64,000 nt of DNA from Robiginitalea sp. (lineage in GTDB: Bacteria; Bacteroidota; Bacteroidia; Flavobacteriales; Flavobacteriaceae), in contig JAHECA010000017.1 in NCBI GenBank assembly GCA_024642005.1, positions 1-64,000 of the forward strand, written 5' to 3'. Every line of letters begins with the position of its first letter. Position 1 is the first letter of the stretch. The position numbers and the translations under genes were made by a program. The notes under the pieces were generated by a model, which saw only the letters and a program-made list of their open reading frames with translations, had not been told where the DNA came from and ran no database searches. Positions 1-64,000 of the stretch are shown piece after piece.

Positions 1-66
1 AACCCTACTGCCAACTGCCACTGCCGACTGCGAACTGCGCCGCGGGGCGGCGCACCTCCAGGAGAT

Positions 67-98
67 ACCCGGAAGTGAGCTCCGCCCTACTTCCGGGT
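67..98. repeat. Perfect 10-bp inverted repeat (acccggaagt...acttccgggt)
   Basis: Arms 67-76 and 89-98 are exact reverse complements, with a 12-nt loop. Confidence 0.7.
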
Positions 99-130
99 GT
101 TCCTTTGGTCCCACTCCTGAAAATGCCAAA

Positions 131-166
131 ACCCTCCGCGGCGGCTCGCCGCGCGGAGGGTTTTTT
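131..166. terminator. Strong GC-rich hairpin flanked by A- and T-tracts (bidirectional intrinsic terminator)
   Basis: ccaaaACCCTCCGCGgcggctcgcCGCGCGGAGGGTtttttg; stem over 10 bp with a T6 tract. Confidence 0.75.
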
Positions 167-207
167 GTTTCCCGGTCCCTTATGAAAGCGAGCTTTCAAC
201 GGTTCCG

Positions 208-243
208 GAAAACAAAAAACCCGCTCCATTCGGAGCGGGTTTT
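208..243 (-). terminator. Intrinsic terminator downstream of tRNA-Phe
   Basis: aaaaaacccgctccattcggagcgggtttt; on the minus strand it lies just 3' of the tRNA and ends in a U-tract. Confidence 0.8.
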
Positions 244-254
244 GGCGCTTTAAG

Positions 255-327
<73 letters not shown>

Positions 328-464
328 AGGATGTCAGGCCGTTTAAAGCAGGTTTTAAAGGCCGGCCTCTCAAACGGAGGGCAAATATAATTTCAAAAAA
401 GAAAACAACCAACAAAAAGGATAAAAAGGGGATTTGTTTTTTCGGGTTTTCCGATCTTTGCAGT

Positions 465-1193
465 ATGAATCTGGCCGTCGACGCAGGGAATACGCAAGTG
501 AAAATGGGGGTCTTTTCGGCAGGCCGGCTGCTGCATGTCGAATCGGTATCTCATCCGGGTTTTGCCCAGGCGCTAAAGGCCCTTTTTAAGAAGTACCCGG
601 GCATCGGCTACGCCATTCTGGCCTCTGTGGGGGAAGCGGGGCATACCATCCGCGACTTGCTGGCCATTTTTTGCAGGGTACATGTGGTAAGTGCCGCCAC
701 CAAGACCCCATACCGCAATTCCTACGCCACCACGCAAACCCTTGGGGCCGACCGTATGGCCCTGGCCTCGGCCGCCTTTTTCCGCCAGCCGCGCACCAAC
801 ACCCTGGTAATTGATGCGGGCAGCTGTGTGACCTACGATTTCATGAACGACTATGGGGAATACCTCGGGGGTGCCATTTCCCCGGGTCTGCGCATGCGCT
901 ACAAAGCCCTGAATGCCTTCACCGCGCGCCTTCCTCTGCTCGAGCCCCAGGAGCCCCAGGATCTGATCGGAAATGCCACCGAAAGCAGCATCCACAGCGG
1001 GGTGGTAAATGGCCTTTGCGGTGAAATGGACTGGATTATTGACCAGTACAAATCGCGCTACTCCGATTTAACAGTAATTTTAACAGGGGGCGATGCCCAA
1101 TTTTTGTCCAGACGCTTAAAAAGTGTCATATTTGCCCATTCTAACTTTCTCCTGGAGGGCTTAAACCAGCTGCTGGAATACAACAAAAGCTAG
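465..1193 (+). CDS. coaX: Type III pantothenate kinase
   Basis: N-term MNLAVDAGNTQVKMGVF; LGADRMALASAA; VIDAGSCVTYDFM; GGAISPGLRMRYKAL. Confidence 0.93.
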   Translation: MNLAVDAGNTQVKMGVFSAGRLLHVESVSHPGFAQALKALFKKYPGIGYAILASVGEAGHTIRDLLAIFCRVHVVSAATKTPYRNSYATTQTLGADRMALASAAFFRQPRTNTLVIDAGSCVTYDFMNDYGEYLGGAISPGLRMRYKALNAFTARLPLLEPQEPQDLIGNATESSIHSGVVNGLCGEMDWIIDQYKSRYSDLTVILTGGDAQFLSRRLKSVIFAHSNFLLEGLNQLLEYNKS

Positions 1194-2474
1194 ATGGTAA
1201 AAAGATTCGTTCTCGCAATCCTTATTTTTGCGACTTTTTCGGTTTCCGCTCAAAACGGAACCGTTTCACCGTATTCCGCCTTCGGTATCGGAGACCTGAG
1301 GGGCATCCGCACGGTCGACAACCAATCCATGGGAGGGCTCGAACTATTCACCGACAGCATCCACATTAACCTCGGCAACCCGGCCGCTTTGGGCAAGCTG
1401 GGCCTGGCAACCTATTCGGGGGCTGTTGCCCGTAAAGATGTGCGCATGGAGACCAATGAGGAAAAGCAGAACACCTCGGTAACCAACATGGAGTACCTGA
1501 GCATCGCCTTCCCGCTCATTGCACAACGGAGTGGGATTGCTTTCGGCCTGAAGCCCTACAGCTCGGTGGGCTATCAACTGGAAGATATTAGCTTTAACTC
1601 CGAGGGGGTCCAGGTACTTAATGAATACAGCGGGGAAGGTGGGCTGAACCAGGCTTTCCTCTCGGCCGGTATCCGGCTGCTGCCCGGGTTGCAGGTAGGG
1701 GCCACGGTCAATTACATCTTCGGCCAGATCATGAATAAACGGGTACAGGTTACCGAGGGTATTGCCTACGGCACCCTTGACGAGCGGCAATCCGATATCA
1801 GCGGCTTCGATTTTAACTACGCCCTGACCTACAGCCACAGCCTGAGCGCCAAACACACCTTGTATACTGCGCTCAGGGCCCATACCCAGACCAACCTGGT
1901 TTCGGAGAACCAAAGGCGTATCGGCACTTTTGTGCCGCTGAACGGAAACGAAATCGAGACCTCTCAGGTAGACCTCGACCGCGACAACCTGCGCAATACC
2001 GAAATCAAGATCCCGACCACCTTTACCCTGGGCCTCGGCATAGGGGAAGAATACCATTGGATGATAGGGGCCGAAGCGGGCATGCAGCAGTTCAGCAAGT
2101 TCAGCAACCCTTTCCTCGACGGCGACAATATAAGCTACGAAGATGCCAGCAGCTACGCCCTGGGCGGGTATTGGGTGCCCGATCACACCGACGTGGACGC
2201 TTACTTCAACCGGGTTACCTACCGGGCGGGCGTTCGTCTGGATAATACGGGTTATGTCGTAAATGAAAAGCCAATTTCAAATTTTGGCATAACATTTGGA
2301 ATGGGTTTACCGCTGGGGTTTGAATACTCCAACCTGAATCTTGGTTTTGAAGTCGGCCGCAGGGGTACAACCATGAACGACCTGGTTCGAGAGAGTTATT
2401 TTAAAATAAGCCTGGGTATCTCGTTCAATGCTGCCGGCGCCAACCGATGGTTCCAGAAAAGACAGATTAATTAA
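1194..2474 (+). CDS. Putative outer-membrane beta-barrel protein (FadL/PorV-like)
   Basis: Signal peptide ending ...SVSAQ, NxxVSPYSAFGIGDL-like N-terminus, alternating beta-strand pattern; ATG directly follows the coaX stop. Confidence 0.65.
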   Translation: MVKRFVLAILIFATFSVSAQNGTVSPYSAFGIGDLRGIRTVDNQSMGGLELFTDSIHINLGNPAALGKLGLATYSGAVARKDVRMETNEEKQNTSVTNMEYLSIAFPLIAQRSGIAFGLKPYSSVGYQLEDISFNSEGVQVLNEYSGEGGLNQAFLSAGIRLLPGLQVGATVNYIFGQIMNKRVQVTEGIAYGTLDERQSDISGFDFNYALTYSHSLSAKHTLYTALRAHTQTNLVSENQRRIGTFVPLNGNEIETSQVDLDRDNLRNTEIKIPTTFTLGLGIGEEYHWMIGAEAGMQQFSKFSNPFLDGDNISYEDASSYALGGYWVPDHTDVDAYFNRVTYRAGVRLDNTGYVVNEKPISNFGITFGMGLPLGFEYSNLNLGFEVGRRGTTMNDLVRESYFKISLGISFNAAGANRWFQKRQIN

Positions 2475-2517
2475 TAAAAAATCATTATTTTAACCCCCCT
2501 GATAAACTGTTGACAAG

Positions 2518-3888
2518 ATGAAAAAGGAATTATACATAGTGGTCATTGCCATTCTCGGGTTTGCCGCCATAGGGTCGGCCCAGGCCCAGGATCCGGAATG
2601 TATGACCAATCTTTCCATCTATGCCGAGCACGTTAAAGTGAAAAATTACGAAGCGGCCTATGCCCCCTGGAAAATGGTATACGAGACCTGCCCTGGCCTG
2701 AACAAAGCCAACTTCTCTTACGGGGAGCGCATTCTCGATTACAAAATTGAAAGTTCCAGCGGAGCCGAAAAGGAAGCGTACATCAAAGACCTGCTGACCT
2801 TGTACGACAAGAGCCTGCAGTACTTCCCTACCAATTATACAAAAGCCGAGATCGCCAGCGACAAGGCTTCCCTGTTGTACGACAACAAAAAAGCCACCGA
2901 TGACGAGCTGTACAGCATTCTCTCCCAGGCTTTTAAGGAAGACCGGGCCAACTTCGACAACCCGAAGGCGCTGTACCTGTATTTCTCCACCCTTGTAGAC
3001 TTGCACGGAGCCGGCAAAAAAGACCTGCAGGAGGTGTTTGACGTATACGACGACGTAACCGATAAAATTGAAGAGGAGAACGAAAAATACCTGGAGCAGA
3101 TCGGCAAGCTGTTGCCCAAGGATTCCCTGGGCACCCTGACTTCTAATGAAAAGAAACAGCTGAATTCCTTTAACAGCTATTCCGAGAACTACGGGAAAAT
3201 TTCAGGTAGCATCGACTCCAAGCTGGGGAACCTGGCCGACTGCGACAACCTGATTCCGCTCTACCAGAAGAGCTTTGACGAGAAAAAAGGCGATATCACC
3301 TGGGTGAAACGCGCTGTGGGCCGTATGTTCGCCAAGGATTGTACCGACGACCCGCTTTTCCGCAAGCTCTTTGAGGCGCAGATTGCCCTGGAGCCGTCGC
3401 CCAGTGCCTACCTCTACGGGGCGACCCTGAAGGTAAAAGACGGAGATACCCGTGGGGCCATTGCCGATTTCGACAAGGCCGCCGAGCTCGAAACCGACCG
3501 TCGCAAGAAATCTGACATCTATTACAAGGCTGCAACCGTGGCCCGTAAGTTCAGCAAGTCGCAGGCCCGCACCTATGCCCAGAAGGCCATTAACGCCAAC
3601 GGCTCCAACGGAAAGGCTTATTTGCTGATCGCCAACCTGTACGCTTCAAGCGCGAATGAATGCGGCAATACGCCTTTCGAAAAACGTGCCGTATACTGGA
3701 AGGCCGCCGACCTGGCCCGCCAGGCTGCCCGCGTTGACCCGGCCCTAGGCGGACACGCCAGCCAGGCTGCCGCGAGCTACAGCGCCAAGGCGCCCTCCAA
3801 GACGGATATTTTCCAGTCGGGAATGGCTGGGAAAACGATCGCCCTGAGTTGCTGGGTCGGGGGTAGCGTAACGGTGCCGAATTTATAA
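2518..3888 (+). CDS. Exported TPR-repeat protein
   Basis: Signal peptide (IGSAQAQ), TPR-like helices, C-terminal GKTIALSCWVGGSVTVPNL module. Confidence 0.75.
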   Translation: MKKELYIVVIAILGFAAIGSAQAQDPECMTNLSIYAEHVKVKNYEAAYAPWKMVYETCPGLNKANFSYGERILDYKIESSSGAEKEAYIKDLLTLYDKSLQYFPTNYTKAEIASDKASLLYDNKKATDDELYSILSQAFKEDRANFDNPKALYLYFSTLVDLHGAGKKDLQEVFDVYDDVTDKIEEENEKYLEQIGKLLPKDSLGTLTSNEKKQLNSFNSYSENYGKISGSIDSKLGNLADCDNLIPLYQKSFDEKKGDITWVKRAVGRMFAKDCTDDPLFRKLFEAQIALEPSPSAYLYGATLKVKDGDTRGAIADFDKAAELETDRRKKSDIYYKAATVARKFSKSQARTYAQKAINANGSNGKAYLLIANLYASSANECGNTPFEKRAVYWKAADLARQAARVDPALGGHASQAAASYSAKAPSKTDIFQSGMAGKTIALSCWVGGSVTVPNL

Positions 3889-3894
3889 AACCCT

Positions 3895-4512
3895 ATGGGT
3901 TCTAAGCTAAACGCATTGCGGTTCATTGCCAGGGCAGTTGTCCTGGCAATGTTCGTTTTGGGTTGCGAAGACACCTATAAAAGGGTTGGGGGCGAAGCCG
4001 CCGAACTGGTCTACCCCCAGGGCATTGCCCGCGACTTTACCCTTACCTATACCGAGAGCATCAAGCAGCTCACCAATCAGGACAGCAGCAATACCCGGGT
4101 AATCGCCATCCTGAAGAGCCCGGTGAGTGAAGATTTCACCAACCTGCGCTTCCAGTACCGGACGTTTCCCGAAGGCCTTCGGGTCGAATATTATGACGAC
4201 CAGGGCCAACTGAGCACCATTGAAGCCGACTACGCCATTATTTATGCCCAGACCAATGTGTACGACCTGAGGGGGCATGTGGTCATGGAAACCCACGACG
4301 GCAAGCGCCTGCAGACCGAACAGCTGTACTGGGACCGCGAAAGCGACTGGATTTTCACTGAGGAGCGCTTTACCATGACCAACCCCGAGGACGGTACTGT
4401 GCTAAATGGGGTGGGGATGGACTTTAACCGCGATTTTACGTATTTTAAAGCCCACAAGACGGGGGGCGAAATGCTCGTCAAAGAACAAGAACCCGAAGAA
4501 GAAGAATCATGA
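3895..4512 (+). CDS. lptC: LPS export ABC transporter periplasmic protein LptC
   Basis: Lipoprotein-like N-term (VLGCEDT); YDDQGQLSTIEADYAIIYAQTNVYDLRGHVVMETHDGKRLQTEQLYWD is LptC-like. Confidence 0.82.
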   Translation: MGSKLNALRFIARAVVLAMFVLGCEDTYKRVGGEAAELVYPQGIARDFTLTYTESIKQLTNQDSSNTRVIAILKSPVSEDFTNLRFQYRTFPEGLRVEYYDDQGQLSTIEADYAIIYAQTNVYDLRGHVVMETHDGKRLQTEQLYWDRESDWIFTEERFTMTNPEDGTVLNGVGMDFNRDFTYFKAHKTGGEMLVKEQEPEEEES

Positions 4513-4712
4513 TCCGGATCCTGAAATATACCGAATACCTCTACCTGGCCATCGCCCTGATTTCCCTCTACGAAATCTGGAACCTCTGGGGCGTGAACCG
4601 GGAGAAGAGCTACCTGTTTATTTTCTTTGCAGTGGTGTCTGCAGGCATGTTCCTCTTCAGACGGAATTACCGCAGGCGCTTCGAGAGGCGCAACGACTCC
4701 GGTCGCAAATAA
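4509..4712 (+). CDS. Small conserved-type membrane protein (67 aa)
   Basis: ATGA overlap with lptC; two TM-like segments and a basic tail. Confidence 0.7.
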   Translation: MIRILKYTEYLYLAIALISLYEIWNLWGVNREKSYLFIFFAVVSAGMFLFRRNYRRRFERRNDSGRK

Positions 4713-4718
4713 GGGCAC

Positions 4719-5996
4719 ATGGTCATTATCCTGATTACCCTTTTGTGTTCGGCCTTTTTCTCCGGGATGGAGATCGCATTCGTCTCGGCCAACCGCATCC
4801 ATATCGAAATTGAGAAGAAACAGGGCGGCCCCCTGGGCATAGTGCTCTCGCGACTCACCGCCAGGCCTTCCCGGTTTATCACCACCATGCTCATCGGCAA
4901 CAATGTGGCCCTGGTGGTTTATGCGTATTATATGGGGGAAATTTTGATGGCCTGGTTTCAGGAGATGCTGCCTGTAGACTCGGCCGTTTTGAGGGTGTTG
5001 CTTACCGATTTCGCCCTGGTGACCCAAACGGTTATTTCGACCATAATTATCTTGCTGACGGCCGAATTCCTGCCCAAGGTGCTATTTCAGATATATTCGA
5101 ACACGTTGCTGAAGGCCCTGGCCGTGCCGGCCTATATCAGTTATTTGGTGTTTTGGCCCTTTACGGAAGGCATCATGCGTATTTCGGACCTGATCTTGCG
5201 CGTGTTCTTCAAAAGCACCGGCGATGAGGTGCAACTTTCCTTCACCAAGCTGGAGCTGGGCGACTACATTACCGAACAGATGGAGACCGTCGAGAAGGAA
5301 GACGAGGTAGATTCCGAAATCCAGATCTTCCAGAACGCCCTCGAATTTTCAGAGGTAAAGGCCAGGGACGTAATGGTGCCCCGCACCGAGATCACGGCTG
5401 TGGAACTGCACGAGGTTCCCCGCAACCTCACCAAGCTCTTTGCCGAAACCGGGTATTCCAAAATCCTGGTCTACAAAGACACCATCGACAACATTATCGG
5501 CTACGTGCATTCGTACGAGCTGTTCAAAAAACCGAAAACCATCAAAAGCATTTTGCTGCCGGTGGAATTCGTGCCCGAAACCATGCTCATCCACGGCATC
5601 CTGAACGCGCTTACCAAGAAGCGGAAAAGCATAGCGGTGGTACTCGACGAATACGGGGGCACCTCGGGCATTCTCACTGTAGAAGATATCATTGAGGAAC
5701 TTTTCGGGGAAATCGAAGACGAACACGATACAACCGACCTGGTCGAGGAGCAGCTCAGCGCAACCAGTTTCAGGTTCTCTGCCCGCCTGGAAGTAGACTA
5801 CCTCAACGAGCGCTACAAGCTCGAGCTGCCCGAAAGTGACGAGTACGGCACCCTGGGTGGGATGATCCTGAGCGAGACCGAGGAAATCCCGAAACAGGAC
5901 ACCGAAATTCGTCTGGGCCGCTTCGTATTCCACATCCTGGAGGTGTCGAATACCAAAATTGACCTGGTTGCCCTGGACCTCCTGGAAAACGATTGA
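4719..5996 (+). CDS. CNNM/HlyC-CorC family transporter (hemolysin-like, CBS domains)
   Basis: N-terminal DUF21 membrane region; VMVPRTEI; VVLDEYGGTSGILTVEDIIEELFGEIEDEHD; C-terminal CorC_HlyC domain. Confidence 0.9.
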   Translation: MVIILITLLCSAFFSGMEIAFVSANRIHIEIEKKQGGPLGIVLSRLTARPSRFITTMLIGNNVALVVYAYYMGEILMAWFQEMLPVDSAVLRVLLTDFALVTQTVISTIIILLTAEFLPKVLFQIYSNTLLKALAVPAYISYLVFWPFTEGIMRISDLILRVFFKSTGDEVQLSFTKLELGDYITEQMETVEKEDEVDSEIQIFQNALEFSEVKARDVMVPRTEITAVELHEVPRNLTKLFAETGYSKILVYKDTIDNIIGYVHSYELFKKPKTIKSILLPVEFVPETMLIHGILNALTKKRKSIAVVLDEYGGTSGILTVEDIIEELFGEIEDEHDTTDLVEEQLSATSFRFSARLEVDYLNERYKLELPESDEYGTLGGMILSETEEIPKQDTEIRLGRFVFHILEVSNTKIDLVALDLLEND

Positions 5997-6084
5997 AATA
6001 TCCTGCGGCAATCCCCCTTGTATTTCCCTTTTATTATTGGGGAGAAAATGGTATTTTCGCCCACTGATTTAAAGAACCCATAGC

Positions 6085-8205
6085 ATGGCGATTTTAGAGA
6101 AAATCCGCAAGCGTACCACGGTACTGATCCTGATTATCGGCCTGGCGCTCTTTGCATTCGTGATTTCAGACATATTTACCCGTAGTGGCTTCCAGGGCGG
6201 GAAGGCCGGCTCGGCCGTTGGCGAGGTCAATGGTGAGCTGATCTCCATTGACGAGTTCAGGCTGCAGATGGAGACAATGGAAAGCCGTTTGGGCGGGCAA
6301 CTCACCGCCATCCAGGTGGTTAATACCGTATGGGACCAGGCCGTGCGCACCACCCTGCTGAACCAGCAGTACGGGAAGCTGGGCATCGAAATCGGGCAAG
6401 ACCAGATTATGGAGCTCATCAAGAGCAACCCGAACTTTACCCAGAACCCCCAGTTTCAGGATGCTGACGGGAATTTTGACGAAGATGCCTTCCGGAATTT
6501 CATCACCGAGCTGCGGGTAAACCAGCCGCAGCAGTACCAGCTGTGGTTGCAGAGCGAGGAAGCCCTGATCCAGGCTGCCAAGGAAGACACCTATTTCAAC
6601 CTGATCATGGCTGGGGCCGGCGGCACCCTCGAAGAAGGCAAGCGGGATTACCACCTGACCAACGATAAGGTCGACATCCGCTTCGTGCGGGTGCCCTTTT
6701 CTTCAATCGCCGACAGCACCATTGCGGTGAGCAAGGAAGAAATGGCCAAATATATCAAGGAGCACCCCGAGCGGTTCAAGCAGGAAGCAGCCCGCGATAT
6801 CCGCTACGTATATTTTGAAGAAAAGGCCTCCAAGGCCGATGAGGATGCCCTTCAGGCAGGCATGCTGTCCCTGATGGATGACCGGCAGGAATACCGGGAC
6901 GACCTCGATTCGACCCTTACCATTGCCGGCTTCCGGCACACCGATGACATGGAAGCCTTCCTCGACCGCAATTCAGATACCAAATACGATACCGTTTTCC
7001 ACAGCAGAAACGAGTTGTCGCCGCAGTTTGCCGACACGCTGATGGCCCTGCCCGTTGGAGAAGTTTTCGGTCCGTACCGCGACGGCAACTACTTCAGGCT
7101 TACGCGAAAAATGGCGAGCAAGGCGAACGGCTCGGTAAAGGCCAGCCATATTCTGGTGGCTTACCAGGGTGCATTGCGGGCCAACCCGGCTGTGACCCGT
7201 ACCCAGGAAGAAGCCAAAACCCGCGCAGAAGAACTGCTGGCAGAGGCCCGCAAAGACCCCAGCCGCTTTGCCCAGGTGGCCCGCGACAATTCTGACGGCC
7301 CGTCCGCTCCGTCGGGGGGTGACCTCGGGTATTTCCAGGAGGGCGTTATGACCCCCAAGTTCAACGATTTTGCCTTTGGGAACCCGGTAGGGACCATTGG
7401 CCTGGTAGAAACCGAATTTGGTTTCCACATAGTGAAGGTAGACGACAAACAGGATGTTGTGCAACTGGCCACCCTGGCCCGTGCCGTTGAACCTTCCGAT
7501 GAGACTATCAACGCCCTCTTTACCGAGGCTACCAGTTTGGAAATGGCCGTCGTGGCCAGCCCGCAGACCTTTGGAGGCATCTCGGAAGAGAAAGGCTACG
7601 AAGTTCGCCCGGTGAACAAAATCAAGGTCATGGACGAGAACCTGCCCGGCCTTGGGGCACAGCGCCGTATCGTGCAATGGGCGTTTAACCCCGATACCGA
7701 AGTGGCCGACATTCGCCGCTTCGACCTGAGCAACGGCTATGCCATCGTGCAGCTTACCGCCGCTTACCGGGAAGGGACCCGCGATGTGGAGGACGCTTCT
7801 GTACAGGTACTGCCGATATTGCGCAAGCAGAAAAAAGCCGAAATGATCAAAGCTGCTATTGCCGGCCGGAACCTCGACGACATGGCCCGCGAAAGCAACC
7901 AGATGGTATCTACTGCCTCTGCACTGAACGCCAAGTCGCCCACCATTCCGGGGGCCGGGCGTGAGCCGCTTGTAGTAGGGATCGCCGTGGCCATGGACCA
8001 GGGCCAGATGTCCGGGCCACTGGAAGGCGAAACCGGCATCTTCAAGGTGGAAGTGGTGCGCAAAGAAGTGGCGCCAGAGCTCGAGAACTACAAGTCGTAC
8101 GCCAACGCCGTGACCTCAGCCCTGGGCCCGCGTATCAATTCAGCGGTGATCGAGGCCCTTAAGGCCAAGGCTGAAATTGAAGACAACCGGGCGCTCTATT
8201 ACTAG
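6085..8205 (+). CDS. Peptidylprolyl isomerase, PpiD/SurA-type
   Basis: N-terminal TM + SurA_N; parvulin motif VKASHILVAYQG...SGGDLGYFQEGVMTPKFNDFAF...FGFHIVKV. Confidence 0.92.
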   Translation: MAILEKIRKRTTVLILIIGLALFAFVISDIFTRSGFQGGKAGSAVGEVNGELISIDEFRLQMETMESRLGGQLTAIQVVNTVWDQAVRTTLLNQQYGKLGIEIGQDQIMELIKSNPNFTQNPQFQDADGNFDEDAFRNFITELRVNQPQQYQLWLQSEEALIQAAKEDTYFNLIMAGAGGTLEEGKRDYHLTNDKVDIRFVRVPFSSIADSTIAVSKEEMAKYIKEHPERFKQEAARDIRYVYFEEKASKADEDALQAGMLSLMDDRQEYRDDLDSTLTIAGFRHTDDMEAFLDRNSDTKYDTVFHSRNELSPQFADTLMALPVGEVFGPYRDGNYFRLTRKMASKANGSVKASHILVAYQGALRANPAVTRTQEEAKTRAEELLAEARKDPSRFAQVARDNSDGPSAPSGGDLGYFQEGVMTPKFNDFAFGNPVGTIGLVETEFGFHIVKVDDKQDVVQLATLARAVEPSDETINALFTEATSLEMAVVASPQTFGGISEEKGYEVRPVNKIKVMDENLPGLGAQRRIVQWAFNPDTEVADIRRFDLSNGYAIVQLTAAYREGTRDVEDASVQVLPILRKQKKAEMIKAAIAGRNLDDMARESNQMVSTASALNAKSPTIPGAGREPLVVGIAVAMDQGQMSGPLEGETGIFKVEVVRKEVAPELENYKSYANAVTSALGPRINSAVIEALKAKAEIEDNRALYY

Positions 8206-8231
8206 GCCGCCGTTCCTGAACCTATTCTTGG

Positions 8232-8257
8232 ACCCCTGCCACGGCAGGGGTTTTTTT
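8232..8257. terminator. Hairpin terminator between convergent genes
   Basis: acccctgccacggcaggggttttttt. Confidence 0.85.
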
Positions 8258-9176
8258 ATGCCATAAGCTCGCGGTAGGCGAGCAGGGTGGGGTACCCTTT
8301 TTCCAGGAAGTATCCCGACGGGTCATCGGGTGTGGCCGCCAGGATGAAATCGCCTCCCCAGGCCCCCAGGCTTTTCAGGCTTCCCGGGAAATCGGGGAAC
8401 AGGCTTTCCTTTACGGTGGGTAGCCCGAGCAGGCCAGAAATGAGGGTTTCGTGCCGGTTTAGGGCACTGCAGAATGCGGTCAGATCTGTGGCCGCGGCCA
8501 TGCTGGTCCCCAGGTTGGAGATTTCGTTGAGCAGGGGCTGCGGTACGGGCTGCTTTTTGCGGTAGCGGGCAATGCCCTCCCGGCTGTCCTGCTTTACATT
8601 CAGGTATACGAACCAGAGCGACCCGGCAAAAGGGGGATCAAATGGGGCGGGTACCGTAACCGGGTATTCGCCGGGTATGCGGCTGTAGTAGATCGGGCGG
8701 TTGCTCGTCGCGCAGGCCAGGTCGTAGCCGCTGCCCCCCAGCGTGCGGTCGAGCAGGGCATAGGGGTCTGCCCCTGACCAGGCTGCGAGGTTGGCCAGCA
8801 GGGTGGAAGACGACCCCAGGCCCCAGGCCCTTGGAAAATCAAGGCGGGTTTCTACACGTGCCCCCCGGCATTTCTCCAGAAAACCGGGCTGTAAAGCCAC
8901 TACGGTCTGCAAAATGCGCAACAGGCGCTCTTCAGGGGTAATGGGGAAGGGGCCTGAAGGCACGGGTTGTTCCAGTTGTTCGGGGGTGAAGGCCGCCTCC
9001 AGCCAGCTCTGCCCTTCCGAATCGCGGCTGCTCCAGCCAAGGCCCGGGCCGTTGTGTTCGGAAACCTCCAGCCATTGCCCGGGGCGGGTGGGGAGGGCGA
9101 GGGCCCTGGCACCATCCAGCACCGCGTACTCGCCTGAAAGCAGCAATTTCCCGTGGCTGAAGAAGGTCGCTATCAT
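8256..9176 (-). CDS. GHMP kinase (GYDIA-type, mevalonate pathway-associated)
   Basis: FFSHGKLLLSGEYAVLDGARALALP; PRAWGLGSSSTLLANLAAW; GGSGYDLACA (variant of GYDIA). Confidence 0.85.
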   Translation of the reverse strand: MIATFFSHGKLLLSGEYAVLDGARALALPTRPGQWLEVSEHNGPGLGWSSRDSEGQSWLEAAFTPEQLEQPVPSGPFPITPEERLLRILQTVVALQPGFLEKCRGARVETRLDFPRAWGLGSSSTLLANLAAWSGADPYALLDRTLGGSGYDLACATSNRPIYYSRIPGEYPVTVPAPFDPPFAGSLWFVYLNVKQDSREGIARYRKKQPVPQPLLNEISNLGTSMAAATDLTAFCSALNRHETLISGLLGLPTVKESLFPDFPGSLKSLGAWGGDFILAATPDDPSGYFLEKGYPTLLAYRELMA

Positions 9177-10492
9177 GTGCCCGAACGCAAGGTCTTTAAG
9201 TGGTCTACCACAGCATTATGGCTAACGGTGTGCGTCTTGAAGAATGCTACCATGGCCAGTTTTTCGCCTTCATTGGCCCCTAATTGGTTCAGGATGTTGA
9301 GCAGGTGCATTTTCATATGGCCGCGCTGGATGCCCACCGTAACCAGGGAACGCAGCGCCGCAAAATTCTGGGCCAGGCCTGCGGCGGCCACAATCTGCAT
9401 GAGTTCGGGAGCAGAGGGTTTGCCAAGAATTTCCAGGGCCAGCCGTACCAGGGGGTGCAGGGTGGTTAAGCCCCCGACGGTGCCCAGGGCCAGGGGTACT
9501 TCCAGCCAGAACCGGAAAACCCCGTCTTCAACCGATGCACCGGTAAGGCTCCGGTAGGTACCGGAACGGGCGGCATAGGCGTGCACCCCGGCCTCTACAG
9601 CTCTGAAGTCGTTGCCTGTGGCGATTACCACGGCATCGATCCCGTTCATAATACCCTTGTTGTGGGTTACGGCCCGGTAAGGTTCACAGTCGGCAACCTG
9701 TACTGCCTGGACCAGGCGCTGGGCCACCTGCGGGCCAGACAGGCCGCCTTCGGCCTCAAGGGCCGAAGCGGGGCAGGAAACCTCGGCCCTCACCCGGCAA
9801 TCGGGCACGTAGTTGGAGAGGATGCTCATCAGGATTTCAAGGGGCGGCTCTCCTGCCAGGGCGGGGTGAACGGCCGCCTCGCGCAGCAGGGTGGCCGAGA
9901 ATTGCTCCAGGCACGAATTGATGAAGTTCGCGCCCATGGCGTCGCGGGTCTCGAACCGGCCGTGCAACTGGTAATACCCCTCCATGGCCTGGGTTTTGTC
10001 TCGGAGTTCCACGCCGAGGATACCGCCCCCCCGCCTAACCATGTTGCGGGTAATGGGCTGGGCATCTTGCAACAGGATGGGCTTTACGGCCTCAATGAAA
10101 CGGCCCAGTTTCTCCCGGTTTCCCGGAAAATAGAAATGCACCTGCCCGATTTTTTCGGTTCCCAATACCCGGGTATTGAAACCGCCTCTTTCGAGCCAGT
10201 ATTTGGCCGACTTGCCGGCGGCAGCCACAACGGAGCTTTCCTCTATGGCCATGGGAATGGCATAGAGCTCTCCGTTGATCAGGAAGTTGGGGGCCACTCC
10301 CAGGGGCAGGTAAAAGTTGCTGAGCGTGTTTTCGATGAACTCGTCGTGCAATTGCTGCAACCGCGCATCGGTATTCCAGTATTGACGCAGCAGGTTTTCG
10401 GTTTGTTCGGGGTGGGCCGTATACCGTTCGGCGATAAACCGGATCTTGCTCTCCTTGCTGAGTTTGGAGAATCCTTCTACAGGCTGAGACAT
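9173..10492 (-). CDS. mvaA: Hydroxymethylglutaryl-CoA reductase, class II (degradative-type)
   Basis: GFSKLSKESKIRFIAE; NFYLPLGVAPNFLINGELYAIPMAIEESSVVAAA; MGANFINSCLE; THNKGIMNGIDAVVIATGNDFRAVEAG. Start set at MSQPVEGF (10492) rather than ORF start 10609; a TATCTTTG element at 10511-10518 (minus) lies upstream of this start. Confidence 0.93.
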   Translation of the reverse strand: MSQPVEGFSKLSKESKIRFIAERYTAHPEQTENLLRQYWNTDARLQQLHDEFIENTLSNFYLPLGVAPNFLINGELYAIPMAIEESSVVAAAGKSAKYWLERGGFNTRVLGTEKIGQVHFYFPGNREKLGRFIEAVKPILLQDAQPITRNMVRRGGGILGVELRDKTQAMEGYYQLHGRFETRDAMGANFINSCLEQFSATLLREAAVHPALAGEPPLEILMSILSNYVPDCRVRAEVSCPASALEAEGGLSGPQVAQRLVQAVQVADCEPYRAVTHNKGIMNGIDAVVIATGNDFRAVEAGVHAYAARSGTYRSLTGASVEDGVFRFWLEVPLALGTVGGLTTLHPLVRLALEILGKPSAPELMQIVAAAGLAQNFAALRSLVTVGIQRGHMKMHLLNILNQLGANEGEKLAMVAFFKTHTVSHNAVVDHLKTLRSGT

Positions 10493-10644
10493 CTCGTTTT
10501 TTTGGAGTTTCAAAGATACGCAAAACCGCTGCAATTGACGGGCTCGCAGCCCGGGCTTCGGTCGTGAATAAAAAGTGGTGGAACAGGCGATTTCTGACAA
10601 AATATTCATAAACTTGAAGGTTTTATAACTTTTTTGGCAATACT

Positions 10645-12810
10645 ATGAAGAGACGATCCGGGCTCTGCCTGTTGTTCCTCCTGGCAGGGGCTATGCTCAC
10701 TGCCCAGCAAACGAAAATATCCCTCGAAGATATCTGGGGGGGCACCTTCCGTACTGAGGGCCTTGAGGTGCTCAGGTCTATGAAAGACGGGCAGCATTAC
10801 ACCATTCTCCACACCGATCGGGCCAATGGGCTCAGCAGCATCGATAAATACGAATACAGCACCCAGCAAAAGGTGGCCACTGTGTTGCAGACCAATGCCG
10901 CTAAGGGTATTCCCGCCTTCAGTTCCTACCAGTTCAGCGACGACGAATCGCAGGTGTTGCTGGCCACCGAGGTGGAAGCCATTTACCGCCGTTCGCGCCT
11001 GGGGATCTATTACGTGTACAACCTGACCAGCGGCGAGCTGCAGCAGATTTCTGAAAATAAAATCCAGGAGCCGACCCTCTCCCCAAACGGAGACCGGGTG
11101 GCCTACGTCTATGAGAACAACCTGTTCGTGCTGGAGCTTAGCTCCGGCCGTTTGAGCCAGATTACTACCGACGGCCGGCGCAATGCGGTCATCAACGGGG
11201 TTACCGACTGGGTGTATGAAGAGGAATTCGGATTTGTGCGGGCCTTCCAGTGGAATGCCGACGGCAGCAAAATTGCCTTCCTCCGCTTTGACGAGAGCGA
11301 TGTTCCGGAATTTTCTATGGACGTATACGGCTCAGAGCTGTATCCCATGCCCTATACCTTCAAATACCCGAAAGCCGGCGAGGCGAATGCGGTTGTTAGC
11401 CTGCACATGTATGACCTGACATCGGGCCAGACCAGGCAGGTTTCTTTGGGCGATCCCTATTACGTACCCCGCATCAAATGGATGCACCACCCCGACCACC
11501 TTAGCGTGCAGGCCCTGAACCGCCACCAGGACAGCCTGACCCTTTATCAGGTCGATGCTGCTACGCTACAGGCACAGACCTTGCTCACCGAGACCGATGC
11601 GGCCTATGTAGACGTTACAGACAACCTTACCTTCCTCCCCGACGACCGCTTTATCTGGACCAGTGAAAAAGACGGCTACAACCATATTTACCTGCATGGG
11701 GCAGACGGCCGCCAGTTGCGCCAGCTCACCAGCGGCCCCTGGGAGGTAACCGAGTATTACGGATACGACCCGGGCAGCAAGCGGATCTTCTATCAGGCTA
11801 CCGAAGAAGGTTCCATTCTGCGCGATGTATACAGCATAACTGAACGGGGCAAGGGTAAAAAGAGGCTTTCTGCAGGTGAGGGTACCCACCAGGCTGCCTT
11901 CAGCGCCGACTTCAGCTACTTTATCAATACCTTCAGCAGTGTGGATACACCTCCCGTATACACCCTGCACAAAGCCTCTGACGGTTCCCAGGTAAAGGAA
12001 CTCCAGAACAACCAGGCCTTGCTGGCCACCCTGTCGGCCTACCAGATGAGCCCGAAAGAATTCAGCACCATCGAGGTAAACGGGCACGCCCTGAACATGT
12101 ATATGATCAAGCCCCCCCATTTCGACCCAGCCAAAAAGTACCCCCTGTTAATGTTCCAGTACAGTGGCCCAGGGTCGCAGCAGGTGGCCAACTCATGGCA
12201 CGGCAGCAACGATTACTGGCACCAGCTGCTCGCCGCTGAGGGGATAGTAATTGCCTGTGTCGATGGCCGGGGAACCGGACTGAAAGGGCGCGAATTCAAA
12301 AAAATGACCCAGAGAGAACTGGGCAAATACGAAGTGGAAGACCAGATCGCATCGGCCCGGCAACTGAGCGAGCTTCCCTATATCGACACTGCCAGAACGG
12401 GTATCTGGGGTTGGAGTTATGGGGGTTTTATGGCCTCGAACTGCATCCTTAAGGGCAACGACACTTTTGAGATGGCCATTGCGGTGGCCCCGGTTACCAG
12501 CTGGCGCTTTTACGACACCATTTACACCGAGCGCTACATGCAGACCCCCCAGGAAAACCCGAATGGCTACGACCTGAATTCTCCCCTGAATTTTGCCGAT
12601 CGCCTGCAGGGCAAATTCCTGCTGGTGCACGGCTCGGCAGACGACAACGTGCACGTACAGAACAGCATGCGCCTGGTCGAGGCCCTGGTGCAGCAGAACA
12701 AGGCTTTCGACTGGGCCATTTACCCCGATAAGAACCACGGCATTTACGGCGGTAACACCCGCCTCCAACTTTTTACCAAAATGACGCGATTCGTGCTGGA
12801 AAACCTCTAG
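10645..12810 (+). CDS. Dipeptidyl peptidase IV, S9 family
   Basis: DPPIV beta-propeller; GWSYGG nucleophile elbow; HGSADDNVH; YPDKNHGI catalytic His. Confidence 0.95.
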   Translation: MKRRSGLCLLFLLAGAMLTAQQTKISLEDIWGGTFRTEGLEVLRSMKDGQHYTILHTDRANGLSSIDKYEYSTQQKVATVLQTNAAKGIPAFSSYQFSDDESQVLLATEVEAIYRRSRLGIYYVYNLTSGELQQISENKIQEPTLSPNGDRVAYVYENNLFVLELSSGRLSQITTDGRRNAVINGVTDWVYEEEFGFVRAFQWNADGSKIAFLRFDESDVPEFSMDVYGSELYPMPYTFKYPKAGEANAVVSLHMYDLTSGQTRQVSLGDPYYVPRIKWMHHPDHLSVQALNRHQDSLTLYQVDAATLQAQTLLTETDAAYVDVTDNLTFLPDDRFIWTSEKDGYNHIYLHGADGRQLRQLTSGPWEVTEYYGYDPGSKRIFYQATEEGSILRDVYSITERGKGKKRLSAGEGTHQAAFSADFSYFINTFSSVDTPPVYTLHKASDGSQVKELQNNQALLATLSAYQMSPKEFSTIEVNGHALNMYMIKPPHFDPAKKYPLLMFQYSGPGSQQVANSWHGSNDYWHQLLAAEGIVIACVDGRGTGLKGREFKKMTQRELGKYEVEDQIASARQLSELPYIDTARTGIWGWSYGGFMASNCILKGNDTFEMAIAVAPVTSWRFYDTIYTERYMQTPQENPNGYDLNSPLNFADRLQGKFLLVHGSADDNVHVQNSMRLVEALVQQNKAFDWAIYPDKNHGIYGGNTRLQLFTKMTRFVLENL

Positions 12811-12857
12811 ACAGAACGCGGCCTCTCACTAAGGCCTAACCACTAATCAACGAGACT

Positions 12858-14234
12858 ATGGACATTAGCAAACCAGCACACAAAAAGCAACTTTTCGGTC
12901 ACCCCGTAGGGTTGTACATCCTCTTTTTCACCGAATTGTGGGAACGCTTCTCCTACTACGGAATGCGAGCCCTCTTTACGCTCTTCCTGGTGGCCGAAAC
13001 CACAACCAACAACCCGGGCTTCGGCTGGACCAACGAAGAGGCCCTGGCCCTATACGGCTGGTATACCATGCTGGTGTACGTGTCGTCTATTCCCGGCGGC
13101 TGGATCGCCGACCGCCTGCTGGGGCAGAAGAAGACGGTGATGCTGGGCGGGGCCCTGCTCTGTATCGGCCATTCGGTACTGGCGTTGAATTCGGAAATGA
13201 CTTTTTACCTGGGCTGTTTGTTCATTATTTTAGGGGTCGGCTGTCTGAAGCCCAACATTTCCTCTATGGTGGGGGGGTTGTACCGCCCCAAAGATGAGCG
13301 TCGCGACCTGGGCTTCTACATCTTTTACATGGGGATAAACATCGGCGGCTTCCTGGCCCCGATACTCTGCGGCTGGATAGGTGAGAAAATCAACTGGCAC
13401 TATGGGTTTGGACTGGCAGCCATTGGCATGTTCCTCGGGCAGGCGGTATATATCTGGGGCCAAAAGTACCTGCACGGGGTAGGCGACCTCATGAGCCGGA
13501 AGAACGAGAAGGACCGGGAGATTCTGAACCGCCCCTTAAGCCCGATAGAAAGGGACCGGATCAAGGTACTGTTGCTTTCGTTCCTGCTCATTATCCTGTT
13601 CTGGGCTGCTTTTGAGCAGGCAGGCGGCCTTATGAACCTCTATGCCAAACAAAAGACTGACCGCGATTTCTTTGGGCTCTTTACCATACCGGCTTCAATC
13701 TTCCAGTCGGTCAACTCCTTTTTCATCATCACCCTGGCTACCGTGGTGGGGGCTTTCTGGCTGAAATGGCGCAAGAAGGGCCGGGAGGCATCCTCCCTTT
13801 TCAAGATTGCTGTCGGGCTTATCATTATGGCCCTCGGATTCGGCTTTATGACGGCTGCATCCGTACAATACGGCAATACCGGTTCTTCCTCCATGTACTG
13901 GCTTATTCTGGCCTATCTCTTCCATACCGTAGGCGAGCTGTGTGCCTCCCCTGTTTCCCTCTCGTTTATCACCAAGCTGGCCCCCCTGAAATACGCTTCA
14001 ATAATCATGGGGCTCTACTGGGCGGCAACGGGCCTTGGCAACAAGGTGGCCGGGCTTATTGGTGAGGCATCCCAGAAACTTGGTGAGTTCGAGATTTTCC
14101 TTGGGATAACCTTGATTTGGTCTGCCATCGGGGTAGTGGTGCTGCTGATACTGAAACCCCTCAAGCGCCTCACTCACGGTGCCGAGGAAGGCGAGACCCG
14201 GATGGAGGATGACGCAACCATAGAGGCGGCTTAA
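12858..14234 (+). CDS. Peptide MFS transporter (POT/PTR2 family)
   Basis: FFTELWERFSYYGMRALFTLFL; PGGWIADRLLGQKK; GCLKPNISSMVGGLY; FYIFYMGINIGGFLAP. Confidence 0.95.
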   Translation: MDISKPAHKKQLFGHPVGLYILFFTELWERFSYYGMRALFTLFLVAETTTNNPGFGWTNEEALALYGWYTMLVYVSSIPGGWIADRLLGQKKTVMLGGALLCIGHSVLALNSEMTFYLGCLFIILGVGCLKPNISSMVGGLYRPKDERRDLGFYIFYMGINIGGFLAPILCGWIGEKINWHYGFGLAAIGMFLGQAVYIWGQKYLHGVGDLMSRKNEKDREILNRPLSPIERDRIKVLLLSFLLIILFWAAFEQAGGLMNLYAKQKTDRDFFGLFTIPASIFQSVNSFFIITLATVVGAFWLKWRKKGREASSLFKIAVGLIIMALGFGFMTAASVQYGNTGSSSMYWLILAYLFHTVGELCASPVSLSFITKLAPLKYASIIMGLYWAATGLGNKVAGLIGEASQKLGEFEIFLGITLIWSAIGVVVLLILKPLKRLTHGAEEGETRMEDDATIEAA

Positions 14235-14257
14235 TACAGGGTCGTAAAAAAGGTTGG

Positions 14258-16297
14258 CTAGGGCCGCTTGCCTGAAGTGGGAAATTCCATTTGGAGCGCG
14301 CCCGATTGGGCCGTTGTATGAAAGGGCACCCCATAGGCAAGGCAGGTCTGCTCCCAGCGACGCACAAAACTTGTGTAGTTATTGCCGTCTGCAATTATTT
14401 GCTTCGGGTTATGCCTTTCGATAAGCCGCCCCAGGTGAATGCGGGGAGAGCCGGTGAGCAATACCAGGTCGGGAGGGCCGCCGGGGATATCATAAACACC
14501 GGCTGCGTCTACCACCAGCAGCCGTTTCCCACCCAGGGTGTAGCTGTTGTGCAGGGAATCATACCGGACTTCCCCGATACGTTCTCCGGTCTGATAAGCC
14601 TGAGCCAGGCTGGTGAATGCCCCGGGCTTTGAACTGAACACCCTCAATACGGGGCCTTCGCGCAACCAGAACCCGCCACCCGCCACCCGCTGCGGCACTA
14701 TCCACTCCACCTGCCCGGCATGGCTACGGGCCTGCCAGATGGTGAATCCCTGCAGGGCCAGGACGCAGGCCAGGGCACCCTTAAGCCAGGCGTTCGACCG
14801 GTACTGAAGTGAGCCGGCAAGGGCCAGGAGGGCACCAGAAGCCAGGCAAAGTTCTGCCGGGCCCCAGGGAATACCTGTTAAGACAAAGGCCTCCTGTCGG
14901 CTGAGCCACCCGGCCAAAGCATTCATGTTTTCCAGGATTAAGCCATAAGGCGCGGCAAACCACGCTGGCAAATTGCCGGCCGCGGCCGCCAGCAGCACCC
15001 CGAAGCCCCAGCACAAAACCAGTCCCAGCAGGGGCAGCAACAACAGGTTGGCCAGCAGGAAATGCAGGGGCAGCTGGTGGAAATAAAACAGGCTGAGCGG
15101 CAAAACCCCGAGCTGGGCAGCGGTGCCGAGGCAGCAAAGCTGCCCGACATAGGCTGGAAACCCTTTTTTAAGAGGCCAGAGCCGGTACAGGGGCGGGTAA
15201 AAAACCAGGATGGCCCATACCGCGGCAAAGCTGAGTTGGAACCCGGCCTGGAACAGCCAGAGGGGTTCCAGCACGCCCAACAGGAACAAGAGTGCCAGGG
15301 CCCAGAAATGCAGGCTTTGGCCGGGTCTGCCGCTCAGGGTCGCATAGGTTAGCAAGGAGAACAACACGGCCGCCCGTACGGCAGAAGGCCCGGCCCCGGC
15401 CAGCAGCACGTACGACCATAGGGCCAGCAGCACCAGGGCGGCCTGTACAGGTTTGCCGCGACGCAACCGCCTCAGGGGCCAAAGCAACCACGAAACCAGG
15501 CCGCTGAAAATGCCCACGTGCAGGCCCGAAACGGCCAGGAGATGGGCCGCCCCTGCCCGTTGGTAGCTGGCGAGCTGGTCGGGTGCCATGGCGTCGCGCG
15601 AGCCGAGCAAAAGGGCCTGCAGCAGACCGGTTTCCCCCCGGGCATAACCCACCTTGTTTACGACCTGTTGTAAACGCTGCCTAAGGCGGGCTATGGCATT
15701 CTGCCAGCCAGCAGACGGCATGGGCCGGTGCCGGAAGCAGCCCGGCTCCAGGCGCAGGCTGCCGTATACGCCGAGGCTTTTCAGGTAGGCCCCATAATCG
15801 AATTGATGCGGATTAGCCGCCCCGTTATTTTTCCGGATTTCCCCGACTAGCAACACCTGGTCGCCCGGCCTCCAGCCCGGGTTTGCAAGCGAATCGGGCA
15901 GGGAGAGGAGCACCCTGCCCCGTGCCCTCTCGCCGTTTCGGGCCAGTACGTTGCCCAGCCAGCGTCTCGAATAGGCGGTGGGTCGCAGTCCTGCCGACAG
16001 CTGTATTTGGTAGGTATGCCTGCCTGAAGCCGCATGTGCAAAATGGTTGGGCTGGTTTTCGGGAAGGTCGCCAGCCATGCGGAAAAGCCCGAACGCAAAG
16101 AAAACGGCACAGGCCAGGACCAGGTAGGTATGCGGGGGGCAGCTGCGACTTGAGCGAAGGGCAACCAACAGGAGCAGCATTGCGGGCAGCAGCAGGGCCA
16201 GGGCTGCGAACAGAGACGGCCTCAGGGTGTAGGCTGCCCAGATCCCAAGCGTCAGGCCGCCGGCAAGCCAGGAGGCAAGGGCTTGTCCCGACCCCAT
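14258..16297 (-). CDS. ComEC/Rec2 family DNA uptake membrane protein
   Basis: LLQALLLGSRDAM...YQRAGAAHLLAVSGLHVGIFSGL competence domain; multi-TM; short C-terminal beta-lactamase-like remnant. Confidence 0.88.
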   Translation of the reverse strand: MGSGQALASWLAGGLTLGIWAAYTLRPSLFAALALLLPAMLLLLVALRSSRSCPPHTYLVLACAVFFAFGLFRMAGDLPENQPNHFAHAASGRHTYQIQLSAGLRPTAYSRRWLGNVLARNGERARGRVLLSLPDSLANPGWRPGDQVLLVGEIRKNNGAANPHQFDYGAYLKSLGVYGSLRLEPGCFRHRPMPSAGWQNAIARLRQRLQQVVNKVGYARGETGLLQALLLGSRDAMAPDQLASYQRAGAAHLLAVSGLHVGIFSGLVSWLLWPLRRLRRGKPVQAALVLLALWSYVLLAGAGPSAVRAAVLFSLLTYATLSGRPGQSLHFWALALLFLLGVLEPLWLFQAGFQLSFAAVWAILVFYPPLYRLWPLKKGFPAYVGQLCCLGTAAQLGVLPLSLFYFHQLPLHFLLANLLLLPLLGLVLCWGFGVLLAAAAGNLPAWFAAPYGLILENMNALAGWLSRQEAFVLTGIPWGPAELCLASGALLALAGSLQYRSNAWLKGALACVLALQGFTIWQARSHAGQVEWIVPQRVAGGGFWLREGPVLRVFSSKPGAFTSLAQAYQTGERIGEVRYDSLHNSYTLGGKRLLVVDAAGVYDIPGGPPDLVLLTGSPRIHLGRLIERHNPKQIIADGNNYTSFVRRWEQTCLAYGVPFHTTAQSGALQMEFPTSGKRP

Positions 16298-16873
16298 TCA
16301 GAAGACCCGGGTGGCCTTCACAAACGCATAGTTCCAGAATCCTTCCCGCAGGGAGGAAACAATGACCCCACGGGAGGTGGTGGAGTGAATAAATCGCACG
16401 TCGTCGCCTTCCACTTCGACGACGAGCCCCACGTGGTTAATCTTTCCGCCCCTTCGGGTGGTGCGGAAAAAGAGCAGGTCGCCCTTTTGCAGCTGCCCGA
16501 CCTTTACCTTGTGGCCTTCCTGTGCCATTTCGTGCGAAACCCGGGGCAGGGTGAAATCGTTTTCCTGAAAGGAGACGTACAGGAGCCCTGAGCAGTCCAT
16601 GCCCTTGCGGGTGGTGCCCCCGTAACGGTATTTCACGCCGCTGAAAGACAGGGCAGTGGCTACCACGGCATTGACCGCGCTGTCCTCAGGGGTATCGAAA
16701 GCAGTTTCTGCGGGAAGGGAGGCTTCCCCGGCCGCTGCGGGCTGCAGCTCGGCAGGGGTTTCCGAAGCGGCCACGCTCACCGTGGGCCCCTCGGCATAGG
16801 TGGTTCTTTTTTTAACCAGGCCGCAACTGCTGAAAAGCAGCAGGACCAGGCCGATAAAACAAAGATGCCTCAT
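16298..16873 (-). CDS. NlpC/P60 (C40) peptidase lipoprotein
   Basis: Lipobox SSCGLV; KYRYGGTTRKGMDCSGLLYVSF; NHVGLVVE. Confidence 0.92.
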   Translation of the reverse strand: MRHLCFIGLVLLLFSSCGLVKKRTTYAEGPTVSVAASETPAELQPAAAGEASLPAETAFDTPEDSAVNAVVATALSFSGVKYRYGGTTRKGMDCSGLLYVSFQENDFTLPRVSHEMAQEGHKVKVGQLQKGDLLFFRTTRRGGKINHVGLVVEVEGDDVRFIHSTTSRGVIVSSLREGFWNYAFVKATRVF

Positions 16874-16940
16874 GCAGGTATAACGGGTTCTGTTCAGCTA
16901 AATTATGGAAATCGGGCGTTTCCTGTTGCGTAGGGCAAAA

Positions 16941-18059
16941 TTATTGGGGCTTGCTGAAACTTACTATCAGTCGGGCCGCATCTTTGCTGGCACCCGGCCC
17001 GCCAAGTTTCTCGCACAGTTCCCGGTAGGCTTCCAGCTGGCGGTCGCGGACAGGACCTTCCAGAATCGCCCCGAGTTCGGCCAGGAGGTTCGGGGTATTC
17101 AGGTCTTGCTGGATGAGTTCGGGTACCACCTTACGGTCCATGATGAGGTTTACCAGGGAAATAAACCGGAGTTTGATGAGTCTTTTGGCTATTTGGTATG
17201 AAACCTGACTCCCTTTATAGCACACTACCTGGGGCACATTCAGCAGGGCGGTTTCCAGGGTGGCGGTACCACTGGTAACCAGGGCTGCGTGGGCGTTCTG
17301 CAGCAGGGGGTAGGTCTGATTGGCAAGCAGGTGTACGCCGGTACCTTTCAGGTAGGTCTCGTACCGGGAAGCATCCAGGCTCGGCGCCCCGGCCACTGCA
17401 AACTGGTAGGCGGGAAAGTGCGGCACCACCGTGAGCATGGCCGTGAGGATGTGTTCGATTTCCTGGGCACGGCTCCCCGGCAACAAGGCGATAAGGGGTT
17501 TGCGGGGGTCAAGGCCGTTGCGTTGGCGGAAGCCCTGGGGGTCGGGCTCAGGAAGGCCTTCCATGGCATCGATAAGCGGATGCCCCACAAAGTGGACCTC
17601 CATGCCCCGCTCCTGGTAAAAGGCCTTCTCGAAGGGCAAGATTACGTACATATGGTCGATGTCGCGGCGGATTTTCTGCACCCGGCCGGCCCGGGAAGCC
17701 CATACCTGGGGCGAAATATAATAATGGGTGCTAATGCCCTGCAGCCTTGCCCATCGGGCAATGCGCAGGTTAAAACCTGAGAAGTCGATAAAAATAAGGG
17801 CGTCGGGTTTAAAGGCGGCGATATCCTTTTTGCAGAATGCCAGGTTCCGGAAAATATCGGGCAGGTGCCGGAGTACTTCCAGAAAGCCCATAAAGGCGAG
17901 TTCCCGGTAGTGCTTCACCAGTGTGGCCCCGGCCTGCTGCATGCGGTCGCCTCCCCAGCAGCGCACCTGGGCCTGGGGGTCTTCGCGGTGCAGGGCCCGA
18001 ATCAGGTTGGAGCCGTGCAGGTCTCCGGAGGCTTCGCCGGCAATGAGATAATACTTCAC
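16941..18059 (-). CDS. lpxB: Lipid-A-disaccharide synthase
   Basis: MKYYLIAGEASGDLHGSNLIRAL; WGGDRMQQAGATLV; ISPQVWASRAGRVQKIRRDIDHMYVILPFEKAFY; LLPGSRAQEI. Confidence 0.95.
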   Translation of the reverse strand: MKYYLIAGEASGDLHGSNLIRALHREDPQAQVRCWGGDRMQQAGATLVKHYRELAFMGFLEVLRHLPDIFRNLAFCKKDIAAFKPDALIFIDFSGFNLRIARWARLQGISTHYYISPQVWASRAGRVQKIRRDIDHMYVILPFEKAFYQERGMEVHFVGHPLIDAMEGLPEPDPQGFRQRNGLDPRKPLIALLPGSRAQEIEHILTAMLTVVPHFPAYQFAVAGAPSLDASRYETYLKGTGVHLLANQTYPLLQNAHAALVTSGTATLETALLNVPQVVCYKGSQVSYQIAKRLIKLRFISLVNLIMDRKVVPELIQQDLNTPNLLAELGAILEGPVRDRQLEAYRELCEKLGGPGASKDAARLIVSFSKPQ

Positions 18060-18060
18060 C

Positions 18061-18453
18061 CTATGTTAGCTTGTAGTAAAGAATGGCCAGGGCCGTTAGC
18101 ACTGTAGCCATGAGCACTCCCCGCGCCCGCTGGTCACGGCGCAACCTGAGGAAGCCGAAAAAGGCCACCAGGTTCAGGATGGCCCCCAGGGCCAGCAGGC
18201 TGCCCACATGCCCCTGTTGCACAGCGGCCTGATAGGTCTCTACCAGCCCCAGGTCTGAAAACAGCAGCATATAGAGCAACACCCCCAGGGTATTGGCAAT
18301 AATTCCGACCAGGAAGCCAATCGCAGTTTCTTTTCTTGTGTTGATGGCGCGCATAATGTCAATTACAGGAAAAACAATCATTAAACTGGCAGGGCCGGGC
18401 AATAAATCAGGCCTGAGCGGGGTCCTGTTCTGACCGAATGGGACCGGTTTCAA
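18061..18453 (-). CDS. Small hypothetical membrane protein (start uncertain; MRAINTRKETAIGF is a likely internal start)
   Basis: Three TM-like segments; directly upstream of lpxB. Confidence 0.6.
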   Translation of the reverse strand: MKPVPFGQNRTPLRPDLLPGPASLMIVFPVIDIMRAINTRKETAIGFLVGIIANTLGVLLYMLLFSDLGLVETYQAAVQQGHVGSLLALGAILNLVAFFGFLRLRRDQRARGVLMATVLTALAILYYKLT

Positions 18454-18691
18454 GCAGCCTGAACGTCGCGGCCTGCCTGCCGCGACCTGTGCATTTTAAG
18501 CAGTTTGTGCCACGGCTATACTTTATCATACAAAAATACGTTTTTCAGTAATAGCGCTCCCGATGGCCGCCTTAACAAAAAATTAAGCGGCTGGGCCCGA
18601 TACTGGCATGGTTTTTTCTGTATCTTGGGAGTTGATTTGATCTCAGCGCCGTGCCGGGCGCTATTCGCCCGGGCGGTAAAAAACAAGTTAC

Positions 18692-20809
18692 ATGAAGAGA
18701 AAATTGCTGATTGCCTTCCTGGTTCCCCTGATTGCTGTGGCATCCTGCAGCTTCACCAACCGCTCCTTTGAAAACGACGATCGCGACAAACTGTTGCTCG
18801 ACCTGATAACCTATGTGCTGGAGCGTGGACATTACGAACCCAAGGATATAGACGATGATTTTTCGGCGAGCGTTTACGAAGATTTTATCGACATCATCGA
18901 CCCGACCAAGCGCTACTTCCTGAAATCGGACATCGAGGAATTTGAACAGTACAGGTTCCAGATCGACGACCAGATCCGCAATACCGACATCAGTTTCTTC
19001 AACCTGGTATACGACCGCCTGATGCAACGCATGCAGGAGGCCCGCGACCTGTACAGGGAAGTCTTGGCGCAGCCTTTCGATTTCTCGGAGAAGGAAGCTA
19101 TTGAAATCGATTACGAGAAGCAGGCCTACGCCGCCAACAAGAAAGAGCTCTCGGAGCGCTGGAGGAAGCAGCTCAAGTACTCCGCTATCGGCACTTACGA
19201 CTCCAAGATGAGCCTTTCGGAAAGCGGGGAAGGGGAACGCCTGACCGTATCGCAGGCAGAAGAGGCGGCCCGTGAGGCAACCCTGAAGAACCTGGATGAA
19301 TTTTACGTATTCGTAGACGACCTGGAGCGCAAAGATTGGTTTGTGCAGTACCTCAATACCATCGTGGACGAATTTGACCCCCACACGTATTACTTTGCCC
19401 CCGACGACAAAGAGCGCTTCGACATGAGTATGTCGGGCAAGTTCGAAGGGATTGGCGCCCGCCTGCAAAAACAGCCGGAAGGGGCCAAGATCGTGGAAAT
19501 CATTTCCGGCGGACCGGTCTGGAGAGACCAGCGTCTTGAAGTTGGGGACGAGATCCTTAAAGTAGGACAGCCCGGGGAATCTCCGGTCAATATCGTGGGG
19601 ATGCGCCTCGACGATGCCATCAAGCTGATCAAGGGCCCGAAAGGCACCAAGGTAGACCTGACCGTGCGCAAGGTCGACGGCACTATTGAGGAAATCTCCC
19701 TGACCCGTGACGTGGTGGAGCTGGAGGAATCTTTCGCCAAATCGGCTACCGTGATCAAAGACGGCTACAAATACGGACTGATTAACCTGCCCAAGTTTTA
19801 CGTCGATTTTGACGACTACAGCGAGCGCAATGCCGCCACCGATGTGGCCAAGGAAATCGAACGGCTGAAGGAAGAAGGCATGCAGGGCCTGATCCTGGAC
19901 CTGCGCGACAACGGGGGAGGATCCCTGAAAACCGTTGTGGAAATGGCGGGACTGTTTATCAAAGACGGACCGATTGTACAGGTTCGCTCTTCAGCCAACG
20001 ACAAAGAGGTATACGACGATAAGGACGAACGCATCCAGTGGGACGGCCCCCTGGTAATTTTGGTGAACGAACTTTCGGCCTCGGCCTCCGAAATTTTGGC
20101 AGCTGCCATGCAAGACTACGGGCGCGCCGTGATAATCGGCAGCGAGCAGACTTTCGGGAAAGGCACCGTACAGAATGTGATTCCGCTTGAAAACATCGTT
20201 CGGAGCAACGAGCATGGCGACCTGGGCGCCATCAAGCTCACTACCCAGAAATTTTACCGCATCAACGGGGGGTCTACCCAGTTGGAAGGGGTGAAGAGCG
20301 ACGTGGTGGTGCCAGACCGCTACAGCTACATCGACCTGGGCGAACGCGACCAGGCGAACCCCCTGCAATGGGATAAGATCGAACCTGCCAAGTACCAGCC
20401 CTGGAACGGCTATATCGATTTTGAGGCAACCATCGCCCACTCGGCTGAGCGGATGAAAAACCACCCGCAGATTGCCCTGATCGAAGAAAATGCCCGTTGG
20501 CTGAAGGAGCAGCAGGATGAAACCCGGATACCCCTTAACTACGAAGAGTACCGGAAAACCGAACAGGAGAACAAAGAGCGTTCCCAGTATTTCAAATCCA
20601 TGATGAAGTACGATTCGCACCTCTCGTTCAGTTCCCTGAAGTACGAGCAGGACCTCTTTACCCAAGATTCAGTGCTGCGCGAGAAGCGCGACCGCTGGCA
20701 CCAAAGCCTGGCTCAGGATGTATACGTGGAAGAAGCCATCAACGTCTTGGAAGACCTGAAAATAAACCATTTCAAAAAAGATCGTCTGGCCAGCCGCCTA
20801 CGTGATTAA
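18692..20809 (+). CDS. Carboxy-terminal processing peptidase (tail-specific protease, PDZ + S41)
   Basis: DPHTYYFAPDDKERF; PDZ GIGARLQ..GGPVWRDQRLEVGDEILKV; LILDLRDNGGGSL; NELSASASEILAAAMQDYGRAVIIGSEQTFGKGTVQ. Confidence 0.95.
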   Translation: MKRKLLIAFLVPLIAVASCSFTNRSFENDDRDKLLLDLITYVLERGHYEPKDIDDDFSASVYEDFIDIIDPTKRYFLKSDIEEFEQYRFQIDDQIRNTDISFFNLVYDRLMQRMQEARDLYREVLAQPFDFSEKEAIEIDYEKQAYAANKKELSERWRKQLKYSAIGTYDSKMSLSESGEGERLTVSQAEEAAREATLKNLDEFYVFVDDLERKDWFVQYLNTIVDEFDPHTYYFAPDDKERFDMSMSGKFEGIGARLQKQPEGAKIVEIISGGPVWRDQRLEVGDEILKVGQPGESPVNIVGMRLDDAIKLIKGPKGTKVDLTVRKVDGTIEEISLTRDVVELEESFAKSATVIKDGYKYGLINLPKFYVDFDDYSERNAATDVAKEIERLKEEGMQGLILDLRDNGGGSLKTVVEMAGLFIKDGPIVQVRSSANDKEVYDDKDERIQWDGPLVILVNELSASASEILAAAMQDYGRAVIIGSEQTFGKGTVQNVIPLENIVRSNEHGDLGAIKLTTQKFYRINGGSTQLEGVKSDVVVPDRYSYIDLGERDQANPLQWDKIEPAKYQPWNGYIDFEATIAHSAERMKNHPQIALIEENARWLKEQQDETRIPLNYEEYRKTEQENKERSQYFKSMMKYDSHLSFSSLKYEQDLFTQDSVLREKRDRWHQSLAQDVYVEEAINVLEDLKINHFKKDRLASRLRD

Positions 20810-20833
20810 GCAGCGCTGCTGTTGACCGGACAG

Positions 20834-20870
20834 ACAAACCCAGGCCCCAAAGCCTGGGTTTGTTTTTTTG
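20834..20870. terminator. Hairpin terminator between convergent genes
   Basis: acaaacccaggccccaaagcctgggtttgttttttt. Confidence 0.88.
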
Positions 20871-20875
20871 CCGGC

Positions 20876-21427
20876 TCAGGGGGCCGGGTCTTTCAATAGC
20901 CCGGCAAATCCTTCCCGCAATTTTTTGACCTTGGGGTCGATTACGACGCGGCAGTACCCCTGCTCCGGGTGTTGGTTGTAGTAATCGAAGTGTTCAGCCT
21001 CGGCCGGGTGGAAATTGGAAAGCGGGGCGATTTCGGTGACGATGGGGTCGTTGTAATAGGCCTGCAGCCTGCTGATAACTTCCCGGGCTGTTTGCTGCTG
21101 CCCGGCGTCGTGGTAAAAGATGACCGAACGGTACTGGGTGCCCCTATCGGCCCCCTGCCGGTTCAGGGTGGTGGGGTCGTGCGTGGCCATGAAAACAGTT
21201 AACAGGTCGCTATAAGCGATTAGCTGCGGGTCGAAGACCACGCGCACCACTTCGGCGTGGCCGGTGAGGCCCGAACAGACCTCCCGGTAGGTCGGAGTGC
21301 CGGGGACCGTTCCGCCGGCATACCCGGGGAAGACCCGCTGCACACCTTTCAGGCGCTGTAAAACAGCCTCTGTGCACCAGAAACACCCCCCGCCCAGCGT
21401 GGCTTCGGCGTGCCTTTCAGGAAGCAT
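20876..21427 (-). CDS. msrA: Peptide-methionine (S)-S-oxide reductase
   Basis: EATLGGGCFWCTEAVLQRLKGV; GYAGGTVPGTPTYREVCSGLTGHAEVV. Confidence 0.95.
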   Translation of the reverse strand: MLPERHAEATLGGGCFWCTEAVLQRLKGVQRVFPGYAGGTVPGTPTYREVCSGLTGHAEVVRVVFDPQLIAYSDLLTVFMATHDPTTLNRQGADRGTQYRSVIFYHDAGQQQTAREVISRLQAYYNDPIVTEIAPLSNFHPAEAEHFDYYNQHPEQGYCRVVIDPKVKKLREGFAGLLKDPAP

Positions 21428-21881
21428 CCTTTGCGGCTTTATCCAGCTCCAAAGCCAGGGAATTCATGCAATAGCGCAGCCCGCCTGGAGACGGCCCGTC
21501 GGGGAAAACATGCCCCAGGTGGGCATCGCAGGTATTGCAGAGGGTCTCTACCCGAATCATTCCGAGCGAAGTATCCTTCCGGTATCGTATGGCGTTTTCG
21601 CGAATGGGCTGCGTAAAGCTGGGCCAGCCCGTTCCCGAATCGAATTTGATGGTGGAATCGAACAGGGGTTCGCCGCAGCAGACGCATTTGTAGATGCCGG
21701 GCTCGTACGAAGAGCAGAGGGCCCCGGAATGAGGGGCTTCGGTGCCGTGTGCCCGGGTAATGCGGAATTGTTCCGGGCTGAGTTGGGCCTGCCATTGCTC
21801 CGGGCTTTTTTCAACACGCCTGTCGGGCTGGGGGTTGCCGTGGGTGGCGAAGTGGATGATGTCTTTCCAGGTAAGGGTCAT
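21417..21881 (-). CDS. msrB: Peptide-methionine (R)-S-oxide reductase
   Basis: YKCVCCGEPLFDSTIKFDSGTGWPSF; CNTCDAHLGHVFPDGPSPGGLRYCMNSLAL. Start set at MTLTWKD. Confidence 0.94.
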   Translation of the reverse strand: MTLTWKDIIHFATHGNPQPDRRVEKSPEQWQAQLSPEQFRITRAHGTEAPHSGALCSSYEPGIYKCVCCGEPLFDSTIKFDSGTGWPSFTQPIRENAIRYRKDTSLGMIRVETLCNTCDAHLGHVFPDGPSPGGLRYCMNSLALELDKAAKDAS

Positions 21882-22102
21882 GTTTTCTGTGTATAGATGC
21901 GGCACTTTTTTTTTAAAGGGGTTACCCTCCCTGCCCACCCCCGGCAACAAGATCGCCCATTCCCCTGCGACTCCCCATCGGGAAACCAGGATAGCGGGCT
22001 TTCGTTGCACCCCGGGTTGGAGCGGTTTTCTGCTCCAACAGTCGTAAAAACCAGGGCAGGCTTACAGTGCGCTGCAGCTGCAAAATACCCTAAATTTGTG
22101 TC

Positions 22103-22921
22103 ATGTCGCTGACTTCCCAACAAAAAAACCGGCTCCTGTACGCCTTGCTCATGACCGCCTGTATTTTTGGTTTCTGGTGGTTTGAGAATTACTACACCCC
22201 CGACCCATATGGGTCGGGGGGGCAAATCGAGGCGGGCTCAGACCTGCCGGAAGCCTGGGTGCCCGATTACAAGGGAGGGGAGGCCGTACAACACGACTTT
22301 TACCGTCTTTCGTACGCCGAGGCCTACGAGCAGGCGGCCTGGGTGGCCTATATTTTGCGACCCGGGCAATTGACCGATCAGGATCGGGAGCGGCCATTCT
22401 TTGTGGAAGACCCGCTTGTCTCGACCCATTCGGCCGATTGGCGGAACTACCGGGGGTCGGGCTATGACCGGGGCCATCTCTGCCCGGCCGGGGATATGCG
22501 CTTTTCGGAGGCCGCCTACAACCAAACCTTTTACACAAGCAACATCAGCCCGCAAAACCGGGAATTCAACGCCGGGCTGTGGAACGATCTCGAGATGCAG
22601 GTGCGCCGCTGGTGCAAGCGTTACGGCCCACTTTGTATCATTACCGGGGGCATCCTCGAGCCGGGCCTGCCTGCCATAGGCGAAGAAGACGTAGCGGTGC
22701 CATCCCGGTTTTTCAAAGTGGTGGCCCGGGAAGGGCCCAACGGCATTTCCGTGTTGGCCTTCCTCATGGAGAACCGCCCGTCGAATGCCGCCCTGGAAAC
22801 TTTCCTGGTACCCCTGGACCAGGTGGAGGCCCTTAGTGGCATCGAATTCTTTCCGGGGCTCCCCGAGGCGCAACAACATGAGCTGGAGGCAACCGTACAG
22901 GCCGAAGGCTGGGGGTTTTAA
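22103..22921 (+). CDS. DNA/RNA non-specific endonuclease with N-terminal signal anchor
   Basis: DRGHLCPAGDMRFSEAAYNQTFYTSNISPQNREFNAGLWNDLE (betabetaalpha-Me DRGH motif). Confidence 0.92.
   Translation: MSLTSQQKNRLLYALLMTACIFGFWWFENYYTPDPYGSGGQIEAGSDLPEAWVPDYKGGEAVQHDFYRLSYAEAYEQAAWVAYILRPGQLTDQDRERPFFVEDPLVSTHSADWRNYRGSGYDRGHLCPAGDMRFSEAAYNQTFYTSNISPQNREFNAGLWNDLEMQVRRWCKRYGPLCIITGGILEPGLPAIGEEDVAVPSRFFKVVAREGPNGISVLAFLMENRPSNAALETFLVPLDQVEALSGIEFFPGLPEAQQHELEATVQAEGWGF
22197..22220. repeat. 24-bp perfect palindrome inside the nuclease CDS
   Basis: cccccgacccatatgggtcggggg equals its own reverse complement. Confidence 0.95.
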
Positions 22922-24201
22922 GAATACTCGTTCAGGCGGTTGGCATCCAGCCTCAGGAAGATAAAGAGCAGCATCGTAAAGCCGATTAGGGAAGAGCCCC
23001 CGTAGCTGAAGAAGGGCAAGGGAATACCTATGGTCGGCAATACCCCGATAACCATACCGATATTGATGAAGTAGTGGATCAGCAAAATGGAAACCACCCC
23101 GTAACCGTACATGCGGCTGAAAGGGTTTCGCTGCCGCTCGGCCAGGTACAGCAGCCGCAGCAGCAATACCGTAAACAGGAGCACTACGACCGAGGTACCC
23201 GCAAAGCCCCATTCTTCGCCCACGGTGGTAAAGATATAGTCTGAATGCTGCTCGGGCACAAAGTCGCCCTTGGTACGGGTGCCTTCCAGAAATCCTTTTC
23301 CCCAGAGCCCGCCGGCCTCGATGGCCTTTTCAGACTGGTACGTGTTATAACCGATGGTCTTGCGTATTTCCTCCAGTTTCTCCGGGTCCTTTTCAAGCCG
23401 CAGCCAGAGGCTGAACCGGTCGCGGTGGCGTTGTTCAAACACCTTCTCAAAGACAAACCGAACCGATAGCGAAAAAACCAGAGTCCCCAGCGCCAGGCCC
23501 AGCACCGGCAGCAGGGGTATTTTGTAACTGGACTTCTTCAGCATGTAAAAAATCAGGATTAACAGGCCCATGCCGATAACCACCCAAACCGTGCCGAACA
23601 TGAGGGTGGTGATGAACAGGACGATGGCCAGAAGGGCCAGCAGCAGGTACCAAATGGGGAGCCCTTCTCGGAACAACACGAAGACCAGGGCAAAGAAAAC
23701 CAGGGCGCTCCCGGGGTCGGGCTGGGGAATGATAAGCAGGGCGGGGAGCACGATAATCAGCAAGGCGTACAACTGGTCTTTCCTGCGCTTGATATCGGTC
23801 TGGATGTCGCTCAGGTATTTTGCCAGCGCAAGGGCCGTGGCAGTCTTGGCAAGTTCTGAGGGCTGCAGGTTGAAAAAGCCCAGGTCGTACCAGGAAGTGG
23901 CCCCGGAGATGGTTTTCCCGAAGAGGAAAAGGCCCAGCAACAATACCAGGGCTATCAAATAGAACAGGCTCGAAAACCGCTCGTAAAAAGAAGCTTCCAG
24001 GCCCATAACCAGCACAATGGCCAGGAAGCTAAAACCGATAAAGGCCAGTTGTTTTCCATAGAGCTGGCTCATGTCGAAGAGGGACCCCCCGTCCTGAGAA
24101 AAAGTGCTGGAGTATATATTCACCCAGCCGATGGCCACCAACAGCACGAAGATCAGTACAGAAAGCCAATCGATTCGCCTTAGGATGCTGCTACCAAGCA
24201 T
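22918..24201 (-). CDS. rodA: Rod shape-determining protein RodA (SEDS)
   Basis: SEDS multi-TM; LQPSELAKTATALALAKYL; FIFTTVGEEWGF-like and GIPLPFFSYGGSSL. Confidence 0.95.
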   Translation of the reverse strand: MLGSSILRRIDWLSVLIFVLLVAIGWVNIYSSTFSQDGGSLFDMSQLYGKQLAFIGFSFLAIVLVMGLEASFYERFSSLFYLIALVLLLGLFLFGKTISGATSWYDLGFFNLQPSELAKTATALALAKYLSDIQTDIKRRKDQLYALLIIVLPALLIIPQPDPGSALVFFALVFVLFREGLPIWYLLLALLAIVLFITTLMFGTVWVVIGMGLLILIFYMLKKSSYKIPLLPVLGLALGTLVFSLSVRFVFEKVFEQRHRDRFSLWLRLEKDPEKLEEIRKTIGYNTYQSEKAIEAGGLWGKGFLEGTRTKGDFVPEQHSDYIFTTVGEEWGFAGTSVVVLLFTVLLLRLLYLAERQRNPFSRMYGYGVVSILLIHYFINIGMVIGVLPTIGIPLPFFSYGGSSLIGFTMLLFIFLRLDANRLNEYS

Positions 24202-26065
24202 GTTCGTTTATCTCAAATTTTTCTCCGCTGTAGGGTTTGGCGTATTCGGCCTCCAGCGTTTTTTCGAGCATCCGTTTTTCAAGGTCTGTGCGGCTAATAG
24301 TGCCCTTCAGGTACTTTTCGATCATAAGGGAAGCGATATGACCGGCATAGCGCGCCCCGAAGTAGCCGTGTTCAATATAGACCGCCAGGGCAATCTTGGG
24401 CTTGTCGACCGGGGCGAAAGCGATAAAGAGGGAGTGGTCGGTTAGCTGGGTGCGAACCCCGTCTATGCGGGTATAGTTCTCCACAGTCCCTGTTTTTCCG
24501 GCTATGTCGATGCCCGGAATGCGTAGGTTGTATGCCGTACCCTTGTTGTAGACATCTGCCATCCCCTCGACCACAGGTTCGAAATACTGAGGTTCGATGG
24601 TGGTGTATTTTCTTTCCGTAAAGTTGGGGTAGTCGTTCTCGATGTCTTTCCCGTTAACCTTCTTAATCAGGTGAGGGGTGCGATACCAGCCCCTGTTGGC
24701 AACGGCGGCTACCATATTGGCGAGCTGTATCGGGGTGGCAGCCACCTCGCCCTGCCCGATGGCATTCGAGATAATGTAACTGGAAGACCACCGGCCGTCG
24801 CCGTACACCCGGTCGTAGTATTCCTTGTTGGGGATGCGGCCTTTTCTGCCCGTCGGCAGGTCGTACCCAAGGTAATCGCCCAGGCCGAAGCTGCGCATGT
24901 GCTTTTCCCACACATCCATGGCCATGTCGGTGGTCTCGAATTTCTCGTAGAACTTTCGGAAGGTGCCGGCAAAATAGGCATTGCACGATTTGAAAATGCC
25001 GCTGTTCATGGTGCGTACCCCGCCACCACAGTGGCATCCGCGCAATTTGTTCCCCACGTAAAAGCCGTGGTAACAATGGAAGCTGGTCTCGGGGGTAATA
25101 ACCCCTTCCTGAAGGGCCGCCAGGGCATTGAGGATCTTGAAGGGGGAACCCGGGGAGGGTTCGGCCAAAATGGAGCGGTCCCAGGTGGGCTTGGCAATGG
25201 TGTCGTAGTGGAGCTTGCTGTAATTCTGGGAGCGCTCGCGCCCAACCAGCAGCGAGGGCTGGTAGGTGGGCCCCGAGATCAGGGCCAGAATCTCGCCCGA
25301 CTCGGGCTCGATGGCCACCACCCCGCCCCGTTTGCCGTTCATGAGCAGTTCGCCGTATTCCTGCAGGGTTTTGTCAATAGTGATGCTGATCTCGGTGCCC
25401 GGCTCGGGCAGGGTGTCGAGGGTACCTTCTTTATAGGGCCCGATGTCGCGGTTGTACCGGTCTTTCTGGATCATTTTAACCCCCTTGCGACCCCTGAGGA
25501 GATCTTCGTATTCTTTCTCAATACCTGTGCGGCCGGTGAGCTCCCCCTGGGAATAATAGGGATTGCGCTGCAGGTCCCATTCGTTCACCTCGCTGATGTA
25601 CCCCAGCACGTTGGCCCCGGCAGGTGTCTTGTAGTCGCGCAGCGAGCGCTTTTCGATATAAAAACCCTTGTATTTGCGCATTTTCTCCTGCAAGCCGGCA
25701 TAGTCTTCCTTGGAAAGCTGCGGCACGAGTACCGAGGGGAGGCGGGGGGAATAGACACGCGCCTTGCGTAGTTGTTCGCGGAACTTCTCGGGGGTGATGT
25801 CGAGCAGGGAGCAGAATTCAAGGGTATCGAGGGGCTGCACCTCGCGGGGAATCACCATAACGTCGTATGCCGGCTGGTTGGCAACCAGGAGCTCCCCGTG
25901 GCGGTCGTAGATGTACCCCCTTTCGGGATAGTCGTATACCAGCTTGATGGCCGGGTCTTCCAGCACCTGGTCTTGGGAAAGCCGGAACAGCTGCAAATAG
26001 GAGAGCCTGCCGATAAAGGTAACCCCTATCAGAATGATCATGGAAGTGAGAACCAGCTTCTTCAT
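24191..26065 (-). CDS. mrdA: Penicillin-binding protein 2
   Basis: YIYDRHGELLVANQPAYDVMVIP; GEILALISGPTYQP; EPSPGSPFKILNA; GKTGTVEN. Confidence 0.94.
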   Translation of the reverse strand: MKKLVLTSMIILIGVTFIGRLSYLQLFRLSQDQVLEDPAIKLVYDYPERGYIYDRHGELLVANQPAYDVMVIPREVQPLDTLEFCSLLDITPEKFREQLRKARVYSPRLPSVLVPQLSKEDYAGLQEKMRKYKGFYIEKRSLRDYKTPAGANVLGYISEVNEWDLQRNPYYSQGELTGRTGIEKEYEDLLRGRKGVKMIQKDRYNRDIGPYKEGTLDTLPEPGTEISITIDKTLQEYGELLMNGKRGGVVAIEPESGEILALISGPTYQPSLLVGRERSQNYSKLHYDTIAKPTWDRSILAEPSPGSPFKILNALAALQEGVITPETSFHCYHGFYVGNKLRGCHCGGGVRTMNSGIFKSCNAYFAGTFRKFYEKFETTDMAMDVWEKHMRSFGLGDYLGYDLPTGRKGRIPNKEYYDRVYGDGRWSSSYIISNAIGQGEVAATPIQLANMVAAVANRGWYRTPHLIKKVNGKDIENDYPNFTERKYTTIEPQYFEPVVEGMADVYNKGTAYNLRIPGIDIAGKTGTVENYTRIDGVRTQLTDHSLFIAFAPVDKPKIALAVYIEHGYFGARYAGHIASLMIEKYLKGTISRTDLEKRMLEKTLEAEYAKPYSGEKFEINEHAW

Positions 26066-26127
26066 GTGCAGGCAGCCGAATTGCTCCGGGTTAAATAATG
26101 CGTTTTATTAGGGCGGTCGGCCCGGTA

Positions 26128-26634
26128 TTACTCCTTGCGCGCGGCAAAGAGAGAGGCCAGTATAACCGAAAAGAAAAAGGTTGTCAGGCCGGTCAGTACC
26201 ACCCGTTTCAAAATTAACAGCAAATTCGACAAACTAAAAATTTCCAGGGTAAAGAAAACCAGGTGGTGTATCGCAATCAATAACGCCAAAAAGGTGAATT
26301 GTTGTACGTGGGTGGAGTTGGAAAGCCTGAAATTCTGGAATTCCAGGTTTACCCCGAACACAAAGCGCATGAGCGCAGGCCTGGCAAAAGCCGCAGTAAG
26401 GGAGGCTGCCGCGTGCATGGCCATGGTGTCTGAGAAAAGGTCTATGGTAAAACCGAGCAAAAAGGCAATACCCAGAAAAAGGGTGCGCCCCTCCCGTACC
26501 GGGTACCAGTACAGGAATAAAATGTAGACCATCGGGTTCAACTGGCCAAACAGGTTCAGCCGGTTGAATATGAGAACCTGCAGCAGCACCAGCCCTACAA
26601 ATCGGAGAATCAATAAGAAAAATCGACTACTCAT
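26128..26634 (-). CDS. mreD: Rod shape-determining protein MreD
   Basis: Small multi-TM protein between mreC and mrdA. Confidence 0.88.
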   Translation of the reverse strand: MSSRFFLLILRFVGLVLLQVLIFNRLNLFGQLNPMVYILFLYWYPVREGRTLFLGIAFLLGFTIDLFSDTMAMHAAASLTAAFARPALMRFVFGVNLEFQNFRLSNSTHVQQFTFLALLIAIHHLVFFTLEIFSLSNLLLILKRVVLTGLTTFFFSVILASLFAARKE

Positions 26635-27442
26635 TGCCTATCTCTGATTCGAGTTGCAGAATTTCAGGCCGGTGTCGGTTGCGGATCACGTAGGCCTGCT
26701 TCAGGTTGGTCATATCATTGAAGAGCCTTACGTCTATCTGGTAAAAGCTCTGCGATTCATTCAGGTCGAAGGCCTCGATGGTGCCGATCGGGATGTTTTC
26801 CGGAAATATGCTCGACATGGCCCCGGTAACAATGGTATCGCCTACATGCAGGGTTACCAGGCGGGGGATGTCTTCGAGCTGCACCAGTTGGTGGTCGGCC
26901 CGGTTCCAGGTCAGGGAGCCGAAGTACCCGGTGCCGGCAATTTTGGCATTGATGTTCGATTTGGTGTTCAGCACGCTTTGTACCGAGGCATACCCGGAGC
27001 TGGTGCGTTCCACGATCCCCAGAATGCCGCGGGAGGTAATGACCCCCATGTCTTGCACGATGCCGTCGCGGCTCCCCCGGTTCAGGGTAATGTAGTTGTT
27101 TGCCGAAGCGAAGCTGTTCTTGATGATTTGGGCCGAAAGCACCTCGTAATCGACAGCCGAAGTGTCCATCTCCACGCTGTCCGGCGCCTGCCGGTTAAAC
27201 AGCAGCCTGCGCAGCCGACGGTTCTCTTCCAGGAGCTGCTCGTTTTCGGCCCTCAGGTCGAAGTAGCTGTTCACCGAAAAAGAGGCTCCGTACAGGGTGC
27301 CGCTGAGCCAGCTGGCCGAGTTGAAATAGCGGGAACGGTGGTAAGCGTTGTTCTGGACCGTGAGCACCAGGGCTATAAAAAGCAGGAACAGGTAGAACAG
27401 GGCGATCTTATTCCTTAAGATGAACTTGATGATCCTTTGCAT
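26627..27442 (-). CDS. mreC: Rod shape-determining protein MreC
   Basis: N-terminal TM, coiled-coil ENEQLLEENRRLRRLL, NYITLNRGSRDGIVQDMGVITSRGILGIV. Confidence 0.94.
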   Translation of the reverse strand: MQRIIKFILRNKIALFYLFLLFIALVLTVQNNAYHRSRYFNSASWLSGTLYGASFSVNSYFDLRAENEQLLEENRRLRRLLFNRQAPDSVEMDTSAVDYEVLSAQIIKNSFASANNYITLNRGSRDGIVQDMGVITSRGILGIVERTSSGYASVQSVLNTKSNINAKIAGTGYFGSLTWNRADHQLVQLEDIPRLVTLHVGDTIVTGAMSSIFPENIPIGTIEAFDLNESQSFYQIDVRLFNDMTNLKQAYVIRNRHRPEILQLESEIGNE

Positions 27443-27491
27443 GCAACTGCTCTGTTGAGGGGGCCCCTTCCCCAGGAGTCAGGCCCGGCCC

Positions 27492-28520
27492 TTACTTGAT
27501 GAGTATGCTCTTGTAGCGCTCCAGGTTCTTCAGGGCGATCCCCGTGCCGCGCACCACCGCGCGCAGCGGGTCTTCGGCAATGTAAACAGGAAGGTCGGTC
27601 TTCTGGGAAAGCCTGCGGTCGAGCCCGCGGAGCATGGAACCGCCACCGGCCATGTAAATACCGGTGTTGTATATGTCTGCAGCCAGTTCGGGCGGGGTTT
27701 GTGACAGGGTTTCCATCACGGCGTCTTCGACCCGCAAAATCGATTTGTCAAGTGCCTTGGCGATTTCCCGGTACGAGATGGAGACCTGTTTGGGTTTGCC
27801 GGTGAGCAGGTCGCGCCCCTGTACCGACATCTCGTTCGGCGGGTTCTGCAATTCCTCCGTGGCAGAGCCGATGCTGATCTTGATGTTTTCGGCCGTGCTC
27901 TCCCCCACGTAAAGGTTGTGCTGGGTGCGCATGTAGTAGATGATGTCGTTGGTGAACACATCTCCCGCAATCTTCACCGACTTGTCGCATACAATGCCCC
28001 CCAGGGCGATCACGGCAATTTCGGTGGTTCCGCCCCCGATATCCACAATCATGTTGCCCTTGGGCTGCATGATATCCAGGCCGATCCCGATGGCTGCCGC
28101 CATAGGCTCGTGAATCAGGTATACTTCCTTTCCGTTAACGCGTTCGGCCGATTCCTTTACGGCCCGCATTTCCACCTCGGTAATGCCGGAGGGGATGCAG
28201 ATGACCATGCGCAGGGCGGGAGGGAACCATTTTTTCTTGAGGGCCGGGATGTTCTTGATGAACATGTTGATCATCTTTTCTGAAGCGTCGAAATCGGCGA
28301 TAACCCCATCTTTCAGCGGGCGGATGGTCTTGATGTTTTCGTGGGTCTTGCCCTGCATCATGTTTGCCTCGCGGCCCACTGCGATGATTTTTCCGGATAT
28401 CCGGTCGCGTGCGACAATGGAAGGACTGTCTACAACCACCTTGTCATCGTGAATAATGAGGGTGTTGGCTGTCCCGAGGTCAATGGCGATTTCCTCGGTC
28501 AAGAAATCAAAAAATCCCAT
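27492..28520 (-). CDS. mreB: Rod shape-determining protein MreB
   Basis: IAIDLGTANTLIIHDDKVVVDSPSIVA; MIVDIGGGTTEIAVIALGGIV; GGGSMLRGLDRRLS. Confidence 0.97.
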   Translation of the reverse strand: MGFFDFLTEEIAIDLGTANTLIIHDDKVVVDSPSIVARDRISGKIIAVGREANMMQGKTHENIKTIRPLKDGVIADFDASEKMINMFIKNIPALKKKWFPPALRMVICIPSGITEVEMRAVKESAERVNGKEVYLIHEPMAAAIGIGLDIMQPKGNMIVDIGGGTTEIAVIALGGIVCDKSVKIAGDVFTNDIIYYMRTQHNLYVGESTAENIKISIGSATEELQNPPNEMSVQGRDLLTGKPKQVSISYREIAKALDKSILRVEDAVMETLSQTPPELAADIYNTGIYMAGGGSMLRGLDRRLSQKTDLPVYIAEDPLRAVVRGTGIALKNLERYKSILIK

Positions 28521-28577
28521 TCAGAAAAGCTTAGGCGCCCGATGACCGGGCGAATTTTACCGACAAAAGTAGTGAAA

Positions 28578-30110
28578 TTAATGCTTAAAATGACGGGTTC
28601 CCGTCATTACCATCGCAATTCCATTTTCGTTGCAGTAATCTATACTCAGCTGGTCTTTGATGGACCCTCCGGGCTGGATAACAGCACGGATGCCTGCCTT
28701 GCCGGCAATCTCCACACAATCGGGGAAGGGAAAGAAGGCATCACTGGCCATAACTGCCCCATTCAGCTCAAAATCAAAGGATTTCGCTTTGTGGATGGCC
28801 TGGTTCAGCGCATCTACCCGGGAGGTCTGGCCGGTGCCGCTGGCGCAGAGTTGTTTGCCCTTGGCCAGCACGATAGTGTTCGACTTGGTGTGCTTACAGA
28901 TCTTGGAGGCGAACAGCAGGTCTTCGGTCTCGGCGGGGGTGGGCCTGGTTTTGGTGGCTTGCTGCAATTCATCTCGCTGGTCGGTCTTCGCATCCTTTTC
29001 CTGCCAGAGCAGGCCGTTCAGGCAGGTTCTCACCTGGGTTTCGGGAAGGGTCAGGGGTTTCTGTACCAGCAAGATGCGGTTTTTCTTGCCCTTCAGGAGC
29101 TCGAGTGCATCGGCCTGGTACCCCGGGGCGATCACCACCTCGCAAAAGAGCTCGTTCACCTGAGCGGCGGTAGCCAGGTCAATGGGCCTGTTGCAGATCA
29201 GGATGCCCCCGAAGGCCGAAACCGGGTCGCCGGCCAGGGCGTCGCGATAGGCCTCGGCCAGGGTGGGCCGGGTCGCAACCCCGCAGGCGTTGTTGTGTTT
29301 CAAAATGGCAAAGGTGGGGTCGTCCTGGCGGAATTCCTCCATCAGGTTCACGGCGGCGTCGATATCGAGCAGGTTGTTGTAAGACAGCTCCTTCCCGTGG
29401 AGCTGGTCGAACAGGGCCTCAAAGTCGCCGAAGAACATGCCCTTCTGGTGCGGGTTTTCCCCGTAGCGCAGCACCCGGCCGGAAGGCTCGCTCACCTTGA
29501 GGGCCTGCACACCCGCCTTGCGGTTGAAGTAGTTGAAAATGGCGGTGTCGTAGTGGGACGATACCTGGAAGGCGTTGGCGGCAAAGGCCTGCCGTTCTTC
29601 GAGAGTGGATTCCCCACCGGCTTTTTCCAGCAGCGCCAGCAAGGGCGCATAGTCGTCTTGCGAGGCGACGCAGAGCACGTCGCGGAAATTCTTGGCGGCG
29701 GCCCTGATCAGGGAGATGCCGCCTATGTCAATCTTTTCGATGATATCCTGTTCTGAGGCGCCCGAGGCCACCGTTTTCTCGAACGGGTAAAGGTCGACCA
29801 CCACGATGTCCAGGGAAGGGATTTCGTATTGCTGCATCTGCCCCTTGTCGTCGGCCAGTTCGCGCCGGCCCAGGATGCCCCCGAACACCTTGGGGTGCAG
29901 GGTTTTTACGCGCCCACCCAGGATGGAGGGGTACCCGGTGAGCGACTCCACCGCCTCCACGGGAATGCCCAGGTCGCGGATAAACGATTCGGTGCCCCCC
30001 GTGGAATAGAGGGTTATGCCCAACTGGTGCAGCTTGCGCACAATGGGTTCGAGGCCGTCTTTGTGAAATACCGAAATCAGGGCGGAGGCCGCCTTTCGTG
30101 AAGTACTCAT
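28578..30110 (-). CDS. purH: Bifunctional AICAR formyltransferase/IMP cyclohydrolase
   Basis: STGGTESFIRDLGIPVEAVESLTGYPSILGGRVKTLHPKVFGGIL; YGENPHQKG; ILKHNNACGVA; DAFFPFPDCVEIAGKAGIRAVIQPGGSIKDQ. Confidence 0.97.
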   Translation of the reverse strand: MSTSRKAASALISVFHKDGLEPIVRKLHQLGITLYSTGGTESFIRDLGIPVEAVESLTGYPSILGGRVKTLHPKVFGGILGRRELADDKGQMQQYEIPSLDIVVVDLYPFEKTVASGASEQDIIEKIDIGGISLIRAAAKNFRDVLCVASQDDYAPLLALLEKAGGESTLEERQAFAANAFQVSSHYDTAIFNYFNRKAGVQALKVSEPSGRVLRYGENPHQKGMFFGDFEALFDQLHGKELSYNNLLDIDAAVNLMEEFRQDDPTFAILKHNNACGVATRPTLAEAYRDALAGDPVSAFGGILICNRPIDLATAAQVNELFCEVVIAPGYQADALELLKGKKNRILLVQKPLTLPETQVRTCLNGLLWQEKDAKTDQRDELQQATKTRPTPAETEDLLFASKICKHTKSNTIVLAKGKQLCASGTGQTSRVDALNQAIHKAKSFDFELNGAVMASDAFFPFPDCVEIAGKAGIRAVIQPGGSIKDQLSIDYCNENGIAMVMTGTRHFKH

Positions 30111-30202
30111 TGCAAGGGGTTGTTAGATAGGGTTCAGGCTAGCAAAAATAAGGCATTTAGCCCGACCGGACCGGCCGGGTTATCAACAAAACCGGGGAAG
30201 TT

Positions 30203-30655
30203 TTAAAGAATGGCAGCCACCTCGGCACAAACCCATTCCAGGAAGTTTTCATCGCTGGTTCCAAAGGGGTCGGGGGTGTGTGAATCGATATCGATCTGCC
30301 CGATATTGCGACCCGCCACAAAAATGGGGACCACGATTTCGGCCTTCACGTGCAGGCTGCAGGCAATGTAGTTGTCCTGGGCCGCCACGTCGGGCACGAC
30401 GAAATTCTTATTGCTAACAGCCACCTGCCCGCAAATGCCTTTCCCAAAAGGGATTACCGTGTGGTCGGTGGGGTCGCCCGCATAGGGGCCGAGCAGTAAT
30501 TCCTCCTTCTCCCCGTTGCGGAAGTAAAAGCCCACCCAGTCGTAGTAGGGCACCTCCCTGCGGAGCAGTTCGCAGATCCCTTGAAGGCGCTGCCCGGTTT
30601 CCCGGCCGGGTTCCGATAACAACGATGCGATGCGGGGTTTCAGGACTTCCAACAT
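30203..30655 (-). CDS. GAF-domain protein, free methionine-(R)-sulfoxide reductase-like
   Basis: YYDWVGFYFRNG...LLLGPYAGDPTDHTVIPFGKGICGQVAVSNKNFVVPDVAAQDNYIACSLHVKAEIVVPIF. Start set at MLEVLKPRI. Confidence 0.78.
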   Translation of the reverse strand: MLEVLKPRIASLLSEPGRETGQRLQGICELLRREVPYYDWVGFYFRNGEKEELLLGPYAGDPTDHTVIPFGKGICGQVAVSNKNFVVPDVAAQDNYIACSLHVKAEIVVPIFVAGRNIGQIDIDSHTPDPFGTSDENFLEWVCAEVAAIL

Positions 30656-30721
30656 AGGGGTTTTGTTTTGCAGGGCAGCAAGGTACAAAACAATCTGCTC
30701 AGGCGCAGGCACCTGCAGCGC

Positions 30722-30753
30722 AAAAAAAATCCGGCAGGGATGCTGCCGGATCT
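30722..30753 (-). terminator. Intrinsic terminator of groES-groEL
   Basis: Minus strand gatCCGGCAGcatcCCTGCCGGattttttttg; hairpin plus T8. Confidence 0.87.
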
Positions 30754-30776
30754 TCTATTTTGGGTCTTGGGCCCGA

Positions 30777-32405
30777 TTACATCATGCCGGGCATACCGCC
30801 GCCTCCGGGCATGGGGGCAGGGTTATCCTCTTTGATGTCGGTCAGGGCGCACTCGGTGGTCAGGATCATTCCGGCTACCGAAGCGGCATTTTCCAGTGCA
30901 ATCCGGGTAACCTTCTTCGGGTCGATAATCCCGGCCTTCATCATTTCGACATATTTTTCGCTCTTGGCGTCATAGCCGAAATCGCCTTTGCCCTCGTGTA
31001 CCTTGGCAACCACCACGGAACCTTCGCCTCCGGCGTTCTCCACGATGGTGCGCAGGGGTGATTCGATGGCGCGGCTCACGATGTGCAGGCCGGTTTCCTC
31101 GTCGGCGTTTTCTACCTTCACCTTGGCCAACACGCCCTGAGCGCGTACCAGGGCTACACCGCCTCCGGCAACGATGCCTTCTTCAACAGCGGCACGGGTG
31201 GCGTGCAGGGCATCGTCTACGCGGTCTTTCTTCTCCTTCATCTCCACTTCAGAAGCGGCGCCCACATAGAGTACGGCTACGCCTCCGGCCAGTTTGGCCA
31301 GGCGCTCCTGCAGTTTCTCGCGGTCGTAGTCAGAAGTCGTGGTCTCGATCTGAGATTTGATCTGGTTTACGCGGGTCTTGATGTTTTTGGCGGAACCGGC
31401 ACCGTTTACCACGGTGGTGTTGTCTTTGTCGATGCTCACTTTCTCACAGGTACCCAACATGTCGAGGCTGGCGTGCTCCAGGGTCAGGCCGCGCTCTTCA
31501 GAGATCACGGTACCTCCGGTCAGCATGGCTATGTCTTCGAGCATGGCCTTGCGACGGTCGCCAAAGCCGGGGGCTTTCACTGCGGCGATGCGCAGGTTGC
31601 CGCGCAGCTTGTTGAGCACCAGGGTGGCCAAGGCTTCCCCGTCTACGTCTTCAGAAATGATGAGCAGGGGTTTGCCCGATTGGGCCACAGGCTCCAATAC
31701 GGGAAGGAGGTCCTTCATGGTGGAGATCTTCTTCTCGTAGAGCAGGATGTAGGGGTTCTCCAATTCGGCGATCATTTTGTCCGAATTGGTCACGAAGTAG
31801 GGGGACAGGTACCCGCGGTCGAACTGCATGCCTTCCACCACGTCTACGTAGGTGTCGGTTCCTTTGGCTTCCTCTACGGTGATAACGCCTTCCTTGCCCA
31901 CTTTGTTGAAGGCCTCGGCGATGAGTTCGCCAATGGTTTCGTCATTGTTGGCAGAAATGGAGGCAATCTGCTTGATCTTTTCAGAAGAGTCGCCCACTTT
32001 TTTGGCTTGCCTGGCCAGGTCGGCCACAATGGCCTCAACGGCCTTGTCGATACCGCGTTTCAGGTCCATGGGGTTGGCCCCGGCGGCCACGTTTTTGAGG
32101 CCTTCCTTAACGATGGCCTGTGCCAGTACGGTAGCCGTGGTGGTTCCGTCTCCGGCCAGATCGTTGGTTTTGGAGGCTACCTCCTTGACCATCTGGGCGC
32201 CCATGTTCTCCAGGGCGTCCTGCAATTCGATTTCCTTGGCTACGGTAACCCCGTCCTTGGTCACCACAGGGGCTCCGAAAGACTTGCTCACGATCACGTT
32301 ACGGCCTTTGGGGCCCAAGGTTACTTTCACGGCGTTGGCCAGGGCGTCTACCCCGCGCTTCAGGCCGTCGCGTGCTTCGATATCAAAGGTTATGTTCTTT
32401 GCCAT
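30777..32405 (-). CDS. groL: Chaperonin GroEL
   Basis: [39 protein letters not shown] ... [11 protein letters not shown]. Confidence 0.98.
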
Positions 32406-32479
32406 AATGCTTGTGTAATTTTAAAGGTGAAAGGCCAGCAGGCTCATGGGCCGGCCGGCTCGTTCTTTTGAAGAGTTAG

Positions 32480-32758
32480 TTATATGATTGCCAAAATATC
32501 GCTCTCGCGCATCATCAGGTAATCCGATCCGTCGAGTTTCAGCTCGGTGCCGGAATACTTGCCGTATAAAACGGTGTCGCCTACTTTCACGGTGATTTTT
32601 TCATCTTTGGTGCCGGGGCCTACCGCAACCACTTTGCCTTTTTGCGGTTTTTCTTTGGCCGTGTCGGGGATGATAATTCCTGAGGCCGTTTTGGTTTCGG
32701 CTGCCATGGGTGCTACCAGGACGCGATCTGCCAATGGTTTGATGTTTACTTTAGCCAT
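32480..32758 (-). CDS. groES: Co-chaperonin GroES
   Basis: [44 protein letters not shown]. Confidence 0.98.
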
Positions 32759-32848
32759 ATTAAATCGATTTTTATACTATTTAAAGTTTCGCCCTATTCT
32801 CAGGCAGAAATTGTGCCAGGGCCAAAAAAGCTGACAGTTTTTAAAAAG

Positions 32849-32878
32849 AAATGCCAGCTTGTCAGAGAAGCTGGCATA
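32849..32878 (-). terminator. Hairpin upstream of groES / downstream boundary of secG promoter region
   Basis: aatgccagcttgtcagagaagctggcat; minus-strand reading ends in ...tttctttttaaa. Confidence 0.7.
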
Positions 32879-32897
32879 TTTGTTCGGGTTTGCCTGA

Positions 32898-33263
32898 TTA
32901 CTGCAGGGTATCGAGCCCTCCAGACGGGGTGTCGGCAGGGGCCTGTTCCGGGATGGCGTCGAGCTCCGTTTCCGGGACGCTCTCAATGCCGTCTTGCTGC
33001 AGCAGCCTCGATTCCGACTCGGCGAAATTACTTTTCAGGGCCACGTTCGAAAGCAGGATCAGCACGATCAGTACGGTGGCCAGGGTCCAGGTGCTCTTGT
33101 CCAGGAAATCGCCTGTTTTCTTGACGCCTCCGACGATCTGTGTGCCGCCGCCTCCGAAGGAGGAAGACAGGCCGCCGCCTTTCGGGTTCTGCACCATGAT
33201 GACCAGCATCAGCAGCAGACAGACGATAATGATGAGGACCAGGAATATGGAAAATGTGCTCAT
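32898..33263 (-). CDS. secG: Preprotein translocase subunit SecG
   Basis: LLMLVIMVQNPKGGGLSSSFGGGGTQIVGGVKKTGDFLDKSTWTLA. Confidence 0.93.
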   Translation of the reverse strand: MSTFSIFLVLIIIVCLLLMLVIMVQNPKGGGLSSSFGGGGTQIVGGVKKTGDFLDKSTWTLATVLIVLILLSNVALKSNFAESESRLLQQDGIESVPETELDAIPEQAPADTPSGGLDTLQ

Positions 33264-33265
33264 TG

Positions 33266-34177
33266 TTATTGCTTGTTATCTTCGCGCAGTTTCTCGACCG
33301 CTTTAATTTGGTCTGCAAAGAAACTACTTTTTTCCGGATATTTCAAACTGAGAACGCGGTAGGCCTGTATGGCATTTTTGTATTTGCCCTGCTCCAGGTA
33401 CACCCGGGCCAGGGTCTCGGTCATGAGCTCATTCTGGTCGATCTTCAGGGAGGCGCTCAGGTCTAACGGAGTGGAGGTTCCCTCGCGTTTGGGCACGATC
33501 TTCGGGTTCTCTTCTATGAAGCGGTCAATGAGCTCGAATTTCCGCATCCGCGCTTCATTTTCCAGGGGCGTTTCTGCCGGGGCGGGAGCTTTCGATGGGC
33601 CTTTGGGCTGCGGGTGCTTTAAATCGGTGAGCTGCAGCCACTCCGAAAAGGAATGGCGCTCCGATTTCTGGAAAGCCAGGGGCCTGCCGATCTCCAGTTC
33701 TTCCCGGGCCTTTTGCCGGGCCTCCAGGCTGCGGTCTACCTCGGGGTCTTTCGAGCGGAAGAGTTTCGGGTCCAGAATGCGCTCGGCTTCGGCAGTCGAG
33801 CGGGGCAGCGGGCTGTCTTCCCCCTTTTCGACAAGGCCCGTGTCGCGCTGGGTATTGGGTGCAATCTCATCCGATTCGATCTCCTGGTCGAGCAGCGATC
33901 CCTTGCCCGACAGGGTTTCGGCCACCTGGTTTTGCAGGAAAACTTCAGAGGTGATGAAATCGAAGAGCACCTCCCTGTCGGCCGTGCAGGCCGCGGTCAC
34001 TTTCAGGGCCTGGTTGTACTTGTAGCTGTTCAGGTTTTTCAGGCCTTTCAGGTGCAGGGCCCTGGCGGCCTGGAACCAGGGGTAGGCCTCCAGGACTTCT
34101 TCCAGCTGACGGGTCTGCACCGGGGAGTCGAGCTTCCCGGGGTCTTCAAGCAGGTATGTGAAATTGGAGACATTCAT
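33266..34177 (-). CDS. Hypothetical protein with C-terminal TPR-like segment
   Basis: MTETLARVYLEQGKYKNAIQAYRVLSLKYPEKSSFFADQI. Confidence 0.75.
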   Translation of the reverse strand: MNVSNFTYLLEDPGKLDSPVQTRQLEEVLEAYPWFQAARALHLKGLKNLNSYKYNQALKVTAACTADREVLFDFITSEVFLQNQVAETLSGKGSLLDQEIESDEIAPNTQRDTGLVEKGEDSPLPRSTAEAERILDPKLFRSKDPEVDRSLEARQKAREELEIGRPLAFQKSERHSFSEWLQLTDLKHPQPKGPSKAPAPAETPLENEARMRKFELIDRFIEENPKIVPKREGTSTPLDLSASLKIDQNELMTETLARVYLEQGKYKNAIQAYRVLSLKYPEKSSFFADQIKAVEKLREDNKQ

Positions 34178-34180
34178 GGT

Positions 34181-34696
34181 TTACCAGTCGGCCAGCGATT
34201 TGTTAAAGATGTCCTGGTTCAGGCGTTCAAAAATAATCTGGTGCGCCTCGTCCTGTACCGACGACAGTTGCGAATTGGCCGGGTAATCGTAGAAAAAGGA
34301 GAAGCGCTGTTCCCAGTCGGAGTCTTCCTTGGTTCGGTTGTAGAACCGCACGTTCACGCTCATGGTGAGCCGGTTCTGGGCCGCCCGCTGCTCTGCGGTG
34401 GCCGACATGGGCTGCACGCGGTATTCGGTAATCTCGCCCTCGTAGACCAGGTCGCCCCCGGAATTCACCAGGGCGAGGTTGGTCAGGTTCAGGATTTGGT
34501 TCTGGAGGGAAAGGGTAAAATCGCGGTCGAGGGCGGGCTGGAAAACAGAGCCCGGGCTCTGGGTGGCGTAATTCTGGAAGTAGTTAACCTGAAAGGTCTT
34601 GGCCAGGCCTGGGTCGCCACCTGTAAAGTTATAGGCCCCGCAGCTGCTCAGCAGCAACAACAGCAGTGCTAACAGGGGTTTTACCATCTTGCCCAT
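34181..34696 (-). CDS. LptE-family lipoprotein (LPS assembly)
   Basis: Lipobox LLSSCGAYNFTGG; FQVNYFQNYA; small exported protein in the sigma54-TPR-secG neighbourhood. Confidence 0.8.
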   Translation of the reverse strand: MGKMVKPLLALLLLLLSSCGAYNFTGGDPGLAKTFQVNYFQNYATQSPGSVFQPALDRDFTLSLQNQILNLTNLALVNSGGDLVYEGEITEYRVQPMSATAEQRAAQNRLTMSVNVRFYNRTKEDSDWEQRFSFFYDYPANSQLSSVQDEAHQIIFERLNQDIFNKSLADW

Positions 34697-34697
34697 A

Positions 34698-35987
34698 TCA
34701 CAAATCGTATTGCTTGATCTTCCGGTACAGGGTGCGTTCCGAAATGCCGAGTTCGGTGGCAGCGGCTTTCCGCTTGCCCTTGTTGCGCTCCAGGGCTTTT
34801 ATGATCAATTCAATTTCCTTTTCCTGTAAAGATAGGGTTTCTTCCTCTTCGATTTCCTCGGCAAAGTGGTACCTGTCTTCAGGGCCCACCTTGGCCGGGG
34901 TGGGGCGCTCGGCCGGTTGGGGCTTATGGGGGGCTACTTCGGTATAACGCCCTGAGGCGGGCAGCACCGAAACGGCCTCTTCTTCCAAAATGTCTTCGTC
35001 TTCCCCGTAGATCTTGCGGATCAGCTGGCGGTTTTCTTCCTGTACCTTTTCGGTGTTCTCGTGTTTGAGCAGCTCAAGGGTGAGCTTCTTCAGGTCGTTC
35101 AAATCTGCTTTCATGTCGAACAGCACCTTGTAAAGGATTTCGCGCTCGTTGCTGAAATCGCTGCTGCGTCGCTGCTGCTCCACCACGGCCGGGAGGCTGT
35201 TGCCCGCGTCGGGCAGGTACCCGCGCAACGTGGCGGCCGACACCGAGCGGTCCTTTTCGAGTACCGAGATTTGTTCGGCCACGTTTCGCAGCTGGCGGAT
35301 GTTGCCGGGCCAGCGGTGATGCTGAAGCAGGGCCACGGCATCGTCTTCCAGGCGGATGGTCGGCATTTTGTATTTCTGCCCGAAATCAGAGGCGAACTTG
35401 CGGAAGAGCAGGTGGATGTCTTCGGGCCGTTCGCGCAGGGCAGGGATGTGGATCTCTACCGTACTGAGGCGGTAGTAGAGGTCTTCCCGGAACTTACCTT
35501 TCTGGATGGCTTCCAGCATATTGATGTTGGTGGCCGCCACGATGCGCACATTGGTTTTCTGCACATGAGACGAGCCCACCTTCAGGAATTCTCCGTTCTC
35601 CAAAACCCGAAGCAGGCGCACCTGTGTGGTGAGCGGGAGCTCCCCAACCTCGTCGAGGAAGATGGTGCCCCCGTCGGCTACCTCAAAATACCCGCTGCGG
35701 GTCTGGGTGGCCCCGGTAAAGGCGCCCTTCTCGTGTCCGAACAGCTCGCTGTCTATGGTGCCTTCCGGAATGGCCCCGCAGTTTACCGCGATGTACTTGG
35801 CGTGTTTGCGGTGGGAGAGGGAATGGATGATTTTCGGGATGGCTTCCTTGCCGACCCCGCTTTCGCCGGTAACCAGCACCGAAATGTCGGTGGGGGCCAC
35901 CTGTATGGCTTTTTCCAGGGCGCGGTTCAGTTTTACGTCGTTGCCGATAATCTCAAACCGCTGTTTGATGGATTGAATGCTTTCCAT
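34698..35987 (-). CDS. Sigma-54-dependent AAA+ transcriptional activator (no receiver domain)
   Basis: MESIQSIKQRFEIIGND; Walker A GESGVGKEA; GAFTGA; FLDEVGELPLTTQVRLLRVLENGEF; C-terminal Fis-like HTH KRKAAATELGISERTLYRKIKQYDL. Start set at 35987, not 36560. Confidence 0.93.
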   Translation of the reverse strand: MESIQSIKQRFEIIGNDVKLNRALEKAIQVAPTDISVLVTGESGVGKEAIPKIIHSLSHRKHAKYIAVNCGAIPEGTIDSELFGHEKGAFTGATQTRSGYFEVADGGTIFLDEVGELPLTTQVRLLRVLENGEFLKVGSSHVQKTNVRIVAATNINMLEAIQKGKFREDLYYRLSTVEIHIPALRERPEDIHLLFRKFASDFGQKYKMPTIRLEDDAVALLQHHRWPGNIRQLRNVAEQISVLEKDRSVSAATLRGYLPDAGNSLPAVVEQQRRSSDFSNEREILYKVLFDMKADLNDLKKLTLELLKHENTEKVQEENRQLIRKIYGEDEDILEEEAVSVLPASGRYTEVAPHKPQPAERPTPAKVGPEDRYHFAEEIEEEETLSLQEKEIELIIKALERNKGKRKAAATELGISERTLYRKIKQYDL

Positions 35988-35992
35988 GGGTA

Positions 35993-37435
35993 TCAGTTCT
36001 CTGAATGGCCCACCGCCGTGCCGAGCAGGGTGGCCGAGGTGCAATCTTCGATGCGCACGTTCACGAATTCGCCCACCCGGTAGTTCTCCTTGGGGAAAAC
36101 CACCACAGTGTTCTGGGTGTTGCGGCCCATCCAATGGGCGTCTGACCGCTTGGAAGGACCCTCTATGAGCACCTCCTGCACTTTCCCGACATGTTGCCGG
36201 TTCCGCTCCAGGCTGTGGGCCTGCTGCAGGTCGATGATCTCCCGCAGGCGCCTTTTCTTGGTCTGGTCGGGCACGTCGTCGGGCAGCTTGCGGGCTGCCA
36301 GGGTACCGGGGCGTTCCGAATAGGCGAACATAAAGCCAAAGTCGTATTTCACATACGCCATCAGGTCGAGGGTGTCGCGGTGGTCTGCCTCGGTTTCGCC
36401 GGGGAAACCGGCTATCATATCCTGACTGATGCCGCAGCCGGGGATCAGTTCGCGAATGGTGTCTATGAGCTGCATGTACTCCTGTCGGGTGTGCAGGCGG
36501 TTCATGGCCTGCAGCATGCGGTCGCTCCCACTCTGTACCGGCAGGTGGATGTATTTGCAAATGTTGTTGTGACGGGCCATGGTCTCGATAACTTCCCGAG
36601 ACATGTCCTGGGGGTTCGAGGTCGAGAACCGGATACGCATCCTGGGCTGGGCCGTGGCCACTCGCTGGAGCAGGCCGGAGAAGTTTACTGCGCTCGCTTG
36701 CTGGATGGGGCTGGCCTTCTCAAAATCTTTCTTCAGCCCGCCTCCGTACCAGAGGTAGCTGTCTACGTTCTGCCCCAGCAGGGTTACTTCCCGGTAGCCC
36801 TGTTCCCAAAGGGTGTTTACCTCCTTCAGAATAGACTGGGGGTCGCGGCTGCGTTCGCGCCCACGGGTAAAGGGCACCACGCAGAAGGTGCACATGTTGT
36901 CGCAGCCCCGGGTAATCGAAACGAAGGCCGTAACCCCGTTGCTGCTCAGGCGCACCGGGGCGATATCGCCGTAGGTTTCCTCTTTGGAAAGGATCACGTT
37001 TACCGCCTGTGCCCCTTCGTCCACTTCCCGCACCAGGTTGGGGAGGTCTTTATAGGCATCGGGCCCCACCACCATGTCCACGATCTGCTCTTCTTCCAGC
37101 AGCTGGCTCTTGAGGCGTTCGGCCATGCAGCCGAGCACCCCCACCTTGAGGCCCGGGCGGTCGCGCTTCAGGGTGTTGAAGGCTTCCAGGCGTTTCCTTA
37201 CCGTGAGCTCGGCCTTCTCGCGGATCGAGCAAGTGTTCACCAGAATCAGGTCGGCCTCTTCCATGCGCTGGGTGGTATTGAACCCTTCGCTGGAGAGGAT
37301 GGAGGCCACGATTTCGCTGTCCGAAAAATTCATCTGGCAGCCGTAACTCTCGATGTAGAGTTTCCGGGTGTTCGATTCGGGCCCCCGCATTTCCAGAGCC
37401 GTGCCCTGTTGTTCTTCCTTAATGATTTTTTCCAT
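35993..37435 (-). CDS. miaB: tRNA-2-methylthio-N6-dimethylallyladenosine synthase
   Basis: [68 protein letters not shown]. Start set at MEKIIKEEQ. Confidence 0.96.
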
Positions 37436-37468
37436 GCGCTGCTTGCCTTCCCACTCGGGGAAGGGGTG

Positions 37469-37498
37469 CAAAGATAGGGGATAATGCCGATATGACAA
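37469..37498 (-). promoter_or_regulatory. Bacteroidetes-type promoter for miaB (TTG-N19-TATCTTTG)
   Basis: Minus strand: TTG TCATATCGGCATTATCCCC TATCTTTG, matching the flavobacterial -33 TTG / -7 TANNTTTG pattern. Confidence 0.75.
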
Positions 37499-37584
37499 TT
37501 TGGCAGAAACTAATTTTTTGTCAAAACGCAACGGGGGCCACGGCGCCGTATCTTTGTATTACAACTGCCTCCAATTAAACTGCT

Positions 37585-38832
37585 ATGAACCCACTCCGCC
37601 TCTTATTGCTGCTGCCGGCCCTGGCCGCCTTTTTTGGTTGCTCGAAGGATTCCGAAACCGAGTACCGCGACTACCTGGTAGCCCGCCCCCTGACCATGAC
37701 CCTCGAGGAATTCGCCTCGGGCCCGCAGGTTATCGCCCCCCAGCCCATGGAACAATCGGGAAAGATCTATGTCTACGGCGACTACATTTTTGTGAACGAG
37801 CCCTATAAAGGCATACACGTAATCGACAACCGCAATCCGTCGGCCCCTGAGAAAATCCGCTTCATTGCCATCCCCGGCAACGTCGACGTCTCGGTAAAGG
37901 ACAACTACCTTTTTGCCGACAGCATGGGCGATTTGGTGGTGCTCGATATCACCAGTATGGACAACATCCGCCCGGTGGCCCGCCTGGCATCTGTCTTGCA
38001 AGACAACATTGTCTGGCCGTTTGAAGCCGAGATCATCGAATCGGACCAGTGGGACCCGCAGACCGAAGTGCTGGTCGGGTGGGAAGTCACCACTGAAAGG
38101 CTGCCCGTGCAGGACGCCCGGCCCCGCATGTGGATGAACGATGTGATGCTGGCCGAAGCCGCTGCCGCCGACACCGGTACCGGGCAGGGCGGCTCCCTGG
38201 CCCGCTTCAAGATCGTGGGCGACTACCTCTACGCCGTAGACAGCCATACCATCAACGTCTTTGATATTTCGAACCTCGAAGCGCCCGCTGCCCTGGAGGA
38301 TGTCTTTGCGGGCTTCGATATAGAAACCATCTTCAACCAGGGCAACCATCTTTTTCTGGGCAGCATGCGCGGCATGTACATCTACGACATCAGCGCGCCT
38401 GCCACGCCCACCTTTGTTTCTGAATTCCAGCACGGCACCGCCTGCGATCCGGTGGTGGTAGACGGCGATTATGCCTTTGTAACCCTCAGGGGCGGCAACG
38501 CCTGCGGGGCCACCGAAAGCGGCCTGTTCGTGATCGACATCAGCAACATCAGCTCGCCCGAGCTGTTGGTGAGCTACCCCCTCGACGGGCCCTACGGCCT
38601 GGGGGTAAGCGGAACCCAGCTCTTTGTCTGCGACGGGGCCTCGGGTTTGCGGGTGTACGACAAAACGGATGTGATGCACCTGCAGGAACAGGCCCATTTC
38701 CCTGATGTGGTTACCTACGACGTCATACCCCTGGCCAACAGCCTGCTCATGGTGGGCGAGGGCATAATCTACCAGTACCGCTACCTGGAGTCGGGGTTGG
38801 AACTGCTCTCCTCGCTTTCCCTGAAGAACTGA
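37585..38832 (+). CDS. LVIVD-repeat beta-propeller lipoprotein
   Basis: Lipobox FFGCSKD; repeats GIHVIDNRNPSAPEKI, VFDISNLEAPA, YIYDISAPATPTFV, VIDISNISSPELL. Confidence 0.85.
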   Translation: MNPLRLLLLLPALAAFFGCSKDSETEYRDYLVARPLTMTLEEFASGPQVIAPQPMEQSGKIYVYGDYIFVNEPYKGIHVIDNRNPSAPEKIRFIAIPGNVDVSVKDNYLFADSMGDLVVLDITSMDNIRPVARLASVLQDNIVWPFEAEIIESDQWDPQTEVLVGWEVTTERLPVQDARPRMWMNDVMLAEAAAADTGTGQGGSLARFKIVGDYLYAVDSHTINVFDISNLEAPAALEDVFAGFDIETIFNQGNHLFLGSMRGMYIYDISAPATPTFVSEFQHGTACDPVVVDGDYAFVTLRGGNACGATESGLFVIDISNISSPELLVSYPLDGPYGLGVSGTQLFVCDGASGLRVYDKTDVMHLQEQAHFPDVVTYDVIPLANSLLMVGEGIIYQYRYLESGLELLSSLSLKN

Positions 38833-38947
38833 TCGCCGCAGCGGCATCCTGTTTTGGAAAGCTTCCGGGAACCCCGGAATGCCTACCGGTATACCTTATA
38901 TATTGTGCGGATTGGTTTCCCCTGGGGGAAGGCATTGACATGCCTGC

Positions 38948-38979
38948 TTGCACGGCAAAAAAAAATTGCCATACTTTTG
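38948..38979 (+). promoter_or_regulatory. Candidate promoter for topA (TTG-N21-TACTTTTG)
   Basis: TTG at 38948-38950 and TACTTTTG at 38972-38979, 19 nt before the topA ATG. Confidence 0.5.
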
Positions 38980-38998
38980 TGAACCAAAATCCAACCGC

Positions 38999-41467
38999 AT
39001 GGCAAAGAACCTGGTTATAGTGGAGTCGCCTGCCAAGGCAAAGACCATTGAGAAATTCCTGGGCAAAGATTTTAAGGTGACATCCAGCTTCGGCCACATT
39101 GCCGACCTGCCTTCCAAAGAGCTCGGCGTCGAGGTCGACAAAGACTTTGCTCCCAAGTATGTGGTGGAGAAAGACAAAAAGGCCCTGGTCAAAAAGCTGA
39201 AGGAACTGGCCGCCCAGGCCGAGACCATCTGGCTGGCCAGCGATGAAGACCGGGAGGGGGAAGCCATATCGTGGCACCTGGCCGAGACCCTGAAGCTCGA
39301 CAAGGAGAAAACCCGGCGCATCGTCTTCAATTCCATCACCAAATCGGCCATTCAACGGGCTATCGAAAACCCGCGTGGCATCAACTACGACCTGGTGAAT
39401 GCGCAGCAGGCCCGCCGCATCCTCGACCGCCTGGTCGGGTACGAACTCTCGCCCGTGCTGTGGAAAAAGATCAAACCCGGTTTGTCGGCCGGGCGTGTTC
39501 AGTCGGTCTCGGTGCGCCTGATCGTGGAGCGCGAACGGGCCATCGAAGCCTTTACAGCCGAGAGCAGCTTCAAGGTGGCGGCCGAATTCCGCACCTCCCA
39601 TGGGGCTGTCTTCGCCGCCAGGCTGCAGGAGAGCTTTCCGAGCCTGAAAGAAGCACGGGCCTTCCTGGAGCAGGTAGAGCAGGCCGCCTTTGCCGTCGAC
39701 AGCCTCGACAAGAAGCCCGCCAAAAAATCGCCGGCCCCGCCCTTTACGACCTCCACCCTGCAGCAGGAGGCTTCCCGGAAGCTCTACTTCTCGGTGTCCC
39801 GCACCATGCAGGTGGCCCAGCGCCTTTACGAGGCCGGGCTAATCACCTATATGCGTACCGACAGCGTGAACCTGTCGGGCGAGGCCATCCAGGCCATCAA
39901 ACAGACCATCGTTTCGAACTACGGGGAGTCGTACAGCAAGGTGCGGCAATTCCAGTCGAAGACCAAGGGGGCACAGGAAGCTCACGAGGCCATCCGCCCC
40001 ACCGATATGACCCTCCAGAAGCCGAACCTCGACCGCGACCAGGCCCGCCTGTACGAGCTCATTCGCCTGCGCACCCTGGCCTCCCAGATGAGCGACGCCG
40101 AATTGGAGCGCACCCAGGTGCACATCCGTAACGACAAGCAACAGACCCTTTTCACCGCCGAAGGGGAGGTGATCAAATTCGAAGGGTTTTTAAAGGTATA
40201 CCTCGAAGGAAAAGACGAGGAAGACCTCGAAGAGCAGGAGGGCATGCTCCCTGCGATGCAGGAAGGGGAACCCCTGCAGGCCAATTACATTTCGGCCACC
40301 CAGCGCTTCACCCGCCCGCCCTACCGCTACACTGAGGCCTCCCTGGTGAAGAAACTCGAAGAACTCGGCATTGGCCGTCCCTCTACCTACGCCCCCACCA
40401 TTTCGACCATTCAGAACCGGGGCTACGTGGAGAAAGGCAGCGTGGAGGGCACCGAAAGGGCCTATACCCAACTGGTGCTCGAAAAAGGCAAGATAACGGA
40501 GAGCTCGCTCACCGAAACCGTGGGCTCCGACAAGGGCAAACTGGTGCCCACCGATATCGGCATGGTGGTGAACGACTTTCTGGTGAGCCATTTCTCGAAC
40601 ATCCTCGACTACCATTTCACCGCCAAGGTGGAAAAGGACTTTGACGACATTGCCTCTGGAGACGAAGACTGGCAGCAGGTCTTGCGCACTTTTTACAAAG
40701 ACTTCCACCCGAATGTGCTGGAAGTCGAAGAAACAGCCGACCGGGCCAGCGGGGAACGGGTGCTGGGCACCGACCCCAAAACGGGCAGGCAGATAGCCGC
40801 ACGCCTGGGCCGTTTCGGGCCCATGGTGCAGATTGGCACGGCCGAGGAAGAAGAAAAACCGCTGTTCGCCAGCCTGCTGCCTGAGCAGTCTATCGCTACC
40901 ATTACCTTTGAGGAGGCCCTTGACCTCTTTAGGCTGCCCCGCAAGCTGGGCACCTACCAGGGTGAGGAAGTGGAGGTGAACGTGGGCCGCTTCGGGCCCT
41001 ATGTGCGCTTTGGCAAATCCTTCGTGTCGCTTGAGGCCGGAGAAGACCTATTTGAAGTGGACCTGGAGCGGGCCGCCGAACTGATACGCGCCAAACAACA
41101 GGCCGAGGCCCCTATCGCCACCTACGAAGGCATGCCGGTTACCAAAGGCAAGGGACGGTTCGGTCCCTTCATCAAATGGGACGGCATGTTTGTGAACGTA
41201 CCCAAGAAATACGACTTCGACAACCTGAGCCAGGCCGATATTAACGAGCTGATCGAAGACAAGAAGAAAAAGGAAGCCGAAAAGGTTGTCAGACAATGGC
41301 CCGAGGAAGGCATCCGTATCGAGAAGGGCCGCTGGGGCAGGCACACCGTGATAAAAGGCCGAACCAAGGTAGACCTTTCCAAAGACGTAGACCCGGGCCA
41401 GCTGAGCCTTGAGCAGGCACTCGAGTTGCTGGGCTCCCGCAAAAAAAAAGGTAAAAAAACAAAATAA
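38999..41467 (+). CDS. topA: DNA topoisomerase I
   Basis: MAKNLVIVESPAKAKTIEKFLGKDFKVTSSFGHIADLP; ASDEDREGEAISWHL; LITYMRTDSVNLS. Start set at MAKNLV. Confidence 0.97.
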   Translation: MAKNLVIVESPAKAKTIEKFLGKDFKVTSSFGHIADLPSKELGVEVDKDFAPKYVVEKDKKALVKKLKELAAQAETIWLASDEDREGEAISWHLAETLKLDKEKTRRIVFNSITKSAIQRAIENPRGINYDLVNAQQARRILDRLVGYELSPVLWKKIKPGLSAGRVQSVSVRLIVERERAIEAFTAESSFKVAAEFRTSHGAVFAARLQESFPSLKEARAFLEQVEQAAFAVDSLDKKPAKKSPAPPFTTSTLQQEASRKLYFSVSRTMQVAQRLYEAGLITYMRTDSVNLSGEAIQAIKQTIVSNYGESYSKVRQFQSKTKGAQEAHEAIRPTDMTLQKPNLDRDQARLYELIRLRTLASQMSDAELERTQVHIRNDKQQTLFTAEGEVIKFEGFLKVYLEGKDEEDLEEQEGMLPAMQEGEPLQANYISATQRFTRPPYRYTEASLVKKLEELGIGRPSTYAPTISTIQNRGYVEKGSVEGTERAYTQLVLEKGKITESSLTETVGSDKGKLVPTDIGMVVNDFLVSHFSNILDYHFTAKVEKDFDDIASGDEDWQQVLRTFYKDFHPNVLEVEETADRASGERVLGTDPKTGRQIAARLGRFGPMVQIGTAEEEEKPLFASLLPEQSIATITFEEALDLFRLPRKLGTYQGEEVEVNVGRFGPYVRFGKSFVSLEAGEDLFEVDLERAAELIRAKQQAEAPIATYEGMPVTKGKGRFGPFIKWDGMFVNVPKKYDFDNLSQADINELIEDKKKKEAEKVVRQWPEEGIRIEKGRWGRHTVIKGRTKVDLSKDVDPGQLSLEQALELLGSRKKKGKKTK

Positions 41468-41479
41468 GGCGTCGCCAAT

Positions 41480-42637
41480 ATGGCATTCGACTTTTTGCTC
41501 CCCGTATCGCAACGCGTTCTGGCCCACTGCGAACTGTTGCCAGCCCAGGCACTGGGCCGCATTGTTTACAAGCACACCGAGCAGGAGGGCCTGCCTGTGC
41601 TGGCCGGGGCCACCTATGCCATACTAGGGGTTTATGAGTCGCGCAACGCCTTTATTAAAAAGACCAGCCGCCTGGATCTCGACGAGATTCGCTTACAGCT
41701 CTACCGCCTTATGGAGGGCAACTGGAACGACACCATTGTTGACCTGGGCGACATTGACGAGGGCGAAGCCGTCAAAGACACCTATTTCGTGGTGCGCGAA
41801 ATCCTGGCCGAGTTGCTGGAAGAGAAAATCATCCCCATCGTTATCGGGGCCACCCAGGATATAACCTACCCCATGTACCGTTCCTTCGACGGCATAGCCG
41901 ACATGGTGAACCTGGTTTCCATAGACAGCCGCTTCGATTTCGGGGCCGAGGAAGAGCTCATTTCTTCCCACTCCTACATGAGCCGCATCATTACCGAAAA
42001 GCCGAACAACCTTTTCAACTTTTCAAACATCGGCTACCAGAGCTACTTCAATGCCCAGGAAGAGGTAGACCTCATGGAGCGCCTCTTCTTTGACGCCTAC
42101 CGGCTCGGGGAGATAGCCGCCGACGTTGCACTGGCCGAGCCCGTGCTGCGCAACGCGCACCTGGTGAGCCTCGACGCCCGTGCCATCCGCGCCAGCGAGA
42201 TGGGGCAGCCCGACAGCTTTTCACCCAACGGGTTCACCGGCCGGGAGATCTGTGCCATTACCCGCTATGCCGGCATGGGCGACAACATTTCGATCTTCGG
42301 TATTTTTGAGATCGAGAACAACATGCAATCGTTCCAGCTCGTCGCCCAGATGATCTGGTATTTCATGGAAGGCCATAATTTCCGCATCAAGGAACGGCCT
42401 TCCCAGTCAGACCCTGACTTTATCCGATACATCGTGCCCTGCGAGTCGGAACAACTTCACTTCTACAAAAGCGCCCTCACCAGCCGTTGGTGGGTGGAGG
42501 TTCCCAACCTCCTCGGGGCGCATACTAAATCACAAGTACCTGCGTTATTACCATGCACCGAACAGGACTATCTGGAAGCCTGCGACCAGAATATCCCCGA
42601 ACGGTGGTTCAAGGCCTATAAGAAGGGCTTTAATTAA
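41480..42637 (+). CDS. Arginase/formimidoylglutamase-fold protein with degenerate metal-binding motifs (probable pseudoenzyme)
   Basis: Ureohydrolase-like layout but GATQDIT, SIDSRFDFG and SLDARAIRASE in place of the canonical GGxH, DAHxD and SxDxDxxD motifs. Confidence 0.78.
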   Translation: MAFDFLLPVSQRVLAHCELLPAQALGRIVYKHTEQEGLPVLAGATYAILGVYESRNAFIKKTSRLDLDEIRLQLYRLMEGNWNDTIVDLGDIDEGEAVKDTYFVVREILAELLEEKIIPIVIGATQDITYPMYRSFDGIADMVNLVSIDSRFDFGAEEELISSHSYMSRIITEKPNNLFNFSNIGYQSYFNAQEEVDLMERLFFDAYRLGEIAADVALAEPVLRNAHLVSLDARAIRASEMGQPDSFSPNGFTGREICAITRYAGMGDNISIFGIFEIENNMQSFQLVAQMIWYFMEGHNFRIKERPSQSDPDFIRYIVPCESEQLHFYKSALTSRWWVEVPNLLGAHTKSQVPALLPCTEQDYLEACDQNIPERWFKAYKKGFN

Positions 42638-42751
42638 ACCCATTTATTTACGCGAGAATAGACCGGTACGTACAATAAAATTTTCAAATTACAGTTTTAG
42701 TGAATAATCATTAGATCGTACCTACCGACTTAACCGAAATTAACCTAACGT

Positions 42752-44107
42752 ATGAAGAAGCTATTGTTATCATCTATAGCGTGTGTTTTTTTGCTTAGCA
42801 GCTGCGGTTCCAAATCCAAAGGGGAGCTCGTGGGTGTTCAGGGTAAAAAATGGTACCCCGAAAAACCCTACGGCATGGAACTGATCCCCCGGGGGTCTTT
42901 CATCATGGGTAAGAGCGAAGAAGACATGGCAAACGTTATGAATGCCCCTACCAAAACTGTCACCGTTCGTTCCTTCTATATGGACGACACCGAAATAACC
43001 AACAGCGAGTACCGTCAATTCGTAGAGTGGGTTAAGGATTCGGTGGTTCGCACCAGGCTGGCTATTTTGGCCGACGAGCTGGGCATGGGCCCTGAAGACG
43101 AAGGGATCGGGATGTACGCCTTCAAGGATGCCGACACGGCCAACCTTTCTGTGTACGACAAATACATGCTCGACAACTACACCGGGCTGGGAGACGACTG
43201 GTACGAGGGCCGCGCCCTGAACAAAGACGAAGACCTGTCGTGGGATACTTCTGAATACCCCGACTCCTATTACGCTGAGGTGATGGACTCCATGTACATC
43301 CCCGAAGAAGAATCGTACAACGGCCAGCGCACCATAGACGTTACCAAATTAAAATACAAGTATACCTGGATGGATATCGAAGCCGCAGCCCGCGCCAAGG
43401 ACGGCCGCCGGAAAGATTTCATCCGCAAGGAGGAGACTTCGATCTACCCCGACACCACCGTCTGGATCCGCGATTTCGAGTACTCCTACAACGAACCCAT
43501 GCACAACGACTACTTCTGGCACGACGCCTATAGCGACTATCCGGTAGTGGGCGTGTCGTGGAACCAGGCCAAGGCGTTCTGCAACTGGCGCACCAAATTC
43601 AAGAATGACGACCAGCGCGATCGCGGCAAGCAGTTTGTGAACCAGTTCCGCCTGCCAACCGAAGCCGAGTGGGAATACGCTGCCCGCGGTGGCATCGAAG
43701 GAGGGACCTATCCCTGGGGTGGCCCGTACGTGATTAGCGACACCGGCTGCTTCATGGCCAACTTCAAACCGCAGCGCGGCGACTACGCGGCCGACTCGGC
43801 CCTGTATACGGTCGAAGCCAAGTCGTACGAACCGAACGATTACAACCTGTACAACATGGCCGGGAACGTATCGGAGTGGACCAACTCCAGCTACTACCCC
43901 GGGTCGTATGAGTACGCCTCCACCATGAACCCGAACGCCGACAGCAAAGACAACACCCGCAAGGTAATACGCGGCGGTTCCTGGAAAGACGTGGCCTACT
44001 TCCTGCAGGTGAGTACCCGCGACTTCGAATACCAGGATTCGGCTCGGAGCTATATCGGCTTCCGCACCGTTCAGGACTATATGGGCGAGGAAGATTCAAC
44101 CCAGTAA
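42752..44107 (+). CDS. gldK: Gliding motility / T9SS lipoprotein GldK (FGE fold)
   Basis: Lipobox LSSCGSKSK; YGMELIPRGSFIMGKSEEDM; RLPTEAEWEYAARGG; NMAGNVSEWTNSSY; KVIRGGSWKD. Confidence 0.96.
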   Translation: MKKLLLSSIACVFLLSSCGSKSKGELVGVQGKKWYPEKPYGMELIPRGSFIMGKSEEDMANVMNAPTKTVTVRSFYMDDTEITNSEYRQFVEWVKDSVVRTRLAILADELGMGPEDEGIGMYAFKDADTANLSVYDKYMLDNYTGLGDDWYEGRALNKDEDLSWDTSEYPDSYYAEVMDSMYIPEEESYNGQRTIDVTKLKYKYTWMDIEAAARAKDGRRKDFIRKEETSIYPDTTVWIRDFEYSYNEPMHNDYFWHDAYSDYPVVGVSWNQAKAFCNWRTKFKNDDQRDRGKQFVNQFRLPTEAEWEYAARGGIEGGTYPWGGPYVISDTGCFMANFKPQRGDYAADSALYTVEAKSYEPNDYNLYNMAGNVSEWTNSSYYPGSYEYASTMNPNADSKDNTRKVIRGGSWKDVAYFLQVSTRDFEYQDSARSYIGFRTVQDYMGEEDSTQ

Positions 44108-44183
44108 AAAATTTTAAATCCCAAATAATCAAACGTTAACCAAATACTTCTATTAATTTTAAACCTAAATCAATTCTCTAATT

Positions 44184-44834
44184 ATGGCACAGTCTAAATC
44201 AACTAAAAAGCTCTTTAACATGGCCTACGGCCTGGGCGCTTCGGTGGTTATCATCGGGGCACTGTTCAAGATCCTCCACTGGGAGTTCGGACCCCTGACA
44301 GGTGGTCTGCTACTTGCGATCGGTCTTATTACCGAAGCCCTTATTTTCGCAATCAGCGCCTTTGAACCGGTAGACGACGAATACGATTGGTCTCTGGTGT
44401 ATCCCGAACTGGTCGGTGGTGGCGCCAACGATCGCAAGAAACAGGCTGCCGAAGCCAAAGAGGCTGAAGGCCTGCTGAGCAGGAAACTGGACGAACTCCT
44501 CAAAGAAGCCAACATCGACGCTTCCCTGTTCTCCAGCCTGGGTGAGAGCATCCGCAACTTCGAAGGAGCCGCCAAAGGCATTGCTCCTACCGCCGATGCC
44601 ATCGAGCACACCAAGAAATATTCTGAAGAGCTGTCGCAAGCCGCTTCCCAGATGGAATCGCTCAACAGCCTGTACAAAGTGCAACTGGAAAGCGCCAGCC
44701 GCCAGGCTTCCATCAACGAAGAAGTGGTACAAAATGCCGGAGCCCTCAAAGATCAAATGGAATCTCTGGCCAGCAACCTGTCTTCCCTGAACGGCGTTTA
44801 CGGAGGCATGCTGTCCGCGATGAGCAGAAACTAA
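44184..44834 (+). CDS. gldL: T9SS inner-membrane motor protein GldL
   Basis: KKLFNMAYGLGASVVIIGALFKILHWEFGPLTGGLLLAIGLITEALIFAISAFEP. Confidence 0.96.
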   Translation: MAQSKSTKKLFNMAYGLGASVVIIGALFKILHWEFGPLTGGLLLAIGLITEALIFAISAFEPVDDEYDWSLVYPELVGGGANDRKKQAAEAKEAEGLLSRKLDELLKEANIDASLFSSLGESIRNFEGAAKGIAPTADAIEHTKKYSEELSQAASQMESLNSLYKVQLESASRQASINEEVVQNAGALKDQMESLASNLSSLNGVYGGMLSAMSRN

Positions 44835-44896
44835 TTAAGTTGTTGTTCAATACCTATCCCCAAATCAAAGTAACTGTTAACAACTAATTAGATATA

Positions 44897-46465
44897 ATGG
44901 CATCAGGAAAACAAACACCCCGGCAGAAGATGATCAACCTCATGTATTTGATCTTCATCGCTATGCTGGCGTTAAATATGAGCAAGGAAGTACTCGCAGC
45001 GTTCGGTCTTATGAACGAAAAGATGGAGTCTTCCAATGCTAAGGCTACCGAGAACAACCTCGCGTTCCTGGAAAGCCTGGAAACCAAAGCTTCCGAAGAT
45101 GCTGCCAAATACGCCGAGCTCTACCAGGATGCTCAGCAGATCAAGCAGCTTTCACAGGAGTATAACGATTACCTGGAAAACCTGAAGAACTCCATGGTCG
45201 AGAAGATCGAGGACCCTGCAGACTACGAGGTAATGGACAAATCGGACTACCTGGACGAGAAATTCTTCCAGGGCGACAACCTGGCCGAAGAAGGCAAGCG
45301 GTTTATGGATTACCTGCAGAACTACCGCGCGAAAGTGCTCGGCATTCTGGGCGACAAATTCCCGGAAGTATCTGAGGCCGTAAAAACCCGCTTCACCACC
45401 GGTGATGAAAATGGCATGGTAGCGCGTCGCGACGGAGTCAAAGTAGAGTGGATCAACTACCACTACGAAGGCTTCCCGCTTATTGCCTCCCTGACCAAGC
45501 TCACCTCATTGCAGTCAGACATCAAGGCCACCGAAGAGGGCGCCCTGAAAGCCATGCTGCAAGGCGAGCTCACCAGCCAGGTTTCCCTGACCAACTTCTC
45601 CACCCTGCTGGAGTCTGAGAAATCGGCCTTCTATTCGGGTGAGAAATTTGCCGGGAGCATCGTGCTGGGCAAGACCGACAAATCGGCCAAGCCCGTGAAA
45701 GCCGAGCTGACCCTCGACGGCCGCAAGCTGTCTGAAGGTTCCGATTACAAGCTGAAAGAAGGTGGCGTTGAGCTGCTGATTGGTGCCGGCAACCCCGGCG
45801 ACCACGCAATTGCCGGAACCCTGTTTTACATGCAGGATGGGGTAGAGACCCCGGTTCCGGTAAAGAACAGCTTCTCTACCATTTCGAAGCCCAATGCGGC
45901 CGTGATCTCTGCCGACAAGATGAACGTGGTGTACCGCGGGGTAGCCAACCCGATGACCATTTCCATCCCCGGCATCCCGGACAACAAGGTGAGTGCTTCT
46001 GCATCCGGTCTGGAAAAGCGTAGCGGTAGCAACTATGTGATGAACCCCGGTACAGGCCGTTCCGTGACCATCACCGCTTCCGGTACCCTGCCCGACGGAC
46101 AGAACATCACAACCCGTTCGGAGTTCCGAATCAAAGACATCCCGCGTCCGTCCGGATCTATCCGGGGCGAAAGCGGCAGCGTGTCGATGCCCAAGAACAA
46201 CCTGGAGATTTCTACCGTGGGAGCCCTGTTGGAAGATTTCGACTTCGACCTGAACCTGGAAGTCAGTGGCTTCAAGTTCAAGGTGCCGGGTCAGCCGACC
46301 GTACAGGTTAACGGAAACAAACTCGATGCCCGGGCCAAGTCTGCCCTGAAGCGTGCCGGCCGTGGTGATGCCGTCCAGATCTTCGACATCGAGGCGTATA
46401 TCACCAACAACAAAAGCTATAAGTTGAAGAAGGTGTCTCCCGTGGTTGTGGAGCTCACCAACTAG
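44897..46465 (+). CDS. gldM: T9SS motor protein GldM
   Basis: MASGKQTPRQKMINLMYLIFIAMLALNMSKEVLAAFGLMNEKME. Confidence 0.96.
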   Translation: MASGKQTPRQKMINLMYLIFIAMLALNMSKEVLAAFGLMNEKMESSNAKATENNLAFLESLETKASEDAAKYAELYQDAQQIKQLSQEYNDYLENLKNSMVEKIEDPADYEVMDKSDYLDEKFFQGDNLAEEGKRFMDYLQNYRAKVLGILGDKFPEVSEAVKTRFTTGDENGMVARRDGVKVEWINYHYEGFPLIASLTKLTSLQSDIKATEEGALKAMLQGELTSQVSLTNFSTLLESEKSAFYSGEKFAGSIVLGKTDKSAKPVKAELTLDGRKLSEGSDYKLKEGGVELLIGAGNPGDHAIAGTLFYMQDGVETPVPVKNSFSTISKPNAAVISADKMNVVYRGVANPMTISIPGIPDNKVSASASGLEKRSGSNYVMNPGTGRSVTITASGTLPDGQNITTRSEFRIKDIPRPSGSIRGESGSVSMPKNNLEISTVGALLEDFDFDLNLEVSGFKFKVPGQPTVQVNGNKLDARAKSALKRAGRGDAVQIFDIEAYITNNKSYKLKKVSPVVVELTN

Positions 46466-46491
46466 AAAGTGTCTAAACCGATTCCGGTGTA

Positions 46492-46514
46492 CGGGAGCCC
46501 CCGGTGGGCTCCCG
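46492..46514. promoter_or_regulatory. gldM-gldN intercistronic hairpin without U-tract
   Basis: cgggagcccccggtgggctcccg, 9-bp inverted repeat (cgggagccc/gggctcccg) with a 5-nt loop. Confidence 0.7.
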
Positions 46515-46548
46515 GCGCGGGGATCCGAAACTGATAAACCAGTAACCC

Positions 46549-47451
46549 ATGAATTGGAAACGAGTTTTAATAATCGGAGCGCTGGCTGCACTGCCCGCGG
46601 CCGCTTGGTCTCAGGCCAACATCCTGAATGCCAAGAAGCCCGAAGATATCGGCAAACGCACCGAGGCCCAGATAACCGCCGACAACGACAAGCCCCTCGA
46701 ATACGGGTATGTTGACGACCGCGACATCTTATGGTCTAAGACCATCTGGGAGGTGATCGATCTGGACGAGCGGGTGAACTTCCCGATGTACTATCCGATC
46801 GACACCATCGACATCGGCTCCGACCGTCGCTCCCTGTACGATGTGCTGCTCAAGAACATCAAGAGCGGCAAGCTCACCGATGTATATGTAGACTCCTACT
46901 TTACCGAGAAGCGTAAGTTCAGCGACCTGGAAGCCACCCTGAAAAAGGTAGATACCACCGACCTGGGGTACGAGCAGATGAATGCCGGAGAAGAGATCTC
47001 CCCGGAATACATCAACCGGCGCGACCTTACAGCCGCCGATATCGAAGAATACCGGGTTAAAGGAATCTGGTACTTCGACAAGCGGCAGGGCGAGCTCAAG
47101 TACCGCCTGCTCGGCATCGCCCCTGTGGCGCCCGACGTGAACTTCATCGACGATGAGTCCATGTCCCCCGAAGATGCCCTTGTGGAGCTCTTCTGGGTTT
47201 GGTACCCGAGCGCCCGTCAGATGCTGCACGATTCCAAGGTGTTCAACCAGCGGAATTCGTCACAGCCGCTTTCCTTCGACATGCTGCTGAACGCCCGTCG
47301 TTTCAATGCAGTGATCTACAAGGAGGAGAACGTGCACGGCGACCGGGAAATCAAGGACTACATTGCCGAGAACGCACTTTTCCAGCTTTTGGAATCGGAG
47401 CGCATCAAAGAACAAATTCGCAACCGCGAACAAGATATGTGGGCGTATTAA
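46549..47451 (+). CDS. gldN: T9SS/gliding motility protein GldN
   Basis: DDRDILWSKTIWEVIDLDERVNFPMYYPID; DVNFIDDESMSPEDALVELFWVWYPSARQMLH. Confidence 0.95.
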   Translation: MNWKRVLIIGALAALPAAAWSQANILNAKKPEDIGKRTEAQITADNDKPLEYGYVDDRDILWSKTIWEVIDLDERVNFPMYYPIDTIDIGSDRRSLYDVLLKNIKSGKLTDVYVDSYFTEKRKFSDLEATLKKVDTTDLGYEQMNAGEEISPEYINRRDLTAADIEEYRVKGIWYFDKRQGELKYRLLGIAPVAPDVNFIDDESMSPEDALVELFWVWYPSARQMLHDSKVFNQRNSSQPLSFDMLLNARRFNAVIYKEENVHGDREIKDYIAENALFQLLESERIKEQIRNREQDMWAY

Positions 47452-47488
47452 ACGCCAAAAACACACGAATTTCCAATTCAAGAATGCA

Positions 47489-47523
47489 AACCGCCCCGGC
47501 CCACAAGCCGGGGTTGTTTTTTT
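47489..47523 (+). terminator. Intrinsic terminator of the gld operon
   Basis: aaccgccccggcccacaagccggggttgttttttt. Confidence 0.85.
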
Positions 47524-47557
47524 AGGGCTGCCGGGGAATCTTCCCTACCTTTGATCT

Positions 47558-48637
47558 ATGCTCGATTATCTGATCGTCGGTTCGGGGCTGGCCGGGATGG
47601 CCCTTACCGAAACCCTGCGCCGGGAAGGCTGCAGCCTGCGCGTCTATGACGACGCTTCCCAACAGGCCTCGCGCGTGGCCGGGGGCCTCTATAACCCGGT
47701 AGTGCTCAAACGGTTTACCCTGGCCTGGGAAGGCAGCCGGCTGATGGCCTTTTCCCTGCCTTTCTACCAACAACTGGAGCGGGAGTGGGCCATTTCAATC
47801 GACAAGAAAAAACCCGTCTTCCGCCGCCTGGCCTCGGCCGAAGAGCAAAACGCCTGGTTTGAGGCTGCCGACAGGCCAGGCCTGTCTGAATTTCTGGAGC
47901 CCGGTATAGTCAGAAACGAGAATCCGGCCCTCGAAGCCCCTTATGGCTTCGGGCGTGTCAACAACACGGGCCGGATAGCCACCAGTACCCTTTTGAACGC
48001 ATTTTCAGAGCAGCTGCGCAAACAGGGCCTGCTCGATACGGCTGCTTTTGACCATGCCTCCCTGGCTTTTGAAGACGGCCATGTGCGCTACGGCGACCTC
48101 ACGGCCAGGCGGGTGGTGTTCTGCGAAGGGTTCGGGATGATGGGCAACCCTTTTTTCAACTATTTGCCCCTTCAGGGGACCAAGGGCGAGTTGCTGACCA
48201 TCAGGGCGCCGGAGCTCCGGGAAGACCGCATCGTGAAGTCGGGGGCCTTCTTTATCCCGCTGGGGCACGACCGCTACCGGGTAGGAGCCACTTACGCCTG
48301 GAACGACTACACCCAGGCCCCCACCCGGGAGGCCCGGGAAGCCTTGCTGGGCCAGTTGCGCAAGTTTGTCCGCTGCGATTTCGAGGTGGAAGGACAGGTG
48401 GCGGGCATCCGCCCCACCGTGCCCGACCGCCGACCGCTGGTGGGCCGCCACCCCGAACACCCCGAGCTTTTTGTGCTCAACGGGCTGGGCTCCAGGGGAG
48501 TGCTTATCGCCCCTTATGCAGCCTATTGCCTGGCCCGCTTTATGCAAGGGGGCCACAGCCTGCCGCCTGAGATGGATGTAACCCGCTACCGTTCCCATTT
48601 CGGCAAAGAAGGCCGGGGCCTGGCCGGAAATCGATAA
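47558..48637 (+). CDS. FAD-dependent oxidoreductase (DAO family)
   Basis: MLDYLIVGSGLAGMALTETLRREG Rossmann motif; GATYAWNDYTQAPT; VEGQVAGIRPTVPDRRPLVG. Confidence 0.9.
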   Translation: MLDYLIVGSGLAGMALTETLRREGCSLRVYDDASQQASRVAGGLYNPVVLKRFTLAWEGSRLMAFSLPFYQQLEREWAISIDKKKPVFRRLASAEEQNAWFEAADRPGLSEFLEPGIVRNENPALEAPYGFGRVNNTGRIATSTLLNAFSEQLRKQGLLDTAAFDHASLAFEDGHVRYGDLTARRVVFCEGFGMMGNPFFNYLPLQGTKGELLTIRAPELREDRIVKSGAFFIPLGHDRYRVGATYAWNDYTQAPTREAREALLGQLRKFVRCDFEVEGQVAGIRPTVPDRRPLVGRHPEHPELFVLNGLGSRGVLIAPYAAYCLARFMQGGHSLPPEMDVTRYRSHFGKEGRGLAGNR

Positions 48638-48697
48638 TTTTTTCGGACTTTTGCCGGCGCAATCCAAGTGCGGGCCTGTGGGCCTGCCCAAAGCCCT

Positions 48698-50620
<1,923 letters not shown>

Positions 50621-50757
50621 CCGGTTGGGTCGACCAAAACCACATTTTTTTCATACTTCACAACAAAATTGGCCCGTTTATATAGTCAGGCGATTCGCCT
50701 TTGGCATAAATGTCTTAATTTGTAGGTAAATTCCTTAATAAACTATCAGAAAATAGG

Positions 50758-51648
50758 ATGACGCCGATGATTATGAAACGAAGCTTCATACTTATTATAG
50801 CCCTGAGTGCTGCCCTGTGGGTAAGCGCTCAGGTTCCCAAAAACGAGCAACAGGCTCTGGAGGAACTGTATTTTGCGACCAATGGCCGGCAATGGTTGCT
50901 GAAATGGGATCTGAATAAACCGGTAAATGAATGGTACGGGGTATCGGTTCGAGGCGGTCACGTGGTAGGCCTTGAGCTTTTCCACAACAACCTGATGGGC
51001 CCCCTGCCCGAATCAATAGGAATGCTTCCCAGGCTCGAGGTATTGAACCTGGCGTTCAACAACCTGACAGGTCAGCTGCCGCAAACGGTTTTTGATCTCA
51101 GCGAACTGCGGATCCTGAAAATTGAAATGAACCGCCTGAAAGGAGAGTTGCCCGAATCCATAGCAGGCCTCTCTAAACTGGTGGAATTCTCGGCCTTTAA
51201 TAATTTCCTCTCTGGGCGCATCCCCGCGGGGATTGGCCTGCTGAAGTCCCTTGAAATCCTGAACCTTTCGAGCAATACGTTCTACGGCCGCATCCCGGAA
51301 TCGATCGGGTCGCTTCAAAAGCTCGAATCATTGGGCCTGTTCGAAAACCAGCTTTACGGCGACATTCCCGAGAGCATTGGAGAGCTCTCGGCACTGCGCG
51401 AGCTTGTGCTGGCGAACAACAAGCTGGGCGGGGCCATCCCTGAGAGCATTGGCCGCCTGGCAAGCCTGGAAATCCTCCAGATACAACACAACGACTTTGA
51501 TTCTTACAACAACCTGGGCAAACTCAATACCCGCCAGTTGCTGGTGTTTGACTACGATGTGGAAAAATCGGCAATCGATTACCGGAACCAGGATTTTTCA
51601 AGGACGCGTATGGCCGACACCAAGTTTGAAGACGATAATGATAATTAG
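50758..51648 (+). CDS. Secreted leucine-rich-repeat protein (plant-type LRR)
   Basis: Signal peptide ALWVSAQ; repeats LEILNLSSNTFYGRIPESIGSLQKLESLGLFENQLYGDIPESIG; acidic C-terminus. Confidence 0.9.
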   Translation: MTPMIMKRSFILIIALSAALWVSAQVPKNEQQALEELYFATNGRQWLLKWDLNKPVNEWYGVSVRGGHVVGLELFHNNLMGPLPESIGMLPRLEVLNLAFNNLTGQLPQTVFDLSELRILKIEMNRLKGELPESIAGLSKLVEFSAFNNFLSGRIPAGIGLLKSLEILNLSSNTFYGRIPESIGSLQKLESLGLFENQLYGDIPESIGELSALRELVLANNKLGGAIPESIGRLASLEILQIQHNDFDSYNNLGKLNTRQLLVFDYDVEKSAIDYRNQDFSRTRMADTKFEDDNDN

Positions 51649-51697
51649 TAAGAAGATTAGCTGTAAGTAGTTTGGTTTAATTTTTAACGTAGCTGTT

Positions 51698-51720
51698 GGA
51701 GGGCGCCCCTGGCGCCCTCT
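51698..51720. terminator. GC-rich hairpin between the LRR gene and the RND operon
   Basis: ggagggcgcccctggcgccctctt; weak U-tract. Confidence 0.55.
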
Positions 51721-51822
51721 TCCTGTTTCTGGACTATGAGAAATCCTTTTAAGAATTATTTAACGAAGCACGATTAAACTAATGGATAGTTTTGAAATCT
51801 AACAGTCTGCTGAAACAAGTTC

Positions 51823-52953
51823 ATGGATAAAAGAAAACTCATACTCGCGATTCTTGGGGTGGTGCTCATCGTGATGTCGTTCTACGTAGCCAACATCATT
51901 ATAGCAAGTAAATCTACACCCACGCCCCGCCCCACCAAGGTGGTCAAAACCGTATTCGTCGACACGGTGCGCAATGTTACCGTACCCATCTTCGTGCCGG
52001 CCAACGGGAACCTGATGGCCAAAAGCCGCGTAGAACTCTATTCAGAGGTGCAGGGCGTTTTCAAACGCGGCAGCAAGCTGTTTAAACCGGGTGAGGAGTA
52101 CCGTCAGGGCGAGCTCATCATCGGGATAGACGCCGCGGAATACAGGGCCAGCGTTCAGTCTGCCAAGAGCAACCTGTACAACCTGATCACTTCGATTATG
52201 CCGGATCTCCGTCTGGACTATCCCGAGATCAGCCCGAAATGGCAGGCATACCTGAATGATTTCGACCTGAACCAGACCACCCCGCAGCTCCCCGAGTTAA
52301 GCACTGAGAAGGAGCGGTATTTTATATCGGGCCGGGGCATCCTCACCAGTTACTACAACGTAAAAAACCTGGAAGAGCGGTTGTCGAAATACAACATAAG
52401 GGCCCCCTTCAGCGGGGTGCTCACCGAGGCCCTGGTTACCGAGGGCACGCTAATCCGCTCCGGGCAGAAACTGGGGGAATTCATCGATACGGGGATCTAT
52501 GAACTCGAAGTGGCCGTGAGCAAGACCTTCAGCGATATGCTGCGGCTGGGCGAAAAGGTCGAATTGGTTAACCTGGAACGCACCCGAACCTACGCCGGTA
52601 CCGTTTCACGCATCAACGCCCGGGTCGACCAGAATTCCCAGACCATCACTGCATTTATCGAAGTGCGCGACCCTTCCCTGAAGGAAGGGATGTACCTGGA
52701 GGCCAACCTGCATGCCAAGGAAGAGGAAAACGCCATCGAGATCGACCGGGGGTTGTTGCTCGAAGGCGACCGGATATTCGTGGTCAGGGATACCATCCTG
52801 GATTTGATCGACGTGAAGCCGGTTTATTTTACCGACAAATCGGTAGTGCTCAAAGAGGTGCCCGATGGAATCACCATAGTATCCAAGCCCGTAGTGGGGG
52901 CTTATGCCGGAATGCTGGTGAAGGTGTATCAGGGAGAAAGCTCCCTAAACTAA
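51823..52953 (+). CDS. RND efflux periplasmic adaptor (MFP/HlyD family)
   Basis: N-terminal TM; ANGNLMAKSRVELYSEVQGVF; NIRAPFSGVLTEALVTEGTLIRSGQKLGEFID. Confidence 0.92.
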   Translation: MDKRKLILAILGVVLIVMSFYVANIIIASKSTPTPRPTKVVKTVFVDTVRNVTVPIFVPANGNLMAKSRVELYSEVQGVFKRGSKLFKPGEEYRQGELIIGIDAAEYRASVQSAKSNLYNLITSIMPDLRLDYPEISPKWQAYLNDFDLNQTTPQLPELSTEKERYFISGRGILTSYYNVKNLEERLSKYNIRAPFSGVLTEALVTEGTLIRSGQKLGEFIDTGIYELEVAVSKTFSDMLRLGEKVELVNLERTRTYAGTVSRINARVDQNSQTITAFIEVRDPSLKEGMYLEANLHAKEEENAIEIDRGLLLEGDRIFVVRDTILDLIDVKPVYFTDKSVVLKEVPDGITIVSKPVVGAYAGMLVKVYQGESSLN

Positions 52954-52969
52954 TTATTGAAAAATACCC

Positions 52970-55900
52970 ATGCGCGCCATCATTTCCTATTTTATCAAGT
53001 ACCACGTTGCCGTAGACGTCTTTATCCTGACCTTTTTCATATTCGGGATTTACGGAGCCATGTCCCTGAAATCATCCTTTTTCCCGCTCACCGATTCGCG
53101 GAATATCGATATCAGCATCACCTATCCCGGGGCTTCCCCTCAGGAAGTAGAGGAAGGAATCGTATTGAAGATCGAAGATAACCTCAAAGGCCTGGAAGGC
53201 GTGGAGCGTGTAACTTCCACCTCGCGCGAGAACAGCGGCACCATCAATATCGAGATCGAGAAGGGGCGCGACGTGGATTTCATGTTGCTGGAAGTGAAAA
53301 ATGCCGTAGACCAGGTGCCTACCTTCCCAACCGGGATGGAGCCTTTGGTAGTTTCCAAACAGCGGCCGATCAGGCAAACCATCAGTTTCGCCATCAGCGG
53401 GGAACAGGTGCCCCTGGTTACCCTGAAGCAGATCGGGCGGCAAATCGAAAATGATATCCGCGGCATCGAGGGGATTTCCCAGATCCAGGTTTCGGGCTTC
53501 CCCCAGGAAGAGATCGAGATAGCCGTGAACGAAAACAGCCTGCTGGCCTACGACCTCACCTTTGACGAGGTTTCCCGGGCAGTGGCCAATGCCAACATTT
53601 TGGTAACCGGCGGGAACATCAAAACCGATGCCGAAGAATACCTGATACGGGCCAACAACCGCTCCTATTACGGAGACGAGCTGTCACACCTCATCATTCG
53701 TGGGGATGCCTCCGGGAAGACCGTGCGCCTGCAGGATGTAGCGGCCATCCGCGACCGCTTTTCAGAGAGCCCGAATGCCGCCTATTTTGACGGGAAGCTT
53801 TCCGTGAATGTCAGCATTACCAGCACCAACACGGAAGATCTGATCACCTCGGCAGAAAAGGTGAAGGCCTACATCGATGACTTCAACCTGAAGCACAACA
53901 ATGTGAAGCTCAACGTGGTGAGCGACCAGTCTACCGTACTCAACCAGCGTACCGAGCTGTTGGCCTCGAACGCCCTTATGGGGATGCTGCTTGTGCTGAT
54001 TTTCCTGTCCCTGTTTTTGAACACCCGCCTGGCTTTCTGGGTGGCCTTCGGCCTGCCGATCTCCTTTCTGGGGATGTTCATCTTTGCGCCCCTGTTCGAC
54101 GTAACCATTAACGTACTCTCCCTTTTCGGCATGATTATCGTCGTGGGGATACTCGTAGACGACGGAATCGTAATCGCCGAGAACATCTATCAGCATCACG
54201 AGCGGGGCAAGAACCCCATACAGGCAGCCATAGACGGCACCCTGGAAGTGATTCCGCCCATCGTTTCGGCCATCATCACCACAGTTCTCGCCTTCTCAGT
54301 CTTCTTTTTCCTGGATGGCCGCCTGGGTGAATTCTTCGGGGAGGTATCGGTAATCGTAATCCTGACCCTGGCGGTTTCCCTGATTGAGGCGCTGTTGATC
54401 CTTCCGGCCCACCTTGCGCACTCCAAAGCGCTGATGCCGCAGCAGAAGAAGCCTAAAACCCTCCTTGGCAAAGGCTTTAGCAAACTGCGGGAGATCAATA
54501 GAGTAGGCGACCGGATGATGGTCTGGATGCGCGACACCCTCTATGTACCCACGCTTCGCTTTGCCATGACCCATAAGGTGCTCACCTTCGCCTTCTTTGT
54601 GGTGGCCTTTGTGCTGACCATCGGTTCCATAGGCGGGGGCATCGTGCGGACTTCCTTTTTCCCGGATATCGCCAGCGACCGGGTATCGATCCAGCTCACC
54701 ATGCCCAACGGCACCAACGAGCGCGTAACCGATTCGATCATTAACCTGATCGAGGATAAGGCTATGATCGTAAACCAGGAGCTCACCGATCAGTATATGC
54801 GGGGCAGTGAGAAGGAGCTTTATGAAAACGTGATCAAATCAGTCGGCCCCGGCTCTTCACAGGCCTCCCTGACCATAAACCTGCTTCCCGGGGAGGAGCG
54901 CCCCGATGCCATTATCTCAGATATGGTATCTAACCGCATCCGCGAACTGGTAGGCCCTGTAATCGGGGCAGAGAGCCTGATATTCGGTTCCGGGGGACGG
55001 TTCGGGGGAAGCCCTGTCTCGGTATCCCTTTTGGGCAATAATATCAGCGAACTGAAAGCGGCCAAGGTCGAACTCAAGAACGCCCTGGAAAACAACGACC
55101 TGCTCAAAGACGTGTCTGACAACGACCCGGCCGGGATCAAGGAGATTCGGCTGGAACTCAAAGATAACGCCTACCTGCTGGGCCTCGACCTGCGCACCGT
55201 GATGAACCAGGTGCGGGCCGGATTCTTCGGTTCGCCCACCCAGCGTTTTCAGCGCGGACAAGACGAAATTCGCGTCTGGGTTCGGTACGACCGTTCGAAC
55301 CGTTCGTCTCTCACCGACCTGGATGAGATGCGCATTGTAACCCCGAATGGCCAGCGTGTACCCCTCAAGGAAATCGCCGAGTATCAGATTATCCGGGGCG
55401 ATGTGGCCATCAACCACCTCGACGGGCGCAGGGAAATCCAGGTTTCGGCCGACCTGAAAGACAGCAAGAACACCACGGCCACCGACATGCTGGCCTGGAT
55501 TCGAAGTGATGTAATGCCCGATATCGTTTCCCGATTCCCCACCGTCTCGGTCTTGTACGAGGGGCAGAACCGGGAGGCCGCAAAAACGGTGAATTCCATG
55601 AAGGAAGCCGGGCTAACCGTGCTTTTCCTCATATTCATCACCATCGCCTTTACGTTCCGGAGCCTCAGCCAGCCCATCATGTTGATCTTGCTGGTGCCAT
55701 TTTCCCTGACGGCCGTAGCCTGGGGGCACTGGATTCACGGCTTCCCCATCAGTATGCCCTCTACCCTGGGAATTATCGCCCTGATCGGGATAATGGTGAA
55801 CGACGGGTTGGTGCTAATCAGTAAATTCAATGGAAACCTGCGCAACGGCATGACCTTTGACGACGCCATTTTTGAGGCCGGCCGCTCCCGTTTCCGGGCC

Positions 55901-56260
55901 ATCTTCCTGACCTCGATAACCACGATTGCTGGCCTGGCCCCCCTGCTGCTCGAGAAAAGCCGGCAGGCCCAGTTCCTGAAGCCCATGGCGATTTCCATCG
56001 CCTACGGAATCGGTTTTGCCACCATCCTCACCCTGCTCATGCTGCCGCTGTTGCTCACCTTTAACAACCGCGCCAAGGTAGGCGTGAAATGGCTGAAAAC
56101 CGGGGAGCAGATTTCCAGGGAAGAAGTCGAAAGGGCCATCAAGGAAAAGCGGGAAGAAGAGCACCTGCTGCGCAGCGCCCCCACCCTCGGGAACGGAGCC
56201 GCCAATAAAGGGGGGGCTGAAAACCAGGAAACAAACGTCTTAGAAGAACACACTTCATGA
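52970..56260 (+). CDS. RND efflux permease (AcrB/HAE1 family)
   Basis: ITYPGASPQEVEEGIVLKIEDNLKGLEGVERVTSTS; GILVDDGIVIAENIYQH; LIGIMVNDGLVLISKFN. Confidence 0.95.
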   Translation: MRAIISYFIKYHVAVDVFILTFFIFGIYGAMSLKSSFFPLTDSRNIDISITYPGASPQEVEEGIVLKIEDNLKGLEGVERVTSTSRENSGTINIEIEKGRDVDFMLLEVKNAVDQVPTFPTGMEPLVVSKQRPIRQTISFAISGEQVPLVTLKQIGRQIENDIRGIEGISQIQVSGFPQEEIEIAVNENSLLAYDLTFDEVSRAVANANILVTGGNIKTDAEEYLIRANNRSYYGDELSHLIIRGDASGKTVRLQDVAAIRDRFSESPNAAYFDGKLSVNVSITSTNTEDLITSAEKVKAYIDDFNLKHNNVKLNVVSDQSTVLNQRTELLASNALMGMLLVLIFLSLFLNTRLAFWVAFGLPISFLGMFIFAPLFDVTINVLSLFGMIIVVGILVDDGIVIAENIYQHHERGKNPIQAAIDGTLEVIPPIVSAIITTVLAFSVFFFLDGRLGEFFGEVSVIVILTLAVSLIEALLILPAHLAHSKALMPQQKKPKTLLGKGFSKLREINRVGDRMMVWMRDTLYVPTLRFAMTHKVLTFAFFVVAFVLTIGSIGGGIVRTSFFPDIASDRVSIQLTMPNGTNERVTDSIINLIEDKAMIVNQELTDQYMRGSEKELYENVIKSVGPGSSQASLTINLLPGEERPDAIISDMVSNRIRELVGPVIGAESLIFGSGGRFGGSPVSVSLLGNNISELKAAKVELKNALENNDLLKDVSDNDPAGIKEIRLELKDNAYLLGLDLRTVMNQVRAGFFGSPTQRFQRGQDEIRVWVRYDRSNRSSLTDLDEMRIVTPNGQRVPLKEIAEYQIIRGDVAINHLDGRREIQVSADLKDSKNTTATDMLAWIRSDVMPDIVSRFPTVSVLYEGQNREAAKTVNSMKEAGLTVLFLIFITIAFTFRSLSQPIMLILLVPFSLTAVAWGHWIHGFPISMPSTLGIIALIGIMVNDGLVLISKFNGNLRNGMTFDDAIFEAGRSRFRAIFLTSITTIAGLAPLLLEKSRQAQFLKPMAISIAYGIGFATILTLLMLPLLLTFNNRAKVGVKWLKTGEQISREEVERAIKEKREEEHLLRSAPTLGNGAANKGGAENQETNVLEEHTS

Positions 56261-57579
56261 AGTTATTACTTGCGCTTATAAGCTGCTGCGCCCTGGGCCT
56301 CCCCCAGGCCTTTGCCCAGCAACAGCTGCTTTCCACCGAAGAGGCCGTTGCCCTGACTTTGGAGAACAACCTGGGCATCAAGGTTTCATCTAACCAGCGG
56401 GAAATCGATGCCAACAACGCCGACATCCTGAACTCAGGCTATCTGCCAACGGTTTCGAGCACGGCTGGCGGGAGCATCGACCGGCAGAATTCGGAAGGTA
56501 AGCTGGCCAACGGGGACACGCGCACGGCCGAAGGAGCCGAAACCCGCCGGTACAATGCCTCCCTGTCGCTTAATTACGTTTTATTCGACGGCCTGGGCAG
56601 GTTATACGACTACAAACGTTTCCAGGAGCGTTCGCAGCAGTCTGAACTGGAAGTGCGCCAGACGATTGAACTTACCCTCTTGCAGTTGTTCTCGGTGTAC
56701 TACGAGGTGGCCCGAATCGAGGAAAACGTGGAAAACCTGCGGCAGGCGCTTACCATCTCGCGCGACCGGCTGACCCGGGCCCGCTACCAGTTCGAATTCG
56801 GACAGAACACCGGGCTCGACGTGCTCAACGCCGAGGTAGATATCAATACCGACAGCGTGAACCTGCTCAACGCCGAACAGAACCTGCGCAATACCAAGCG
56901 CGACCTGAACCTGATCCTGAACCGCGACCTGACCCTGGCTTTCAACGCAGATACCACGGTGAACTTTCTGCCCGAATTGAGGATAGACGAGATGATGGCC
57001 GAGGCCAAAAGCAACAACGTGCGCATGTTGCTGGCCGAGAAGGACATCCTGATCTCGGAGTACAACTGGAAGGCCAGCCGCAGCGGTTATCTGCCCACTG
57101 TGGGGCTAACCGGCACCTACGGCTGGAATAAACTGAACAACAACAGCCCGCTTTCGTTCCTTTTGCAAAACACCTCCGACGGGGTAACCGGCGCCGTGAA
57201 CCTGAGCTGGAACCTCTTTGACGGGGGCAGGTCGATCAATTCGGTGCGCAATGCCCGGATCGGCTTCGAGAACCAGCAGCTGCTCAAGCAGCAAACCGAG
57301 CTCGAGGTAGACCGCGACCTGCAGAATGCATGGGGAAGTTACCGCAACACCCTTTTTGTGCTCGGGGTACAGGACAAAAACCTGCAAACCAACCGGAACA
57401 ACTTCGAGCGCTCGCAAGAACGCTACCAGCTGGGCCAGATTACTTCAATCGAATTCCGCCAGGCACAGCTCAACCTGTTGGGCGCGCAGCTGCTGCGCAG
57501 CCAGGCCAAGTACAACGCCAAACTGGCCGAGTTCCTACTGCTGCAGGTAAGCGGGCAACTGCTCAACGTGGATTTCTAA
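56257..57579 (+). CDS. TolC family outer-membrane factor
   Basis: Signal peptide; LSTEEAVALTLENNLGIKVSSNQ; ATG overlaps the permease stop (ATGA). Confidence 0.94.
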   Translation: MKLLLALISCCALGLPQAFAQQQLLSTEEAVALTLENNLGIKVSSNQREIDANNADILNSGYLPTVSSTAGGSIDRQNSEGKLANGDTRTAEGAETRRYNASLSLNYVLFDGLGRLYDYKRFQERSQQSELEVRQTIELTLLQLFSVYYEVARIEENVENLRQALTISRDRLTRARYQFEFGQNTGLDVLNAEVDINTDSVNLLNAEQNLRNTKRDLNLILNRDLTLAFNADTTVNFLPELRIDEMMAEAKSNNVRMLLAEKDILISEYNWKASRSGYLPTVGLTGTYGWNKLNNNSPLSFLLQNTSDGVTGAVNLSWNLFDGGRSINSVRNARIGFENQQLLKQQTELEVDRDLQNAWGSYRNTLFVLGVQDKNLQTNRNNFERSQERYQLGQITSIEFRQAQLNLLGAQLLRSQAKYNAKLAEFLLLQVSGQLLNVDF

Positions 57580-57604
57580 ATCCCTCTGCCGCGAAGGGCG
57601 TGGG

Positions 57605-57643
57605 CCGGCCGAAGTCCGACACGGGCCCGTGCCCATCGGCCGG
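57605..57643. repeat. Nested inverted repeat in convergent intergenic region
   Basis: Outer arms ccggccga (57605-57612)/tcggccgg (57636-57643) enclosing the palindrome cacgggcccgtg (57620-57631). Confidence 0.75.
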
Positions 57644-57785
57644 GTATCCTGATTGGAAGTTGCAGCGGTAATCCGTATTTTGAAATTCGGGGGAATTTTC
57701 GGGGGGTTTTACCCCCTAACGGTACAACGGCACCCGTTTTTATCGCGGCGCTGATCCCCATAAAATAATGCGGCCGGGCAACCCC

Positions 57786-58853
57786 TCAATGAGCCGGGTC
57801 CGCAGCCGGGGGTAATGTGCCATCGCCCTGCAAAATCCCTTCCATTTTCAAGTGGGTAATAACCGGCGGGTTGGCCATGCGCACCAGGCTAACATGGTCG
57901 AAAGCGGTGGAATCTCCTGCCGCCTGGCTGCCGCCCGTGGTCCCCAAAATCAGGTAATCCATCCCGAGGCGCTTCCGGTGCGACATGCGGTGGAAATGCC
58001 CATTGATAACGGTATAGTTCCGGCCCTGCAAGGCCTCTTCCAGCGCTTCCAGGGGGGCGGAGTCGCGCCTGAGGCCCATGCCGTCCTCGCTCAGCCAGAG
58101 CGGCTTGTGCATCAGCAGGAAGGTCCAGCGCACCTTCGGGTAGCGGGTGAGCACCTCCTTGAAATAGGCCTGCTGTTCTTCGCCCATCCCGCCCAGGTTC
58201 CGTTCGGGCATGTGGTAATACGTGGACTCCTCATAGCTGCCTTCCATGAGCCCGTCCATGATGCGAAGGGCCGTGTCGCGTGCCTGGTAGATCTGCTGCA
58301 TCCGGGCCTCGGCGTAGTCTTCCGAATCGAGCATCAAAAACAACACATTGTCGTAGAGGAAATGATAGTACCGGGGCCCGAACCGCCGGGCCCAGAATTC
58401 CCGCATTTTCACATTGGTCAGGTCGTGGTTCCCGCCCAGGTGGAAAAAGGGCATGGTGAGCCCCAAGGCGCGGGCCTCAAAGAAATCCCATTCCTTTTGC
58501 AGTTGCCGGCTGTCTTCGGTGCCCCCGTCGATGAGATCGCCCACGCTGAGCACGAAAGTCGGCTCCAATTGGTTCAGCTGGGCCACTGCCCGGCTGAATA
58601 CCCCCGGCCGTTCGCCCCCGTTGAGGTCTGAGATAATGGCAAAGGTGAAGTCTTCTTCAGTGGCTTCAAAGCTTTCGGAGGTCCAGGGTTTGGGGCCCGA
58701 TACCGGGTCGTGCTCAAAAGCCGTCTTCGGGGCAGGCTGTTGCCTGCATCCCTCCAAAGTAACCCAGGCCAGCAGCAGTATGCCTGCGATCAGGGTCCTG
58801 CGCCCCAATGTCGGGGCAGGGTTATGTCGGGGTTTGGGTTGGGTAGCTTTCAT
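57786..58853 (-). CDS. Calcineurin-like metallophosphoesterase lipoprotein
   Basis: FAIISDLNGGERPG; SVGDLIDGG; HLGGNHDLTN; INGHFHRMSH; lipobox TLEGCRQQ. Confidence 0.88.
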   Translation of the reverse strand: MKATQPKPRHNPAPTLGRRTLIAGILLLAWVTLEGCRQQPAPKTAFEHDPVSGPKPWTSESFEATEEDFTFAIISDLNGGERPGVFSRAVAQLNQLEPTFVLSVGDLIDGGTEDSRQLQKEWDFFEARALGLTMPFFHLGGNHDLTNVKMREFWARRFGPRYYHFLYDNVLFLMLDSEDYAEARMQQIYQARDTALRIMDGLMEGSYEESTYYHMPERNLGGMGEEQQAYFKEVLTRYPKVRWTFLLMHKPLWLSEDGMGLRRDSAPLEALEEALQGRNYTVINGHFHRMSHRKRLGMDYLILGTTGGSQAAGDSTAFDHVSLVRMANPPVITHLKMEGILQGDGTLPPAADPAH

Positions 58854-58859
58854 GTTTTT

Positions 58860-59372
58860 TCAGGGTTGGGAGGTTTTGTCTGATGGCCCGGGAGGCTTTC
58901 CGAGCGCTGCCAGGCTGGCTTTTAGGGCGTCGGGCTTCTGGGTGCCGATCAAATACCGTTTCCCGCTTTTGAGGCGGATAACCAACCCCTGGTTGCCGCC
59001 CACATTGTAAACCGTGCCGTAGGGGGTAAGCAGGCGCAGCCCGTACCCCACAAAGCGGTAGGTCACCATTTCGGTTTGCTGGATGTCTTCCCATGCGAAA
59101 CGCTTTGAGCTGAGGCCCCGAAAGCGCACGCTGATGCCTTTTTCGCCAATTTCGGTTCGCAATTCGAGGTACATCAGGAAGAAATACAGAAAAATCAGCC
59201 AGCCGGCCAGAAAGAGTACCGCGCCCTGGTCTGACAGCGGCTTGTTCCCGAAGGGTTCGCCCCCGCTGAGCTGCCCGAAGAGCCCATACCCGATCCAGGC
59301 AGTAAAAAAGAGCAGAGGGGCCAGTATCCACCACTGCCTGAACCGCTGCACTTCGGTAAAACCTGCTTTCAT
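58860..59372 (-). CDS. Hypothetical membrane protein with PH-like C-terminal region
   Basis: Two TM segments; ISVRFRGLSSKRFAWEDIQQTEMVTYRFVGYG. Confidence 0.65.
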   Translation of the reverse strand: MKAGFTEVQRFRQWWILAPLLFFTAWIGYGLFGQLSGGEPFGNKPLSDQGAVLFLAGWLIFLYFFLMYLELRTEIGEKGISVRFRGLSSKRFAWEDIQQTEMVTYRFVGYGLRLLTPYGTVYNVGGNQGLVIRLKSGKRYLIGTQKPDALKASLAALGKPPGPSDKTSQP

Positions 59373-59441
59373 GCCAATTGTCTTACATTTGAGAAAACCC
59401 GGGGCCGGGCAACCCGGAAAAAGATACTAATTTTCAGCCGT

Positions 59442-60494
59442 ATGCGCACCTCGAACTTTTTGCTGGGCATTAGCCTTGCCCTGGCCCTGTCTGCCTGCAG
59501 GGAAAGCCCTGCACCCACCAAGCCTGCCCCGGTTGTTTCCACCCCGCCCCGGGAAGTGCCCGAGGGCATGGTTTATATTCCGGCAGGCCAGTTTCTGATG
59601 GGGGGGAAGTCCGGGCAGGCCGAACCCGATGAGCTGCCCCGCCACCCGGTAAGCGTCTCGGCCTTTTTGATGGACCAGACCGAGGTCACCAACCAGCAGT
59701 TTGGGGTTTTTGTGGCCGAAACCGGGTATGTGACCACAGCAGAAAAACCGATAATCTGGGAAGAAATCAAGGCGCAACTGCCGCCGGGGACCCCCAAGCC
59801 GCCTGATTCTGTGCTGCAACCGGGCTCCCTGGTGTTCCGTCCCACCCGCGGCCCGGTAGACCTGAGAGACCTGACCCAGTGGTGGGCCTGGACCATCGGC
59901 GCCGACTGGAAACACCCACTGGGCCCGGGCAGCGGCCTGGAGGGCCTTATGGATCATCCGGTGATACATATTTCCCACGACGATGCCCTGGCCTATGCCA
60001 GCTGGGCCGGGAAAAGGCTCCCGACAGAGTCGGAATGGGAATGGGCTTCCATGGGGGGGCGCGTAGACCCCAAATACCCCTGGGGCGATGCCCCAATAGA
60101 CCAGGCCGCCGACCTGGCCAATTTCTGGCAGGGGATTTTCCCTTTCCGCAATGACCAGTCCGACGGCTACTACCTCACGGCGCCGGTAAAGACGTACCCT
60201 CCTAACGGCTACGGTTTGTTCGACATGGCCGGGAATGTCTGGGAATGGTGTGCCGATAAATACCGCCACGATGCCTACGGACTGGAGCAGTCTCCCTCAG
60301 AGGCGGTCAATCCGCAGGGGCCATTGACTTCTTTTGACCCCATGGAACCCCTTGCCGAAAAATTCGTGATCAGGGGCGGATCATACCTCTGCAGCGAGGA
60401 TTACTGCAGTGGGTACCGGGTGGCCCGGCGCATGCGTTCGACGCCCGATTCTGCCTTTGGGCATACGGGGTTTCGATGCGTGAAAGACCTTTGA
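59442..60494 (+). CDS. Formylglycine-generating enzyme (SUMF1 family) lipoprotein
   Basis: Lipobox LSACRESPAP; MVYIPAGQFLMGG; RLPTESEWEWASMGG; DMAGNVWEWCADKY; VIRGGSYLCSEDYCSGYRVARRMRSTPDSAFGHTGFRCV. Confidence 0.93.
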   Translation: MRTSNFLLGISLALALSACRESPAPTKPAPVVSTPPREVPEGMVYIPAGQFLMGGKSGQAEPDELPRHPVSVSAFLMDQTEVTNQQFGVFVAETGYVTTAEKPIIWEEIKAQLPPGTPKPPDSVLQPGSLVFRPTRGPVDLRDLTQWWAWTIGADWKHPLGPGSGLEGLMDHPVIHISHDDALAYASWAGKRLPTESEWEWASMGGRVDPKYPWGDAPIDQAADLANFWQGIFPFRNDQSDGYYLTAPVKTYPPNGYGLFDMAGNVWEWCADKYRHDAYGLEQSPSEAVNPQGPLTSFDPMEPLAEKFVIRGGSYLCSEDYCSGYRVARRMRSTPDSAFGHTGFRCVKDL

Positions 60495-60518
60495 AAGGCC
60501 CTTAGGCCTGGCCGGGTC

Positions 60519-60782
60519 CTAGTAATACTTTTGCAGCTTGCGTTTCACATATATAAAACGCCCTACACCAATGGCCAGCAGTAGCGGCGCCATGGCGGTC
60601 AGAAAGTAGCCCAGTTCGACGATTTCGCTCAGGGCGCTCATCTTCAGTATGGCGATGCCCGAACTCAGGAAAACGACGAATGTCCTGAAATAAGCCAGGA
60701 AGGTTCGCTCGTTGGCCAGTCGGGTGCGCTCCACGGCGAGGAAGTCGGTAAGCCCCAGGGGTTTTGATTCGCTCTTAGGCAT
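60519..60782 (-). CDS. DUF202 (YidH-type) membrane protein
   Basis: LAVERTRLANERTFLAYFRTFVVFLSSGIAILKM. Confidence 0.88.
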   Translation of the reverse strand: MPKSESKPLGLTDFLAVERTRLANERTFLAYFRTFVVFLSSGIAILKMSALSEIVELGYFLTAMAPLLLAIGVGRFIYVKRKLQKYY

Positions 60783-60816
60783 GGCGAACAGGGTTTTGTC
60801 CTGTAAAGATACGGCC

Positions 60817-61317
60817 TCAGGAGAGTTTTTCCACGATTTTGCGCGTATTCAGCTTGTAGATGAGCCAGAGCAGGAGCAGGCTGGTGGCAAGGGCCACAGC
60901 AAAAGCATTGCGCACGAAGCGGCGGTTGCGCTCCGGGTCGCTCCAGGCGGTAAACTCGTAGTCGTACCTCAAATAAGCGGCTCCCACGGCGCCCAGGCTG
61001 AGCAGCGCCAGGCCCAGCAAAACGCTCAGGCTAACCCGTGCCCACCCCCTGCGTTTCAGCAGGGCGATGGAACTGATAAGGAAGATCAGGTTATAGGAAA
61101 GCATTAAGGCGACAAACACCCTAAGGTTTGAATAAAAGACCACCTCAATGGGATTAAATGCCGTTATGGTATAATCGGTAAGCACGCCCTGCGAATACAG
61201 GGAGAAAATGGCAAAGGTCTGCAAGGCGGCCAGGGGCAGGTACAGGCCGGATGCCAGGGTAAACCCCCAGCCTGTGAGGGAGATGAAAAGAGAAGGCGTC
61301 CTTTTTCGTTTCGGCAT
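60817..61317 (-). CDS. Hypothetical membrane protein
   Basis: Four TM-like segments; start set at MPKRKRTPSLF (ORF track start 61359). Confidence 0.6.
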   Translation of the reverse strand: MPKRKRTPSLFISLTGWGFTLASGLYLPLAALQTFAIFSLYSQGVLTDYTITAFNPIEVVFYSNLRVFVALMLSYNLIFLISSIALLKRRGWARVSLSVLLGLALLSLGAVGAAYLRYDYEFTAWSDPERNRRFVRNAFAVALATSLLLLWLIYKLNTRKIVEKLS

Positions 61318-61363
61318 GCGCAAATTTCGTGAATTCCGCAGAACTGGCAACCAGCACAAGGCC

Positions 61364-62455
61364 TTACCGGACCTGTTTTTCGGGGTTGCGCCGGTGCCAG
61401 TAAGAGGCCAGCAGGGAGCCCGATATATTCATCAGGGGCCCGAAGACGGCCGGAGCCAGCCCCATGGTGGCGATTTTGCCCAGGGAATAGGCCAGGCCCG
61501 AGGCCAGGCCGCTGTTCTGCATCCCTACTTCCAGGGAGATGGTACGGGCATCCTGCTCGCTCAGCCGCAACAGGCGGGCAAAGCCGTAGCCAAGGAGGTA
61601 CCCGATCGCATTGTGGACCATAACCAGCAGCAGCAAAGTATCGCCTATCTGCAAGAGGCTGTCGCGCCCGGCTGCCGTAATGATGACGATAATGGCCCCG
61701 ATGGCCGCCATGGAGAGCAGCGGCATGAAGCGCGCCAGTTTCCGGGACCCGCTGCCTATCCAGTGATTGAAGAGCAATCCCGCCCCGATGGGCAGCAGGA
61801 TCATTTTGACGATATCCCACATCATCTGCATGGCATCCAGCTCGATGAAAGCCCCGGCGAGCAGGCGCATGCCCAGCGGGGTGATAAAGGGAGCCAGGAG
61901 GGTGGCCAGGGAGGTGATGGTGATCGAAAGGGCCAGGTTGGCCCGGGCCAGGTAAGCCATTACGTTTGAGGCTACGCCGCTGGGGGAACAGCCCACCAGG
62001 ACAATGCCGGCTGCAATTTCAGGTGGCAACCCGCTCGCCGAAGCGAGCAGGTACCCGACCAGGGGCATGATGGTAAGCTGTGCGAACAGGCCGGCAGCAA
62101 CGGCCCTGGGCTGGCGGAAAACAGCCGCAAAATCGCGGGGGCTCATAGCCGTGCCCATCCCAAACATGATTACCTGGATCAGGGGGATGATCAGGGCCGC
62201 AAGGCGGAAATCACCGACCTGTACGAATGCTTCCGGATGGTAGAGGGCCAGGGTAACCCCGGCGAAGATCATACAGGTAAACACATAATGGGTAAGGGAC
62301 GGATGGCTGCCGAAGGCCAGGGCCAGGCAGCAGAAAAAACCGAACAGGGGCCATCCGGCACCGGCAGCATGCCCGCTGATCCACAGCCATATAACGAAGG
62401 CCAGCAAAAGCAAAGCAGCGGTAAGCGCCAGGTGGTATTTGATTCTCGCTTTCAC
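61364..62455 (-). CDS. Bile acid:sodium symporter family (SBF) transporter
   Basis: GMGTAMSPRDFAAVFRQPRAVAAGLFAQLTIMPLVGYLLA; VGCSPSGVASNVMAYLARANLALSITITS; EVGMQNSGLASGLA. Confidence 0.93.
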   Translation of the reverse strand: MKARIKYHLALTAALLLLAFVIWLWISGHAAGAGWPLFGFFCCLALAFGSHPSLTHYVFTCMIFAGVTLALYHPEAFVQVGDFRLAALIIPLIQVIMFGMGTAMSPRDFAAVFRQPRAVAAGLFAQLTIMPLVGYLLASASGLPPEIAAGIVLVGCSPSGVASNVMAYLARANLALSITITSLATLLAPFITPLGMRLLAGAFIELDAMQMMWDIVKMILLPIGAGLLFNHWIGSGSRKLARFMPLLSMAAIGAIIVIITAAGRDSLLQIGDTLLLLVMVHNAIGYLLGYGFARLLRLSEQDARTISLEVGMQNSGLASGLAYSLGKIATMGLAPAVFGPLMNISGSLLASYWHRRNPEKQVR

Positions 62456-62473
62456 AGGCAGCGTTTTAAAGGG

Positions 62474-63223
62474 TTAGCCGCCGGCCAGGGCTCTGAGGAT
62501 CAGGAAAAAAACCGATGGGCAAAGCAGGCAGCCCAGTCCGGTATAAAACGTGGCGGTTAGGGCACCGTAGGGCACCAGTTTCGGGTCGGTGGCCGCAAGG
62601 CCGGCAACCACGCCGCTGGTAGTTCCTCCCATGCCGCCGAAAACCATGGCCGAGTGGGGGTTGTTGAGCCCGATGCGGGGCGCGATCATCGGGGTTATTA
62701 TGGTTACCAGGATGGTCTTGACCACCCCGGCGGCGATGGATATGGCGAGCACTTCGGAGGTGGCGCCCAGGGCCGAGCCGGTTACGGGCCCCACGATATA
62801 CGTACATGCGCCTGCCCCTATGGTTGTAAGGCTTACCGGGTCGGTGTAGCCCAGGGCCAGGGCAGCGGCCACTCCTGCGGTAAAGGAAACCAGCACCCCG
62901 GCAAAAAGGGAAATAACGCCGGCCTTGCCGGCTTTTTTAATCTGGCCCATGTCGGCCCCCATGGCCGTCGCTACCACGGCAAAATCGCGGAACATAGACC
63001 CGCCCAGGAAAGCCAGCCCGGCAAAGAGCGGGTAATCGCCCAATCCCTTTTCACCCCCGAGGAAAGCCAGGCCAAGCCCTCCCAAGATGGCCAGTGCCAC
63101 TCCCGGAATCTTACCCCGGAAGAGGAACCTGGAGAGGACCTGGGAGATGAGCATCATGAGACCTACCAGCAGGAAGGCGAAGATGAGCCCGTTTTTATCG
63201 ATGATGTTTTTCAGCAGTTCCAT
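62474..63223 (-). CDS. madM: Malonate transporter subunit MadM
   Basis: GLAFLGGSMFRDFAVVATAMGAD; GAGACTYIVGPVTGSALGATSEVLAISIAAGVVKTILVTIITP; FGGMGGTTSGVVAGLAATDPKLVPYGALTATFYTGLGCLLCPSV. Confidence 0.85.
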   Translation of the reverse strand: MELLKNIIDKNGLIFAFLLVGLMMLISQVLSRFLFRGKIPGVALAILGGLGLAFLGGEKGLGDYPLFAGLAFLGGSMFRDFAVVATAMGADMGQIKKAGKAGVISLFAGVLVSFTAGVAAALALGYTDPVSLTTIGAGACTYIVGPVTGSALGATSEVLAISIAAGVVKTILVTIITPMIAPRIGLNNPHSAMVFGGMGGTTSGVVAGLAATDPKLVPYGALTATFYTGLGCLLCPSVFFLILRALAGG

Positions 63224-63600
63224 CAGGGCTTGGTATCAGGGTCTGTATCCTTGCCGATCTTGGCGAGCAGGGGCACCAGCAACAGCCCGGCGAAGGTGGC
63301 GGCCCCTCCGGCCAGCAGGGCCACCCAGCCCCCTTCAAAGGCCGCCCTGACGTTCAGGGTGGCGGCCATGGCCACGATAATGGGGATGTACATGGAGCTC
63401 CAGAACCAGATACCTGCTTCCGATTCGCGGGAGAGCCATTGTTTTCTGTGCAGGTAGGCGCCCGCCAGCATGAGCAGCAGCATGGCAAAGCCCACACCGC
63501 CGATGTCCCCGTCCAGGCCGATGGCCTTCCCGAGCAGCTGCCCCAGAAATTTACCAGCCAGGAAGCAGGCGCACAACAGGGCCACTCCGTATATCTTCAT
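63223..63600 (-). CDS. madL: Malonate transporter subunit MadL
   Basis: MKIYGVALLCACFLAGKFLGQLLGKAIGLDGDIGGVGFAMLLLMLAG; overlaps the starts/stops of both neighbours. Confidence 0.8.
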   Translation of the reverse strand: MKIYGVALLCACFLAGKFLGQLLGKAIGLDGDIGGVGFAMLLLMLAGAYLHRKQWLSRESEAGIWFWSSMYIPIIVAMAATLNVRAAFEGGWVALLAGGAATFAGLLLVPLLAKIGKDTDPDTKP

Positions 63601-64000
63601 ACCTCCTTGCCTTGATTGGTGAACAATTCCTTAAGGGCATTCTTGGTAACCTTGCCCAGTACATTGCGCGGCAGCTCCTCCAGCAAAAGGTACTGTCGGG
63701 GTGTCTTGTAAGAAGGCAGCTGCTCTTTCAGCCATTCCCCTAAGGGGCCGAGCTCCAGGGTCGCACCCCGGGGCACCAGGCAGGCGCCGATCACTTCTCC
63801 CCATTCCAGGTCGGGAATACCCACCACCCCGCAGTCTTTCACCTGGGGGTGGGTTCGCAGCACCTCCTCGATTTCGAGGGCCGAAATCTTATACCCGCCC
63901 GATTTGATGATGTCAACAGAGTTGCGCCCCAAAATGCGGTAGCTGCCGTTTTCGTGCACGGCGATGTCGCCGGTCTGGAACCACCCGTCTTTGGTAAAGG
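63597..64000 (-). CDS. Acyl-CoA ligase C-terminal part, malonyl-CoA synthetase (MatB/ACSF3)-like; 5' end outside window
   Basis: FTKDGWFQTGDIAVHENGSYRILGRNSVDIIKSGGYKISALEIEEVLRTHPQVKDCGVVGIPDLEWGEVIGACLVP. The reading frame is open to the window edge; the ORF-track GTG start at 63959 is internal. Confidence 0.85.
   Translation of the reverse strand, partial: FTKDGWFQTGDIAVHENGSYRILGRNSVDIIKSGGYKISALEIEEVLRTHPQVKDCGVVGIPDLEWGEVIGACLVPRGATLELGPLGEWLKEQLPSYKTPRQYLLLEELPRNVLGKVTKNALKELFTNQGKEV

Follow-up and report, generated by a model that had tools for sequence, protein, structure and literature searches.

Immediately upstream of the core T9SS operon of Robiginitalea sp. lies a gene whose product has the layout of a ureohydrolase, which raises the question of whether it encodes an enzyme, a part of the secretion and gliding apparatus, or a protein with another role altogether. 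The window analyzed here, a stretch of 64,000 nt from contig JAHECA010000017.1, carries this gene at positions 41480..42637 on the + strand. Its product, hereafter the pseudo-ureohydrolase, belongs to a family found nearly throughout the class Bacteroidia, occupies the locus of the best-known secretion and motility machine of that class and could easily be mistaken in annotation for an enzyme of histidine or arginine degradation; correcting the label prevents false pathway calls. Neither a description of the gene nor a mutant phenotype or physical interaction tying it to the T9SS or gliding was found in the open-licence papers covered. Families and genera (f, g), genomes (G) and loci (L) are cited below by sample codes.

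A ureohydrolase fold of probable HutG descent

The open reading frame starts with the ATG at 41480 and its stop codon ends at 42637, yielding a full-length, HutG-derived protein of 385 aa. The protein matches the Pfam Arginase profile (PF00491) with 35.2 bits, above the cut-off of 22, and scores 36.2 bits with the NCBIfam hutG equivalog (TIGR01227), far below the 229 required. Its AF2 model (68 aligned sequences; pTM 0.83, mean pLDDT 77) retrieves metformin hydrolase (both subunits), B. subtilis HutG and agmatinases as top Foldseek matches (best E 2e-13), and both the Arginase profile and the predicted fold place it in the arginase/agmatinase/HutG superfamily. Profile matches were also obtained to B. 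subtilis HutG 3m1r and archaeal agmatinase 3pzl, and all 33 of the 33 family members scanned matched the hutG model, with a best E of 4.4e-28 that is better than that for agmatinase. The pseudo-ureohydrolase is most likely descended from a formimidoylglutamase-type (HutG) ancestor. Additionally, it carries a family-specific C-terminal domain of about 85 residues (residues 301-385; 42380..42634, + strand) with invariant F328, W337, C359 and A367. This domain gave no Pfam and no PDB match, and a Foldseek search with the isolated domain returned nothing below E 0.69; a recognizable domain at the C-terminus was rejected on these searches.

Patterned loss of the metal centre

Metal A of arginase is bound by H101, D124, D128 and D232, and metal B by D124, H126, D232 and D234 (rat arginase numbering). 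Two canonical ureohydrolases encoded in the same genome served as alignment references, namely the agmatinase-like L001 (motifs GGDHS, DAHADL and SLDMDALD) and L002, a HutG within a hut operon (GGGHD, DAHFDL and TIDLDGF). The sequence-only reading had described a ureohydrolase layout with three altered metal signatures, and in this alignment the motifs that it quoted do fall on the ligand positions: three of the six Mn ligands are replaced in the window protein (His101 by Q126, His126 by R151 and Asp234 by R234), and D149, D153, D232 and E277 are retained. That reading had counted the three losses correctly, but the count hides their pattern, and it missed the additional absence of the catalytic His141 equivalent, a position at which only 1 of 108 diverse orthologues has His.

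Across the same 108 orthologues, on which all ligand counts are based, the two metal sites behave differently. At site A, the codon for Q126 (41855..41857, + strand) corresponds to Gln in 78, His in 21 and Asn in 8 orthologues, and Asp is kept in 102/108 at D149 (Asp124 equivalent; 41924..41926, +), in 97/108 at D153 (Asp128 equivalent; 41936..41938, +) and in 102/108 at D232 (Asp232 equivalent; 42173..42175, +). At site B, the alignment would put R151 (41930..41932, +) in the place of His126, a position held by Lys or Arg in 64/108 orthologues and by His in just 4/108, and Asp is lost in 102/108 at the Asp234 position (R234; 42179..42181, +), the 6 orthologues that do have Asp there being without most other ligands. 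None of the 108 has the complete six-ligand set (GGxH, DxHxD, SxDxD), and the recurrence of the same pattern in such diverse orthologues is more than chance. Column entropies follow the same division, with D149, D153 and D232 at the 8th-13th percentile, position 151 at the 81st and position 234 at the 73rd. The ligand loss is thus patterned: constraint has been relaxed at site B and at the catalytic His but persists at the site-A aspartates. Such a loss offers a clear test case for the conversion of a metalloenzyme into a binding protein. Since half of the metal-binding centre and the catalytic His are gone, an enzyme annotation is unsafe, which bears out the earlier suspicion that the label of arginase or formimidoylglutamase would be wrong; by sequence, the protein is a pseudo-ureohydrolase. 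Separately, orthologues L143-L147 (same order, family f2) have a branch of extreme length on the tree (about 4 changes per column) and almost none of the ligands, their residues reading N,S,I,S,N,D,N; they lie near topA and away from gldK.

The resemblance to HutG (TIGR01227; PDB 3m1r, 4mxr) consists of the fold, the best profile match and the motif spacing. Unlike HutG, however, the pseudo-ureohydrolase has lost the catalytic His, two ligands of metal B and, in most members, the His of metal A; it also has the extra C-terminal domain and sits outside the hut operon, in a genome that has a separate canonical HutG (L002). A Trypanosoma brucei arginase-like protein is likewise an arginase relative without the binuclear Mn cluster, but that protein is eukaryotic and arginase-like, whereas the window protein is bacterial, HutG-like and encoded in a conserved bacterial locus. 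Noncanonical arginases of this Mn-cluster-free kind are mentioned in PMC11271267.

An old family under purifying selection

A scan of named genomes yielded 80 close orthologues, 70-86% identical, in Robiginitalea, Eudoraea, Arenibacter, Maribacter, Zobellia and other genera. The family profile matches 305 of 325 sampled Bacteroidia genomes, and in the phylum sample outside Bacteroidia it gives weak matches only, which do not reach the C-terminal domain of the family. Between the window gene and its nearest relatives, dN is about 0.09-0.11 against a dS of about 1 that is close to saturation, and four close pairs have a dN/dS of about 0.01-0.05. The family is orthologous, old, strongly conserved and under purifying selection. 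Pseudogene decay is ruled out by the intact frames of the orthologues and the low dN/dS, and a recent loss within the genus by the class-wide spread of the ligand changes. A conserved fold, a lost catalytic centre and purifying selection together make the protein a ureohydrolase pseudoenzyme. Taken with the low dN/dS, the low entropy at D149, D153 and D232 indicates selection for the fold and for the acidic cluster of site A, and none for binuclear chemistry. Divergent or partial homologues occur at L149 and L150 (family f5) and L215 (family f94), in open frames of about 277-316 aa whose match to the family is confined to its second half, a possible path to gene loss.

Gene order between topA and the T9SS operon

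Upstream of the pseudo-ureohydrolase gene lies topA (DNA topoisomerase I; 38999..41467, + strand), a conserved neighbour and probable operon partner that ends 12 nt before it. Downstream, a 114-nt intergenic leader (42638..42751, +) separates it from gldK (42752..44107; TIGR03525, 609 bits), gldL (44184..44834; TIGR03513), gldM (44897..46465; TIGR03517) and gldN (46549..47451; TIGR03523), all on the + strand; the gene is therefore indeed placed just upstream of the T9SS operon and co-directional with it, as first read. Directly after gldN, at 47558-48637, the window encodes a FAD-dependent oxidoreductase (DAO family) that is conserved at this place in Flavobacteriaceae; an ABC-F type protein comes next. 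Further on, at 59442-60494, lies a lipoprotein-like protein with a sulfatase-modifying-factor type domain, a distant GldK relative (107 bits to TIGR03525).

In Flavobacteriaceae the order is topA–gene–gldK: of 80 loci, a few of them truncated by contig edges, 79 have topA directly upstream and 78 have gldK directly downstream. In about 35 other families the usual order is [miaB and a sigma-54 regulator, on the opposite strand]–topA–gene–porP–gldK–gldL–gldM–gldN. The porP gene between the gene and gldK is missing in Flavobacteriaceae; the T9SS order with porP is seen in L164-L201, L115 and L196. On the gene tree, which was built quickly and leaves many forks unresolved, the topA–gene–porP–gldKLMN linkage spans most deep branches, and 5 changes are needed for the topA link and 7 for the T9SS link. 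This order is probably ancestral in the class, is very widespread and provides a concrete target for a knock-out. A survey for co-localization with gld genes, proposed along with the sequence-only reading, thus finds the adjacency to the T9SS operon conserved across many families. Where this block has come apart (f3, f4, f8), the conserved neighbours vary by family, e.g., a thioredoxin-like protein, a PBP4-type peptidase or nqrF, and thus no alternative partner emerged.

Spacing sets the two flanks apart. The gap to topA is below 60 nt in 58/79 Flavobacteriaceae loci and in 29/41 others (three of whose topA gaps, -1173, -76 and -52, are unreliable), and several genes overlap topA, by 1-4 nt. 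The gap to the T9SS operon, starting with either porP or gldK, ranges over 70-449 nt and is never under 70. The short gap on one side and the wider one on the other suggest two transcription units, one with topA and the gene and a second with the T9SS genes, and topA and the pseudo-ureohydrolase gene are probably co-transcribed. A sigma-70-type promoter in the 114-nt gap before gldK was rejected as a candidate, with a scan score not clearly above shuffles; Bacteroidota promoters have a consensus other than the sigma-70 type.

A partner of the T9SS or of TopA?

The sequence-only reading had offered a binding or regulatory partner of the T9SS and gliding apparatus, and a dedicated role of this kind, in which a cytoplasmic protein would serve the GldLM motor, or the porP-gldKLMN operon, as regulator or assembly factor, is the strongest of the alternatives, though we regard it as unlikely. 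Besides the conserved order in most of the sampled families, it draws on the distribution of the gene, which is present in 302 of 316 genomes with SprA and in 3 of 9 without it (Fisher p about 2e-6, uncorrected for phylogeny), being absent from the other 6 of these 9. Linkage with gld and por genes, as expected of a core T9SS component, is indeed conserved, with a minimum of 7 changes along the tree. However, the gene is not present wherever the T9SS is: it is missing from 14/316 SprA-positive genomes, 9 of them at least 90% complete. Such genomes, most of them with GldM, occur in f10, f11 (g235), f66, f94, f98 and f107. The PorM of f107 and f11 is nearest to P. gingivalis PorM. No copy of the gene was found beside porP/porKLMN at the loci fetched from gene-less T9SS genomes of this kind. 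Conversely, G518 (99% complete) has a full-length, intact gene, but SprA, GldL, GldM and GldB were not found in it; this is one genome, and recent loss of the T9SS could explain it. Its congener G002 retains gldKLMN, SprA not being found, and at its locus L213, in a complete genome, gldLM and gldKN are oppositely oriented. A further SprA-negative score, that of G348, probably reflects an assembly gap, since this genome has at least 150 T9SS cargo tails. Moreover, the gene lies distant from gldK in f2, f3, f4, f8, f9 and f64, and the T9SS operon always begins at least 70 nt away, whereas topA is often abutted or overlapped. Lying nearer to topA, missing from several T9SS lineages (among them those nearest P. 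gingivalis) and retained in G518, the gene is best read as not being a core T9SS part, and the dedicated role is not supported as proposed.

The same spacing, with its overlaps of 1-4 nt, raises the alternative that the protein is a partner or regulator of TopA itself. In line with this idea, f2, f64, L169 and L191 keep the gene with topA while gldK is elsewhere, and the topA link requires fewer changes on the tree than the T9SS link. Yet the gene is apart from topA in f3, f4, f6, f8, f9, f85 and f91, and operon neighbours need not interact, which leaves a TopA partner improbable.

A probable binding role for a remodelled pocket

The account best matching these data is that of a non-hydrolytic, cytoplasmic pseudo-ureohydrolase of HutG-type descent, present in most of Bacteroidia and probably co-transcribed with topA, which acts by binding; taken as a whole, it is held with moderate confidence. 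The fold and the acidic cluster of site A persist, but on this account the protein would be unable to form the canonical binuclear Mn centre or to use a catalytic His, so that guanidino or formimino substrates would not be hydrolyzed in the known way. The old pocket would then consist of three aspartates and a Gln or His, often with Lys or Arg in the metal-B place, and would most likely accommodate one metal ion, a salt bridge or a small ligand resembling a guanidino compound or an amino acid. The family-specific C-terminal domain may serve as the contact surface for a partner, and a binding or scaffold role rather than catalysis is most likely, presumably exerted in the cytoplasm. The probabilities given to the alternatives partly overlap with this one, as a partner of the T9SS or of TopA could also be a non-hydrolytic binder. 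A bolder version, in which the altered arginase pocket is the sensor for a metabolite of guanidino or amino-acid type and the protein adjusts the T9SS/gliding motor or its operon, with only lineages of the Porphyromonas type and a few more able to do without it, appears doubtful.

Catalysis might instead persist in another form, with a single metal at site A supporting a reaction other than that of ureohydrolases. The site-A aspartates rank among the most conserved residues, and E277 is retained in 66/108 orthologues. A complete site-A set (H, D, D, D) is found in most f4 and f8 members and in one of two f9 members, and as all four site-A ligands are present where position 126 is His, a single-metal enzyme is possible in those lineages. 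Over all 108 orthologues, however, position 126 is mostly Gln, E277 gives way to Asn or Gly in 40 orthologues and the His126, Asp234 and His141 equivalents are lost, so an active enzyme has a low probability for the family.

MetCb, an inactive metformin hydrolase subunit, pairs with active MetCa (PMC11271267), and MetCb/MfmB (PDB 8x3g, 8ryi; PMC11271267) resembles the window protein as a ureohydrolase-family pseudoenzyme that has lost metal binding and is among its best fold matches. MetCb requires its active paired paralogue, whereas some genomes have the pseudo-ureohydrolase with no other family member found, and its conservation within a single class is ancient. That the latter is likewise the inactive subunit of a heteromer with an active ureohydrolase, as the MetCb precedent and the Foldseek matches to both metformin hydrolase subunits might suggest, is very improbable, because an obligate or general pairing is weakened by at least four genomes (G099, G214, G518 and G554) in which it is the sole PF00491 protein found, and no adjoining ureohydrolase paralogue occurs in the window or was flagged among the recurrent neighbours.
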